Virus record (IMG/VR): IMGVR_UViG_3300032829_000022
Location: 1 to 40,870 of that record
Length of the DNA stretch: 40,870 nucleotides
DNA from: a virus
Strand: one strand, 5' to 3'
Every line of letters begins with the position of its first letter. Within the stretch, counting starts at the first letter, position 1. This document shows positions 1-40,870 of the stretch, piece by piece. A program made the translations under genes and the position numbers. The notes beneath the pieces are model-generated. The model was not told the DNA's origin. It worked only from the letters and a program-made list of their open reading frames with translations, and searched no databases.

Positions 1-123
1 ATCATTATCTATTGGTGGGATGGAACCCGTCGACGCGTGGCCGTGGGATACGTCGGCGAGGATGGGATTGAGCCGAACACATTCTACCGATGCGACGAGC
101 GCGGAAAGCTGGTGAAGACATGA
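1..123 (+). CDS. C-terminal fragment of an unknown phage protein
   Basis: An open frame enters from the left edge and ends at the TGA at 121-123. The visible 40 residues are rich in Trp, Arg and Asp (IIYWWDGTRRRVAVGYVGED...) and look like the end of a small beta-rich protein. The next gene starts at the ATG at 120, sharing ATGA with this stop, as expected for a coupled phage operon. The family is not recognised. It may be the end of the gene that leaves the right edge (from 40714) if the genome is circular, but direct joining of the two edges does not keep the frame. Confidence 0.6.
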   Translation: MIIYWWDGTRRRVAVGYVGEDGIEPNTFYRCDERGKLVKT

Positions 124-317
124 CATCTCTGATATCGCCCATGGTGATAGCGCAAGAGATCCGTCGCGCATGCGGGGTTGTCGAGGAGCTAGAGACAAGG
201 CTGAACGCATGTTTCGGTCTCGCCGAGGCTGACAATTCGCTGAGGCTGCGTTCTCAAAGTCCATGCGAGAAGCAAGCAACAGGGATGCAGAGTATGACTA
301 TGACGAGGAGTGAATGA
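120..317 (+). CDS. Small hypothetical protein
   Basis: A 65-residue protein (MTSLISPMVIAQEIRRA...). I chose the ATG at 120 rather than one 30 bases upstream because it overlaps the previous stop as ATGA. It is mostly helical at the N-terminus (residues 8-35) and has two Cys. No family is recognised. Its stop overlaps the next start (ATGA at 314-317), so it sits in a tightly coupled rightward set. Confidence 0.55.
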   Translation: MTSLISPMVIAQEIRRACGVVEELETRLNACFGLAEADNSLRLRSQSPCEKQATGMQSMTMTRSE

Positions 318-520
318 TGGCAACGAATAAGCTGAGCACCAACGATGCGCGCCTTGTGGCGGCGGCAGTCGAATCGGTGATCAGGGCAAAGCTGCGAGGT
401 GATGCGCGTATCAGGCTGGATACCCCGCTTGGATTCAGCGCAGGCGAGAAGGCGTTTGAGGCTGCGGTGATAAAGGCACTGGAGGCGAGCGGGCACCTGG
501 AACGAGTTTACAAGCAATGA
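314..520 (+). CDS. Small hypothetical helical protein
   Basis: A 68-residue protein with a GAGGAG-like ribosome site at 305-310. Tandem ATG codons lie at 314 and 317, and either could be used. The sequence is predicted helical (VAAAVESVIRAKLRGDARI, then AGEKAFEAAVIKALEASG). It resembles the small accessory proteins common in phage early regions, and no function can be assigned. Its stop overlaps the ATG at 517. Confidence 0.55.
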   Translation: MMATNKLSTNDARLVAAAVESVIRAKLRGDARIRLDTPLGFSAGEKAFEAAVIKALEASGHLERVYKQ

Positions 521-675
521 AGCGCACCCCACTCCACCGCTACACCCGCCTGCGCAGCTATCCGTTCCAGCGTCGCAGGTTCCTACTCGGGTCCTTGAAC
601 GTGTCGATGTGGACGAATCCGAGCGTCGCGTACAGCCCAAGCCCGCCTAGCTCTGGAACCTGTCCATCCTCGTAG
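517..675 (+). pseudogene. Truncated HNH/NinG-like gene start
   Basis: The ATG at 517 overlaps the preceding TGA, and the first residues read MKRTPLHRYTRLRS. That Lys/Arg/Pro opening is typical of phage NinG and HNH-nuclease proteins. From about base 558 the frame is antisense to the 3' end of the endolysin gene and stops after 52 residues with no nuclease motif. I read it as the 5' end of an HNH/NinG-type gene cut off where the rightward gene set meets the leftward late operon. The alternative is a short functional peptide. Confidence 0.4.
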
Positions 676-1025
676 AGCTTAACAATCGTCGAATGCAGAA
701 CGCGCGTGTCCAGCCCAAATACCTGGATGTCTGCCGCTCGCCCCTCGGTGTGCTGAGAATGGAGGGCGACGCCCGTAGCATGCCGTTCGCCTTGCAGGCC
801 ACGTCGGCGTAGCTCGACGTTGTAGGCGACCGACCTGTAGCCGCACAGAATCGTGACCGGCTGGCTACCGCATGCGATGCGGATCACCTCCAGGGTCCGT
901 TTGAGCGCCGACAACCTGTCGGCCTCCCATTCCTGCGGGTACGACTCGGCTGGATGATAGCCGTCCGGCGCGGTGTAGGCGTGGCAGGCGAACTCGGTAA
1001 CGGGGAAGTGGTCGACGCTATCCAT
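558..1025 (-). CDS. M15-family peptidase endolysin
   Basis: A 155-residue protein matching the Peptidase_M15 (DD-carboxypeptidase-like) fold used by many phage endolysins to cut peptidoglycan peptides. Visible motifs are EFACH near residue 11, the zinc site SQHTEGRAADI (His92, Asp99), and the second site GFVHID (His139). The length is typical of single-domain M15 endolysins. There is no signal peptide or membrane segment, so it would need a holin to reach the wall. The ribosome site is GAGGA, 7 bases before the ATG. It is the last gene of the leftward late operon, next to membrane-protein genes that are holin candidates. Confidence 0.85.
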   Translation of the reverse strand: MDSVDHFPVTEFACHAYTAPDGYHPAESYPQEWEADRLSALKRTLEVIRIACGSQPVTILCGYRSVAYNVELRRRGLQGERHATGVALHSQHTEGRAADIQVFGLDTRVLHSTIVKLYEDGQVPELGGLGLYATLGFVHIDTFKDPSRNLRRWNG

Positions 1026-1027
1026 GG

Positions 1028-1420
1028 TCAGTCCTCGGGGTAGATTGTCACGGTGACGCGCGGATGGCCCAGGCTGAAACTCCTATCCTCCCAACCTGCG
1101 ATGTTCGCTAGTTTGTCGTCTGGGATGATTTTAGCAATGACCAGCCCATCGAAAATGACCTTGCGGGCGCCGGCGGCTACATTGTCCGGGTCCCTCTCCC
1201 GTACCGTCTTGGAAGGCCTAGCCTCCACATACTCAAAGCGGAACCGGGCGCGCTGCATTCTCGGGATACGCGCAGATTTGGCCAGGAGCGCAACGGTATT
1301 GGTCCAGTCCCGCTTGAGTTTGGCATAGCCATAGCCGCGTCCACCCTGGCCCTTGGCCGCTGCGATGAAATCGTTCCAGGTGGGGAGTCTACCGGGAATG
1401 TGCAGGACGTATCCGGTCAC
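1028..1420 (-). CDS. rusA: RusA-like Holliday junction resolvase
   Basis: A 130-residue protein started at the GTG at 1420, which overlaps the previous stop (ATGTGA). A longer ATG-started frame runs into the upstream gene and gives an Arg-rich non-conserved N-terminus. The RusA signature is present: a Lys/Tyr segment (YAKLKRDW), then DPDN (Asp77, Asp79, Asn80), a Lys at 87, FDGL (Asp91) and IIPDDK (Asp101, Asp102). These acidic residues bind the metal that cuts four-way junctions. The family normally lies in early recombination clusters; here it is between lysis genes at the end of the late operon, suggesting a role in resolving branched DNA at packaging. Confidence 0.8.
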   Translation of the reverse strand: MTGYVLHIPGRLPTWNDFIAAAKGQGGRGYGYAKLKRDWTNTVALLAKSARIPRMQRARFRFEYVEARPSKTVRERDPDNVAAGARKVIFDGLVIAKIIPDDKLANIAGWEDRSFSLGHPRVTVTIYPED

Positions 1421-1617
1421 ATGGCGGCCCGCAACTTCGGCGCATCCGCCATGGCGACTTGGGCGCGAATGGCCTCGTATTGCTCCTCTGCCTCGCGTAG
1501 GGCATCCGAAGCGGCCTCGGTGGCAGCTAGGCGCTTGCCGAACTCTTCGCGCCAATAGTTGCGCAGATGGAGCGCGGCCAACTCGGCCTGGTGGAGTTGA
1601 GCGGCTGTCGGTGGCAT
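1417..1617 (-). CDS. Small helical protein, unknown
   Basis: A 66-residue protein (MPPTAAQLHQAELAALHLRNYW...). The start at 1617 is fixed by AAGGAG five bases upstream and by the overlap with the upstream stop (TGATG). It is almost wholly amphipathic helix with Ala/Glu heptads and no membrane segment. It sits between a cysteine-peptidase-like gene and rusA. No family is recognised. Confidence 0.6.
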   Translation of the reverse strand: MPPTAAQLHQAELAALHLRNYWREEFGKRLAATEAASDALREAEEQYEAIRAQVAMADAPKLRAAM

Positions 1618-2342
1618 CAAATCTCCTTGCAAATCTTGGTCAACCTGTCCCATGAAATGCCGAGGTGGGAGTGAAACTGCTTGGCCAGTGGTAGATAGGC
1701 CTCATTCCCGCGCGCCGCCAGAAACTCCGGGGTAACGTCCACGGGACGGCCCCAGGACTTGGCCCGGTATAGGCCGGGAGACGTGGAAAACAAAACCACG
1801 GCATGGTTGCCCCATGTCTCCTTGTCGTTCGCTGCATCGATGTCCCAAAGGTCCGTCTTTTGACAGGCCTTGGTCAGCGACAGTCCGACGAGCAGCGGAC
1901 CGTAGACCGACACTGCGGTGCAAACGTCCGTGTGATTGGAGCACGGGACCGATACGAAGCCGTCGAGCTGGACGCCGGCCGTTGGCTGCATCATACAGTA
2001 GTTCAGCATATCGAGCATCACGACACCGTTGTCGTTCTGGAAAGTGCCGTCCCAGCCTAGAGCCCTATACAGACCCAAGGCGGTATTGGCATCAATCTGT
2101 AATGGGATCCCAAGTTCCGCAGCCATGAATTTGAGCCAGTTGCACAGCGAAGCCGGTCCACAGTCGCCCCACACGTCGTTGTCAAGCTGATCGCCGTCCC
2201 AGTCGCGACCCTTGGCCCAGTCGCATGGGATGTCAGAAAATAGGGCATCGAGCTCGGGCGTGAGGCCGGAGGATAGGCCCACGCATTTTGAAAGCCTGAC
2301 GGGGTCAGGTGGACGAAGCCCAAGCTTACAGTTGGAGAACAC
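1617..2342 (-). CDS. Papain/C39-like cysteine peptidase-like protein
   Basis: A 241-residue protein with a plausible cysteine-peptidase core. The nucleophile motif is DVWGDCGPASLCNWL (Cys61), and the His motif is WGNHAVVLFS (His180), followed by AKSWG (Trp197), the order seen in papain-like and C39-like folds. It carries eight Cys in all. The start is a GTG at 2342 with AAAGGG upstream. It could process a virion or cell-wall protein, or be a structural relative without activity. It lies between the lipobox protein and the small helical gene in the lysis section. Confidence 0.5.
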   Translation of the reverse strand: MFSNCKLGLRPPDPVRLSKCVGLSSGLTPELDALFSDIPCDWAKGRDWDGDQLDNDVWGDCGPASLCNWLKFMAAELGIPLQIDANTALGLYRALGWDGTFQNDNGVVMLDMLNYCMMQPTAGVQLDGFVSVPCSNHTDVCTAVSVYGPLLVGLSLTKACQKTDLWDIDAANDKETWGNHAVVLFSTSPGLYRAKSWGRPVDVTPEFLAARGNEAYLPLAKQFHSHLGISWDRLTKICKEI

Positions 2343-2345
2343 GGG

Positions 2346-3017
2346 CTACTGCCCTTTGTAGGTGTTCCGAATCGAAATGTGCTCGGTTTGCAGCCAGTTG
2401 ACGGCAGCTTGCCGCGCGGCTAGGTCCTCCTTGCTGGCGGCGGATAGGGCGACCTTGCTATTTTGCTGCTGGGCCTCCCAGGCGACGATGCAGGCTACCT
2501 CATCCACGACAAAGTGCCCCTCGGTAATGAGGCCAGCAAGGCAGCCGGCAGGGTTGCCCGATACGGCGCTGAATAGACAGGACTCGACCTGGGCGAGGGC
2601 CGGCGAGGCCTCCGGGTTCACCTTGGCACAGTCCACGCTTGCGTTGAGGAACTGGTCTGGCGTGACGTTGTGACAGCCGCCGAGTAGGGCCAGCGCTGCG
2701 CCGAGACAGAGACCGGAAAGCGCACCACCAAGGATGATCGCGACGAGCGGGCCGAAACCAACCGCACCCTTCTGCGGGTCACGAACGACGGCGACTGGTG
2801 TAGCGCCGGCAGCGGGAGCAGGAGCGAGCCGGTTGAGTAGGAGCACGCCTTCCTTACTGGTGAGGATGCCGATCAGAACGCCGAATGCCTTGGACAGGCC
2901 TTTCAGCCAAGCTGGGGCGTCGTTCAGCGAACCAAGCCAGGTCACGATGTCGGGACCGAACGCAACCAGGAAAGCGATAATGGCGCCAAGGGTGGACTTC
3001 AACTTCGTCGTGTTCAT
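2346..3017 (-). CDS. Membrane protein with internal lipobox-like motif (holin/spanin candidate)
   Basis: A 223-residue protein with GGAGG upstream of the ATG. There are two hydrophobic segments, residues about 10-30 (LGAIIAFLVAFGPDIVTWLG) and about 88-112, the latter ending in LALLGGC, which looks like a lipobox. The remaining half is soluble and helical with several Cys. The position next to the other TM protein and near the endolysin suggests a lysis role. The lipobox is internal, so processing as a lipoprotein is uncertain. Confidence 0.5.
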   Translation of the reverse strand: MNTTKLKSTLGAIIAFLVAFGPDIVTWLGSLNDAPAWLKGLSKAFGVLIGILTSKEGVLLLNRLAPAPAAGATPVAVVRDPQKGAVGFGPLVAIILGGALSGLCLGAALALLGGCHNVTPDQFLNASVDCAKVNPEASPALAQVESCLFSAVSGNPAGCLAGLITEGHFVVDEVACIVAWEAQQQNSKVALSAASKEDLAARQAAVNWLQTEHISIRNTYKGQ

Positions 3018-3063
3018 TTTTTAATCCTCCAGAGCAGGAGGATAGCGCCGTTGCGGAGCCCGG

Positions 3064-3405
3064 TCAACGATGGTAGATCATCCAGTTGACCAGCGCGACC
3101 GCCGCCGTCGAGGATAGGACCCCTGTCACCACTGGGACGATCCACCTGTAGGCCGCTTGTGCACCTAGGAATCGGTTGATCGCTGCGGCCTGCTCCTGCT
3201 GTTGTTGTTCCATTTGGGCTAACCTCGTCTCGAATCTCACGGGCCACGGACAATCCCGCTCGTGGACCAGAATTGCGTTTTCCATTTCAGTTTCGGAAGT
3301 TGAGGATTCGCGCTTGCGATTTACCACCACATCCGCCGCCTTCTCCGCTATCGCGCGCAACTTCCCCGTGTCGGTCAGATCGGAGGTGTGGCGTCGTTCG
3401 GACAT
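3064..3405 (-). CDS. Holin-like protein with C-terminal membrane segment
   Basis: A 113-residue protein (MSERRHTSDLTD...). I chose the ATG at 3405, with TGAGG about 5 bases upstream, over a TTG at 3423. The N-terminal two thirds are charged and helical, with a QQQQEQ coiled stretch. A single hydrophobic segment lies near the C-terminus (IVPVVTGVLSSTAAVALVNWM). This layout recalls XhlA-type holin accessory proteins. It is the first gene of the apparent lysis group, so holin or holin partner is the best guess. Confidence 0.5.
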   Translation of the reverse strand: MSERRHTSDLTDTGKLRAIAEKAADVVVNRKRESSTSETEMENAILVHERDCPWPVRFETRLAQMEQQQQEQAAAINRFLGAQAAYRWIVPVVTGVLSSTAAVALVNWMIYHR

Positions 3406-3477
3406 GGAAACCTCAGTTGTCAAGGAGTGTGCAGGCTAGGTGACGCCTAAGCAAATGTCGGTGAACAGAGACATGAT

Positions 3478-3909
3478 CTATGTCCCGCTGTGGACGTTGC
3501 CGGCAGTCGCTACTACTTTTGGGGGCCAACAGGTCTTATCGGTGGGACCAGTTCCACTTGCCGTAAACGTGAACTTCACGTGATCGGCTGTCCCAACAAA
3601 AATGTCATAGCTACTAGAGTCTGTCCCGGTATCGGCTGCTACGGTGGCAGGGAGCGACGTGGATGCTCCTACCACAGTAAATGCACACTTTTTCCATGTC
3701 GTTCCGTCTGGTGCCAGTTTGTATCCGATGAGTCCACTTGCTGCCGATGGCTGGTCAAGTCCAGCGAAATCGATTTCTACGCGGCCGATTCCGTGCATGC
3801 GAAGGCCACCGAGGAATGACACGGTGGAGTCGAACAGTGTAACGGTAGCTCCCGCTGCTGGAGCGGCTGGAACTCCGATCCCAATTCGCTGATAGTCTTG
3901 AAAACCCAT
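3478..3909 (-). CDS. Small beta-rich structural protein
   Basis: A 143-residue protein (MGFQDYQRIGIGV...), rich in Gly, Thr and Ala with alternating hydrophobics and no signal peptide. The ribosome site AAGGAG precedes the ATG. It lies just downstream of the ejection-type proteins and may be a virion decoration or fibre-tip protein. No family is recognised. Confidence 0.5.
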   Translation of the reverse strand: MGFQDYQRIGIGVPAAPAAGATVTLFDSTVSFLGGLRMHGIGRVEIDFAGLDQPSAASGLIGYKLAPDGTTWKKCAFTVVGASTSLPATVAADTGTDSSSYDIFVGTADHVKFTFTASGTGPTDKTCWPPKVVATAGNVHSGT

Positions 3910-3919
3910 GATCGTCTCC

Positions 3920-6016
3920 TTAGCGGTTCTGTGATTGCTGTCGTGCTTGGATCATATCGGCGAGCGAAGCCGTAAGCCGCTGGCCGTGATTACGAGCATC
4001 TTGGACAAGTTGCTGTGAGAAGTCTTTCTTCCTGCTGTTCGCGAGTGCCAATGCGAGCAGGTTAGGGGTAAAGGCTCGCGCGTCTTCTGGCGATAGGTGC
4101 GCGGCAAGGCGGCTCTGGAGAGGCTGAAGCATCTTGGGAGTGGCGAGGCCGATAGCCAACGCTGCTTCGGCGGCACGGTATGGACTAGGGTGTAGCGCGG
4201 CGACTCCTGCGATAGCGGCTGGCACTCCAAGGTCTCGAATTCCAGGCCACCTGGAATCTTGAATGGCGTTGCGCTCTCCCGTCTCAGCGGTAGCCTTGTT
4301 TTTTACGGCGCTGGCCTCATCAAGGATGTCGGCATAGCGAGGGTCCATCGAGCGGAGTTGCTCGTAGTCCTTCGATTGGAGGCCGGGACCTTCGCCCATG
4401 AGGAACTTCCCGCCAGTGGCTTCGCTCTGGGGTGGAATAGAGGGGATTTCACCACCTTCCGGACCGAAGCGCTCCTTGCCACGTCCAGCTCCTAGGTTCT
4501 CCTCTTCGCTGGTCTTGCCGTAGACCATGGAGTTCGCTCGCTCGCGCGCTGACGCTTCCTTGGCGTAGCGCTCCGACATCTCGCTGTAGCCTGGGACATT
4601 CTTCTTGGCGAATGTGCGAAGCTCTCCCTCAATCTGCCGATAGGGGAGCTGCTTCGATGGCTCGCCTGAGTTCCCGTAGGTATGAAGCTCCTTGATCGCA
4701 TTCATGATGTCGGGGAAGGTAGCATCTCGCTGTAGGTATCTGCCCAAGATGTCCCGAACGCCTGCCACAGACTCGCCTAGCTTCATTCGGATCGGCTCAT
4801 CAGGTGCAGAAAAGCCGCCGCCTTCTTCGTATGGAACACGCTCATACTTCCTAACGATGTCCTCGACGGCATTGTGGAACGGTAGCATATTGTAGGTTTG
4901 GCCAAGCGCTGCGATATCCTTCTCGCCCTTGTCCCTAGCCTCCTTGGACTGCCCGCGTAGCTCATTCGTTCGTGCTCTGAATTCTGTCTCTAGCCCCCGT
5001 CCAGCCTCTCCAATGGTCGCATCTTCTGCCACCTTGGCTGCCTTGGATGGGTCATACTCGATGCCGCGACCTTGGGCCTGTGCTCTCTCCTGCGCGACCC
5101 GCTCTGCCGTTCCGGAAGCCTGGGCAGAAGCATATCTTGCCGCAGTCCTTCCGCGCGCCGTATTGGGATTCACAGCCGACGCGGCGACGGCTTCGGGGAG
5201 CACTCCAGCCGCTCCTGATATGGCGGCCGAGGGTACATCGTCTCCAGATAGGCCGGCGACCGTCGCGGCGGACCCAGCGCCGGCTGCGAGCCTTGGAAGG
5301 ACCTGCCCTGGTAGACGATTGGCTACGGGTGATAGAGCTTCGTAGGTGCGGGAAATAGGCGCCATGGCGGCGCGCGAGAACCGGCCGATAGGACCGCCCG
5401 CGACGGTCCCAGCGGGTAGCGCGAGTCCGCCCATGGCGTTCGCTAGCGTGGGGCTAGGGGCGTTCTCGATGACCTGTTCGTAGTCGCCGCTCATGGGTAA
5501 TGGACGATGGCCTGTAAGCGCCTGAACGACGTCGCCCGTAGACTCGACGAGGTGTGATGCGCCGGGAATCTGATTCGTCGCCGATGCGAGCGCGCCGGCA
5601 AGCTGGTCTTTCGCCATGCTGGAATAGACCTTGTTGCCGGCGGTGCGATTCGCAAACTCGTAGTTCTTGGCCGCCTCGGCGCTTTCTGCTCCAGCCTGAG
5701 CTAGGTTCCTTGCGTGCGAACTGGAAGGAGTCGCGATCAACTCTTGATCGCCGTGTAGCGCGGCTCTGTCGACTGCATGGGCGGCGGTCTGGTATGGATG
5801 GGCGGCTGTGGCATAGTTCTGCTCTGCTGCTACACCTTCCTCGCGTGCGCGCTGGAGGTTGCGTTCGTGGGAGCCATTCTCGCTCGGGACCTGGGCGCGC
5901 AAGGCGGATTCAATCTGGCTGACCTCCTCGTGTAGGTCGGTCCTCGACGCGAAATCGGGATGGGCCTTGATCTGATCGATGATTCCAAGCGCTGCCTGGG
6001 CTTGTTCCTGGGTCAC
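3920..6016 (-). CDS. Large internal virion/ejection protein candidate
   Basis: A 698-residue protein started at a GTG that overlaps the previous stop (GTGA at 6013-6016). It is mostly helical, with long Ala/Glu/Arg/Gln stretches, a Gly/Ala-rich middle (about 200-290) and a hydrophobic, Ala-rich segment near 600-630. In short-tailed phages, proteins of this size and composition downstream of the tail genes are usually ejected with DNA to cross the periplasm. The three-gene run here (this, 6013-7989, 7992-9536) fits the P22 gp7/gp20/gp16 or T7 gp14-16 pattern by position only. No lytic transglycosylase motif was seen. Confidence 0.5.
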   Translation of the reverse strand: MTQEQAQAALGIIDQIKAHPDFASRTDLHEEVSQIESALRAQVPSENGSHERNLQRAREEGVAAEQNYATAAHPYQTAAHAVDRAALHGDQELIATPSSSHARNLAQAGAESAEAAKNYEFANRTAGNKVYSSMAKDQLAGALASATNQIPGASHLVESTGDVVQALTGHRPLPMSGDYEQVIENAPSPTLANAMGGLALPAGTVAGGPIGRFSRAAMAPISRTYEALSPVANRLPGQVLPRLAAGAGSAATVAGLSGDDVPSAAISGAAGVLPEAVAASAVNPNTARGRTAARYASAQASGTAERVAQERAQAQGRGIEYDPSKAAKVAEDATIGEAGRGLETEFRARTNELRGQSKEARDKGEKDIAALGQTYNMLPFHNAVEDIVRKYERVPYEEGGGFSAPDEPIRMKLGESVAGVRDILGRYLQRDATFPDIMNAIKELHTYGNSGEPSKQLPYRQIEGELRTFAKKNVPGYSEMSERYAKEASARERANSMVYGKTSEEENLGAGRGKERFGPEGGEIPSIPPQSEATGGKFLMGEGPGLQSKDYEQLRSMDPRYADILDEASAVKNKATAETGERNAIQDSRWPGIRDLGVPAAIAGVAALHPSPYRAAEAALAIGLATPKMLQPLQSRLAAHLSPEDARAFTPNLLALALANSRKKDFSQQLVQDARNHGQRLTASLADMIQARQQSQNR

Positions 6017-7989
6017 TTGCCACCACCCACGGCAGCGCCGAGCTTGTTCACCAGATCGTCAAGGCTTGCGCCTCCGGACGCCTGATCGGAAGTCTTAGGT
6101 TCAAACGTCTTGCCCAGGGGTGTATCTGCGTACCATTGCCTAGGTTGCATACCTGCGAACATCAGCTTTGAATTGATCATATCCTGCGCTCGCTCGTGAA
6201 AAGCCTTTCCCGCCGTGCTCCACGCGTTGGCTTGCGCCGATATGTTCTTGACGGCAATCTTTTCAATGACCTTCTTAGATTCAACGATTGCCTGTTCAAG
6301 TCCAGCGCGCTGTGCGGACGGCATCCTTCCTAGACCCTTTTGGAAAGCGAGCTTGTCTTCTTCTGATCCTGTCCAAGACTGACCAAGATTGCTAATACCG
6401 ACTGCCTGCCCAACATAATCAAGCATCGTCCAAAGATTCCCTGTAACGCGCTTGAATTCGTCGGTCTCGTTCTTTGCCGGGACGCCGCCACGGATGTAGC
6501 CGAAGAAGTTCATCATGGCTTCTACCTGCTGAGAGCCAGCGAGTTGCCCCTTCGATCTGATGTTATTGAGAGCTAGGTCTAGCCGGTCGAATCCGACTCC
6601 TTCGAGCTTGGTCCAGTTCATTTCTCGGTCAAGAATGTTCATCTTGGCGTTGACCGCGCTCTCGATCTTGGCCTGCTTCATAGGGTCTAGATGCGAAAAT
6701 GCAGATCCATCCCCGGATGATTGCGCTACGATTCCACCTCCGCCTCGTCCTCGATGTGCATATTTCGACGATTGCATTCGAGCTTGATCGTGCGCCGCTT
6801 GGATCTTTTCGTTCGATGCGATCTGATTCTGCTGGCGCTGGTTCATGCCCTGTTCTCGGGCCGCCTGCTGATCGGTAGAGCCCATCTGACCGAGAAGCTG
6901 TGAACGCGTCTTCGGGTCGAGTCCTGCCATTTCAAGCGCGACGCTGCGGTATAGACCGATCTTCATCTGGTCTGGAATGGCTGGGTCAGAGAGCATTGCC
7001 ATGGCGGGGGCGACGCGTGAACGAACCTCTTCGAGATGGGCTTGTCGGGCCTCGCTGGGCGAGATTCGCACAACCTGGCCGCCAGGAAGCTGTAGCTCCC
7101 AGTGTCCCTCGGCGTCCTGCACGGGTTCGCCTGGGTTCGTGTTCGTTGAGATCGGTTGTGGACCTTGACCCTGCGGTTCCTGCGGTTCGGGGTTGACAGG
7201 CTCGCCAGAGTCCCAAAGATGTTGGTGCGGTCGAGGGTTGCCGCCCTGCATGCCGACTTCAAGTGAAACACCTTGGTCGGGAGTCTTCTCCGAGCTTGGT
7301 TCAGGCGGAGTCTGCTCTGGGGCCGCCTGCTGCATAAGCTGCTCAAGCTGCTGGTCCTGTGGAGACAGCTCCTGCTGGGGCTGGGGAGCAGGCTGTGCCG
7401 GGGCCGGGGCGGGCTCCTGTGGCGGTGGCGGAGCCTGTGGCAGTTGACGCTGTGCAAGCGCCATCGGCATCCCGACGACGGGTGGCACCTGCGCTGTAGC
7501 CTGGGGAGCAGGGGGGCTTGCAGGGGGGGCTTGAATCGGGGGTTGCTGGGCCTGCTGCACGGGCGGGGGTGGAAGGGCGGGTTGCTGCTGGTTCTGGCCA
7601 GGGACGAACTTCCAATTCGCCGTGATGGGAGCGCCTGTCTCTGGGTCCTGCACGATGGCGGCGCCTGGATGCTCGCCTCTTGCGATGGCCGAGACGCCTT
7701 CCTTGACCACGCCCTGAGTGGCCTTGGTCCGCTCGAAGGCCGCTTGATTGTTGATCTTCTTTTCCGCGATGTCCTGCTTGCGCCGTCCGTACTGCTCGCG
7801 CTCCGCGTCCGAGGCTACCTTTCGGTCCTCCTCTTGCTGCCGGCGCTGCTCCTCTGCTAACTGCATACGGCGACGCGCGAAGTTATCGATCATGGTTCCG
7901 AGGTCGGCAATCTGCGGCACGAACGATGGTGGCGCCGCCGTAGAGTTTCCGAAGCCTGGGGTTTGTCCGATATGATCGAAGTATGGCAT
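6013..7989 (-). CDS. Pro/Gln-rich internal virion protein candidate
   Basis: A 658-residue protein starting MPYFDHIGQT. Residues about 35-75 form a charged coiled coil (RRRMQLAEEQRRQQEEDRK). Residues about 130-275 are extremely Pro/Gln/Ala-rich and probably unstructured, followed by a helical C-terminal half. It has no signal peptide. Low-complexity linkers of this sort are common in phage ejection proteins, which must unfold to pass through the portal. Its stop overlaps the next gene's GTG. Confidence 0.5.
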   Translation of the reverse strand: MPYFDHIGQTPGFGNSTAAPPSFVPQIADLGTMIDNFARRRMQLAEEQRRQQEEDRKVASDAEREQYGRRKQDIAEKKINNQAAFERTKATQGVVKEGVSAIARGEHPGAAIVQDPETGAPITANWKFVPGQNQQQPALPPPPVQQAQQPPIQAPPASPPAPQATAQVPPVVGMPMALAQRQLPQAPPPPQEPAPAPAQPAPQPQQELSPQDQQLEQLMQQAAPEQTPPEPSSEKTPDQGVSLEVGMQGGNPRPHQHLWDSGEPVNPEPQEPQGQGPQPISTNTNPGEPVQDAEGHWELQLPGGQVVRISPSEARQAHLEEVRSRVAPAMAMLSDPAIPDQMKIGLYRSVALEMAGLDPKTRSQLLGQMGSTDQQAAREQGMNQRQQNQIASNEKIQAAHDQARMQSSKYAHRGRGGGGIVAQSSGDGSAFSHLDPMKQAKIESAVNAKMNILDREMNWTKLEGVGFDRLDLALNNIRSKGQLAGSQQVEAMMNFFGYIRGGVPAKNETDEFKRVTGNLWTMLDYVGQAVGISNLGQSWTGSEEDKLAFQKGLGRMPSAQRAGLEQAIVESKKVIEKIAVKNISAQANAWSTAGKAFHERAQDMINSKLMFAGMQPRQWYADTPLGKTFEPKTSDQASGGASLDDLVNKLGAAVGGGK

Positions 7990-7991
7990 GG

Positions 7992-9536
7992 CTACACGCT
8001 ATAGATGCTACCAGTTGACGCTGTTTTCGCTGCCGGGAATTTGGTTAGCAGGTAGGCATTGAGCGCGGTATTGCTCATTACACTCATGCTCTGGGCCAGC
8101 TCCTGCGCCTGGGTATAGGCCTGCTGGGCGGTAAGCGTTCCCTCCTGCACTTGAAGCTGTAAGACCTGCATCTGGGTTGCGAACGACTGCGCGTCTGCCG
8201 CTGCGAAGCCAGAATTCACAAGTTGGGCTTGGTCGTTGGCAAGAGTGGTGGCCGAGGTGAGACCGCCGGTCTCTCGGTTGATGAGAAGATTCTCGGCGCT
8301 GTTGGCGGCAGTCTGGCCAGCTGTCATCTTGGCCAGGTCTGTCGCGTCTGTGGTGGAGGCAGCGTTTACTCCCGTAGCCCAGTTCTGGGTCGCGCTAGTC
8401 TTGCCAGTGTCGGCAGCGCTTGCTAGCCCCATACCTGTTTGGGCCTGCTGCTGCTGTGATAGGAGCTTCTGATTACCATACAAGACACCCAAGTTTCCGG
8501 TAGCCCTTGCTGATGCGCCGCTATCACCCCATCCCGCCGACGCTGCTTTGCGATCTAGAGTGGTGTTGGCCAACTGCTGCTGCTGGTTCCAGTAGTCGTC
8601 GAGGTAGTTCGGGTTTGTGAACTGCCCCTGAACGCTGTTCCAATACTGCTCGGCATTGGACGGCTGAATGGACTCGGCCAGTGCCGCACTCGATGCGGTC
8701 GGTGTCCCATAGAAGCCGCTCGTTTGGTCGAAGTAGTTCTCTCCCGCGCCGGGTACGGTAAGGATGCCATTGGTATCGCTAGAGTCGGATGTCGACGATG
8801 TGGTCGCGGTGCTAGAAAGTTTTCCCTCAGATTGAGCCCAACTTTGATATGCCTGTGCCGAAGCTTCCGCACTAGACAGATCTGAGAATGTCTTTCCACC
8901 TCCGCCTGACGTACCCGCATAATACAAAGTTGGCGTCCCGTTGGCATCATGCGCGATTGGGATAACACCAACGGCGGATGACCCCAATCCGTAATCTTTG
9001 GACGGATCATAGGCTGTCCCGCCGGTCGTCCCAGACGCGTATATTTCGCCCGTCTTAGGGTCAATATAACCAGAGCCAGACTGTCCAGCTCCATATATGT
9101 CCCTGTAGTACCATGGATCGTTCTGCTGCGTAATCTGCTGCGATAGGTTGCCGCTTTTAATGAAAGCCACCTCATCGGAAGACATTTGCCTAACGTTTCC
9201 TGAGCCATCGTTATATTGCCAATTCCCAGATGCGTCCTGATAGGCAATGCCATTGCCAAACTTGTAGACTGAACCACCAGAAGAGGTATTTCCGAAGTAG
9301 ATATTGCCACTATTCGGATCATTGTATGAGCCTGTTGTCCCACCCCAATTGTACGAAGCTGTCCCTGTAGTTCCTTTGGCCGATGCAGAAGCAGCGCTGA
9401 CAGCCTGCGCTCCGGCGCTTGCCCCTGCGCTCTGCCCAGTCGACCATTGGTTGTATTCATCGTATGAAGTAAATGGCTTCCCGGTTCCAGGGTTTACCAC
9501 CTGCTGCCAGTCATTACTATCGGACGAGTATGGCAT
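7992..9536 (-). CDS. Gly/Ser/Thr-rich virion protein
   Basis: A 514-residue protein (MPYSSDSNDWQQVV...). The first 240 residues are Gly/Ser/Tyr/Asn-rich with loose repeats of YxDPxxGxIYxxG type (near 72-76, 155-172). The second half is helical, Gln/Ala-rich. GGAG lies upstream of the ATG. It sits between the glycine-zipper protein and the Pro/Gln-rich protein, so an ejection-complex role is inferred from position. Confidence 0.5.
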   Translation of the reverse strand: MPYSSDSNDWQQVVNPGTGKPFTSYDEYNQWSTGQSAGASAGAQAVSAASASAKGTTGTASYNWGGTTGSYNDPNSGNIYFGNTSSGGSVYKFGNGIAYQDASGNWQYNDGSGNVRQMSSDEVAFIKSGNLSQQITQQNDPWYYRDIYGAGQSGSGYIDPKTGEIYASGTTGGTAYDPSKDYGLGSSAVGVIPIAHDANGTPTLYYAGTSGGGGKTFSDLSSAEASAQAYQSWAQSEGKLSSTATTSSTSDSSDTNGILTVPGAGENYFDQTSGFYGTPTASSAALAESIQPSNAEQYWNSVQGQFTNPNYLDDYWNQQQQLANTTLDRKAASAGWGDSGASARATGNLGVLYGNQKLLSQQQQAQTGMGLASAADTGKTSATQNWATGVNAASTTDATDLAKMTAGQTAANSAENLLINRETGGLTSATTLANDQAQLVNSGFAAADAQSFATQMQVLQLQVQEGTLTAQQAYTQAQELAQSMSVMSNTALNAYLLTKFPAAKTASTGSIYSV

Positions 9537-9537
9537 G

Positions 9538-9921
9538 CTACTTCACTCCGGTTCCGGACCAAGAGCCTTGGCCAGTTGTCTTCGCTCCTCCACCCGTCCC
9601 ATAGAGCCGATCCCAATATTGTTGGGCAGGCCCATAGAAGGCGAGTGCCTTCTGTAGCTGGTCGATGTGCTGCTGGTAGTTTTGCTGGTTCATCTGGGCC
9701 ATGCTGGCGGCGATTTGGTCGAGGCTATTCGCCTGTTGTGCCGTAGCGTCTCGGCGCATGGAACTGGATTCAGCGCCCCCGAAAAGGCCAAGGAGTCCAC
9801 CACCGATAGCTCCCACGGCGGTTCCTATGCCTGGGATCGCAGACCCAAGGACACCGCCGGCAAGGGCACCGCTTCCAGCTCCACTGAGTGCCGTTCCGCT
9901 GTATAGGTCGCTTACGTTCAT
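9538..9921 (-). CDS. Glycine-zipper membrane-active protein
   Basis: A 127-residue protein (MNVSDLYSGTALSG...). I chose the ATG at 9921 over a TTG at 9942. Residues about 10-50 form a glycine zipper (GAGSGALAGGVLGSAIPG...GGGLLGLFGG), a sequence type that packs helices in membranes. A Gln/Met-rich helix follows. Short glycine-zipper proteins next to tail-hub genes are often ejection or pore-forming components of short-tailed phages; that role is inferred here. Confidence 0.55.
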   Translation of the reverse strand: MNVSDLYSGTALSGAGSGALAGGVLGSAIPGIGTAVGAIGGGLLGLFGGAESSSMRRDATAQQANSLDQIAASMAQMNQQNYQQHIDQLQKALAFYGPAQQYWDRLYGTGGGAKTTGQGSWSGTGVK

Positions 9922-9922
9922 G

Positions 9923-11410
9923 TCATACCCCCAAGACTTCAAACTCTTCCTGGGCCGAGACGATCTGAATTTCGTCCGTTCCAGTGTAGTCTACCTTCCA
10001 TTGCCTAGTCCTGTAAACACCGACGCTACGAATCAGAACCGCAGGGTTCGGATCGTCCGATAGCTTCACATCGCGCAGGATGTTCCAAGTGCCCTGATTG
10101 TCGCGATACGATATGCGGACATGCCCGCTTGGAGATTCTCCGTATGGTGGCGCGCTAGAATCCGACCACGTCCTCTTGAACTGAAGCATGAGAGTCCGGC
10201 AATGCTTCTGGGCCGAGGTTCCATGGTTGGTGAATCCGCTCACCATTTCAACGGTGATAGGGTCCGATAGGTCTGTCGAAGATGAGTCGTCGAGCTGGGC
10301 GATTGAGCCGTCGGAGAGTCCAACCAGAAACACGTCCTGCTCGGCCCAGTTGTAGGCCGAGGTGATCGAGACAGGTTTGGGAGCCGTCCCCCACGCTCTC
10401 CACTCGCACCACTTCGAGGCCACGGTGTCGAACATGAGCCCGAAGCCATCGGTTGGGAACATCCAGACGATGCAGTCGAATCGGCCAAACCGCATGCGGA
10501 AAGCCCAAGCGTCGGAAACGCTCTGCATAGAGCGGAGCACCTGGGCGATTGGCTTGGACACGTCATTGTAGGTTCGGCCATCGGTAATGAGACATCGTCG
10601 CTGACGGTCTAACATAGCGAACATGTCATCCATCGGCGTCACGGCGTAGGGCGATACAGTGCCGATGTTCATCGTCCGGCTTGGCGCGAAGTCGAGGAGG
10701 TTGTTGGGGTCATTCTCATCGAGAGCCAGCGCGGCCGGCGCGAAGACTTGGATCGTCTCAGACCCAAAGCCGAAGACCTCGTTCGTGTTATCCCACATCG
10801 CGACTAATGGGTCCGGCTTGGCGGCAGCCTGGATGTAGCTCGCTCCGCCCGTAGACATGTCCCAGTTCTCATAGGCTTCGAGTGGTCCGGTCCACCAGAT
10901 TTGCCCCGATTCCCCGGCAATCTGAGCGACCAAGCGCTGAGCGATGGCGCACAGAAATACTGAGTCTGGAGGTGGTCCACCTACGCCAGTGTTCTGGAGC
11001 CGAGCGGATAGTCCGGACCCTGTCCACTTTTGGATCGCTCCACCGCCCGCCACCACGAACATCTCTCGGCCAGAAATGAGAGATGGGCGAGCGTTCCCGT
11101 CGAGTAGCGTCGTGGGGTCGCTCGCGCTGGAAAGCTCCGTGATGTCTCCGGCGGTCGAAAGCGCGTGAATCTTGCGGTCTTCCGTCACATAGACGAGTTG
11201 CTCCCCAAAGGCCAGCATCCCGATGACGGGAGAGCCAGAGGCCCCGCCCGATGGGAAAGTGTTCCACGTGGAAATACCAGGCCGGCGCCGAACGACTCCA
11301 GCCGCATCGGGGATGGCATTGACCATCGTCGGCATGGCGCCGCCAAGCTCGGAAGCGCTCTTGTTCTCCGAGCTTGTGAAGTCGATGGTTGCTGTCTGTG
11401 CCTGTGGCAT
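9923..11410 (-). CDS. P22 gp10-like tail hub / packaged-DNA stabilisation protein
   Basis: A 495-residue protein resembling the P22 gp10 family, which sits between the gp4 ring and the needle and keeps DNA in the head. It begins with a short strand (ATIDFTSSENKSASELGGAMPTMVNAIPDA...VVRRRPG), typical of this family, then repeats beta-propeller-like blocks (LVYVTEDRKIHAL, EMFVVAGGGAIQKW, QIWWTGPLEAYENWD). The length agrees with gp10 (about 470). It lies directly downstream of the tailspike and the gp4-like adaptor, as the assembly pathway would predict. Confidence 0.7.
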   Translation of the reverse strand: MPQAQTATIDFTSSENKSASELGGAMPTMVNAIPDAAGVVRRRPGISTWNTFPSGGASGSPVIGMLAFGEQLVYVTEDRKIHALSTAGDITELSSASDPTTLLDGNARPSLISGREMFVVAGGGAIQKWTGSGLSARLQNTGVGGPPPDSVFLCAIAQRLVAQIAGESGQIWWTGPLEAYENWDMSTGGASYIQAAAKPDPLVAMWDNTNEVFGFGSETIQVFAPAALALDENDPNNLLDFAPSRTMNIGTVSPYAVTPMDDMFAMLDRQRRCLITDGRTYNDVSKPIAQVLRSMQSVSDAWAFRMRFGRFDCIVWMFPTDGFGLMFDTVASKWCEWRAWGTAPKPVSITSAYNWAEQDVFLVGLSDGSIAQLDDSSSTDLSDPITVEMVSGFTNHGTSAQKHCRTLMLQFKRTWSDSSAPPYGESPSGHVRISYRDNQGTWNILRDVKLSDDPNPAVLIRSVGVYRTRQWKVDYTGTDEIQIVSAQEEFEVLGV

Positions 11411-12961
11411 TTACCACCCGATGGTCGTTCCTGCCGCCCACGCCGTAGTTTGCATCAGCTTGCTTCCAGTCCATTGGAACATTGCATAGAAGAAGCATCC
11501 AGCCGCCAGGCCTGTCCCGATTCCAGGCGTCACCATGGAGAATTGGCTCGGGAACGTGGTAGCTCCACTCGTGCTAGTCGCTGCGCTGGTCTGGATGACG
11601 ATCACGTATTCACATCCAACCACGGTCGGGGCGACGCTCCAGGCGATAGTGCAGGTCGTGGCGTTCCCAGAATATGTGAGCTTGAAGACGTTGGTCCTAT
11701 AGCTAGGGTCGAACGTGAAGGATGGGTTTGCGTTTGCGTTCGTGACGATGTTGGTCGGTTTCTGCGTGCTGGTCCACGAGTTCGCAATGTCGGTATAGGC
11801 GTATCCGGCTACGTTGTTGACATCGGCAGTTAGTGCAGTCGAGTCATTGCCAATAAGGACCGCGCTGGCACTGTTAATAACGAACGAATTCGTCGCATTG
11901 TAGGCATAGGAACGTAGGACGACATCGATTGTCCCGCTGGAACCACCAACGTAAAACCCAGTGCTCCCGCCAGTCGTATAGCATCCCGCGATTAGGGAGT
12001 TACCAAAGCTCTGGAATCCTATCCCAGTGACGCATGTTGCTTTAGAATCGTATGCATTTACCCCGCTGGCGAGCAGATATCCAACGGTCTTGGTCGTCGC
12101 CGTGCATCCGACGATCTTAGAGCTCGTCACTCCATAGTCGATTCGGATACCATACGAGCCCTGAGCGTCGATGTTCTCGAAGACGTGGCCGGTGCCTCCA
12201 GTGACGCGGATTCCAGAGTATCCTAGCGCGCCTGTGTAGATGTTCGTGGCGCTGAATCCGCGAAAGGTGCATCCCGAGATGGTCGAGGCGGCCGACGTGT
12301 TCACGACGATCAGGTCGAATCCCTCTGTCGTGCATAGGATCGCAGAACGCTCTGGGCCGTTCCCGATGATGTTGCAAATTCCACTGACAGTCACGCTTCC
12401 GGTGACCTTGAAGAGGCCGTCTAGCCGAACAGACAGCTTTGCAGCGATGGCCTCGTTGATAGCCCTCTGTAGGGGAACGGTATCGTCTGCGCTACCATTC
12501 CCGACAGCTCCGAAATCCTTTGGACTAACGGCCGTATGTAAGGCGTCGTGGATGGTGCGCGCGACGGTTCCTGTGGCCCCAGATTCCCAGTAGGACGCAT
12601 TCTGCCCGATAGAGGTCTCAAGCTGGGTTAGGACCGTGTCCAGCGTATTGGGAACTGTGTTGAAGGTTACGTTGACCTGGGCGGCCTCCACGCTTTCAGC
12701 GTTCGTGGATAGGAGCTGCTGGGCGCCGAGGGCATCGTAGATGATGATCTCGCAGGAGCTAGGGACATAGACCGTAGCCTTTCCGGAGGCGTCGAGCGCC
12801 ACTGGCTGGGTCAGTGGCTGAGTAGCGGCTGGGTCGGCATAGACGGTGATGGCCTGCGAGGTACTGCCGGGAACCGTGAATTTTGCAGTGCCACTAGAGA
12901 TTGGCGCACCTGTCGCATTCATCGCGCCAGAAAACTTCAACCACTTGACTAGGCTTGCCAT
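11411..12961 (-). CDS. Tailspike with pectate-lyase-like beta-helix
   Basis: A 516-residue protein starting at MASLVKWLKFSG, with AAAGGACGG upstream and the start overlapping the previous stop (TAATG). Residues 1-130 form a head-binding/stem region. At about residue 145 comes SPKDFGAVGNGSADDTVPLQ, the classic opening of phage beta-helix tailspikes. Strand repeats with small and Asn residues follow to about 390, then a C-terminal beta domain. It probably binds and may cleave surface polysaccharide of the host; the catalytic residues cannot be read directly. A longer frame reaching 13030 lies inside the upstream gene and is not used. Confidence 0.75.
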   Translation of the reverse strand: MASLVKWLKFSGAMNATGAPISSGTAKFTVPGSTSQAITVYADPAATQPLTQPVALDASGKATVYVPSSCEIIIYDALGAQQLLSTNAESVEAAQVNVTFNTVPNTLDTVLTQLETSIGQNASYWESGATGTVARTIHDALHTAVSPKDFGAVGNGSADDTVPLQRAINEAIAAKLSVRLDGLFKVTGSVTVSGICNIIGNGPERSAILCTTEGFDLIVVNTSAASTISGCTFRGFSATNIYTGALGYSGIRVTGGTGHVFENIDAQGSYGIRIDYGVTSSKIVGCTATTKTVGYLLASGVNAYDSKATCVTGIGFQSFGNSLIAGCYTTGGSTGFYVGGSSGTIDVVLRSYAYNATNSFVINSASAVLIGNDSTALTADVNNVAGYAYTDIANSWTSTQKPTNIVTNANANPSFTFDPSYRTNVFKLTYSGNATTCTIAWSVAPTVVGCEYVIVIQTSAATSTSGATTFPSQFSMVTPGIGTGLAAGCFFYAMFQWTGSKLMQTTAWAAGTTIGW

Positions 12962-13668
12962 TACCAGTTCCGTCCTTTGTGGTTCATGCGGAAGTGAATG
13001 TTTCCATGCTGGACGTCTCCAGCTTTGCACTTGTTCCGCTTGTCATCGGCGAATTGCTTGAAGAGGCTTGCCTTTTCGACCTGGCTCGTGTCGAAACAGA
13101 CTCCTACCGCTACGGCGTAGGCAAGATATGGCGCCCAGGTCCGCTTGAGTTCCATCGTATTTGCGCCAGTGTCGCCACCGCGCAAGAGCCGAATCTTTGT
13201 GTAGCGGAACGATGTCGTGGACGAATCTGGAATAGGCCAGAACACCGCCGTGATGGGAGCAACCTTGTCTATGAAGCACCTGGAAGGTCTGGCTGTCACC
13301 GTGCTCTTGACGGCAATCTTCTGCCACTCGTCTCGGCTCATCGTCTTGACGATAGACTCCACCGCTCCGCTCGCGTTGACGATGCTTCCGATCACATCAT
13401 CTGGTCCTACCTCAACGTCGATAGTGTCAGAGTCCAAAGGGTAGTCGCTCTGGTTTGCAACGAGCGCAAGGGTAGTTCGGATCGCAGAGGTGAGAACCAC
13501 GCCTTCCGACTGGAGTTCATCGAGCGCAAACGACAGGTGGACATTCGCTTGGGCGATTTGTTCCTGGGTGGGTATGGCGCCGTCTGGCAAAAGCCCACAT
13601 AGACGAATGGCCGCCGTAAGGATCTGGTCGCGCTGGAAATCTGGCGTTGGGTTCGCTGAGATCGTCAT
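12961..13668 (-). CDS. P22 gp4-like head-tail adaptor
   Basis: A 235-residue protein with a helical N-terminus (QRDQILTAAIRLCGLLPDG...QANVHLSFALDELQSEGV) followed by a beta-rich middle and a helical C-terminus (ELKRTWAPYLAYAVAVGVC). This pattern matches the tail accessory factor/adaptor of P22-like and related podoviruses that docks onto the portal. It neighbours the tailspike and gp10-like genes. Four bases overlap the next gene (ATGA at 13665-13668). Confidence 0.6.
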   Translation of the reverse strand: MTISANPTPDFQRDQILTAAIRLCGLLPDGAIPTQEQIAQANVHLSFALDELQSEGVVLTSAIRTTLALVANQSDYPLDSDTIDVEVGPDDVIGSIVNASGAVESIVKTMSRDEWQKIAVKSTVTARPSRCFIDKVAPITAVFWPIPDSSTTSFRYTKIRLLRGGDTGANTMELKRTWAPYLAYAVAVGVCFDTSQVEKASLFKQFADDKRNKCKAGDVQHGNIHFRMNHKGRNW

Positions 13669-13895
13669 ACGCCTTCTCTCTTCTTGCCCTCTACGGGTTG
13701 AATCTCGCCAACGTCGGCTGCCGAGATGTCGGCCAGCTCATTCAGTGTAAGTCCGTCGAAGCAGTCCGGACACCGAATGTAACCATCGGCATCCGGCCCA
13801 CTCATCTCACTCCTATGCCAGAAGGAACCGCAGTAGTCGCACAACTCCGTGTAGTTGTGGAGCGGTCCGCTGTAGTGCCTTCCGATTGTTCTCAT
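13665..13895 (-). CDS. Small zinc-ribbon protein in the virion operon
   Basis: A 76-residue protein with two CxxC pairs (CDYC at 19-22 and CPDC at 42-45), a spacing expected for a zinc ribbon. The C-terminal tail is acidic, then basic. There is no strong ribosome site upstream, but its end is coupled to the adaptor gene. Function is unknown. It could be a small assembly factor or a regulator embedded in the structural cluster. Confidence 0.6.
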   Translation of the reverse strand: MRTIGRHYSGPLHNYTELCDYCGSFWHRSEMSGPDADGYIRCPDCFDGLTLNELADISAADVGEIQPVEGKKREGV

Positions 13896-13903
13896 GGTGA
13901 ATC

Positions 13904-13957
13904 AGGGCTGGGAAGTCGGGATTTAGGGAGTGCGCCATCGCCCAGCTCCCCAGCCCT
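13904..13957 (-). other. Long inverted repeat in an intergenic gap
   Basis: Arms AGGGCTGGG (13904-13912) and CCCAGCCCT (13949-13957) pair perfectly around a 36-base loop that has a nested GGGAG/CTCCC stem. It occupies the gap between the beta-helix protein gene and the zinc-ribbon gene. There is no T-run, so it is more likely an mRNA-processing or stability structure than an intrinsic terminator. Confidence 0.5.
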
Positions 13958-13963
13958 AAAGGG

Positions 13964-14947
13964 TTAGGCCAGAGTCGAACCCGTGCCGAACCCAACGGCG
14001 CGTTGACCATCAGTGTTGCAGGCGCAGACGTTCGGGCCGAAGCTCATTCCAGCGACGGTCCCCCATGCGGCGGCACCACCAGAAAGGACTTTCATGGTGG
14101 TGAAGTCGCACTCTCCAGTCACGCCTGCCATTCCGGTAACAGCCGCCGTGGAGTTGGCTAGATTGTTCCGGAAAACGCAGTCGTAGACCTGGATGTCGGT
14201 TGATGCCGTCGTGAGGAATCGGATAACCCCGACTCCGACAGCGGAGGTTGCTATCGAAATCGAAGTCCCGAGCAGGTTCAGTCGGGTTGCCCCAACGAAC
14301 TGGAATCCAGTCGTCGGAGTCCCGGCCGTTGCACCGTAGACGCGCGGAACCGAGATAAGCAGGTCCGTCGCCCCGGCCGTGGTGGTCACGCCGATAGTAC
14401 AAAGGGTGGTCGTATCGGTGGACATGCAAATCTGTCCGCCGACGATGGCACACCCTGCCGCACTGATCGTGATTGGAGCCGCAACCGTCACACCACCGCC
14501 CGCTGCCGGGCAGAAGTTCAGGTTGAGATTTTCCAACCTGACGTTTGCCTTGTTCATCAGGACGGTCGAGGTAGCGGTCGTCCATGTGAAAGTCGGCCGG
14601 TCACCAATCCCGCCTAGACCCACAATACGAACACCAGCCACCAACGGCCATGCGTTGGCGGTTGCAATGTTCTCAGTGTGGCCTGGTAGGCAGATGATCT
14701 GATCTCCCCGGTTGGCCGCGCAATAGGTGAGAGCCGTTGCGACAGACGGGTACACAATCCGCGTGCTAGGCATCGCGGCCGTGTACTGATCGTCGTAGTT
14801 GAGAACAGCCCCAGTCGATGCATTTCCGCGTACCAGGAATACTCGCCCAACGGCTGGCACGGCATAGCTTCCGAGCAGATCTACAGGCTCGTTGAAGTGG
14901 ATGCCGGTAACATACCGGGGCGGCATAGTGAGTTGACTTGAGTACAT
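13964..14947 (-). CDS. Beta-helix-like head decoration protein
   Basis: A 327-residue protein with AAGGAGGGG before its ATG. Residues from about 85 onward carry strand repeats of the parallel beta-helix type (VRLENLNLNFCPA, CAIVGGQICMST, DIQVYDCVFRNN). Located immediately downstream of the capsid gene, it probably decorates the head or forms a head fibre. An enzymatic role is not indicated. Confidence 0.5.
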   Translation of the reverse strand: MYSSQLTMPPRYVTGIHFNEPVDLLGSYAVPAVGRVFLVRGNASTGAVLNYDDQYTAAMPSTRIVYPSVATALTYCAANRGDQIICLPGHTENIATANAWPLVAGVRIVGLGGIGDRPTFTWTTATSTVLMNKANVRLENLNLNFCPAAGGGVTVAAPITISAAGCAIVGGQICMSTDTTTLCTIGVTTTAGATDLLISVPRVYGATAGTPTTGFQFVGATRLNLLGTSISIATSAVGVGVIRFLTTASTDIQVYDCVFRNNLANSTAAVTGMAGVTGECDFTTMKVLSGGAAAWGTVAGMSFGPNVCACNTDGQRAVGFGTGSTLA

Positions 14948-14956
14948 GACCCCTCC

Positions 14957-15886
14957 TTACGTGGTTCCGAGGATGAGCTTGCGCCAATTGCTCACGCCGA
15001 TAGCAGCGCGATAACTGACGCCATGGTGGGCGACCTCGGCGGCATTGTCGACCCACACCTTGCCACGAATCGGGCGACGGATGAGGTATCGAATGCCATC
15101 TTCAGCGCTCGTGACGCCAGCCCAGAATGTGGTCGAAACCGCGTCGTACCACTTGACCGGAATGAGGTTCAAGCCGTAGTCCTTGACCGTGTTCAGATCG
15201 TTGTAGTTGTTGCCGATGCTGTTCGTTGCGCCCGTGATATTCTTCCACAAGTCGAGCTGGATGACCGGGAAGGTGATGCCCTCGAACTCCAAGGAATCAA
15301 CAACCCCGTTTGGTCCAGGCATCAAGGTGCACATGGCGCGCATTTGGATGAGAGCCTGGGGACTCGGCGTCATACCGAGACCAGTACCACCGGCCGGGCC
15401 GTTCAGATAGTTACTCGCATTTCCACCGGACGCCAAAACGTGCGAGGTAGAGAAGAGGGCAACCTGATCGTAGCCCTGAATGGAAGTGGTTCCGTTGAGG
15501 AGCAGGTCCGCCACGTCGACATCCTGGGTGTTCCACGCTGACTTCTGAAGGCGCTTGGACGCGTTCAGAATCTTGTCGTACTTGACGTCTTCCATCGCTT
15601 CTTCGGTGATAGGGACCTCAAGCGCCATCGTTCGCGGGATGTAGCGCTTGGTGCCACCGATGATGATCCCTTGGGGCTGCATGATCGCGCCTTCTTCCTT
15701 CTCAGAAAGGAAGGTCGTGCCAGCAACCTCGATGTCATCAGCATAGCCGTCTGGCATCGTCTCCGTGGTGCAGAGCTTGCCCTTGCCGATGCAGACCTGA
15801 GTCTTGCTCAAATCCTCGGTAAGGATGCCGTCAATCGTCTTCTTCATGGCCTTCCAGGCCGCATTGCTTGTTACAAAGGTAGACAT
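14957..15886 (-). CDS. Major capsid protein
   Basis: A 309-residue protein between a decoration-type gene and the beta-helix protein. Features fitting an HK97-fold capsid include a helical N-arm (VTSNAAWKAMKKTIDGIL), the basic/acidic E-loop region near 55-100, a long helix with ITEEAMEDVKYDKIL, and a C-terminal beta section (IRYLIRRPIRGKVWVDNAAEVAHHGVSYRAAIG). The size matches compact capsid proteins without a fused scaffold. The strong ribosome site (AGGAAGGAC) fits high expression. It resembles Mu gpT-type heads only loosely. Confidence 0.75.
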   Translation of the reverse strand: MSTFVTSNAAWKAMKKTIDGILTEDLSKTQVCIGKGKLCTTETMPDGYADDIEVAGTTFLSEKEEGAIMQPQGIIIGGTKRYIPRTMALEVPITEEAMEDVKYDKILNASKRLQKSAWNTQDVDVADLLLNGTTSIQGYDQVALFSTSHVLASGGNASNYLNGPAGGTGLGMTPSPQALIQMRAMCTLMPGPNGVVDSLEFEGITFPVIQLDLWKNITGATNSIGNNYNDLNTVKDYGLNLIPVKWYDAVSTTFWAGVTSAEDGIRYLIRRPIRGKVWVDNAAEVAHHGVSYRAAIGVSNWRKLILGTT

Positions 15887-15905
15887 GGTCTTTCGTCCTT
15901 CCTAC

Positions 15906-16547
15906 TTAGATCTGAGGCTGCATCAGAGCCGGGTTGACGCGGAATATACCCTTCCAATAGGTCTTGGTCGGGTCGTTGATGTAGCCTTGCAGGTCGTATT
16001 GCGGGATACGGACAAGGATGAGTTGGCCGTGGGTGGTATCACCAGGCGTCTTGAAGTTGGCGACGGTATCGGTCGTGTAGCCAGACATACCGTTCACCGT
16101 TGAGCCGGCCGTCGCGACGATATTGACCGACTGCCCGACGAGCGACTGTGCCGCCGTCTTGGTTGAGGCAGCGGTCGTGATGTCGACCTCGAACAGCATG
16201 TTGTCGACCGGAATGCAGAGGACCACACTGGCGAGCGGATTGTCGAGGGAGACGGTTCCGGTGTAGCTGGTCGAGGCGGGCAGATACTGCCCCTTGCGAG
16301 GTAGGCTATCTGGCCCAAGGTAGTTCTTGGCGGAAACCATCACGTGGGTTATAGGGTTCGCATCGCCGGCCGCGACTGCGGCGACGGTTCCGTCATTCAC
16401 CGTGACGAGTGCATCGCCACAGAAAAGGGCGGTTCCGTAGGCCGATGCCACTGGACGGGCGACGATGGGGGGAGTCCCGAGGCCGGGGCTTCCAATAAAG
16501 CCGGCGAACCGAAGTCCACCGCGCTGGGGCATTACGTTTGCTGCCAT
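15906..16547 (-). CDS. Head decoration protein candidate
   Basis: A 213-residue beta-rich protein (MAANVMPQRGGLRFAGF...), Thr/Val/Ala-rich, with AGGAGAA upstream. A small beta protein coded immediately before the capsid gene is often a capsid-stabilising decoration protein, and this one has the expected length. It could also be a minor structural protein. No signature motif was recognised. Confidence 0.55.
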   Translation of the reverse strand: MAANVMPQRGGLRFAGFIGSPGLGTPPIVARPVASAYGTALFCGDALVTVNDGTVAAVAAGDANPITHVMVSAKNYLGPDSLPRKGQYLPASTSYTGTVSLDNPLASVVLCIPVDNMLFEVDITTAASTKTAAQSLVGQSVNIVATAGSTVNGMSGYTTDTVANFKTPGDTTHGQLILVRIPQYDLQGYINDPTKTYWKGIFRVNPALMQPQI

Positions 16548-16556
16548 AGGATTCTC

Positions 16557-16973
16557 CTACTGTGGTGTGTCTGCCATTTGCTTGGCCGGCGTCCCGTCGG
16601 CAGAGCGCACGCTGTCGATACCGCCCGGTGCCTTTCGCTTACTCTCACGCGCCATAAGCACGGACTTCTTTTCGGCTTCGCGAGCTTCCCACTCTTCCTT
16701 GGGCAACCAAATCAGGATTTGGCCACCGAAAGAGATCATTCCATCTGGATGGACTCTTCCACCAACGACTCTTTCGCCATTGCGATCTTTTGGATCTACA
16801 AATAGCTTTTCCCATCCGGTGTCCAGGTGAAACTGGAGACCATGGATGTCATCGTTGGGGTTCGCTAGCTTGTACTGCTTGTCTGGCTTACCATTCTTGA
16901 GCTGGCCAGATTGTCCTGGTGCCGCTCGTCGGGTTCTCGGGTCTGCTCGTTCTACCGTGGGTTGCTGTGCCAT
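16557..16973 (-). CDS. Conserved-type head-region hypothetical protein
   Basis: A 138-residue hydrophilic protein (MAQQPTVERADPRTRRAAPGQ...). The middle is compact (LQFHLDTGWEKLFVDPKDRNG...), followed by a basic tail (EEWEAREAEKKSVLMARESKRKAPGG). GGGAGGAG lies upstream. It is the first gene after a terminator, so it probably opens the capsid transcription unit. Function is unknown. Confidence 0.5.
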   Translation of the reverse strand: MAQQPTVERADPRTRRAAPGQSGQLKNGKPDKQYKLANPNDDIHGLQFHLDTGWEKLFVDPKDRNGERVVGGRVHPDGMISFGGQILIWLPKEEWEAREAEKKSVLMARESKRKAPGGIDSVRSADGTPAKQMADTPQ

Positions 16974-17123
16974 GGACGCTCACTCCTCCCTCGCGGGTGT
17001 GAACGCTCGGTTCCGCACAGTCGGCGAGGGCGACCGGGAAATGAGCAACCCATCTTCTAGCTCTGGCCCGAACAGCGCGATGGAACGCCTGGGAATGAGC
17101 TTCAGTGTGTAAGGTACTGTACT

Positions 17124-17156
17124 AAAAAGCCGCTGTCAATTTCCATCGACAGCGGC
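17124..17156 (-). terminator. Intrinsic terminator between scaffold and capsid units
   Basis: On the minus strand a perfect 9-bp stem (GCCGCTGTC / GACAGCGGC, 17148-17156 with 17129-17137) with a 10-base loop is followed directly by TTTTT. It lies 19 bases after the scaffold stop and ahead of the capsid-side genes, whose first start codon is at 16973. On the plus strand only TTT follows, so leftward termination is the main reading. Confidence 0.85.
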
Positions 17157-17175
17157 TTTACTGTAGGTGATAATG

Positions 17176-18084
17176 CTACTCTTTGAAGTAGTCAGGACCA
17201 ACCATCTTAGCCCATTTCGTTTCGGCCTCTTTCTTGGATACCCCTGGCCCTGCCCAAGCTACCGCCATAGCACTTTCCTCCCTTGTTAAGGCTCTGGCCT
17301 TTGGCGTGGCCCCACCGCCCGTGCTGGTCTTTCCAAACCCGACGAAGCGCCCCCTCTCCGCGTCGGATGGTGGTGCAGCTTTTCGAGGACGGACGTTCAT
17401 GTCTTCCGCCGCTTGGGTCAATGCTGCTCGATGGGCGGCAATTTCGTTGAACGGCTTCCGTTCTGCCATAGCTTTCGCCTGCTGCTGAAGGAAAAGGCCC
17501 TTCGCGTAATTGGCTACAGCCGGGCCAGCACTGAGGACATCGGAGAACTCCGTCCGCAACATGGCAATCTCGGGAGGGTCTTGCGGTGGGTGTGCTTGCT
17601 GCCATTGTTCGTGCATCTCACGCGCACGTTGCGAGGCCTTCAGGTCAACGGCCTGCTCATCAAGGTCGTAGTATTCCTTCCGGTAGCCTTCGAGGTCAGC
17701 AGCGTTTGCCCGAGACATCAGGTTGACGAGTTGTTCCTGGCGCTCTCGAATCTTGCGGAACTCGTTCTGCACAGGGGCCTGCTGGACTGGTACCTGCTGC
17801 TGGATTGGGGCCTGCCGCGGCTGACTGATCGCAGCTTGGATCGCCGCCAGAGTGTCCATGAGCGGCTTCTGACGCTCATCGATTAGCTTTGCCGTTCTCT
17901 CGGCGAATTCCCGATCTCGACGTTGCTTTCGAGTCTCGGTCGACACCTCGACCGTCGTCTTCCCTTCATGCTCGCCTACGTTGACCTCAGGTTCGTCATC
18001 GGGCGCCTGTTGGGTCTGGGAACCTTCTGCGCTTTCTTCGGCTTCGGTATCCTCGTCGACTCGTTCTTCTCGTTGTTTGGACAT
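17176..18084 (-). CDS. Scaffolding protein
   Basis: A 302-residue highly charged protein. The ATG at 18084 has AAGGAG six bases upstream; a GTG at 18090 overlaps that site and is less likely. Residues 1-45 are very acidic, and about 50-200 are helical and Gln/Arg/Glu-rich with coiled-coil character. The C-terminus is basic and conserved-looking (RGRFVGFGKTSTGG...AKMVGPDYFKE), the part that would contact capsid. Position between portal-side genes and capsid, plus composition, support scaffold. Confidence 0.65.
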   Translation of the reverse strand: MSKQREERVDEDTEAEESAEGSQTQQAPDDEPEVNVGEHEGKTTVEVSTETRKQRRDREFAERTAKLIDERQKPLMDTLAAIQAAISQPRQAPIQQQVPVQQAPVQNEFRKIRERQEQLVNLMSRANAADLEGYRKEYYDLDEQAVDLKASQRAREMHEQWQQAHPPQDPPEIAMLRTEFSDVLSAGPAVANYAKGLFLQQQAKAMAERKPFNEIAAHRAALTQAAEDMNVRPRKAAPPSDAERGRFVGFGKTSTGGGATPKARALTREESAMAVAWAGPGVSKKEAETKWAKMVGPDYFKE

Positions 18085-18093
18085 GGCCACTCC

Positions 18094-18603
18094 TTAGATG
18101 TCGTCTGGGAACTGTGTTGGGTCTACCCGCATTCCTGTGCCAGAAATGCCTTGGTAGACGTGCTTGCTATTGATTCGCGTGAGGACTAGGGACTTCTCTT
18201 CCCAAACGCGGTTAATGATGTCCTCTGACAGGACAATGTCGCCTATGTTCATGAAGGCGAACTCGATGGGCTGGCCATTCTTGTGCTTCCCAACCTCGTA
18301 TCGATAGAACACATTGGGAGACATCCAGATTAGCTCTCCAACCTCCATTCCATTATCGCGAAGGATGTCCATCGCGCGGAGTCCAGCGGAGACGATAATC
18401 CCGCGTGGGCTACGTTTCTGGTCGGTCGACTTCCTGTTATCAGGCTTCGCGATTAGGCCACCTTTGATGAAGGTGTCGCTAGCCGCCGCGGAGTCTGGAA
18501 GCTGGTACACGAGAACTCGCTCGAATTGAGCCTCCCCAGGCCAAGGTGGGATATCGAACTCGTTCACACGCCGCTGAAGAAGACTAGTTGCGTCGGTTGG
18601 CAT
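18094..18603 (-). CDS. GroES (Cpn10)-like assembly protein
   Basis: A 169-residue protein whose core (about 27-140) reads like a co-chaperonin fold: FERVLVYQLPD, KGGLIAKPD, then SPRGIIVSAGLRAMDILRDNGMEVGE and a final NIGDIVLSEDII. In GroES the equivalents are the RVIVKR strand, the GGIVL mobile-loop flank, RGEVLAVGNG, and the ESDILAIV C-terminal strand. Phages such as T4 supply their own co-chaperonin for capsid folding. The C-terminal 30 residues are extra. Similarity was judged by eye, so this is a candidate. Twenty bases overlap the upstream gene. Confidence 0.5.
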   Translation of the reverse strand: MPTDATSLLQRRVNEFDIPPWPGEAQFERVLVYQLPDSAAASDTFIKGGLIAKPDNRKSTDQKRSPRGIIVSAGLRAMDILRDNGMEVGELIWMSPNVFYRYEVGKHKNGQPIEFAFMNIGDIVLSEDIINRVWEEKSLVLTRINSKHVYQGISGTGMRVDPTQFPDDI

Positions 18604-18847
18604 AAGACTGTGCTCCAGCGAAGAAGGTCAGAACTCGCCCAATGGCTTCATACATAGACGTGAACTTGAGGACCGCTAGAGAATCGCTATTTGAATCTAG
18701 AGCTTCTTCCATAAGCCCGTCCTTTAGTTGCTCCCTTGCTGCTGAGAGGGTCGTTATCAACTCGACCGTAACAGGGCTGGCGATCCAGTCCTGCACAGTC
18801 TCCTTGCCATGTTTCTCAAATATACTCGGGAATTCCTTCACATTCAT
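18584..18847 (-). CDS. Small helical protein between portal and GroES-like gene
   Basis: An 87-residue protein with AAAGGAG upstream. It is wholly helical and mildly acidic (MNVKEFPSIFEKHGKETVQD...), with no motif recognised. Its 3' end overlaps the next gene by 20 bases. The place between portal and scaffold suggests a head-assembly helper. Confidence 0.5.
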   Translation of the reverse strand: MNVKEFPSIFEKHGKETVQDWIASPVTVELITTLSAAREQLKDGLMEEALDSNSDSLAVLKFTSMYEAIGRVLTFFAGAQSYANRRN

Positions 18848-18866
18848 GGTGCACTCCTTTGGTTGG

Positions 18867-21122
18867 TTACTGCGGAAGGTTGGGATTCATCGGTGGCGGC
18901 GAGTGATGGACGCCTGGAACTACCTGCTTCTGTCCAGTCTGGACCTTGGGAGGTGGCATCGTCGGACCTCCGGAAGGCTGCTGTGGTCCCGCTCCAGGTG
19001 GCATCCCTGGCGGCATGGCGGATTGCTGGGCCACCTTCTGTGCGATCTCATCGTCGGACATGACATAGGATGACAGCTCGAAAAGACCACGGGCCTTCAG
19101 GCATTCCCTAGCAGCAGCGGCGAAAATCTCAGGCTTGAAAATCAAGGATGCGATCTGAGGCGGAACACCCTTTGTGAGAAGTCCGAGGGCATCGTCACGC
19201 TCTGAAATCTTCGCCTGGCGACTCGCGAAACTCAGGTCCGCCGAGAAGATGACATCGAAGCTGTCCTGGTATAGCGAACGCCCGATCTTAATCGGGATAG
19301 ACTTCTGCGTGACCGGGTCCACCACATCCTGAATCTGCTCGTCTGGCAGGAAGAAGTAGTCGAGGAGGGCATTGTTCTTCGCGACCTGATCGAGGCACAT
19401 GATGAACTTGGACGCGAGTACAGAGAGCTGCTGGGTGGACTGCTCTACGCGCGACTGCTGACCGCGGAATGTCTCGTCTCCATCCCGTTGACCACTGAGC
19501 ACATCTGGTGCGCTAGAGACACCGTCCGCCCCGGCCTCCGCAACCTGGATAGCCTGGAGTAGCTGGGTGTTGGCCTGGGGTGGGTTGAACTTGACGATGG
19601 CCTTCTCGACCTGATCGGGTGGTACGCCCTTGATGCGCGTGTAGGTCGACGGGTCAATATTCGTCACGCCGGGCGGGAACTGGATATTCTCGTGGATGAA
19701 TCCGCCAAGGCCAGCCGAATTGTTCAACGTAGCGTTATCGGTGAACTGGTTCTGGGCGATATTGGCCGCCATCTGGAATGGCATGAGGAGAAGGCCAACC
19801 CCAAGGCCATACGAACCATCTGGATTCTCGATACAGGTCCCGTGAGAAAAGCTCTCGATGATTTTACGCTTGCACGGTTCTGGCGGTAGAGGGTTGCCCT
19901 GATCATCCTGCTTCATCCACTGTGGCTTCACGGGAGGTGCCGGGCGCTGCTGTTGGACCTGCGCTGCGACGGCGTGAGCTTCATCCTGGGGAACATGGGG
20001 TTGCTGGAGAGTCCCTAGCAGTTGCTGCTCAAGCTGCATAGCCTGTACATACTGCTGGATGGCTTGTAGGTACTGCTGATACTCGGCAGTCTGCTGCTGG
20101 AGGCGTGCCTTGTCCACCGGATCGTCGTAGTAGCGGCTATAGAGCGCTAGAAGGGTCCGTGTCTTAACGTCCACGACGGCGCGAATAGGCATCTCATCTT
20201 CCTGATAGGGGAGCGTCGCCCACCCGTGGTATTCGAGGAGGCAATAGGGAGCATCGGAGGTCGACTCGGTCCTGTCTACGCCCTCGAACTTGTCGACGGC
20301 GTCCTTGATGACTTCCTCGACCTCGCTCTCGAACGTCCCATCGCTCTTGATAACTTGATCGACCTGGGCATAGAATCCATCCTTCTGCCGACGGATCAAG
20401 TCTCTCTTATATGGGAACAGGACCCGCGTCTTGCGGGGAACATCCGACATGTCGGCGGCCGAGGTCTTCCTGGTGTAGGGAAAGACGAACTCTTCCGTGC
20501 TTAGCGCCTCATGTCGGTTGCAGTTGTTGTCCTGGTCTCGGTAGCTGTAGAAAACGCAGTCCCCGTGAAGAAAGAAGTCGATCAGCGCCCGGTGGACCTG
20601 GACGGGAAAGTCGGCGATCTGTTTGCGCAACTCCCAGTTTTGGTGCTTTGTGATGATGTCGGCCCGGTCTTCGCCGAGTCGCGAGCTGGCCTGGGCGGAA
20701 AACACAGGTTGGCCCTGTTGGAAAATCTGCGAGAACACGCGGGTAACCAGTCTGAGCGTGCGAGTGAGAAGGATAGGGTTGTGCATGTTCGCACAGTCGC
20801 GGAACGATCCTGTCTTGGGCGCCAAGTCGCCAAGCCATAGCTTGAGGCGCTCCTCTCGCTTTTTCACCCAATCGCTGCGCCCGTCCCAGTCCTCGTTGAA
20901 GTGCTTCACAACCTGTTCGGGCATGGTCTTCTCTACGTATGCCTGAATCTTTGGATCTGTCTGGCCCTTCTCAAGCAAGAAAGGGACGAGGTTCACTTCC
21001 GTGTCTGGCAGGTCGAGCGTAGGTTGCTCCTGCGGGGTCTCTTTCGCTGGCTCCGTGCTGTCCTCCTGTGGTGTCTCAGGTTCCTGGGTGGCAGATGGCT
21101 GCTGTTCTTCGTCTTTTGTCAT
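18867..21122 (-). CDS. Portal protein
   Basis: A 751-residue protein beginning at the ATG that overlaps the terminase stop (ATGA at 21119-21122). The length is close to the P22 portal (725). The acidic, Pro/Gln-rich N-terminus is followed by the portal core (NEDWDGRSDWVKKREERLKLW, DCANMHNPILLTRTLRLVTRV), a Gln-rich insertion near 350-400, and the wing/stem region (LLLMPFQMAANIAQNQFTDN). The Pro/Gly-rich tail may form an extended barrel. It forms the dodecameric DNA channel that contacts the terminase; adjacency to terL is the standard arrangement. Confidence 0.85.
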   Translation of the reverse strand: MTKDEEQQPSATQEPETPQEDSTEPAKETPQEQPTLDLPDTEVNLVPFLLEKGQTDPKIQAYVEKTMPEQVVKHFNEDWDGRSDWVKKREERLKLWLGDLAPKTGSFRDCANMHNPILLTRTLRLVTRVFSQIFQQGQPVFSAQASSRLGEDRADIITKHQNWELRKQIADFPVQVHRALIDFFLHGDCVFYSYRDQDNNCNRHEALSTEEFVFPYTRKTSAADMSDVPRKTRVLFPYKRDLIRRQKDGFYAQVDQVIKSDGTFESEVEEVIKDAVDKFEGVDRTESTSDAPYCLLEYHGWATLPYQEDEMPIRAVVDVKTRTLLALYSRYYDDPVDKARLQQQTAEYQQYLQAIQQYVQAMQLEQQLLGTLQQPHVPQDEAHAVAAQVQQQRPAPPVKPQWMKQDDQGNPLPPEPCKRKIIESFSHGTCIENPDGSYGLGVGLLLMPFQMAANIAQNQFTDNATLNNSAGLGGFIHENIQFPPGVTNIDPSTYTRIKGVPPDQVEKAIVKFNPPQANTQLLQAIQVAEAGADGVSSAPDVLSGQRDGDETFRGQQSRVEQSTQQLSVLASKFIMCLDQVAKNNALLDYFFLPDEQIQDVVDPVTQKSIPIKIGRSLYQDSFDVIFSADLSFASRQAKISERDDALGLLTKGVPPQIASLIFKPEIFAAAARECLKARGLFELSSYVMSDDEIAQKVAQQSAMPPGMPPGAGPQQPSGGPTMPPPKVQTGQKQVVPGVHHSPPPMNPNLPQ

Positions 21123-23743
21123 GAGCCGTAACCCCACTTTCCTTGCCGCCTATTTCGAGCAGCGGCTAGTTCGTCTTCGTCGTCATCATCAGAGCGTGGA
21201 ACACGTGCCTTGTCAGCGGCTGGTAGCGCATCCATCACCATGTACATGATCGTTTCGAGCCAGTGCCCGTTCCCGTCTTTGAGAGGAAGCTCCGGGTCAC
21301 TCGGGTCCGCGATGATAAGCGGCATGATGCGCTGTAGGTGATGGCAGGTATCGAATGCTCGGAAGGCTGGGCTTGCGCCGACGCGAGTCGGAACATCGCT
21401 GAGCCGGCGGATCAGCTCCTGCACCGCCTGGGCTCGGTTCTTGACACTCTTGGACCAGTAGACACCTTCCTTTGCCATCGTCTGCTCGATGGTGGGTCCG
21501 ACTCCACCCTGATTCACTGAGATTTGGTAGTCGGCCGGCCCACTCAGCTTCGAGCAGTTACGCTTCTCGTCCCACTCGCCGTGTTCCTTCTCGCACTTCT
21601 TGATGGCAAGGGCCACCATCTGCGCATCCTTGCGCTCTCGGTCTGGTACGTTGTGGTTGAAGGTAAGCTCTCGATAGACCACGATGTCGTCATCCGGGTT
21701 CTTCGCATAGTAATACACCACACAAGCCCGTTTGTATCCCCAGTCCATCGCACGAGCTCGCGGCCAGTCCTTTGGAATGCCGTTCGCCATCCTGCATTCC
21801 TCGCAGGTTGACTTCCCATGCTTACACGTGAATGGCTTCACGATATGGGCATCCTTGCGCCACAAGGAAGAGAAGAAGGCATTCTCGACTACGTCCCAGT
21901 TGCCAAAAAGGCGAGCTTCGACGATGTGGCGAGGCTTGGTGCGAAGATCGATTTCCGTCTCGCGAGCTAGCGTCTTGTTCGGATTGTCGGTGAGGAATGC
22001 TGGAATGAAGATGCGTGTGCGGGTCTCCTGCGTGCCATCGAACATGGTCACGGTCTCGCTAAGTAGCTTGCGCCCACTCGGGCATGGGTCGACGTAGCGC
22101 TCCTTCACCCATACGCCCTCGGCTGGAGCATCGGGATTGGTCGCCAGGCAGATGCGGCGCTTAGCCTCTAGGACATGATCTTCTGAGCGAAGGCGCGCGG
22201 TGATTCGATCGAACTGTTCCTTCGTGAATTGCACAGATTCATCGAATGAAATATGGCAATTCGTATTCACGACTCCGAATCGTGTGATATAGTGATTCAC
22301 ATCTTCAACGGTGAGGTCGCATGTCTCGGCCCATCCATGGAATTGAACCTTCGCTTCCACTATACGGACGTCCTCTGTCGCCTGTCGGGTGTGATGTAAG
22401 TAGAAGTGTTGGTAGGACGGTCGTCTATGGACCATATCGCTATGAATATTGCCCAGAGCATCCCGATGCGAACCTATGGGGCTACTGTTTCCAGCATCGT
22501 CTGGTTGCTGAAGCTGTAGTAGGTCGCTATCTTGAGAAATCAGAGAGGGTGCATCACGGAGACGGGAACAAGCTGAACAACGTCCCGTGGAATCTCTGGC
22601 TATTTCAGAACCAATCAGATCACATGAAGTTCCACAGGAAAGGATGTCCAAGGTATTCCGAGGAATTGATTCGTAGGCTATCCCTACTAGCGCTAGACGC
22701 TCGCGTATCGATGCCTCAAGCATCTGCCCAGCTTGGAGTGAGCCAGTCGACCCTCCAGGCAATGCTAAGAATTCATGCGATTCAATGGGTCTCTCCCGCA
22801 AAGTCCCATCTGACAGATACGATGGTTCGTGAAGCGCTAGAGGGAAGGACAACACTGGAAGCTGCGAAAACCCTAGGTGTGAACCATCAGACTTTGCGAA
22901 ACCTCTTTCCCTATCTATTGAAGAAACGCGTTTCGCCCGGCATTCTGAATGCCCACAAAGAGCTGATTCATAGTCTAGCCACGAAAGTTCGGTCAAAAGA
23001 GATCGCGAACCAGCTGGGGGTTCATCCGGAGACTGTACGTAAGGCGATTGGTATCTGGAAGAGACAAGAACCGGATGCGTGGTCGGATGTATCTGCCTTC
23101 CAATTGATCCGTCCGGAAGGGGGAAGGAAACCTCGACGCAAGGACGATTTCCAGTCCGATGAACATAGATAACGCGTCGCGGACCTTCTAACGTCGTAAC
23201 GAATTCACCTTCTCGTATGTGGCGAATCTGGCGGTATTCTCCAGAAGCCATTAGGACTTCAGTGGTTTCCTCTACGCAATATTCCGAACTATCGTATTGG
23301 CGCCAGTCATCGTCCTTCTGGCAATGGCCGAATTGCCATTTGTAACCACACGTGAATGTGATCATGTAGTTCTTCGGGTTGTAGACGGCGCCAGGGTCCA
23401 CCTTGTAGACGAAGTCGAGCACCTTCGAGATGGTCTGAAGTAGCATCGGGAAGGTGCGGCGAAGATGTAGCGCCCATCCCTTGGACTTCCACTTCTCTCC
23501 GCGCTTGAGCGCTTCGAGGTAGCGAGAATGCTCGCCGGGCGACCCAAGCCAGTCGTAGACCTGGGTCATGATGGGGTCCCAGCGGAGCCACCATGTCTTC
23601 CCGCAGTTCTGCGTACCACCATATAGAATCTCGCGAGCGCGGCAGTTGTGGGCCTCACGTTGGACGGCGGACGGGGTATATAGAACTTGTTCTGCGCTCA
23701 CGGCGCGACTGTCCTCGCGAGTGGTCACTCTGGCTGCCACCAT
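21119..23743 (-). CDS. terL: Terminase large subunit precursor with intein
   Basis: An 874-residue precursor; removal of the 340-residue intein leaves a 534-residue TerL. Walker A is YGGTQNCGKT (residues 41-50). The intein (156-495) interrupts just before Walker B, and the spliced junction reads SSEY-CHISFDES with catalytic Asp501-Glu502. A nuclease-domain acidic motif follows at AMDWGY (Asp667), with another likely at GPADYQ (Asp738). TerL packages DNA through the portal encoded next. The ATG at 23743 overlaps the upstream gene by 19 bases; a GTG at 23728 (GTGA overlap) is an equally good start. Confidence 0.9.
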   Translation of the reverse strand: MVAARVTTREDSRAVSAEQVLYTPSAVQREAHNCRAREILYGGTQNCGKTWWLRWDPIMTQVYDWLGSPGEHSRYLEALKRGEKWKSKGWALHLRRTFPMLLQTISKVLDFVYKVDPGAVYNPKNYMITFTCGYKWQFGHCQKDDDWRQYDSSEYCVEETTEVLMASGEYRQIRHIREGEFVTTLEGPRRVIYVHRTGNRPCVEVSFPLPDGSIGRQIHPTTHPVLVSSRYQSPYVQSPDEPPAGSRSLLTELSWLDYESALCGHSECRAKRVSSIDRERGFAKSDGSHLGFSQLPVLSFPLALHEPSYLSDGTLRERPIESHEFLALPGGSTGSLQAGQMLEASIRERLALVGIAYESIPRNTLDILSCGTSCDLIGSEIARDSTGRCSACSRLRDAPSLISQDSDLLQLQQPDDAGNSSPIGSHRDALGNIHSDMVHRRPSYQHFYLHHTRQATEDVRIVEAKVQFHGWAETCDLTVEDVNHYITRFGVVNTNCHISFDESVQFTKEQFDRITARLRSEDHVLEAKRRICLATNPDAPAEGVWVKERYVDPCPSGRKLLSETVTMFDGTQETRTRIFIPAFLTDNPNKTLARETEIDLRTKPRHIVEARLFGNWDVVENAFFSSLWRKDAHIVKPFTCKHGKSTCEECRMANGIPKDWPRARAMDWGYKRACVVYYYAKNPDDDIVVYRELTFNHNVPDRERKDAQMVALAIKKCEKEHGEWDEKRNCSKLSGPADYQISVNQGGVGPTIEQTMAKEGVYWSKSVKNRAQAVQELIRRLSDVPTRVGASPAFRAFDTCHHLQRIMPLIIADPSDPELPLKDGNGHWLETIMYMVMDALPAADKARVPRSDDDDEDELAAARNRRQGKWGYGS
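22266..22293 (+). promoter_or_regulatory. Candidate sigma70 promoter for the antisense endonuclease
   Basis: TTCACG (22266-22271), a 16-base spacer, then TATAGT (22288-22293) preceded by TG at 22285-22286, an extended -10. It points rightward, ends 27 bases before the HNH gene ATG, and lies opposite the intein block F/G codons. This is motif evidence only. Confidence 0.45.
22321..23172 (+). CDS. HNH homing endonuclease encoded antisense within the terL intein
   Basis: A 283-residue protein. The HNH core is at residues 58-105: QHRLVAEAVVG, then RVHHGDGNKLNNVPWNLWLF (His78/79, Asn83, Asn87, Asn91) and DHMKFH (His101), typical of phage HNH_3 endonucleases. Three helix-turn-helix units follow (about 112-150, 164-200, 213-247), each with the ALGV/TLGV/QLGV-type turn (AQLGVSQSTLQ, KTLGVNHQTLR, NQLGVHPETVR), as in free-standing homing enzymes. 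GGTGAGG precedes the ATG. The gene lies wholly inside the intein but runs opposite to terL, so both strands are open for 852 bp. It probably cuts intein-less terL alleles. Confidence 0.85.
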   Translation: MSRPIHGIEPSLPLYGRPLSPVGCDVSRSVGRTVVYGPYRYEYCPEHPDANLWGYCFQHRLVAEAVVGRYLEKSERVHHGDGNKLNNVPWNLWLFQNQSDHMKFHRKGCPRYSEELIRRLSLLALDARVSMPQASAQLGVSQSTLQAMLRIHAIQWVSPAKSHLTDTMVREALEGRTTLEAAKTLGVNHQTLRNLFPYLLKKRVSPGILNAHKELIHSLATKVRSKEIANQLGVHPETVRKAIGIWKRQEPDAWSDVSAFQLIRPEGGRKPRRKDDFQSDEHR

Positions 23744-25260
23744 GATGCAGAAGTTCTTGCGAGTAGGGGGGTATTCAAACTTCCGCCATCGATATAGACC
23801 GTAACTGGCGTGATAGAGTCCGTGTAGACGAAAAAACGAATTCTGATTCCGGGTGGCGAGTTACAGGTAAGGGAATGCCGATTCTTCCACAGGTCCTGCT
23901 CTGGAAGAATCGGAAACGTATACAGTACACCACCGACGTCTGGAACAGTCGATGTCGAATATGGGATGGCGTGATCCTGCTCCATTGTCCCGTCTGCCAT
24001 CTCACGCGATTCCCCAATATTGGCACAAGCATCGTAGTTGTAATAATAATCAAGCTCGGCACGGAGATAGGTTGGCGCTGCCAGAGACGATACCCAGGCT
24101 CGCATATACAGCGACCATTGACCCCCAGGCCAGAAAAATCCCTCATCAAATTCCGTATTAACGGTAAATGCTGTCATCTCGACGACGTTGCTACTATTGG
24201 TAATTGCTGGAGAACCGAACGCTCCATGGCACCTGGCCGGACCTGCAACGAATTCTCCATATTCTATTGTAGGGACCAATGTTATTGTTGGATCGCCGCA
24301 TAGATAGATTTCAAAGCGACCAGCCGCGTTTGTCGGGATTCCAACGGTAACGTTCGTTCCCTGGCTCGTGGTCGTGGCGGTGGCAATGGAGGTTGTCGTG
24401 TAACTGCCTATGCCCGTCCCGGTTCCGGTTCCGCTGACAGTAGCTGTTGCGCTCGCCGTGAGGGTAGATGTTCCGGTCCCGAGTAGGGTCAGTGAGCTAC
24501 TTCCCGTTGCCGTGTAGGAAGCTGTCCCGGTCTGGGTGATCGTCGCGGTGATGACCTGCAATCCGGTCCCTGTCGTGGTCATGGTTTTGGCCCAAGTCCC
24601 GGTGCCGGCCGCGGTAGCTGTGGTAGTCCACGTGGTCGTATTGTACGTCCTGACAGTCTGGGATACGGTGTCCGATGTCGTGGCAGTGGTCGTCGTGGTG
24701 GCGGTGGTCGTCCCGGTAAAAGAACCACTGGGCTGGCTGGTGGAAGTCCCCGTGATAGTGATCGTGCCTGTCTCGGTGACAGTAGTGGCTGCCATTACGG
24801 TGCCGGTCCAAGTCGCTACCCCGGTAGTGGTAAAAGAGGAAGGAATCGTCACCACGACGGCAAACGTCTGGGTCCTCACGGTTGTGCCGCTTGCAGTTCC
24901 ATAAACCGTGACGGTGTTGGTCTGCACCTGGCCAGAGAAGGTACCCGTATAGGAGGCGCTGGCGGTTGCTGTAGAGCTGGCTGTCATGGTCCCTGTTCCG
25001 CTGCCTGTTCCGGTGCCGGTCCCAGTGCCGGTCCCAGTGCCGGTGATCATCGCAGTGCTGGTATTTGTCACCGTGTTGGTTCCCTGAAAGTAGACGCCAT
25101 TCGCGCCGTTTATGGTGACTAGTGGAACCTGTGCTGGGCATAGCTTTCCGCTTGAGCTTGAGCATACGTAGGCATAGCCCACGACCGTATCGGCATAGGC
25201 TGGACCTGCCAGAAAGAAGACAATAGACCATCCGATCCAAGCTGCTAGAAGTTGTCTCAT
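23725..25260 (-). CDS. Secreted Thr/Gly-rich repeat protein
   Basis: A 511-residue protein begun at the ATG at 25260, which overlaps the upstream stop (ATGA) and has AGGAGGT seven bases before. A Sec signal peptide is clear: MRQLLAAW..WSIVFFLAGPAYA, then DTVVG. Residues about 65-310 are Thr/Gly/Ser/Ala/Val low complexity (runs of TGTGTG and TxTxT), followed by a beta-rich domain with several Cys and aromatic residues (about 320-500). A signal peptide is unusual in a virion operon. It may be displayed on the infected cell, or be a fibre with a signal-like N-terminus. Family not recognised. Confidence 0.6.
   Translation of the reverse strand: MRQLLAAWIGWSIVFFLAGPAYADTVVGYAYVCSSSSGKLCPAQVPLVTINGANGVYFQGTNTVTNTSTAMITGTGTGTGTGTGTGSGTGTMTASSTATASASYTGTFSGQVQTNTVTVYGTASGTTVRTQTFAVVVTIPSSFTTTGVATWTGTVMAATTVTETGTITITGTSTSQPSGSFTGTTTATTTTTATTSDTVSQTVRTYNTTTWTTTATAAGTGTWAKTMTTTGTGLQVITATITQTGTASYTATGSSSLTLLGTGTSTLTASATATVSGTGTGTGIGSYTTTSIATATTTSQGTNVTVGIPTNAAGRFEIYLCGDPTITLVPTIEYGEFVAGPARCHGAFGSPAITNSSNVVEMTAFTVNTEFDEGFFWPGGQWSLYMRAWVSSLAAPTYLRAELDYYYNYDACANIGESREMADGTMEQDHAIPYSTSTVPDVGGVLYTFPILPEQDLWKNRHSLTCNSPPGIRIRFFVYTDSITPVTVYIDGGSLNTPLLARTSASWWQPE
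25013..25047 (-). repeat. 12-bp tandem repeat in the Thr/Gly-rich gene
   Basis: GTGCCGGTCCCA is repeated nearly three times (25013-25024, 25025-25036, partial from 25037), coding TGTG units. It marks slippage-prone DNA within the secreted protein gene. Confidence 0.75.
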
Positions 25261-27029
25261 GTTACGGGACCTCCTGTCTGCTGCCAGCACGGGCTAGGGC
25301 TGATGTCCCCATCTGTGCGAAACTGAAATGTGATGAACGAGTTTGGGCTCGTGGTGATGTCCATGTTGGTTCCACCAATGGAATCCAGGTAGAACGGCGC
25401 CGCTCCAGCGCCAGGGCTTCCGGCGTGCTTGATTGTGCGAGATGCCGTAAAGGTAAGTCGTACTTTGTCCCCACCGAACTTCCCGACGGTTCCGATGCCG
25501 AGGAAGTCCTCGGTCCCGCTCACCAAAACGTCATTTCTAGCTGGACTCGCGAGGACTCCCGCCGAGGTCGCGACCGCAGAATCGAATGGAGTGTGTAGGA
25601 ATCCTGGTCCTATCGCATCGGCTGGGTGCTGAAGTGGAAGACTTCGACCACTGAGCGATGGGTGGTCGATTCCGCCAGAGTCCGGTATCGACATCGTAGT
25701 GACGATGCGAGTCTGGCGGTTGGAATCCTGCCACTGGAAATAAACTTCAAGCTCTGGAACCTCAGAGCTAATGGGAGTCACGGCGAATGGCCGAACCTCG
25801 ACGCGGTCTGTGGCCAACATCGCGTGATCAGCGGCAAGTGTTGCCTGCATGGTATAGAGAGTCGGCTCTGTCGCGATAATGGGTGGCCCGTAGACCGTCA
25901 AGAATGGCGCATCCTCACTGTTGTCCAGATGAATGAGAACGAACTGGAAGTAGACGGTGGGGGGCGATACGTCGACGAAATTGCAGCTCAAGACCGCATA
26001 GATGGTAACCTGGCCGGCAGGAAATACCGTCAATCCAGGTGTGCCATTGAGGGTTACGAATGTGCCACTGGCGAAGAAGTTGAGCGTTCCTCCACCACTT
26101 GCGGTTTGGATTTGGGTCGATAGGTCGGCGCCCTGGCTGGCAAGCTCTCGGCCGGTTAGAAGGTTCGTATGGGTGGAAGACGCGTAGGTGGAAGATACCG
26201 ACAATGTTAGCGTCGTGACATCCATCGTTGCCGACGCAGTTTGGATCTGATAGAACTTCCCATATTGGGCCGCGAGTGGGTCGCCAGACACCTGAACAGT
26301 CGCGTACTGATTGAGCGTCGTCGATGTGTTGGAATCTACCGCTCTACGGATGACGGCCGGGCGAGAATCGCTACCCTGATCGATGACTTCATAGATCCAA
26401 AGATGAGGCGAGTCGCCATTGGTAGAGGCATCCCATGGGATGAGAATCCTATCCCCATAGGCAAGCGTCGTCGTTGTTCCACCTGTCAGCGCACCTTTGA
26501 TCTCTCCGTTGTAGTTGTTCTGCCAGGTGGACGTTCCGGATATCTGGGTCCACTGACTGAAGTTGGCGCCCCATCCGGAAGCGAAGGCGAGTAGGTACTT
26601 GACTGGGGCTCGTAGATTTGGGTCTGGAATGAAGGCCGGATAGAGGGTCGCTCCCGCTACCGGAGCCTGCTGGACGATGGTGTTCGTTACCGAATTGGTG
26701 ATCGTCTGTGTTAGGGTCGTATTGTTGACGATGGTCTTCGTTATCTCGGTAGCGTTGGCGCCAAGAAGAAGCGTCCTAGACCCATCTGCACCCTGGACAG
26801 TCTTTGTCATCGTCGAGTCTACGACCAACTTGTCATCGAGCACACCCGGCGTATCGGTCGCATCGATTCCAACCTGACCTAGCCAATCCACAGCCCAGTT
26901 GAGGACCTTCCGAACCTGAACTAGGAGCGGATGAACTTCTTTCTGCGCCCAAACGAGAAACGATTCATCATCCGGCTGTCTGGGCGAGACCGCTTCCTTG
27001 ATTTTCAGCTTCGGGATGAACCGCATCAT
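25257..27029 (-). CDS. Fibre-like structural protein
   Basis: A 590-residue protein with tandem ATG starts at 27029 and 27026. The N-terminus is helical and charged (FLVWAQKEVHPLLVQVRKVLNWAVDWLG). A Thr/Asn/Val repeat zone about 85-115 (TKTIVNNTTLTQTITNSVTN) is trimeric-stalk-like, followed by long beta-rich domains. The composition suggests a minor virion fibre. It is coupled to the secreted Thr/Gly-rich gene by ATGA at 25257-25260, so the two may act together. No enzymatic motif was recognised. Confidence 0.5.
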   Translation of the reverse strand: MMRFIPKLKIKEAVSPRQPDDESFLVWAQKEVHPLLVQVRKVLNWAVDWLGQVGIDATDTPGVLDDKLVVDSTMTKTVQGADGSRTLLLGANATEITKTIVNNTTLTQTITNSVTNTIVQQAPVAGATLYPAFIPDPNLRAPVKYLLAFASGWGANFSQWTQISGTSTWQNNYNGEIKGALTGGTTTTLAYGDRILIPWDASTNGDSPHLWIYEVIDQGSDSRPAVIRRAVDSNTSTTLNQYATVQVSGDPLAAQYGKFYQIQTASATMDVTTLTLSVSSTYASSTHTNLLTGRELASQGADLSTQIQTASGGGTLNFFASGTFVTLNGTPGLTVFPAGQVTIYAVLSCNFVDVSPPTVYFQFVLIHLDNSEDAPFLTVYGPPIIATEPTLYTMQATLAADHAMLATDRVEVRPFAVTPISSEVPELEVYFQWQDSNRQTRIVTTMSIPDSGGIDHPSLSGRSLPLQHPADAIGPGFLHTPFDSAVATSAGVLASPARNDVLVSGTEDFLGIGTVGKFGGDKVRLTFTASRTIKHAGSPGAGAAPFYLDSIGGTNMDITTSPNSFITFQFRTDGDISPSPCWQQTGGPVT

Positions 27030-27403
27030 TACTCTTCTTTGGAAGGCGTAACGTCGATTACATCATATTGCGCTTCTTGTGCGGGAGCTGCCCCCACGGC
27101 ATATCTAGCAATCATAGGCGTGGCGAGGTCCTTGGCGCCGGCTATCCGCTGGGCAATCTCGACGCGCGTGAAGTGCTGGGTCATGTAGAGAGGCGCACTT
27201 TTGGCCGGCAGCATGGCGTCGCAGTGGATGTTCCAGTCGGCATCGCTCATACCTGGAGGCCGAATTAGGCCGCCCGTTTCCTCGTTCCTGGGAAGCTCGT
27301 TCGTCCGACCAGCAATCTCCACAATTTCAGCCGACTTGGCCATGATTTGACCAAATCGTTTCGCGACCTGTTGGCCGGATGCGGTTGCAAGGTCGGTTGC
27401 CAC
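27029..27403 (-). CDS. Small hypothetical protein upstream of the fibre gene
   Basis: A 124-residue protein from a GTG at 27403 with AAGGA about 7 bases upstream. It is helical, with the centre GMSDADWNIHCDAMLPAKSAP and a C-terminus ending DVTPSKEE. Its position near the start of the late operon, upstream of terL, is where a small terminase subunit may lie, but no DNA-binding motif supports that. Function is unknown. Confidence 0.55.
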   Translation of the reverse strand: MATDLATASGQQVAKRFGQIMAKSAEIVEIAGRTNELPRNEETGGLIRPPGMSDADWNIHCDAMLPAKSAPLYMTQHFTRVEIAQRIAGAKDLATPMIARYAVGAAPAQEAQYDVIDVTPSKEE

Positions 27404-27420
27404 GTGAGGTTCCTTACAGA

Positions 27421-27573
27421 CTACTGCTTGGAAACTTCCGAGTCAACCTTGGGCTCCTCCTTACGTTCCTCCGAGTCCTTACGTTCCTCCGAGTCCTTCT
27501 TCTTCCCGAAGACCTCATCCCAGTTTTTCCGGTAGTTCTCGTTTGGCAACATGGAGCGGATTTCGTCAGGCAT
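27421..27573 (-). CDS. 50-residue charged protein with internal repeat
   Basis: The ATG at 27573 with AAAGGA upstream starts a 50-residue frame (MPDEIRSMLPNENYRKNWDE...). It contains a perfect tandem repeat of KDSEER and ends at TAG 27421-27423. It is very hydrophilic. It fits tightly between neighbours with the same orientation and good spacing, which supports coding. Function is unknown. Confidence 0.6.
   Translation of the reverse strand: MPDEIRSMLPNENYRKNWDEVFGKKKDSEERKDSEERKEEPKVDSEVSKQ
27461..27496 (-). repeat. 18-bp perfect tandem duplication
   Basis: TTACGTTCCTCCGAGTCC occurs twice in direct succession (27461-27478, 27479-27496), in frame within the small charged protein gene, giving the repeated KDSEER unit. 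Confidence 0.85.
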
Positions 27574-27576
27574 GGT

Positions 27577-27735
27577 CTAGCGTCCTTTCTTGGCCTTCGG
27601 CTCATTGGCATAGAGGGCGCGCAACTGAGCGTTGGCCCTTCCGATAGGCAGCGGCTTCTTCGACATGGGCTCGCCAGTGGCAGACTTCACCACCTGGCCC
27701 TTCCCGTTTCCAGTGACCTTGATGTGGTAAGGCAT
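27577..27735 (-). CDS. 52-residue basic protein
   Basis: The ATG at 27735 with GGAGGG four bases upstream starts a frame of 52 residues (MPYHIKVTGNGKGQVVKSA...), ending KAKKGR. It is basic with small beta-type segments. Start and stop fit closely between adjacent leftward genes. It could be a small nucleic-acid-binding protein; this is a guess from charge only. Confidence 0.6.
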   Translation of the reverse strand: MPYHIKVTGNGKGQVVKSATGEPMSKKPLPIGRANAQLRALYANEPKAKKGR

Positions 27736-27736
27736 A

Positions 27737-27958
27737 TTACCCTCCTTCTGACTTGAGAACCTTCAACCTTGGACGTTGTGGAATGGTGGAAATATCGACG
27801 CCGTGACCAGATAGGGAGGCTATCACGTTGCTCCTGATGCGCATGCAACGGGTAGGCACACCCTTGAGAGCCGCCATGATGGTATTCATGGACGCACCTG
27901 TGGCGGCCTGCACCTGTTGGCGCAAGCGAATGTCTCCCAGTGCTTCTAGGGCAGTCAC
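27737..27958 (-). CDS. Cro/LacI-type helix-turn-helix regulator
   Basis: A 73-residue protein with a GTG start overlapping the previous stop (GTGA). Residues about 11-45 (LRQQVQAATGASMNTIMAALKGV) fit a helix-turn-helix with the GASMNTI turn, and the tail is basic. It is the second gene after the divergent control region, which contains a 7+7 bp palindrome (28161-28177). It may therefore control its own operon and the divergent gene, as Cro-type proteins do. Confidence 0.55.
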   Translation of the reverse strand: MTALEALGDIRLRQQVQAATGASMNTIMAALKGVPTRCMRIRSNVIASLSGHGVDISTIPQRPRLKVLKSEGG

Positions 27959-28140
27959 GCGGCCTTCACAAGCTCAAGTGGTTGCCGTGACACGTGGGGC
28001 ATCTCTACACCGCGAGACACTGTCACATCAGCAGTAACCCGTCCCCCATCCAGAGCGCGCAGAACATCCTGCGGGTCGAACGTTACCTCGACCTCCGTGT
28101 CATCCGACATCACCGGAACCGTAACGCGAACCTTGTTCAT
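27955..28140 (-). CDS. First gene of the leftward operon, unknown
   Basis: A 61-residue acidic, beta-rich protein (MNKVRVTVPVMSDDTEVEV...). Its ATG lies 10 bases from the operator-like repeats, so its leader is very short and its ribosome site is weak. It overlaps the HTH gene by four bases. It may be a small regulator or an anti-host protein; no family is recognised. Confidence 0.5.
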   Translation of the reverse strand: MNKVRVTVPVMSDDTEVEVTFDPQDVLRALDGGRVTADVTVSRGVEMPHVSRQPLELVKAA

Positions 28141-28150
28141 AATGATTCAT

Positions 28151-28177
28151 CTTGACTCAACTTGACTCAAAGTCAAG
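28151..28177. promoter_or_regulatory. Operator-like repeat cluster
   Basis: The decamer CTTGACTCAA is repeated directly (28151-28160, 28161-28170). The second copy begins a perfect palindrome, CTTGACT-CAA-AGTCAAG (28161-28177). A 9-base palindrome ATGATTCAT lies beside it (28142-28150). The site sits between the leftward late operon and a rightward gene. Each CTTGACT also holds a TTGACT -35-like box on one strand or the other, so a repressor here could block promoters in both directions. Confidence 0.6.
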
Positions 28178-28195
28178 TGTAGAGTACCCCTATGG

Positions 28196-28292
28196 AGCTA
28201 GTCGGGTTCGGTGGCTACCGCAGACTAGCTTGGTAACCACCCAACCTCAAGGTGAGCCGCCCGCGATGCCAGGTAACGCGTGAACCCTGGCA
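28196..28292 (+). other. Structured leader with two inverted repeats
   Basis: AGCTAGTC (28196-28203) pairs with GACTAGCT (28223-28230) around an inner hairpin CGGT-GGCT-ACCG. A second stem pairs TGCCAGG (28267-28273) with CCTGGCA (28286-28292). Both precede the small rightward gene at 28314. They may form a 5' leader RNA structure, with no recognised riboswitch class. Confidence 0.45.
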
Positions 28293-28313
28293 CTACTTAC
28301 GAGGAGTGAAGCG

Positions 28314-28478
28314 ATGGCGAAGAGGCTCAAGCCAGTTGAATACAAGAATGTCCAGTCCTCCAACCGGGGACACCTCATCCATAACGGTCGCTGCATCCAA
28401 TGCGGAGCCAAGAAGCCCAAGAGAGGCGGTTGGTCTGTAGCCTGTAAGGAAGATAAACGCGCGTTCATGGGAGGGTAG
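28314..28478 (+). CDS. Small Cys-rich rightward protein
   Basis: A 54-residue basic protein (MAKRLKPVEYKNVQSSNRG...) with CIQC at 27-30 and a further Cys at 44, suggesting a partial zinc knuckle. GAGGAG lies 8 bases upstream of the ATG. It is a single-gene unit closed by the terminator at 28499-28529 and faces the divergent operator, so it is probably a control protein of the switch region. Function is unknown. Confidence 0.6.
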   Translation: MAKRLKPVEYKNVQSSNRGHLIHNGRCIQCGAKKPKRGGWSVACKEDKRAFMGG

Positions 28479-28498
28479 CGGTACGCTCCTCCAACTGC

Positions 28499-28529
28499 GC
28501 CATCCACACAACTGGGTGGCCTTTTCTTT
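28499..28529 (+). terminator. Intrinsic terminator of the rightward small gene
   Basis: GCCATCCA (28499-28506), a 6-base loop, and TGGGTGGC (28513-28520) form an 8-bp stem (one G-T wobble), followed by CTTTTCTTT. It lies 21 bases after the stop of the Cys-rich gene. Confidence 0.7.
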
Positions 28530-28633
28530 GCCCTGAGCATGACGTGGCAGCTTAGGAAGTGGAACGGCTGAAAATTGGCGGAAGCAATGGTGCGATAACC
28601 CAAAAGTAGAACGATGGAAAATCTGCGGAAAGG

Positions 28634-28987
28634 CTATAGAGCCGGTTTCAGTGGGGTACTGTCTGAGGGGGTACCCCTACCGTCCTCGTGAACCAGGTTG
28701 GCCGTCGACTCCTCTAGCGCATGGGCCGCCCTCTGCAGCTGCTTGCGAGCTCGTGCGTTTGCTGCCCGCTCTAGTCTGGCAGGTAGCATGGTGTCCACCA
28801 GCCTGATCGCCCCCTCCAGGCTCACATACCACGGCGAGTTGGCGCCGGTCTGCGTCTGCCCCCAGCGCACGACCGGCCTGCGAATGAGCTGTACCTGCGC
28901 ACCCTCGCACCACTTGCGGCAGGTCGCGGGCCGGCACCCGAGCAGGCCCGCAACGGTTGTGAGCCGCACCAGGTTGATCAGCGCCAT
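28634..28987 (-). CDS. HTH-containing putative regulator
   Basis: A 117-residue protein. Residues about 7-32 (VRLTTVAGLLGCRPATCRKWCEGA) resemble an excisionase/MerR-type helix-turn-helix. There follow a strand and wing (IRRPVVRWGQ, SPWYVSLEGAIRLVDT) and a helical Ala/Arg-rich tail. No integrase is visible nearby, so a transcriptional role is more likely than excision. Base composition is more GC-rich than its neighbours. A 29-codon leader ORF overlaps its start and may control its translation. Confidence 0.5.
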   Translation of the reverse strand: MALINLVRLTTVAGLLGCRPATCRKWCEGAQVQLIRRPVVRWGQTQTGANSPWYVSLEGAIRLVDTMLPARLERAANARARKQLQRAAHALEESTANLVHEDGRGTPSDSTPLKPAL

Positions 28988-29067
28988 GACTGCGCATCAC
29001 CCACGCTGTAGCTGGCCTGCACCCGCTGCCATCCAGCCGGCGCAACGCTCACCAGACGCTGTTTCAT
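28978..29067 (-). CDS. Leader peptide-like ORF upstream of the HTH gene
   Basis: The ATG at 29067 with AGGAG upstream starts a 29-residue frame (MKQRLVSVAPAGWQRVQASY...), whose stop lies 9 bases inside the HTH gene. A TATATATA -10-like stretch (29082-29090) precedes it. It may be a coupled leader or a regulatory peptide. The coding call is weak because the frame is short. Confidence 0.35.
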   Translation of the reverse strand: MKQRLVSVAPAGWQRVQASYSVGDAQSWR

Positions 29068-29212
29068 GGCTCGTCCACTCCTATATATAGATAGAGCGTG
29101 CCAGACCAGGGCAGGAAGCGCAAGGGCGGCGCGCGGACTAGCGGACATCAGTCCCGGCTGTCTACTCGCCCATCCGCCTATGACATTTCCGTCGTGGGGA
29201 CTCGAGACCCCA

Positions 29213-29252
29213 TATGGTCATGTATGGTCACGTATCGTCACATATGGTCACG
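29213..29252. repeat. Four 10-bp iterons
   Basis: TATGGTCATG, TATGGTCACG, TATCGTCACA and TATGGTCACG follow each other without gaps. The 10-bp period places each copy on the same DNA face. They lie in non-coding DNA and look like a cooperative protein-binding array, either operator or replication iterons. Confidence 0.65.
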
Positions 29253-29648
29253 CAGTAGATGGGGTGGGGTCTGGAGTCACCAGTTGACAGGTAGGCGCGT
29301 CGGGTCCATGCTCGGAGCAGTGATGGTCCCGATGAATACCGACCCGACGCAGCAAACAGAGCGCCAGTGGAATGACTGGGGTGATTTGCGAGTACGCATT
29401 GAGCCAATGCAAGCGACAGGCACGTCAGCGGCGCATCCGTGCCGGCGGAGGGTCGGGGGGCTGCGCAGCGCACTAGAGCCGATGGCGGGCTGCGGGCCTG
29501 CCAGGTCGCGCGCTCTAGGCCGCACTCATAGTGCTCGGGCTGGCAGCCGTCTGGCCTAGCCGAGAGTACGAGCTATCGACACCTAGACCGGACTCCGGAG
29601 AGGGCGCCGCATGCGTTGGCTCTGGGCTTGCATGGGGTGTCGATTGGG

Positions 29649-29691
29649 TGACAATTCTTGTAACGTGCGATTGCGCTATGACAATCCTTGT
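29649..29691. promoter_or_regulatory. Paired ACAA-N3-TTGT dyads
   Basis: TGACAATTCTTGT (29649-29661) and TGACAATCCTTGT (29679-29691) differ at one base and are exactly 30 bp apart, three helical turns. Each contains the dyad ACAA-N3-TTGT. They are likely sites for a dimeric regulator upstream of the early operon. Confidence 0.5.
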
Positions 29692-30059
29692 CTGTCGCTA
29701 GTTTGTGTATTTTCAGCTACTTAGCTTTCTCTGTGCCTTGTTCGCGCCAATCTGACACGACAATTTACGTCACCTTGTTTTGCCTGCGTGAAATATCCCC
29801 AGCAATCCCGCCATTTCCAGCCCGCTCACGAGTTGGCACAGGGCCTGCATTACCCTAGTCCATCACGCCGGTGGTGAGTAGACCGAGACCGAGTAGCTCT
29901 CTGAAAACTGCATCCTCTCGAATCTAGCAGGCAAAGCCCTCATCCCGCGAAGCCCCCAAGCGGCGCCATAGCGGCAAGGAATAAGCCACCTGACGACAGA
30001 CGAAAGGCAAGAGCGATTCTGGCCTAGGTAGCTCCGAGCTGCCTAGCGGTGCCAGGGTC

Positions 30060-30141
30060 GGGGAGATGATCGCAAGTCTCCCCACTACGGGCGGGCCGGG
30101 CTGCAATGCCAGGGCTCAGTGGTGCGAATCCACAGCCGCCC
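30060..30141 (+). other. Hairpin plus tRNA-acceptor-like minihelix
   Basis: GGGGAGA (30060-30066) pairs with TCTCCCC (30077-30083). Just after it, GGGCGGG (30089-30095) can pair at six of seven positions with GCCGCCC (30135-30141), enclosing GTGG-TGCGAAT-CCAC, which resembles a T-arm. The enclosed RNA is only about 53 nt and has no anticodon arm, so it is not called a tRNA. Confidence 0.35.
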
Positions 30142-30173
30142 ACTACACTACACTACACTACACTACACTACAC
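30141..30173. repeat. (CACTA)6 microsatellite
   Basis: Six perfect CACTA units (30141-30170) plus CAC, 9-40 bases before the ribosome-site region of the first early gene. Copy number could change by slippage and alter spacing between promoter and gene. Confidence 0.9.
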
Positions 30174-30181
30174 AGCAACGA

Positions 30182-30282
30182 CAACCACGGAGGGACAGAC
30201 CATGATGACGAGTATCACGGCATACGTAGACGGTTTCGGCGACTTGCTGACAGGCGATACGGCGGAACGCATTAGAGCAGCG
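30182..30282 (+). repeat. 101-bp direct repeat, copy 1
   Basis: Perfectly repeated at 30599-30699. It includes the ribosome site GGAGGGACAGACC and the first 27 codons of the gene at 30202. After one mismatch, six more bases match. Confidence 0.95.
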
Positions 30283-30534
30283 TCGGCCGCGCGCGCGCTC
30301 GCTGAGATGGTCTCGGAGCTGACCTGTCTCCAGCAGACCCTCCAGAACGCCACCTCAGCCGTGGTAGCTCTACAGGTCGCAGTAGACAAGGAGGCGATAC
30401 GGGTGCAGACGCGTGTACTTCGCCGGGCGCTGGACGAGTTAGAGGACCACGCGGACGACGCACAGGATCTGCTGAGCGAGATCGAGCACGCCGCAGGTCT
30501 CGTGCGAGAGGACGGCAGCCGGATCGACGAATAG
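30202..30534 (+). CDS. Early helical protein sharing a duplicated N-terminus
   Basis: A 110-residue protein with tandem ATGs after GGAGGG. Residues 1-27 (MMTSITAYVDGFGDLLTGDT...) are identical to those of the gene at 30619. The rest is a long amphipathic helix/coiled coil (LAEMVSELTCLQQTLQNATS...VLRRALDELEDHADDAQDLL). It is the first gene of the early operon and is followed by intergenic RNA element A. The shared 5' end suggests a common expression or localisation module. Function is unknown. Confidence 0.6.
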   Translation: MMTSITAYVDGFGDLLTGDTAERIRAASAARALAEMVSELTCLQQTLQNATSAVVALQVAVDKEAIRVQTRVLRRALDELEDHADDAQDLLSEIEHAAGLVREDGSRIDE

Positions 30535-30540
30535 ATCTCC

Positions 30541-30590
30541 CGCGCCTCGTGCGCGCTCCACCCCGCAGCCTCTGCGGGGTGGAGCGGACC
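30541..30590 (+). other. Intergenic RNA element, copy A
   Basis: It starts 6 bases after the TAG with CGCGCCTCGTGCGCGCTC (30541-30558). A 14-bp perfect stem follows (30554-30567 with 30573-30586), then GAGCGGACC. The 18-base head and the GAGCGGACC end are shared with copies B and C; the apical part differs. Confidence 0.7.
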
Positions 30591-30598
30591 TGAGACAC

Positions 30599-30699
30599 CA
30601 ACCACGGAGGGACAGACCATGATGACGAGTATCACGGCATACGTAGACGGTTTCGGCGACTTGCTGACAGGCGATACGGCGGAACGCATTAGAGCAGCG
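30599..30699 (+). repeat. 101-bp direct repeat, copy 2
   Basis: Identical to 30182-30282, offset by 417 bp. It supplies the ribosome site and first 27 codons of the gene at 30619. Confidence 0.95.
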
Positions 30700-30840
30700 A
30701 CGGCCGACGAGAAAGCTGCCAGTCACGACGCTGGATCCACTGGCATGATCGAGACTTCCGTGGCCACCAAGACTCTTCACCACCAATGCCCTAAGTGGTG
30801 CCGACTGATGGATGACTATCGCCCGGGATGGGACGACTAG
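30619..30840 (+). CDS. Small early protein with duplicated N-terminus
   Basis: A 73-residue protein. The first 27 residues match the gene at 30202 exactly. The C-terminal part is different and ends in a Cys/His/Trp-rich segment (LHHQCPKWCRLMDDYRPGWDD). The copied 5' end joined to a new 3' end looks like modular gene assembly. The stop is followed by RNA element B. Function is unknown. Confidence 0.55.
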   Translation: MMTSITAYVDGFGDLLTGDTAERIRAATADEKAASHDAGSTGMIETSVATKTLHHQCPKWCRLMDDYRPGWDD

Positions 30841-30847
30841 CACCCCG

Positions 30848-30901
30848 CGCGCCTCGTGCGCGCTCTCTGATCGAGGAGTCTCGACCACAGAGCGGACCCG
30901 A
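30848..30901 (+). other. Intergenic RNA element, copy B
   Basis: The same 18-base head (30848-30865) starts 7 bases after a TAG. CGCTCT (30861-30866) pairs with AGAGCG (30889-30894) over an inner TCGAG/CTCGA hairpin, ending GAGCGGACCCGA (30890-30901). Confidence 0.7.
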
Positions 30902-30948
30902 TGCCACCGAGCCGGCCGGATGCCGGCAAATCGAGATAGGAGATCACA

Positions 30949-31455
30949 ATGCGGAATGACACACGAGAGTATATGCAGAGTCAGCAATACCGAAATCTGA
31001 TCGCTGCGGCGTCTGCTGATGAGATGACGAATTTTGGCGGACGTCTCCGTGTCGACGCCAATGGCCTCGTCTGGTCCGACGGCACACGCGAGACGGCAGC
31101 ATATTTGGTAAGTCGCGGATGGATGGCACCCAGCTATCGCATTAGTGGCGGATGTGTGCAAGTGCCTGTAGCGGACTGCACAGATCAGCATCCATCCGCA
31201 GATCTCGGCTGGTGCGCCCGGTATCCTGTGCAGCGTGGTGGATTCGTCGAAGGTCCTCGCGGCCGGCATAATTCGCGCGGACGAGTGAGGTTGGTTCCGC
31301 TCGCGGATTGGGACGCCTGGGCCGCAGCGCCGGGTGGCATCATGTGGGACCGCGAAGACGAAGCGGATGTGTACGCTCGCGCGGCAGCATGTGGGCTCGC
31401 GCTACCGCCGTCCGCTGAAGGTCCGAGGACAGGACCGAGCGGTCACCTACTGTAG
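30949..31455 (+). CDS. Early protein, unknown
   Basis: A 168-residue protein with AGGAGA before its ATG. It has an N-terminal helix (MRNDTREYMQSQQYRNLIAAA), then a Gly/Trp/Arg-rich beta part with four Cys. It has no signal peptide and no recognised motif. It lies between intergenic elements B and C. It could be an anti-host factor, as is common in this part of phage genomes, but that is only positional. Confidence 0.55.
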   Translation: MRNDTREYMQSQQYRNLIAAASADEMTNFGGRLRVDANGLVWSDGTRETAAYLVSRGWMAPSYRISGGCVQVPVADCTDQHPSADLGWCARYPVQRGGFVEGPRGRHNSRGRVRLVPLADWDAWAAAPGGIMWDREDEADVYARAAACGLALPPSAEGPRTGPSGHLL

Positions 31456-31463
31456 CCCCCCCG

Positions 31464-31516
31464 CGCGCCTCGTGCGCGCTCTGGCCGCCACCATGTGACG
31501 ACTGGAGCGGACCCGA
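31464..31516 (+). other. Intergenic RNA element, copy C
   Basis: The 18-base head is at 31464-31481, 8 bases after the TAG. CGCTC (31477-31481) pairs with GAGCG (31505-31509), and the element ends GAGCGGACCCGA (31505-31516). The apical sequence differs from A and B. Confidence 0.7.
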
Positions 31517-31546
31517 GGACAACATCAACAACAAAACGGAGTGACC

Positions 31547-31876
31547 ATGACCAGGACCATCGCGACCCTCATCATCTCGACCCTACTTTCAACCGCCGCC
31601 ATCGCCGCCGACAAGGCGCCTGCCAAGACCATCGTCAAGAAAGCCGACCTGCCCGAGCTCGTTGGCTCCCAGAAGTCCGCCGCGAAGTACAACGACGGAA
31701 TTCCAACGTGCTTTGGTGGAGACCGCGCCGTCGTCACCAACATGGACGCCGAGCCAATGTTGACCTGGAACGGCAACCACCAGAATCACCCGTGTTTCGG
31801 CGCTGACAAGGTCTACGTCTGCCGCGCTGGAAAGAATTTGTCCGTGCGCTGCGAAGCGCCCTCCGTCGCCAAGTAG
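31547..31876 (+). CDS. Secreted small Cys-containing protein
   Basis: A 109-residue protein from the ATG at 31547 (CGGAGTG upstream). It has a Sec signal peptide, MTRTIATLIISTLLSTAAIA followed by ADKAPA. The mature part has four Cys (CFGGD, HPCFGAD, VYVCRAG, VRCEAP), probably two disulfides. An early periplasmic phage protein suggests superinfection exclusion or envelope modification, inferred from location and export only. Confidence 0.65.
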   Translation: MTRTIATLIISTLLSTAAIAADKAPAKTIVKKADLPELVGSQKSAAKYNDGIPTCFGGDRAVVTNMDAEPMLTWNGNHQNHPCFGADKVYVCRAGKNLSVRCEAPSVAK

Positions 31877-31913
31877 CGCATAGGCGAAACCGGGCAGGCT
31901 AGCTGCTTTGCCT

Positions 31914-31943
31914 GTGCGGTCGTGCGGACAACCCCTACCGCAC
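31914..31943 (+). other. Hairpin, possible divergent fourth RNA element
   Basis: GTGCGGT (31914-31920) pairs with ACCGCAC (31937-31943). It is followed by CCGATGAG, recalling the CCGATG after element B. The 18-base head is absent. Confidence 0.4.
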
Positions 31944-31980
31944 CCGATGAGCCAGGGGACAACGGAGAGGAGTTCTAACC

Positions 31981-32052
31981 ATGCAACCACTAATCGGCCA
32001 CAATTCACCCGAGACAGCCTACATCGTCAACGACTATCCATTCGCGGACTAG
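31981..32052 (+). pseudogene. Short ORF resembling the start of a larger phage protein
   Basis: A strong ribosome site (GGAGAGGAG) leads an ATG and 23 codons. They contain ETAYIVNDYPF, a motif I recognise from the N-terminus of larger phage hypothetical proteins (ETAYvvddYPyGf). The frame then stops (TAG). It is either a truncated remnant or a small peptide in its own right. Confidence 0.4.
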
Positions 32053-32054
32053 CC

Positions 32055-32390
32055 ATGATTGCCACACTCCTATTTCTCACCCTATCCGCGACTCCCACCC
32101 AATGCGGCGAGGTTCAGATCGCCCAAGCGAACGCCGACATCAAGACTGCCCTAACCATGCTCGACTCGCCCAACGTCGACGCTAGGGTGACTGGGTCGCT
32201 CCTGCTCATTGCTGCGCAGGAATCGCTAGCAACTGCGATCGCCTCCTGCACTCCAACCCCTATTGGCAACGTGACTCCGTTCGCGTCCGATGATACAAGC
32301 GCTGACCCATTCGACCTAGACGATAGCGACGGTGAAGCTGAGATGCTTTACCGCGCTATCGTGGACCAATTCAACGAGGACCTACCATGA
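32055..32390 (+). CDS. Exported small protein
   Basis: A 111-residue protein started at the ATG at 32055. An N-terminal hydrophobic stretch (MIATLLFLTLSATPTQCGEV) is signal-like, with possible cleavage near residue 17. The mature part is helical and then acidic (DDTSADPFDLDDSDGEAEM). The stop overlaps the next ATG (32387-32390). Together with 31547 and 32387 it forms an envelope-directed group. Function is unknown. Confidence 0.55.
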   Translation: MIATLLFLTLSATPTQCGEVQIAQANADIKTALTMLDSPNVDARVTGSLLLIAAQESLATAIASCTPTPIGNVTPFASDDTSADPFDLDDSDGEAEMLYRAIVDQFNEDLP

Positions 32391-32518
32391 CCCGCTTCCG
32401 CCGCTGGCTATCCCAATCGGCCGACATTGCTTGCTGGACAGTCGCTCTGCTGATCGCGCTCGCGCTAAACGGTATCCTGCTCATCTACAACCATGCTTAT
32501 CCGGTTGACGACCACTAG
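32387..32518 (+). CDS. Single-TM small membrane protein altered by cassette 1
   Basis: A 43-residue protein with a basic N-terminus and one membrane helix (CWTVALLIALALNGILLIY). Its last codons (NHAYPVDDH) are supplied by the left terminal repeat of cassette 1. Without the cassette the frame would continue ...LLIYN-HR and stop at TGA 33014-33016, giving 37 residues. The insertion therefore changed only the C-terminal tail. It is coupled to the upstream gene by ATGA. Confidence 0.6.
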   Translation: MTRFRRWLSQSADIACWTVALLIALALNGILLIYNHAYPVDDH

Positions 32519-32534
32519 CGAGACGAGGTGATTT

Positions 32535-32870
32535 GTGGGCAACATGACGAAATGGCGCATGTTAGCTAGCAACGAAGGACCAGAGTATGGACCCGGCACC
32601 GGACACCTCAATCCCAAAAACAAGCCGTGGCAAAGGAGAGAGAATGGCGTTTGGGAGCGGTTCGGATGGACCGTGCAAGAGACGTTTCCAGAGACGACTC
32701 TTCCATGGACAGTAGCAAACCACGGGCAACTATGTAGACGTAGTCATGGGATATTCATGGGTTATCGCCGGTACAAGACGGCCGCCGCAGCGATGATGTC
32801 CGTGACGGGCGACCGAACAGTTTTCGCAACCTCACCTTGGCATTCTCCTCAACAACGGAGTGGGACATGA
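32535..32870 (+). CDS. Cassette 1 cargo protein
   Basis: A 111-residue protein from a GTG with AGGTGA about 4 bases upstream (an ATG at 32544 is the alternative). It is Trp/Arg/Gly-rich (WQRRENGVWERFGWTVQETFPETTLPW, CRRSHGIFMGYRRYKTAAAAMM), suggesting a compact beta-alpha fold. It is the main cargo between the inverted ends and shares the operon's orientation. No family is recognised. An eight-codon ORF begins inside its stop (ATGA). Confidence 0.5.
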   Translation: MGNMTKWRMLASNEGPEYGPGTGHLNPKNKPWQRRENGVWERFGWTVQETFPETTLPWTVANHGQLCRRSHGIFMGYRRYKTAAAAMMSVTGDRTVFATSPWHSPQQRSGT

Positions 32871-32889
32871 AAGCAAAGGACAGCGCGCG

Positions 32890-32976
32890 ATGAACGCCAT
32901 CGACAAGGCTGTCGAGCGAGCCGCCGCCGAGGACAAGGACTGGCGTCGGTGGAATCTTCTGGCAGTTGTAGATTGA
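32890..32976 (+). CDS. Second small ORF in cassette 1
   Basis: The ATG at 32890, after AAAGGAC, opens a 28-residue frame (MNAIDKAVERAAAEDKDWRR...). It ends one base before the right terminal repeat. It is helical with a Trp-rich end. Tight fit to the cassette border supports it, but it is very short. Confidence 0.35.
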   Translation: MNAIDKAVERAAAEDKDWRRWNLLAVVD

Positions 32977-33019
32977 TGGTCGTCAACCGGATAGGCATGT
33001 CTACAACCATAGGTGACCC

Positions 33020-33208
33020 ATGACCATGCCACTTTCCCGCGCCTTTGCCATTGCGCTCGGCTACGAGCGCCCGCTCTATCCGTCGCCACACGATACTGCC
33101 GACGATGATTCACTCGACGATTCTCCGACGGCCGAAGAACGCCGCGAGGCCGAAGAAGGAGACCGACTCGATCGTTTCGAGTCCGACACTCCAAACGCAG
33201 GACGGTGA
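33020..33208 (+). CDS. Small acidic protein between cassettes 1 and 2
   Basis: A 62-residue protein (60 if the second ATG at 33026 is used, which is better spaced from AGGTGA at 33011-33016). It has a short helix, then a very acidic region (DTADDDSLDDSPTAEERREAEEGDRLD). Acidic small phage proteins often mimic DNA or bind host enzymes; this is only a possibility. Cassettes flank it on both sides. Confidence 0.5.
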   Translation: MTMPLSRAFAIALGYERPLYPSPHDTADDDSLDDSPTAEERREAEEGDRLDRFESDTPNAGR

Positions 33209-33231
33209 CACCAATGGAGGAAGAACAATTG

Positions 33232-33588
33232 CATGCTTATCCGGTTGACACACTCCAGTTGAACGATAGGAGAACTGTATGCCAATAACAAATCTCACAC
33301 TGACAGACAAAGATATAGCCACCCTTCGAGGCTGCCCGTTTTGCGGCAGTTTTGATTTGGAGCTGAACAATACTCACACGGCCGCCTATTGGATTTCGTG
33401 CAACTCGTGCGAGTCCGAAGGGATGGACGTGAGAGTGAGTGGAAAGTGCTTCTCGGGAGGATACAGGTCGGAGAGAATCCCTAGGAAACGTCACGAGTTG
33501 GCCAAAAAGAGTGCCATCGAACTTTGGAACAGGCGGGCCACATGATGACGTGCATGTGTGGCCATGATGCTGAAACCGGATAAGCATG
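33232..33588 (+). mobile_element. TIR-bounded cassette 2 (357 bp)
   Basis: Left end CATGCTTATCCGGTTGAC (33232-33249), right end GAAACCGGATAAGCATG (33572-33588), 15 terminal bases perfectly inverted. GAACAATTG flanks both sides (33223-33231, 33589-33597). The cargo is the Lar-like gene. Removal restores a 20-codon ORF coupled to the next gene. Confidence 0.75.
33279..33545 (+). CDS. Lar-like zinc-finger protein, cassette 2 cargo
   Basis: An 88-residue protein with AGGAG upstream. Its pattern matches Lar-type restriction alleviation proteins: CPFCGS (19-24), strands, YWISCNSCESEG (CNSC at 41-44), and a closing helix with AIELWNRR. Family members bind zinc, and the founding member from the Rac prophage modulates type I restriction. 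A restriction-countering role would suit a mobile cargo gene, but activity cannot be read from the sequence. Confidence 0.7.
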   Translation: MPITNLTLTDKDIATLRGCPFCGSFDLELNNTHTAAYWISCNSCESEGMDVRVSGKCFSGGYRSERIPRKRHELAKKSAIELWNRRAT

Positions 33589-33638
33589 GAACAATTGCAG
33601 CTAGAAGTGAGAGTCCAAGAAATGCCGGAGGAAAAGTC

Positions 33639-34253
33639 ATGACCAACTACGCAAACAAGTGGCGATGCTCGTGCGGTGACGCGGCAACTCATCAGGATTC
33701 CTTACAGGCTGGGACGTCGGAGTCGTCCAGCCTACCGCCCGCCGACGAGCTGAAGCTGATGAGATTCGACCACCTCTATCGGCTGAACAAGAATGAAATC
33801 TCTGAGAAGGTTATTGCGCCAAATGCTCCAATGTTTCTTTACTGGGACACGGCCAGATCGGCCGCCCTCAATGACATCTCCGATGCCATCATAATCGAGC
33901 GCGCGAAGATGCAGGAAAAACTCGCCTCACTTGAGCGGACGTGTGCAAACTGGGAGAAAGCCGCAGGAGAGGCCATGCGCCAGAATTTCGCACGCTGGGA
34001 GATGATCGACAAAATGCAAAAGCGCCTCGCCGAAGCCGCCATCAAGCTGATGGCGACCGAGGAAGGAAAAGCCAAAGCAGAGATGCGCGTGCTAGAGCTG
34101 GAGGGCAAGCTGACCAAGGCGCAGGAGCCGCTGACGGCCCAGGAGCTGCTTGAAATTCTAAACGCGTGGCTCGCGCGAAACCAGCTCTGCGCGAATTTCC
34201 TCGAATACGGCTCCATGACCGCCGAAGCCCAGCGAAAGAAGGCAATGCAATGA
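33639..34253 (+). CDS. Coiled-coil early protein sharing a C-terminal module
   Basis: A 204-residue protein starting MTNYANKWRCSCGDAA at the ATG that overlaps the TGA of the restored small ORF. After a Cys/His start and a globular part comes a long coiled coil. It includes a 113-bp-coded block (about residues 128-165, KRLAEAAIKLMATEEGKAKA...) also present in the gene at 34505, and ends AEAQRKKAMQ. The shared coil may let the two proteins assemble together. Function is unknown. Confidence 0.55.
   Translation: MTNYANKWRCSCGDAATHQDSLQAGTSESSSLPPADELKLMRFDHLYRLNKNEISEKVIAPNAPMFLYWDTARSAALNDISDAIIIERAKMQEKLASLERTCANWEKAAGEAMRQNFARWEMIDKMQKRLAEAAIKLMATEEGKAKAEMRVLELEGKLTKAQEPLTAQELLEILNAWLARNQLCANFLEYGSMTAEAQRKKAMQ
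34020..34132 (+). repeat. 113-bp direct repeat, copy 1
   Basis: Identical to 35069-35181 (offset 1049). It codes the coiled-coil segment RLAEAAIKLMATEEG...EGKLTKAQEP in the gene at 33639, in the same frame as in the second gene. Confidence 0.95.
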
Positions 34254-34468
34254 AAGGCTACATGAGAATCCATGGCGCTCTGGTGAAGACCGAGCCTCTA
34301 CGTATTGAGACCGCCAGAGACCACCGCTGCGGAACATGCGCCTATGTTAGGCCATCGGGCACCACTGGACTCGTCAATTGTTCCTGTCCACTCCCGTACT
34401 TCCTGGCAGTCGCGCCATCTGTCAATCTGAATCCAAATGATGGCCGCGACTGCCCGGCGTGGAAGTAA
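34250..34468 (+). CDS. Small Cys-rich protein
   Basis: A 72-residue protein from the ATG at 34250 (ATGA overlap with the previous stop). CGTC, then NCSC and a final DC suggest a zinc site (HRCGTCAYVRP...GLVNCSCPLP...GRDCPAWK). This Cys layout is common in small phage proteins. Function is unknown. Confidence 0.6.
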   Translation: MKGYMRIHGALVKTEPLRIETARDHRCGTCAYVRPSGTTGLVNCSCPLPYFLAVAPSVNLNPNDGRDCPAWK

Positions 34469-34504
34469 TGAGAGCTTGGCAACGAGAAGGGAGAAACGGA
34501 AGCG

Positions 34505-35308
34505 ATGAGCGACGGAATGAGCAACTGCCACCATATTGGGCAATTGATGTCGGCGGTACGAGCCGCCTCAAGAAAACTCCAAGACACGATCAAAGAAGCC
34601 CAAAAAGGGACGCGCGGACTGCGGGTGTCGGGAGATGAAATACTGGAGACCATCGATGAGGGGCTTGGGGGGATTGGCTACAAAGTGACGGCAAAGGAGC
34701 CGAAGCTGAGCGAGCGCGAACGTGGACGGCACCGCCTGAAAGATGTGTTTTTCCGAGGCATCGGCACGTGGGAGGACGTCTACGACGAGCACCTGAAAAA
34801 CTTCGTGCGCAAGTGGCTGGGAGAAAGCCGAACGCTCACCAAGGACGCCGACCGCCACGGCGCCGGGAACTGTGGAAATTCGGAGCGCAGTTCTATTCCC
34901 GTATCTACACCTTCGCAAATCGGACCAGCACCACCCATACAAGGGGACTGGTCAACACTTACCGTCGGAGATAGCGTTTCAGTATCCAGCCCACAGCTCG
35001 CCGCCGCCATCGCAGACGAGCGCGCGAAGATGCAGACCAAGCTCGCCGAGGTGGAGGATAAGTACCGCAAGCGCCTCGCCGAAGCCGCCATCAAGCTGAT
35101 GGCGACCGAGGAAGGAAAAGCCAAAGCAGAGATGCGCGTGCTAGAGCTGGAGGGCAAGCTGACCAAGGCGCAGGAGCCGCTAACTGAGGCCCAGATTAGC
35201 GATATCTACCACGCATGGCTACTTCCGCAGCCAGTAGAAGCTATACATGTTGGGCAAAAACAACTTATTCGCTTGGCCGCCGAAGCCCAGCGGAAGAAGG
35301 CACTCTGA
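34505..35308 (+). CDS. Coiled-coil early protein, paralogous C-terminus
   Basis: A 267-residue protein with GGAAG upstream. The N-terminal 125 residues (helical start, RGRHRLKDVFFRGIGTWEDVYDEHLK) are unlike the gene at 33639. From ERAKMQTKLAEVEDKYRKRLAEA the two are closely similar, including a perfectly repeated 113-bp stretch and the AEAQRKKA end. This is a domain-swapped paralogue. Function is unknown. Confidence 0.55.
   Translation: MSDGMSNCHHIGQLMSAVRAASRKLQDTIKEAQKGTRGLRVSGDEILETIDEGLGGIGYKVTAKEPKLSERERGRHRLKDVFFRGIGTWEDVYDEHLKNFVRKWLGESRTLTKDADRHGAGNCGNSERSSIPVSTPSQIGPAPPIQGDWSTLTVGDSVSVSSPQLAAAIADERAKMQTKLAEVEDKYRKRLAEAAIKLMATEEGKAKAEMRVLELEGKLTKAQEPLTEAQISDIYHAWLLPQPVEAIHVGQKQLIRLAAEAQRKKAL
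35069..35181 (+). repeat. 113-bp direct repeat, copy 2
   Basis: Identical to 34020-34132. It is preceded by a shorter shared stretch GAGCGCGCGAAGATGCAG, showing that similarity extends beyond the perfect block. Confidence 0.95.
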
Positions 35309-35592
35309 TGGCCGCCCTTACCCGTACCCGCACTGGTGCCATCCTGTGCCAGCCCCACATCAGAACCGGAGCGCCAATCTACCACACTCCAGGCTGCGAG
35401 GCATGCGATGCCGCCCGTGCACGTGGAATCGTCCGCCCAGATGCGCCGGCAGACACCAAGGAAAGCAAGCTACACAACAACCGTGTCAGTGGCTTCGGCT
35501 ACGGTCGATACCCTCGTATCGAAATCAAGGCAACCGCACGCCAATTCAGCAAAGAAGAAATCGCCGCACTAAACGCAGCCAGGAGCAAGTGA
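35308..35592 (+). CDS. Small basic early protein
   Basis: A 94-residue protein whose ATG overlaps the previous stop (TGATG). It has a GCEACDAARARG motif (CxxC) and a basic, Gly/Tyr-rich segment (VSGFGYGRYPRIEIKATARQFSKEEIAALNAARSK). The basic charge and CxxC suggest nucleic-acid binding. No family is recognised. Confidence 0.55.
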   Translation: MAALTRTRTGAILCQPHIRTGAPIYHTPGCEACDAARARGIVRPDAPADTKESKLHNNRVSGFGYGRYPRIEIKATARQFSKEEIAALNAARSK

Positions 35593-35593
35593 C

Positions 35594-35833
35594 ATGTTCT
35601 GTAAATGCGGACAACCGGCGTCTGTTTTCGCCGACTTCTACCCATCACCCCAACGAGCAACGCGCTACCCATGTTGCCGAGATTGCGCTACATCTGGCAA
35701 GGCCAACATCGTCGTCGACGAATCCGACTTTGCCAGCATCATCGCGAGCGGGGTTTGCTGGTGCCGCACGCTGTGGTTGACTCCGCGCTACTGCCCCCAA
35801 CACGGATACGTAAAGAAAGGTGATCCCAAATGA
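35594..35833 (+). CDS. Small protein with eight Cys
   Basis: A 79-residue protein with AGGAG upstream. Cys are arranged CKC, CCRDC, CWC and YCPQH, compatible with two zinc sites. It overlaps the RecE-like gene start by four bases (ATGA), so it may assist recombination. No direct evidence exists. Confidence 0.6.
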   Translation: MFCKCGQPASVFADFYPSPQRATRYPCCRDCATSGKANIVVDESDFASIIASGVCWCRTLWLTPRYCPQHGYVKKGDPK

Positions 35834-36699
35834 ACGTGTATCTAAAGCCAGGACTGTACGATGGAATTCCACACGACGTCTATCACGCAGACCCGTGCGA
35901 ACGCCCCTCTCTGTCCAGTCACATCGCAAGTATTCTGCTCAACAAGTCGCCAGGGCATGCCGCCCTCATGCATCCACGTCTCGGCGGCCATCGATTCGAG
36001 TCCTCGGACGCGATGGAAACGGGAACCATCCTCCACGGTCTCTTGCTTGGCGGCGGTCAAGAGTTGGTAGAGGTAGACGCCAAGGACTGGAGGACCAACG
36101 CGGCAAAGGACGTACGCGCCAACGCGGCAAAAGAAGGTAAGATCGCCGTCCTGCGGGACAAGCTCGCTCGCATCCAGATAGCGTTGGAACTTGTCAAGAA
36201 GTATCTACCTTTCGATCTGTCCTCGGCGAAGACTGAGGTTACGGCAATCTGGGAATCCTGCGGAGCCCCATGCCGTTGTCGCATCGATGCCATGCTGCCG
36301 GACCTGTGGATTTGGGATCTGAAGTTTGTCGACGATGCCGTGGTGAGCGCGGCCGACCGGAACATTGCAGCCAGCAACTACCACGTGCAAGCCGCCGCGA
36401 ACATCGACGCAATCGAGTCTACCACGCCGGATGCACAAGGGCGCGTCCACTTCGGGCTTTGCTTCGTCGAGTGGGAGCATCCACAAATCGGAATACAGCG
36501 ACGCGAGATTAGCGGTCAACTGCTCCACGTCGGCCAACAGCGATGGAATAGGGCCAAGCCGCTCTGGGCAAAGTGCCTCACCGAAAACAAATGGCCCGGA
36601 TACTCCGTGGACATCATCGAGGCGCAATGCCCTTCGTGGGTGGCGAGTGACGAGCTGGCCGCATCAATCGAACAAGGAGGTTCAAGTGTCCCATTCTAG
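35830..36699 (+). CDS. RecE-like PD-(D/E)XK exonuclease
   Basis: A 289-residue protein of the phage YqaJ/RecE-like (DUF3799-type) exonuclease class. It opens with LKPGLYDGIPHDVYHADPCERPSLSSHIASILL, has TGTILHGLLLGG (His69), then TEVTAIWESCGAPCRCRIDAML (Glu136, Asp153) and IWDLKFVDDA (Asp163, Lys165), and finally NYHVQAAAN (Gln187). These form the metal and DNA site. It would resect dsDNA ends for annealing. The partner is the ATPase gene that starts 14 bases inside its end. Confidence 0.8.
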   Translation: MNVYLKPGLYDGIPHDVYHADPCERPSLSSHIASILLNKSPGHAALMHPRLGGHRFESSDAMETGTILHGLLLGGGQELVEVDAKDWRTNAAKDVRANAAKEGKIAVLRDKLARIQIALELVKKYLPFDLSSAKTEVTAIWESCGAPCRCRIDAMLPDLWIWDLKFVDDAVVSAADRNIAASNYHVQAAANIDAIESTTPDAQGRVHFGLCFVEWEHPQIGIQRREISGQLLHVGQQRWNRAKPLWAKCLTENKWPGYSVDIIEAQCPSWVASDELAASIEQGGSSVPF

Positions 36700-37699
36700 C
36701 CGCAAGTTCGAGATCAAACCGGCCACGCGCACGAAGGTTCCACTCCTCATCGGGTTAGTTGGCCCTTCCAGCTCTGGCAAGACGGTTTCAGCTTTGCGCT
36801 TGGCAACCGGAATGGCCCGCGTGTATGGAGGTCGCATTGGTGTGATCGATACCGAGGCCGACAGGGCAAGGCACTATGCCCCACTCCCAGGTCAAGCCGC
36901 CTGTCCTCCAAAGACGTTCGACTTCGATCACATGTCGTTCGCTCCGCCATTTTCCCCGCTGGACTACCTAGACGCAATCCGGTCGATGGCATCGTCGGGA
37001 GTAAAGACCATCGTCGTCGATAGCACAAGCCACGAGCACGAGGGGCCGGGAGGCGTCCTAGAATGGCACGAGAAGCTAACCGAGGAGCTAGCCCAACGAT
37101 GGAAGACGACGCTAGAGAAGGCGCAACTTAGCGCATGGGGAGCGCCCAAGGCGGCACGGAGGAAGCTCCTCAATGAGATCGTCCAGATGGGAATCAACAC
37201 GGTCTTCTGCTTCCGAGCCAAGGAGAAGATTAAGATCATCCCTGGCAAAGACCCCGTTCAACTCGGATGGATGCCCATTGCCGGTGAGGAGTTCGTATTC
37301 GAGATGACGGCCAACTTCCTACTTCCACCTCGTAGCGACGGACGGCCAATGCTAATGCCACGAGAAGAAGGCGAAAAGATGATCGCGAAGATGCCGGGTT
37401 ACTTCGTCGACATGGTAAGCCAGGGCCGGCAGATTGATGAGAAGATGGGCGAAGACATGGCAAGGTGGGCCGCAGGAGAAGCGCAACAGGCAACTCAGGC
37501 GCCACAGCCACAATCCGCGCCGCCCAAGCCCTGGCAACCCCTGCTAGACGCATTGGATGCGGCTGGTATCAAAGACCGAGGGCAATGGATCTCAACGCAG
37601 GTCGGACGCTCCGTCAAGTCTGCCAATGGCCTGACCCAGGATGAGATACAGCGCCTTACTGCATTCGCAATCGAACTAAGGGCAGGCGCACCAGAGTAA
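36686..37699 (+). CDS. Sak4-like RecA-core ATPase
   Basis: A 337-residue protein from a GTG with AAGGAGG five bases upstream, overlapping the nuclease gene. Walker A is GPSSSGKT (26-33), IGVIDTEADRA follows, and Walker B is VKTIVVDSTSHE (Asp112). This matches the AAA_24/Sak4 group of phage recombination ATPases. Residues about 265-337 form an added Gln/Pro linker and C-terminal domain (LLDALDAAGIKDRGQWISTQVGR). With the RecE-like nuclease it forms a phage recombination pair. Confidence 0.75.
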   Translation: MSHSSRKFEIKPATRTKVPLLIGLVGPSSSGKTVSALRLATGMARVYGGRIGVIDTEADRARHYAPLPGQAACPPKTFDFDHMSFAPPFSPLDYLDAIRSMASSGVKTIVVDSTSHEHEGPGGVLEWHEKLTEELAQRWKTTLEKAQLSAWGAPKAARRKLLNEIVQMGINTVFCFRAKEKIKIIPGKDPVQLGWMPIAGEEFVFEMTANFLLPPRSDGRPMLMPREEGEKMIAKMPGYFVDMVSQGRQIDEKMGEDMARWAAGEAQQATQAPQPQSAPPKPWQPLLDALDAAGIKDRGQWISTQVGRSVKSANGLTQDEIQRLTAFAIELRAGAPE

Positions 37700-37769
37700 C
37701 CGCCCCACGGGGCACCGGCTCGGCCGTCGGCAATCACGCCACACGGAAATGGGCGGCCGGGCCGGTTTT

Positions 37770-37839
37770 GGGGTCGAAGCTCAACGGTAGAGCAGCCGCA
37801 ACTAATCGGCGCGAGCTGGTTCGATTCCAGCCGACTCCA
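37770..37839 (+). tRNA. tRNA-like gene with aberrant anticodon arm
   Basis: The acceptor stem GGGGTCG/CGACTCC (one G-T pair), D-arm GCTC-AACGGTA-GAGC and T-arm GCTGG-TTCGATT-CCAGC are all canonical. The anticodon arm is not: a 4-bp stem GCCG/CGGC closes an 8-base loop CAACTAAT that lacks T at the usual position 33, so no amino acid is assigned. No CCA is encoded. It lies between the recombination ATPase and a coiled-coil gene. It is either a degenerate tRNA or a specialised tRNA-like RNA. Confidence 0.5.
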
Positions 37840-37877
37840 CAGCATCAGACATCAACCATCAACGAAAGGAAAGTCCC

Positions 37878-38240
37878 ATGATGAGCAAAGTAGAACGCGA
37901 ACAGGTAGAGGAATTGAAGAAAGAGAACGAACAGCTCAAGGAGAGAGCCGCACTTGATCTGGCCGCCCTACGCAACGAAATCGAGAAGCTGAAGAAGGAA
38001 AAGGAGTCCTTGCAATCCTCGCTCGACTACAAGAATGGAACATATGCCAGGTTAGAAAATGAGTTGGACTCCGCCCATTCGCTCCTCGACGGCCTACCGC
38101 AAGCTCCGGCCCGCGAAACACCCGGCGAAGCGTCCTACCAACGCAAGACGATTCAGCTCACCACGCGACTGGCGTCTTGGATCGCGAAGGTGGCGTTCTC
38201 GGAAGCATTCGCCAATATTGGGATTCAAGCTCGGCCATGA
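37878..38240 (+). CDS. Coiled-coil protein
   Basis: A 120-residue protein with a ribosome site GAAAGGAAAG upstream. Residues 4-75 are a strong coiled coil (REQVEELKKENEQLKERAAL...EIEKLKKEKESLQSSL). A short linker is followed by a helical C-terminus (LTTRLASWIAKVAFSEAFANIG). The coil and small C-terminal domain suggest an oligomeric adaptor. Its stop overlaps the next ATG. Function is unknown. Confidence 0.6.
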   Translation: MMSKVEREQVEELKKENEQLKERAALDLAALRNEIEKLKKEKESLQSSLDYKNGTYARLENELDSAHSLLDGLPQAPARETPGEASYQRKTIQLTTRLASWIAKVAFSEAFANIGIQARP

Positions 38241-38437
38241 GCACAACAACAACGGTCTGGGTCTATGCGAAGGATGAGGTAGAAGCAATACGCAACGCAA
38301 ATGGCGAGGACTTCTACGAACCCTGGGACGATCGGCAAGCAGCGATCAATGATGCAAATCGGTTCCCGGATTGCAAGGATGCTGACGACATTCTTTTTCG
38401 TGTCGTCAGTACTGTGGCTGTCTTCCAAGAGGAATAG
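38237..38437 (+). CDS. Small acidic protein before cassette 3
   Basis: A 66-residue protein (MSTTTTVWVYAKDEVEAIRN...), with a beta strand followed by helix, then a beta strand (ADDILFRVVSTVAVF). It may have a small ferredoxin-like fold. Its stop (TAG) lies within the left direct repeat of cassette 3, so the insertion left it intact. Function is unknown. Confidence 0.55.
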   Translation: MSTTTTVWVYAKDEVEAIRNANGEDFYEPWDDRQAAINDANRFPDCKDADDILFRVVSTVAVFQEE

Positions 38438-38439
38438 AC

Positions 38440-38761
38440 CATGCTTATCCGGTTCACATACACCACTAAATCAGTAGGAGAACAAAATGGACAGTGAAGG
38501 AAGATTCTACGCCGCGCACCCGGAGGTACGGGAAGCGCTTGAAGCAATGCTGCTCGATAAGTCCGAAAAGGTGAGGGACTCAAAAGAAGCGCCTGCCGAA
38601 GTCATTGAAGTATCTGGAATAATGGCGTCGAGGCTGGCGGAAAGGAATCGCGCATTTCGACGAGTCTACTTCGCAGAACGTCGGCGTGGAGCGAGCGAAG
38701 AGCTAGCCTTTGCAGCGGCAGAAGGTCGCCTGCCCTAATGGGCGTCAACCGGATAGGCATG
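38440..38761 (+). mobile_element. TIR-bounded cassette 3 (322 bp)
   Basis: Left end CATGCTTATCCGGTTCAC (38440-38457) and right end GTCAACCGGATAGGCATG (38744-38761), inverted with two mismatches. GAATAGAC flanks both sides (38432-38439, 38762-38769), and the identity extends to 13 bp including ATG. It lies between a stop codon and the next start codon, leaving both neighbours complete. One cargo gene, no transposase. Confidence 0.75.
38487..38738 (+). CDS. Cassette 3 cargo protein
   Basis: An 83-residue helical protein with TAGGAGA upstream (MDSEGRFYAAHPEVREALEAMLLDKSEKV...). The C-terminal helix is strongly basic/aromatic (LAERNRAFRRVYFAERRRGASEELAFAAAEG). It ends five bases before the right terminal repeat, so gene and cassette borders nearly coincide. 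No family is recognised. Confidence 0.55.
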   Translation: MDSEGRFYAAHPEVREALEAMLLDKSEKVRDSKEAPAEVIEVSGIMASRLAERNRAFRRVYFAERRRGASEELAFAAAEGRLP

Positions 38762-38770
38762 GAATAGACC

Positions 38771-38959
38771 ATGAGCACGGCACCCAACACCGCCCTACTC
38801 CTCGCCGTCGCCCGCCTCTTTCTCGCCGCCCAAGGCGACAAGTGGAATGCATGGGTGGTGCATGCCTGCGGTGCGTGCGGGAAGTACCGCGAGCGGTGCG
38901 ATTCGGTCATGGGTCTGTGTCCGGAATGCACGGAAACGCTCAAGGCAATTCTCAAATGA
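38771..38959 (+). CDS. Small zinc-ribbon protein
   Basis: A 62-residue protein. After a hydrophobic helix it carries CGAC (33-36), then C43, and CPEC (50-53), a zinc-ribbon pattern. Its upstream sequence (GGAATAGACC) is the right copy of the cassette 3 direct repeat. The stop overlaps the next ATG. Function is unknown. Confidence 0.6.
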   Translation: MSTAPNTALLLAVARLFLAAQGDKWNAWVVHACGACGKYRERCDSVMGLCPECTETLKAILK

Positions 38960-39171
38960 GCATCACCGTACCCTGCTACGGAGTGTGCGGCGGAGTCCCC
39001 GGCTGGCGCGATCCATCCAGCGGACTTCACTGCGCACTCTGTGGCGGGTCCGCCAAGGTCACGACCTACAATCAGCGCGAGACGCTAGAGCACGAATGGG
39101 AGCAGGTTAAGGCCGCGCGCAGACTGGCGGCAGAATTGGCCGAAAAGAAACGGGCTGGACAAGGCAAATGA
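38956..39171 (+). CDS. Small Cys-containing helical protein
   Basis: A 71-residue protein with CYGVCGG and CALCGG motifs near the N-terminus, giving a likely zinc site. A charged helix follows (LEHEWEQVKAARRLAAELAEKKRAG). Translationally coupled to the previous zinc-ribbon gene. Function is unknown. Confidence 0.55.
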   Translation: MSITVPCYGVCGGVPGWRDPSSGLHCALCGGSAKVTTYNQRETLEHEWEQVKAARRLAAELAEKKRAGQGK

Positions 39172-39183
39172 GTTGTGTAGACT

Positions 39184-39264
39184 GAAAAACGCGAGGGATT
39201 CCATGATCACCATTTCGACCATTCAGATCGGGACGCCAGCCCCTGGAATCCCTCGCAGTTTTTC
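39184..39264. terminator. Bidirectional-type long hairpin
   Basis: Arms 39184-39203 and 39244-39264 pair over 20 bp with a single unpaired base. The cores are GCGAGGGATTCCA and TGGAATCCCTCGC, and the outer segments GAAAAAC/GTTTTTC put T5 on both strands. The loop is 40 bases. It separates the small-gene set from the replication genes and could terminate transcription in both directions or yield a stable small RNA. Confidence 0.55.
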
Positions 39265-39312
39265 GGGCAAGCTGCGTCTCGTTCTGGGTGGTCGACGCAA
39301 GGATCATTCTCC

Positions 39313-40104
39313 ATGAGCTGGGTGAAGCTCGATGACCGCTATTTGACCAACGGGAAGGTTAGGAAGGTTCGCCCGCTGGCTCGACTCCTCCACGTATCTA
39401 GCATGTGCCACTGCGCTGCAGCCTTGAACGATGGAGAGTTCCAGCTGTCAGACCTCCCGATGATTCAGGCCGCCGCTGAGACGTTCGACGCTTCCGATGT
39501 GGCCGCTCTGGTTACGGCCGGACTGTGGGACCCGATTATGGATGGTAACGCTGTTACAGGTTACAGAGTTCACGACTTCTTGGAATACAACCCGCCTGCA
39601 GTTAGGGTTTTCGCTGCAAGGAAGGCAACTGCAGAGCGCGTCGCTAAGTGGAGGGAATCTCAATGTAACGGTGTTACTAACGGTGTTAGTAGCGGCGTTA
39701 GTAACGGTCCTTGTAACACTGCTCCCCCGTCCCCCGTCCCCCGTCCCCTTCCCGATCCCGTACCCAAGAGAAAGAGATCGCAGGCAGAGCCTGCTTACTC
39801 TCAAGCATTCCTGGACTTCTGGAAGGCTTACCCAAGGAAAGTCTCGAAGGGAGCAGCGTGGAAGGCTTGGCCAGGGGACGCGGTGCTACCTGCAGTCCTG
39901 GCCGCTCTTGAATGGCAGGCGAAGCTACCGGGGTGGCAAGACCTGCAGTACGTGAAGCATCCAGCTACCTACCTGAACGCTCGCGGTTGGGAAGACGAGA
40001 AGCCGACGCAACTACAGCTGGCGCCGGCTAGGAACCATGCCGTCGGTCACTTCGCCGCGACGGGCGAGGACCCAGTGCGAACAGGGAGGTTGGATTTGCC
40101 ATGA
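39313..40104 (+). CDS. Replication initiator / replisome organiser
   Basis: A 263-residue protein. The N-terminus (WVKLDDRYLTNGKVRKVRPLARLLHVSSMCHCAAALNDGEFQLSDLPMI) is the winged-helix organiser domain common to phage O/DnaD-like initiators. A low-complexity Asn/Gly/Val/Ser and Pro linker follows (about 117-155), then a C-terminal domain with FLDFWKAYPRKVSKGAAWKAW, frequent in phage replication proteins. The linker DNA carries the iterons, as the lambda O gene does. The next gene encodes the helicase loader, overlapping by four bases. Confidence 0.75.
   Translation: MSWVKLDDRYLTNGKVRKVRPLARLLHVSSMCHCAAALNDGEFQLSDLPMIQAAAETFDASDVAALVTAGLWDPIMDGNAVTGYRVHDFLEYNPPAVRVFAARKATAERVAKWRESQCNGVTNGVSSGVSNGPCNTAPPSPVPRPLPDPVPKRKRSQAEPAYSQAFLDFWKAYPRKVSKGAAWKAWPGDAVLPAVLAALEWQAKLPGWQDLQYVKHPATYLNARGWEDEKPTQLQLAPARNHAVGHFAATGEDPVRTGRLDLP
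39545..39713 (+). other. Candidate replication origin with iterons
   Basis: GTAACGCTGTTAC is at 39545-39557. Four contiguous 12-bp units lie at 39665-39712 (GTAACGGTGTTA, CTAACGGTGTTA, GTAGCGGCGTTA, GTAACGGTCCTT). Most contain the dyad TAAC-N3-GTTA. They fall within the initiator gene in its low-complexity linker, the same place as the lambda origin. Confidence 0.6.
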
Positions 40105-40634
40105 AGCCGACACTTGAGCTCCTACCTAGCCTCGCCCGCAGGGGCATTCCAGAGCGCACCATTTGCGCTGCAATCAACGCGACCGATACGGAGGCTATCC
40201 AGCAAGCCACCGGGGCTTGGAAGGGCCTCCTAGTGCTCGGTGGAAAGCCTGGCGTAGGGAAAAGCGTGGCCGCGCTGCTGTGGCTGCTCGACGCTTCGCT
40301 AGGGAAGCCAGAATGCCTGTACTGGGTCCAGGCCGGCGACCTAGCACGAGGATTTGCCTACGATCAGGACTCGTTCGAGTTGATAACGTCGGCCTGGGCA
40401 CTGGTGATCGACGACCTGGGCTTGGAGTACCTGGACGAGAAGGGGCGATACCTCTGCACGCTGGACGAGGTCCTAAGCCGGCGCTTCGCCAAGTGTCGCC
40501 GAACACTCGTCACCACGAATATCACCGAGCCGTCGGTATTTGTGGATCGCTACAAGGAACGGATTGCAAGCCGCATCCATGAAGACGGTGCCTACGTGGT
40601 CGTGGGCGGTGAAGACCTGCGGAGAAGGAAATAG
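40101..40634 (+). CDS. DnaC-like AAA+ helicase loader
   Basis: A 177-residue protein. Walker A is GKPGVGKS (48-55), Walker B LVIDDLG (101-107), sensor 1 TLVTTN (135-140) and the arginine-finger region ERIASRI (153-159, Arg158). These are the features of DnaC/IstB-type ATPases that load replicative helicase. It lacks the longer N-terminal helicase-binding domain of host DnaC, as many phage loaders do. Coupled to the initiator gene by ATGA. Confidence 0.8.
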   Translation: MKPTLELLPSLARRGIPERTICAAINATDTEAIQQATGAWKGLLVLGGKPGVGKSVAALLWLLDASLGKPECLYWVQAGDLARGFAYDQDSFELITSAWALVIDDLGLEYLDEKGRYLCTLDEVLSRRFAKCRRTLVTTNITEPSVFVDRYKERIASRIHEDGAYVVVGGEDLRRRK

Positions 40635-40636
40635 AA

Positions 40637-40717
40637 ATGCCATCGACATGGGGGTGCAACACGGCCTACCATGATACGACAAATTCAGGACCGGCCTCAA
40701 CAAGGAACGAACGATGA
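40637..40717 (+). CDS. Very small ORF after the loader
   Basis: The ATG at 40637, two bases after the TAG, has AAGGAAAT upstream. It codes 26 residues (MPSTWGCNTAYHDTTNSGPA...). Its TGA overlaps the next ATG (40714-40717). Spacing suggests translation; function is unknown. Confidence 0.35.
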   Translation: MPSTWGCNTAYHDTTNSGPASTRNER

Positions 40718-40870
40718 AACAGAAGAAACTGTCCAGCAAGCAAACGACGAAGCCAGATTATGTCCTGCCTCCTGGTATGGCACTCGGCCTGCGCTCATGT
40801 CTGCCAGATTTTCGCAGCCCGAACGAGGGTGCAAACAGATTCGTCTGGCCTAAGTCTGGCCATGTGTCGG
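40714..40870 (+). CDS. Partial gene leaving the right edge
   Basis: Starts at the ATG overlapping the previous stop, with AAGGAACG upstream. It has at least 52 residues (MKQKKLSSKQTTKPDYVLPPG...), with the last visible part RFVWPKSGHVS. A frame read from 40671 is shifted and less coherent. It could continue into the fragment at 1-123 if the window ends are adjacent in a circular map, but the frames do not meet exactly. Confidence 0.45.
   Translation, partial: MKQKKLSSKQTTKPDYVLPPGMALGLRSCLPDFRSPNEGANRFVWPKSGHVS

Follow-up and report, generated by a model that had tools for sequence, protein, structure and literature searches.

Probable homing endonuclease genes nested antisense inside inteins of phage terminases

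We describe an intein in the large terminase gene (terL) of a virus whose HNH endonuclease gene lies inside it on the opposite strand. The window, that is, the whole stretch of DNA that was analyzed, comprises 40,870 nt (IMG/VR record IMGVR_UViG_3300032829_000022). It holds two overlapping genes on opposite strands; in relatives, the HNH gene is under protein-level selection, the splicing halves are conserved and the unit moves independently of the host gene. The window element is very probably a mobile intein with a homing endonuclease gene nested antisense within it and separately expressed. Similar loci number ~85, and on balance we favor a broader joint claim: antisense-nested homing endonucleases would make up a large class of mobile-intein architecture that has gone undescribed, residing mainly at Walker A and Walker B of phage terminases and of other P-loop enzymes, with their own promoter and ribosome-binding site in the antisense of the C-terminal splicing blocks, a separate expression program for homing and dual-strand coding in one fixed phase.

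In the window, terL is one uninterrupted minus-strand ORF of 874 aa (21119-23743), recognized by a weak Terminase_3 match, TerL matches in 454 phage records and alignment. TerL residues 156-495 form an intein of 340 aa (22259-23278, minus strand) that runs from Cys1 to Asn340 and is followed by a +1 Cys. A preliminary description of this DNA had proposed a terL intein of this length with splicing blocks A, B, F and G, all of which were located on the minus strand, together with the +1 Cys: block A (CVEETTEVLMASG, 23240-23278) starts at Cys156 of TerL, block B (HPTTHPVLV, 23063-23101) contains the required TxxH as TTHP, block F (DLTVEDVNHYITRFG) spans 22274-22318 and block G (GVVNTN) spans 22259-22276. 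The C-terminus reads NTN|C, with a terminal Asn preceded by Thr in place of the penultimate His (TN, not HN). A penultimate His is usual in inteins, not universal; the residue is Lys in window-type relatives and His in most Walker A-type relatives. Pfam matches of the window intein (Vint/Hom_end_hint) are weak and fall under the cut-off, tblastn with the intein alone against phages gave E values of at least 6 among the matches listed, which we took as chance, and sequence searches of the PDB found no relatives. In the AlphaFold model, the Hint halves (residues ~1-70 and 300-340) have a pLDDT of ~80-94 and the linker is mostly below 50; structure matches of this model in the PDB are almost all inteins, with a probability of up to 1.00 and a best E value of 1.6e-3. 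As modeled, the sense strand probably encodes a Hint fold split by a linker that is itself probably disordered.

TerL homologues from eight phages align with the extein without a gap across the excised intein. The junction, Y|C, lies directly before the Walker B strand (CHISFDE; ISFDE). A TerL encoded on another contig (L012) is 63% identical, lacks the intein and reads Y|T at that site. GC content at third codon positions is 0.44 in the intein and 0.72 and 0.67 in the two exteins, a low value as for a recent arrival. Elsewhere in the window, packaging and tail genes occupy the minus-strand half; adjoining terL is a 521-aa minus-strand ORF (23725-25290) made mostly of Thr/Gly/Ser-rich repeats, which resembles a low-complexity structural protein. 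An exonuclease VIII-like gene (35830-36699, plus strand; phrog_412, E = 2e-44) belongs to the plus-strand half of the phage.

Entirely within the intein, on the opposite strand, an 852-bp ORF (22321-23172, plus strand; ATG at 22321, stop at 23172) encodes a 283-aa HNH endonuclease. The initial reading of an intein without a sense-strand endonuclease, carrying instead a complete antisense HNH gene with three helix-turn-helix (HTH) units and both strands open over the 852 bp, was borne out: the sense linker contains no nuclease, and profile searches of the antisense ORF matched Pfam HNH_3 (E = 1e-8), HTH_23 (E = 1.3e-10, in three stretches) and PHROG HNH families (best E = 5e-15). The HNH_3 core (22492-22617, plus strand) contains His78/His79, Asn91 and His101, which are conserved in relatives. 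It is followed on the same strand by HTH units at 22660-22773, 22810-22902 and 22960-23067, all three helical in the AlphaFold model, which is confident (pLDDT 80). Foldseek returned no significant match for this model, and HTH regulators dominate its list. When the HNH and TerL proteins of the window served as single-sequence queries against viral and genome contigs, no relatives emerged; profiles were required. Because the distance between the two start positions (23743-22321) is divisible by 3, the first codon positions of the terL and HNH frames face each other, as had been proposed, which places HNH position 2 opposite intein position 3 and HNH position 3 opposite intein position 2. Both ends of the gene had been said to overlap splicing-block codons. 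This holds for block B, which lies inside the HNH ORF and overlaps the end of the third HTH unit, and not for block F, which ends 2 nt before the HNH ATG; block A is outside the ORF.

The antisense HNH gene is real in the window, and it belongs to a recurrent class rather than being an isolated case. In Pectobacterium phages Pappous and Ymer, an HNH match lies antisense inside a 754-aa TerL (Terminase_6; Intein_splicing E = 8e-5) whose intein is located in Walker A (GFG|C...HN|TGKS); their records list nothing more than a "hypothetical protein". When viral contigs were scanned with this HNH, 17 of 17 loci were antisense in intein-bearing long ORFs, all in one phase. An HNH profile (A2) found 80 viral loci and one bacterial MAG, and its top matches share the HNH-plus-HTH architecture of the window at 39-40% identity over residues 33-248. 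A covering antisense ORF is present at 66 of these 81 loci and is both long and in phase 0 at ~61; five phase-2 cases were left out of the nested count. The nested loci, ~85 in all (79 plus six whose HNH frames were shown to be intact, with some near-duplicates), come from viral contigs, cultured Pectobacterium/Dickeya and Pseudoalteromonas phages, one bacterial MAG and the window, and all carry the HNH gene in the same phase (phase 0). An apparent breakage of the HNH frame in those six loci was rejected: the frames are intact, and the match merely extended past the stop. No HNH fused in frame was found among the nested loci of the sample.

Block A with an N-terminal Cys is present in 68 loci, those whose inteins could be delimited at either end by Cys1 and by Asn with Ser, Thr or Cys at +1, and the +1 residue is S, T or C in 56 of 56 non-duplicate loci. 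Inteins L125-L137 are inserted at the Walker B site, as in the window, and other nested inteins occupy several points of Walker A; the terminases concerned are diverse. In locus L200, a Terminase_3 protein, Intein_splicing exceeds the Pfam cut-off. It does so too in L155 (3-8186, minus strand), a 2728-aa strawberry-notch-type helicase ORF (AAA_34, Helicase_C_4) whose intein carries an antisense HNH gene, and the design is therefore not limited to terminases. Two TerL ORFs, L126 (2784-6407, minus strand) and L141 (2907-6488, minus strand), hold two inteins each; L141 combines an in-frame canonical LAGLIDADG intein with an antisense-HNH intein. In Pseudoalteromonas phage PHS3 (KX912252.1), the HNH gene is annotated, but the record gives the surrounding intein-bearing terL as a shortened terminase ORF and thereby misses the overlap. 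An HNH homologue in Streptococcus phage Javan74 (L002:3001-3252) has no gene annotated at its position. Over a free-standing HNH gene in L199, a 615-aa antisense phase-2 ORF (2636-4480, minus strand) was not counted, having no Pfam match; its C-terminal part looks capsid-like by eye.

The two strands are under different selection. We compared substitutions along minimum spanning trees in three groups of equal-length inteins: window-type (W), Walker A-type (G) and those of Pectobacterium phages (P). These measurements concern relatives, the window copy being without a close nucleotide relative. Changes at HNH codon positions 1/2/3 number 107/96/324 (W), 34/35/129 (G) and 11/13/32 (P); the pairs compared lack full independence, and the same pattern appears in three separate groups. 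Omega is 0.27 (W), 0.17 (G) and 0.27 (P) in the HNH frame, 0.97, 0.65 and 0.67 in the sense linker, and 0.19, 0.12 and 0.06 in the Hint-only parts of the intein frame outside the HNH gene. In the relatives, these values show purifying selection on the HNH frame, a sense linker close to neutrality and splicing halves under strong selection. In sliding windows, changes favor the intein wobble position outside the HNH gene and the HNH wobble position within it, the switch falling at either end of the gene; they are few where the HNH ends overlap splicing blocks. The preliminary description had expected each frame to constrain the other and had called for measuring this constraint frame by frame. 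Mutual constraint is seen chiefly where the HNH gene overlaps the splicing halves; opposite its core, the linker on the sense strand can vary almost freely as long as it avoids stops. A tuning of linker hydropathy through HNH wobble positions was unsupported (p = 0.055).

With the HNH proteins and the local codon usage taken as given, 229 antisense stops were expected over 51 nested loci and none was seen; free-standing HNH homologues, used as a control, have about as many as expected. For the window HNH, synonymous codon shuffling predicts 8-9 antisense stops against 0 observed, and none of 500 shuffles was this low. In homologous inteins, the HNH frame is open and conserved in every nested case that is fully readable and is the one under protein-level selection, where a broken or unconserved frame would have spoken against the first account.

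Signals that may drive the HNH gene lie within codons of the C-terminal splicing blocks. In the window, a promoter-like sequence (TTCACG-16-TATAGT with a TG extension; 22266-22293, plus strand), recognized by consensus match only, falls in the block F/G codons and ranks at p = 0.01 against antisense extein windows. A Shine-Dalgarno-like GAGG (22313-22316, plus strand) stands 4 nt before the HNH ATG, also in block F codons. Across 48 loci, the best promoter-like site before the HNH start scores above antisense windows taken from its own terL (median p = 0.014; KS, 2e-22) and above dinucleotide-shuffled versions of its region (KS, 3e-12), where scores refer to a consensus and not to promoters of the particular hosts, loci are mutually related and block F codons tend of themselves to give TATA-like sequence in antisense. 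Shine-Dalgarno-like matches of at least 4 nt precede 56% of HNH starts vs 12% of background starts; nine 345-aa window-type relatives mostly have no clear one. Together, these promoter-like and Shine-Dalgarno-like sequences suggest separate expression of the HNH gene.

The overall contrast in identity between intein and extein is partly caused by double coding, so we base mobility on single-coded fourfold sites only. There, divergence is 0.33 in the intein vs 0.59 in the extein (W) and 0.25 vs 0.46 (G). Intein divergence of about half that of the extein is what a mobile element should show and would fit passage of the intein from one terL lineage to another. Beside the insertion, sequences showed no co-conversion gradient. 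The HNH tree is poorly resolved: its starred branches force only two changes of antisense nesting, and origins are not countable from it.

We infer the following cycle. The sense strand of the insert would encode a split Hint splicing domain (~1-70, 300-340) joined by a long, probably disordered linker, which would be the antisense reading of the HNH gene and whose main need would be to stay stop-free; its disorder and neutrality would follow from being a by-product that must stay open. TerL would be translated through the insert and the intein would excise itself, restoring Walker B, as the conserved blocks, fold and selection suggest. The HNH protein would be made from its own promoter and ribosome site within the C-terminal splicing-block codons, as the sequence signals suggest, which would uncouple nuclease expression from terminase expression and splicing. 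With its HNH core and HTH units, it may cleave terL copies that lack the intein, close to the Walker B codons, and repair templated by an intein-bearing copy would then spread the element by homing; mobility and the conserved catalytic residues point to both steps.

Four other explanations can be weighed against this one. The HNH gene of the window could be a decayed or unexpressed relic, active only in relatives. Homing endonucleases typically decay once fixed, and the window copy has no near relative; its 283-aa frame is nevertheless intact with every catalytic residue present, its promoter-like and Shine-Dalgarno-like signals are good and it shows no antisense stop where 8-9 are expected, and we consider this reading unlikely. 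Less probable still is that the HNH protein is a packaging factor that works with the terminase and sits in the intein by happenstance. HNH proteins are frequent in the packaging modules of phages, their association with terminases is known (Kala et al. 2014, quoted in PMC4422536), and the host genes here are mostly terL. However, the close relative L012 lacks the entire unit in its terL, the same arrangement occurs in the helicase ORF L155, the unit moves more than its host gene and the HTH units fit site-specific targeting.

Slightly weaker again, and improbable in our view, is a retained antisense HNH insertion without an active intein, tolerated by or harmful to TerL. It would resemble the ShiLan domain, one of the out-of-frame HNH insertions not known to splice (PMC11855218), and the TN terminus and sub-threshold Pfam intein matches of the window would fit it. 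Against it stand the four splicing blocks (A, B, F and G) that 68 loci have along with Cys1, the terminal Asn and Cys, Ser or Thr at +1, the strong purifying selection on the Hint parts, the Intein_splicing matches above cut-off in L155 and L200, the splitting of Walker A or B of an essential ATPase and a modeled fold that is that of an intein. That the antisense ORF is a codon-bias by-product opposite a real sense-frame intein domain, and no gene, is barely credible: chance does produce long antisense ORFs, and five HNH loci have antisense ORFs in another phase, mostly short, but the HNH and HTH homology is significant with catalytic residues retained, selection acts on the HNH frame but not the linker frame, which already contradicts this reading, 0 antisense stops were seen vs 229, and AlphaFold predicts a disordered linker. 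A mobile intein with an antisense-nested endonuclease remains our preferred reading.

In the textbook view, inteins are single-frame elements in which splicing domain and endonuclease form one polypeptide, PI-SceI being a canonical mobile intein with an in-frame nested endonuclease. Mycobacteriophage TerL proteins carry LAGLIDADG inteins with an in-frame endonuclease (PMC5050341), and the in-frame HNH_3 intein of cyanophage CL131 splices (PMC6293099). The nested elements resemble these canonical mobile inteins in having a Hint fold interrupted by a homing endonuclease, in their insertion at conserved nucleotide-binding motifs and in their preference for TerL as host. They differ in that the endonuclease, part of the sense polypeptide and translated in frame in canonical inteins, is here, in the window and the ~85 related loci, a separate opposite-strand gene facing a nuclease-free sense linker. 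Fractured genes, in which a free-standing endonuclease lies between the two parts of a split intein, likewise keep the endonuclease gene apart from the intein polypeptide; in them both the host gene and its intein are divided, whereas here the host frame is unbroken and the strands are coded twice.

Intron-encoded HNH and GIY-YIG endonucleases and the antisense segD of T4 (PMC2988022) are also separately expressed homing endonucleases in or beside a selfish element, possibly antisense, but they sit in RNA introns or between genes, not in inteins. The ShiLan domain and the "hidden HNH" of Pacc40 are same-strand out-of-frame HNH insertions in phage DNA methylases (PMC11855218). They share with the window an HNH gene out of frame in an insertion kept open in the host-gene frame, and a disjunct distribution suggesting homing; unlike it, they lie on the host-gene strand, have no detectable splicing domain and are presumed to be retained in the methylase. 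The window, with its HNH gene on the opposite strand and its splicing blocks, is not of the ShiLan type. A same-strand HNH match inside an annotated DNA methylase of Mycobacterium phage Hannaconda (L097, ~2501-2656) is likely a ShiLan-like hidden HNH. The terL of brucellaphages contains an out-of-frame HNH gene called intein-encoded and listed as forward (PMC4422536), and their non-replication genes, terminase included, are reported on the positive strand (PMC11836647), so this HNH gene is probably on the same strand rather than antisense. As in the window, an HNH ORF ascribed to an intein overlaps the middle of terL without in-frame fusion; unlike it, the pair is, judging from these papers, probably same-strand, antisense is not described and a single phage lineage is concerned. 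In the open-access full texts searched, we met no account of an endonuclease gene placed antisense within an intein; the arrangement is apparently undescribed, and same-strand out-of-frame HNH genes seem to be its closest precedents.

Taken together, the ~85 loci represent a second solution for mobile inteins, in which the endonuclease is a separate gene on the opposite strand and could act before or without late terminase synthesis. They explain why many viral terL inteins appear endonuclease-free or "mini with a long linker", and antisense nesting may conceal further HNH genes dropped by annotation pipelines. They also provide a clear natural example of long antisense double coding in which selection can be measured on both strands, and open to testing how a selfish element maintains two overlapping frames and a promoter.

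Follow-up and report, generated by a model that had tools for sequence, protein, structure and literature searches.

A 357-bp element carrying a Lar-like gene lies among the recombination and replication genes of a phage (IMG/VR record IMGVR_UViG_3300032829_000022; the 40,870-nucleotide stretch analyzed, positions 1 to 40,870 of that record, is called the window). By PHROGs, the neighborhood encodes exonuclease VIII-like, replication-initiation, and DnaC-like proteins. The element is bounded by CATGCTTATCCGGTTGAC on the left and AACCGGATAAGCATG on the right, and two more elements with such ends, other cargo, and 8-bp rather than 9-bp direct repeats lie in the window. Two further repeats were seen, each at 99% identity: a 116-nt stretch at 34020-34135 and 35069-35184, inside two genes (33639-34253 and 34505-35308), suggesting a recent partial duplication or exchange, and a 108-nt direct repeat at 30182-30289 and 30599-30706, upstream of the cassette region.

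Features of the three cassettes (window coordinates)
Feature	Position	Strand	Description
Cassette 1	32492-32999	+	508 bp; 8-bp duplication TCTACAAC at 32484-32491 and 33000-33007; changes only the last codons of the frame that starts at 32387
Likely cargo frame of cassette 1	32535-32870	+	GTG start, 111 aa; no match in Pfam or PHROGs; not called by the in-house gene caller
5' part of possible 20-codon frame	33214-33231	+	unproven gene
Left target duplication, cassette 2	33223-33231	.	9 bp, GAACAATTG
Cassette 2	33232-33588	+	357 bp; transposase-less IS1595-type mobile insertion cassette
Left terminal inverted repeat	33232-33249	+	CATGCTTATCCGGTTGAC
Likely ribosome-binding site	33268-33272	+	AGGAG, in the leader
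Lar-like cargo gene	33279-33545	+	88 aa; not called by the in-house gene caller
Right terminal inverted repeat	33574-33588	-	last three bases read ATG on the + strand
Remainder of possible 20-codon frame	33586-33642	+	open in phase from the ATG at the end of the cassette; its stop overlaps the next start at 33639
Right target duplication, cassette 2	33589-33597	.	9 bp, GAACAATTG
Cassette 3	38440-38761	+	322 bp; 8-bp duplication GAATAGAC at 38432-38439 and 38762-38769; between the stop of one gene and the start of the next
Cargo gene of cassette 3	38487-38738	+	83 aa; no Pfam match

The cassette and its insertion site

The preliminary description had proposed that this cassette interrupts a small open reading frame and that joining the flanks after removal of one repeat copy restores 20 codons whose stop overlaps the next start; this observation was confirmed. 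Removing one copy of GAACAATTG and the DNA between the copies gives an ATG...TGA frame (MEEEQLQLEVRVQEMPEEKS, then stop) whose TGA overlaps the ATG at 33639. The 9-mer alone is unremarkable (10 occurrences in the window with one mismatch allowed, 7.0 expected), and a third exact copy, on the other strand at 34375-34383, is unrelated to the element. What makes the duplication real is the pair of inverted ends immediately inside it: six matches to CATGCYTATCCGGTT were found in the window, all exact, against 1.55 expected with three mismatches allowed.

Whether the 20-codon frame is a gene was not established, although this reading is compatible with the insertion itself. The frame joins exactly across the duplicated target, and first-order resampling of local sequence gave such a frame in 1.6% (ATG) or 4.1% (ATG/GTG/TTG) of 64-nt gaps; however, no strong ribosome-binding site lies just upstream, and the frame starting at 33214 has a weak coding score (3.1) in the occupied state. 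The absence of the split frame from every related genome had been named beforehand as grounds for rejection, but no fair test of this was made, because no syntenic relative of the phage was found. Megablast of 24,871 bases against 50,697 phage records returned nothing, and IMG/VR searches with the downstream gene (no hits), a replication protein (three relatives at 33 to 36% identity), and the exonuclease VIII-like protein (one at 31%) gave no match of the neighboring window proteins around the insertion site. A degenerate pattern for EEEQLQLE, part of the small frame, gave 21 IMG/VR hits, which were in other contexts. We consider it doubtful that the frame is a real small gene whose disruption matters, for instance as a leader of the downstream gene.

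In the occupied state, the left part of the frame reads MEEEQLHAYPVDTLQLNDRRTVCQ before its stop and runs past the Lar start, whereas the ATG that ends the cassette could restart the right part in phase (MEQLQLEVRVQEMPEEKS, then stop). Together with the positions of cassettes 1 and 3, this makes the three insertions look mild, an effect that was not tested, and the damage to the small frame may likewise be mild.

Failure of the cargo to resemble Lar in a profile search had also been set out in advance as a reason to reject the finding. The 88-aa protein matched Pfam PF14354 (38.6 bits; cut-off, 28.6; E = 1.3e-9), with the match reaching the end of the profile, and phrog_599 (E = 3.3e-7). It is therefore Lar-family by two profile libraries, although relief of type I restriction was not assayed. 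A search for Lar relatives in IMG/VR gave one hit (43% over 26 residues), which was not pursued, and a PDB search gave one weak hit (E = 0.03) to an unrelated protein; no structure was predicted.

Related elements, transposases, and mobility

The 18-base end motif hit 113 stretches in IMG/VR and at least 119 in GTDB genomes. Titles of the latter include Myxococcales, Verrucomicrobia, Desulfobacterales, Betaproteobacteria, Acidobacteria, Chloroflexi, and Planctomycetota; most are MAGs, so misbinning is possible. Pairing ends gave 248 pairs, 133 with a 7- to 10-bp repeat, of which 119 were exact 8-mers. Of 172 nearest left/right pairs, 115 had an exact 8-bp direct repeat, against 0 of 5,160 shifted comparisons, and 57 had none. 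This first set held 119 distinct repeat-bearing elements (77 viral, 42 bacterial). A second set, fetched with other end patterns, gave at least 37 new distinct elements, 36 of them without transposase, for a total of at least 114 distinct elements with target repeats from IMG/VR loci, 88 without transposase. Elements were counted as distinct by sequence, so near-copies within one contig count separately.

Full-length elements with these ends carry a transposase, mostly 310 to 370 aa. The CATGC ends first suggested IS4/IS231, but the transposase profiles showed IS1595: two transposases that were scanned matched PF12762 (E = 9.9e-29 and 4.7e-34) and PF12760 above cut-off. By tblastn, 25 of the 77 viral elements of the first set (1,567 to 2,636 bp) hold such a transposase and 52 (213 to 1,516 bp) do not; among bacterial elements, 6 hold one and 36 (83 to 453 bp) do not. 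No PF12762 match was found in the window, and 34 of the 41 viral records with cassettes that were searched (window included) have none, although many viral records may be fragments, which makes this absence weak evidence. Of 8 bacterial genomes with the ends, 7 have PF12762 matches. One Myxococcales MAG (DBS2-1.bin68; fetched locus L121 and others) holds 101 end motifs at up to one mismatch (48 forward, 53 reverse), several pairs of which bound elements of 131 bp. In isolated phages (GenBank), one transposase query found only two distant hits (27% identity), in unannotated fecal records, of which one was examined; one composed end-plus-leader query found no match over more than 44% of its length in phages or 51% in plasmids.

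No empty site was found for cassette 2, and its repeat is 9 bp, not the usual 8. However, a 506-bp cassette in two fetched loci (L016 and L030) is absent from a third (L106), whose flanks match at 99% over about 700 bp and hold one copy of the target, ATCCAAAC; the occupied site reads ATCCAAAT on the left and ATCCAAAC on the right, one base apart. Two 287-bp copies, 99% identical, lie at different targets in one contig (L048, L109), and one 2,636-bp transposase-bearing element is 99.96% identical in two contigs at different targets (L053, L114). At L093 (7632-8915), a methyltransferase cassette lies between two halves of an IS1595 transposase match (record G040, 33575-33838 and 35104-35316), so one element seems to have landed in another.

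Orientation, architecture, and cargo

Cargo orientation was first examined with longest ORFs, which gave a weaker signal (60 of 94 flanking genes in the same direction; 18 of 25 where flanks agreed), and then with an in-house codon-usage gene caller on occupied sites (24 of 24 where flanks agreed, but 20 cassettes, cassette 2 among them, had no cargo called). Genes were next called on the joined empty site, so that element frames could not interfere. Of 45 first-set cassettes, the main frame ran with the recipient genes in 35, against them in 5, and was undecided in 5 (binomial P = 1.4e-6), and where both neighbors agreed it was 15 of 15. Seven of the 52 were left out (five hand-listed without a convincing or separate frame, two with too little flank), and cargo strand was set by hand for three of the 45, including cassette 2. 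Transposase-bearing elements ran 14 with, 9 against, and 1 undecided, with 1 of 25 left out (P = 0.40; Fisher P = 0.026 between the groups). The second set, analyzed automatically throughout, gave 28 with, 2 against, and 2 undecided; 4 of 36 had too little flank, and L279 and L293 look like one insertion in related phages. Together, 63 cassettes ran with the recipient genes, 7 against, and 7 were undecided. The bias fits selection for expression with the recipient genes; promoters were not examined, and the stronger figures rest on the in-house caller rather than a standard one.

Viral transposase-less elements have a median length of 505 bp (n = 52), and 37 of 52 hold a frame longer than at least 95% of 50 base shuffles; some hold two frames. 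The bacterial ones are mostly short (median, 164 bp; n = 36), and only 10 of 36 pass the same test. One 117-kb viral contig (IMGVR_UViG_3300050119_000104; loci L105, L088, and L098) carries 26 end motifs at up to one mismatch, many similar, MITE-like 235- to 256-bp copies without a convincing gene, and one IS1595 transposase match. These short forms would favor a decayed autonomous IS1595 element or MITE in which the open frame is incidental and the Lar match a passenger remnant without function. The lengths and frames of the viral elements, the Lar match extending to the profile end, the preceding ribosome-binding site, and the orientation of the main frames speak against this reading, which we regard as very unlikely.

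Sixteen window-type cassettes share a leader with a ribosome-binding site (mean pairwise identity beyond the ends, 62%, against 36% in the first 48 coding bases), but they were grouped by eye for similar leaders, so this figure is partly selection. Other cassettes show a different leader and right-end module, which seems to lend a common C-terminal tail (TQDVGLCV or a one-letter variant) to otherwise unrelated cargo proteins, as in L294, L309, and L339. How new cargo is captured was not determined. Passenger frames accompany the transposase in a number of viral elements, mostly on its strand, and in L009 (1267-2339) a transposase frame continues in phase into what looks by eye like an HNH endonuclease domain, which was not scanned.

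Pfam scans covered the main proteins of 42 of the 52 first-set cassettes and found, over cut-off, N6_N4_Mtase in 4, MethyltransfD12 in 1, Lar in 1, and DUF1281_C in 1, with nothing in 35. Ten of the 36 second-set proteins, picked by eye as recognizable, gave one each of RNA_ligase, NADAR, and DUF1281_C; overall, 42 of 52 scanned proteins have no family over cut-off. A PHROGs search of 47 first-set proteins added three nucleoside deoxyribosyltransferases and one PAPS reductase among 25 of 29 families, and nearly all of 25 of the 78 matching PADLOC models are methyltransferases. Compared with 150 of 169 listed neighboring genes, methyltransferases were only mildly enriched (phrog_67, 4 of 47 against 2 of 150, P = 0.03; phrog_498, 4 of 47 against 3 of 150, P = 0.06). 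The suggestion in the preliminary description that cassettes distribute antidefense functions is thus suggestive only.

Interpretation and comparison with known systems

The interpretation in the preliminary description was partly supported: this is an inserted cassette with a duplicated target and Lar-family cargo, but that the small frame is a gene was not established, and the carrier had not been identified as IS1595-type. With high confidence, we interpret the feature as a nonautonomous transposable element (a mobile insertion cassette) of IS1595 type that carries one gene. The finding is wider than first described, this cassette being one of many. In this view, an IS1595-type transposase supplied in trans by a host copy, a coinfecting phage, or a prophage recognizes the CATGC[T/C]TATCCGGTT ends and joins the cassette to a staggered cut, duplicating 8 to 9 bp of target; the cargo, with its own ribosome-binding site, would be transcribed with the recipient genes when read in their direction, and insertions that do so would be the ones kept. 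Our data show the ends, the target duplications, the absence of a transposase from this record, its presence in full-length elements with the same ends, an empty site for one other cassette, and the orientation bias, whereas mobilization in trans (transposition was not observed, and the empty site and the copies at different targets for other cassettes are only indirect evidence), read-through expression, and any antirestriction benefit are inferred.

A broader reading, which we judge about as likely as not, is that phages of many environments share a transposon-driven cassette economy, in which promoterless accessory genes with a ribosome-binding leader and IS1595-type ends are shuttled between phage operons by transposases supplied in trans and are kept where they read with the operon. 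This would be a phage counterpart of integron cassettes, spreading accessory genes such as DNA methyltransferases, Lar, and NADAR. How single accessory genes enter densely packed phage genomes is a long-standing question; cassettes with defined ends, target duplications, and a known transposase family give a directly testable mechanism, suggesting how phages may pick up extra genes one at a time, and the ends serve as a search handle that pulls unknown accessory genes, some perhaps antidefense, out of viral sequence data.

In favor of integron-like gene cassettes inserted by a site-specific recombinase, these are short units around one gene with an upstream ribosome-binding site, three of them in one genome. 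Integron cassettes leave no target duplications, however, whereas these units are flanked by different 8- to 9-bp duplications and bounded by inverted ends, and full-length versions carry a DDE transposase; although attC folds and integrases were not searched for, we consider this origin highly unlikely. Phage morons are also single accessory genes between phage genes but are usually described with their own promoter and terminator, and the units here are bounded by transposon ends. The closest known counterparts of the cargo are Lar of the Rac prophage and Pfam PF14354, whose profile it matches above cut-off, but E. coli Lar was not compared directly; PMC3874165 covers restriction alleviation and lambda Ral, with no whole-word match to Lar.

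IS1595-family insertion sequences, including transporter ISs with passenger genes (Siguier et al. 2009, cited in PMC3129680), have 8-bp target duplications, as do cassettes 1 and 3, and the ends here are shared with elements whose transposase has the IS1595 zinc ribbon and ISXO2-like DDE domain; ends of named family members in ISfinder were not compared. The window cassettes lack the transposase and sit in a phage, and are read as derivatives rather than as autonomous or transporter ISs. In a limited literature search, no paper was found that, by title and abstract opening, treats IS1595-type cassettes as gene carriers in phages; PMC9145550 mentions IS1595 only for bacterial hosts, and PMC2266710 mentions passenger genes in IS4-family elements. 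The carrier is of a known type, and its use in phages as a gene vehicle that reads with the recipient genes, at this scale, appears new in this limited search. Mobile insertion cassettes such as MIC231 of Bacillus cereus likewise have IS-type inverted ends with a passenger gene and no transposase, and ISsaga (PMC3129680), which describes MICs, MITEs, and transporter ISs, says that some such structures can be activated by a cognate transposase. MIC231 is tied to IS231; here, the family is IS1595, the carriers are phages, similar leaders precede different cargo, and cargo direction follows the recipient genes.
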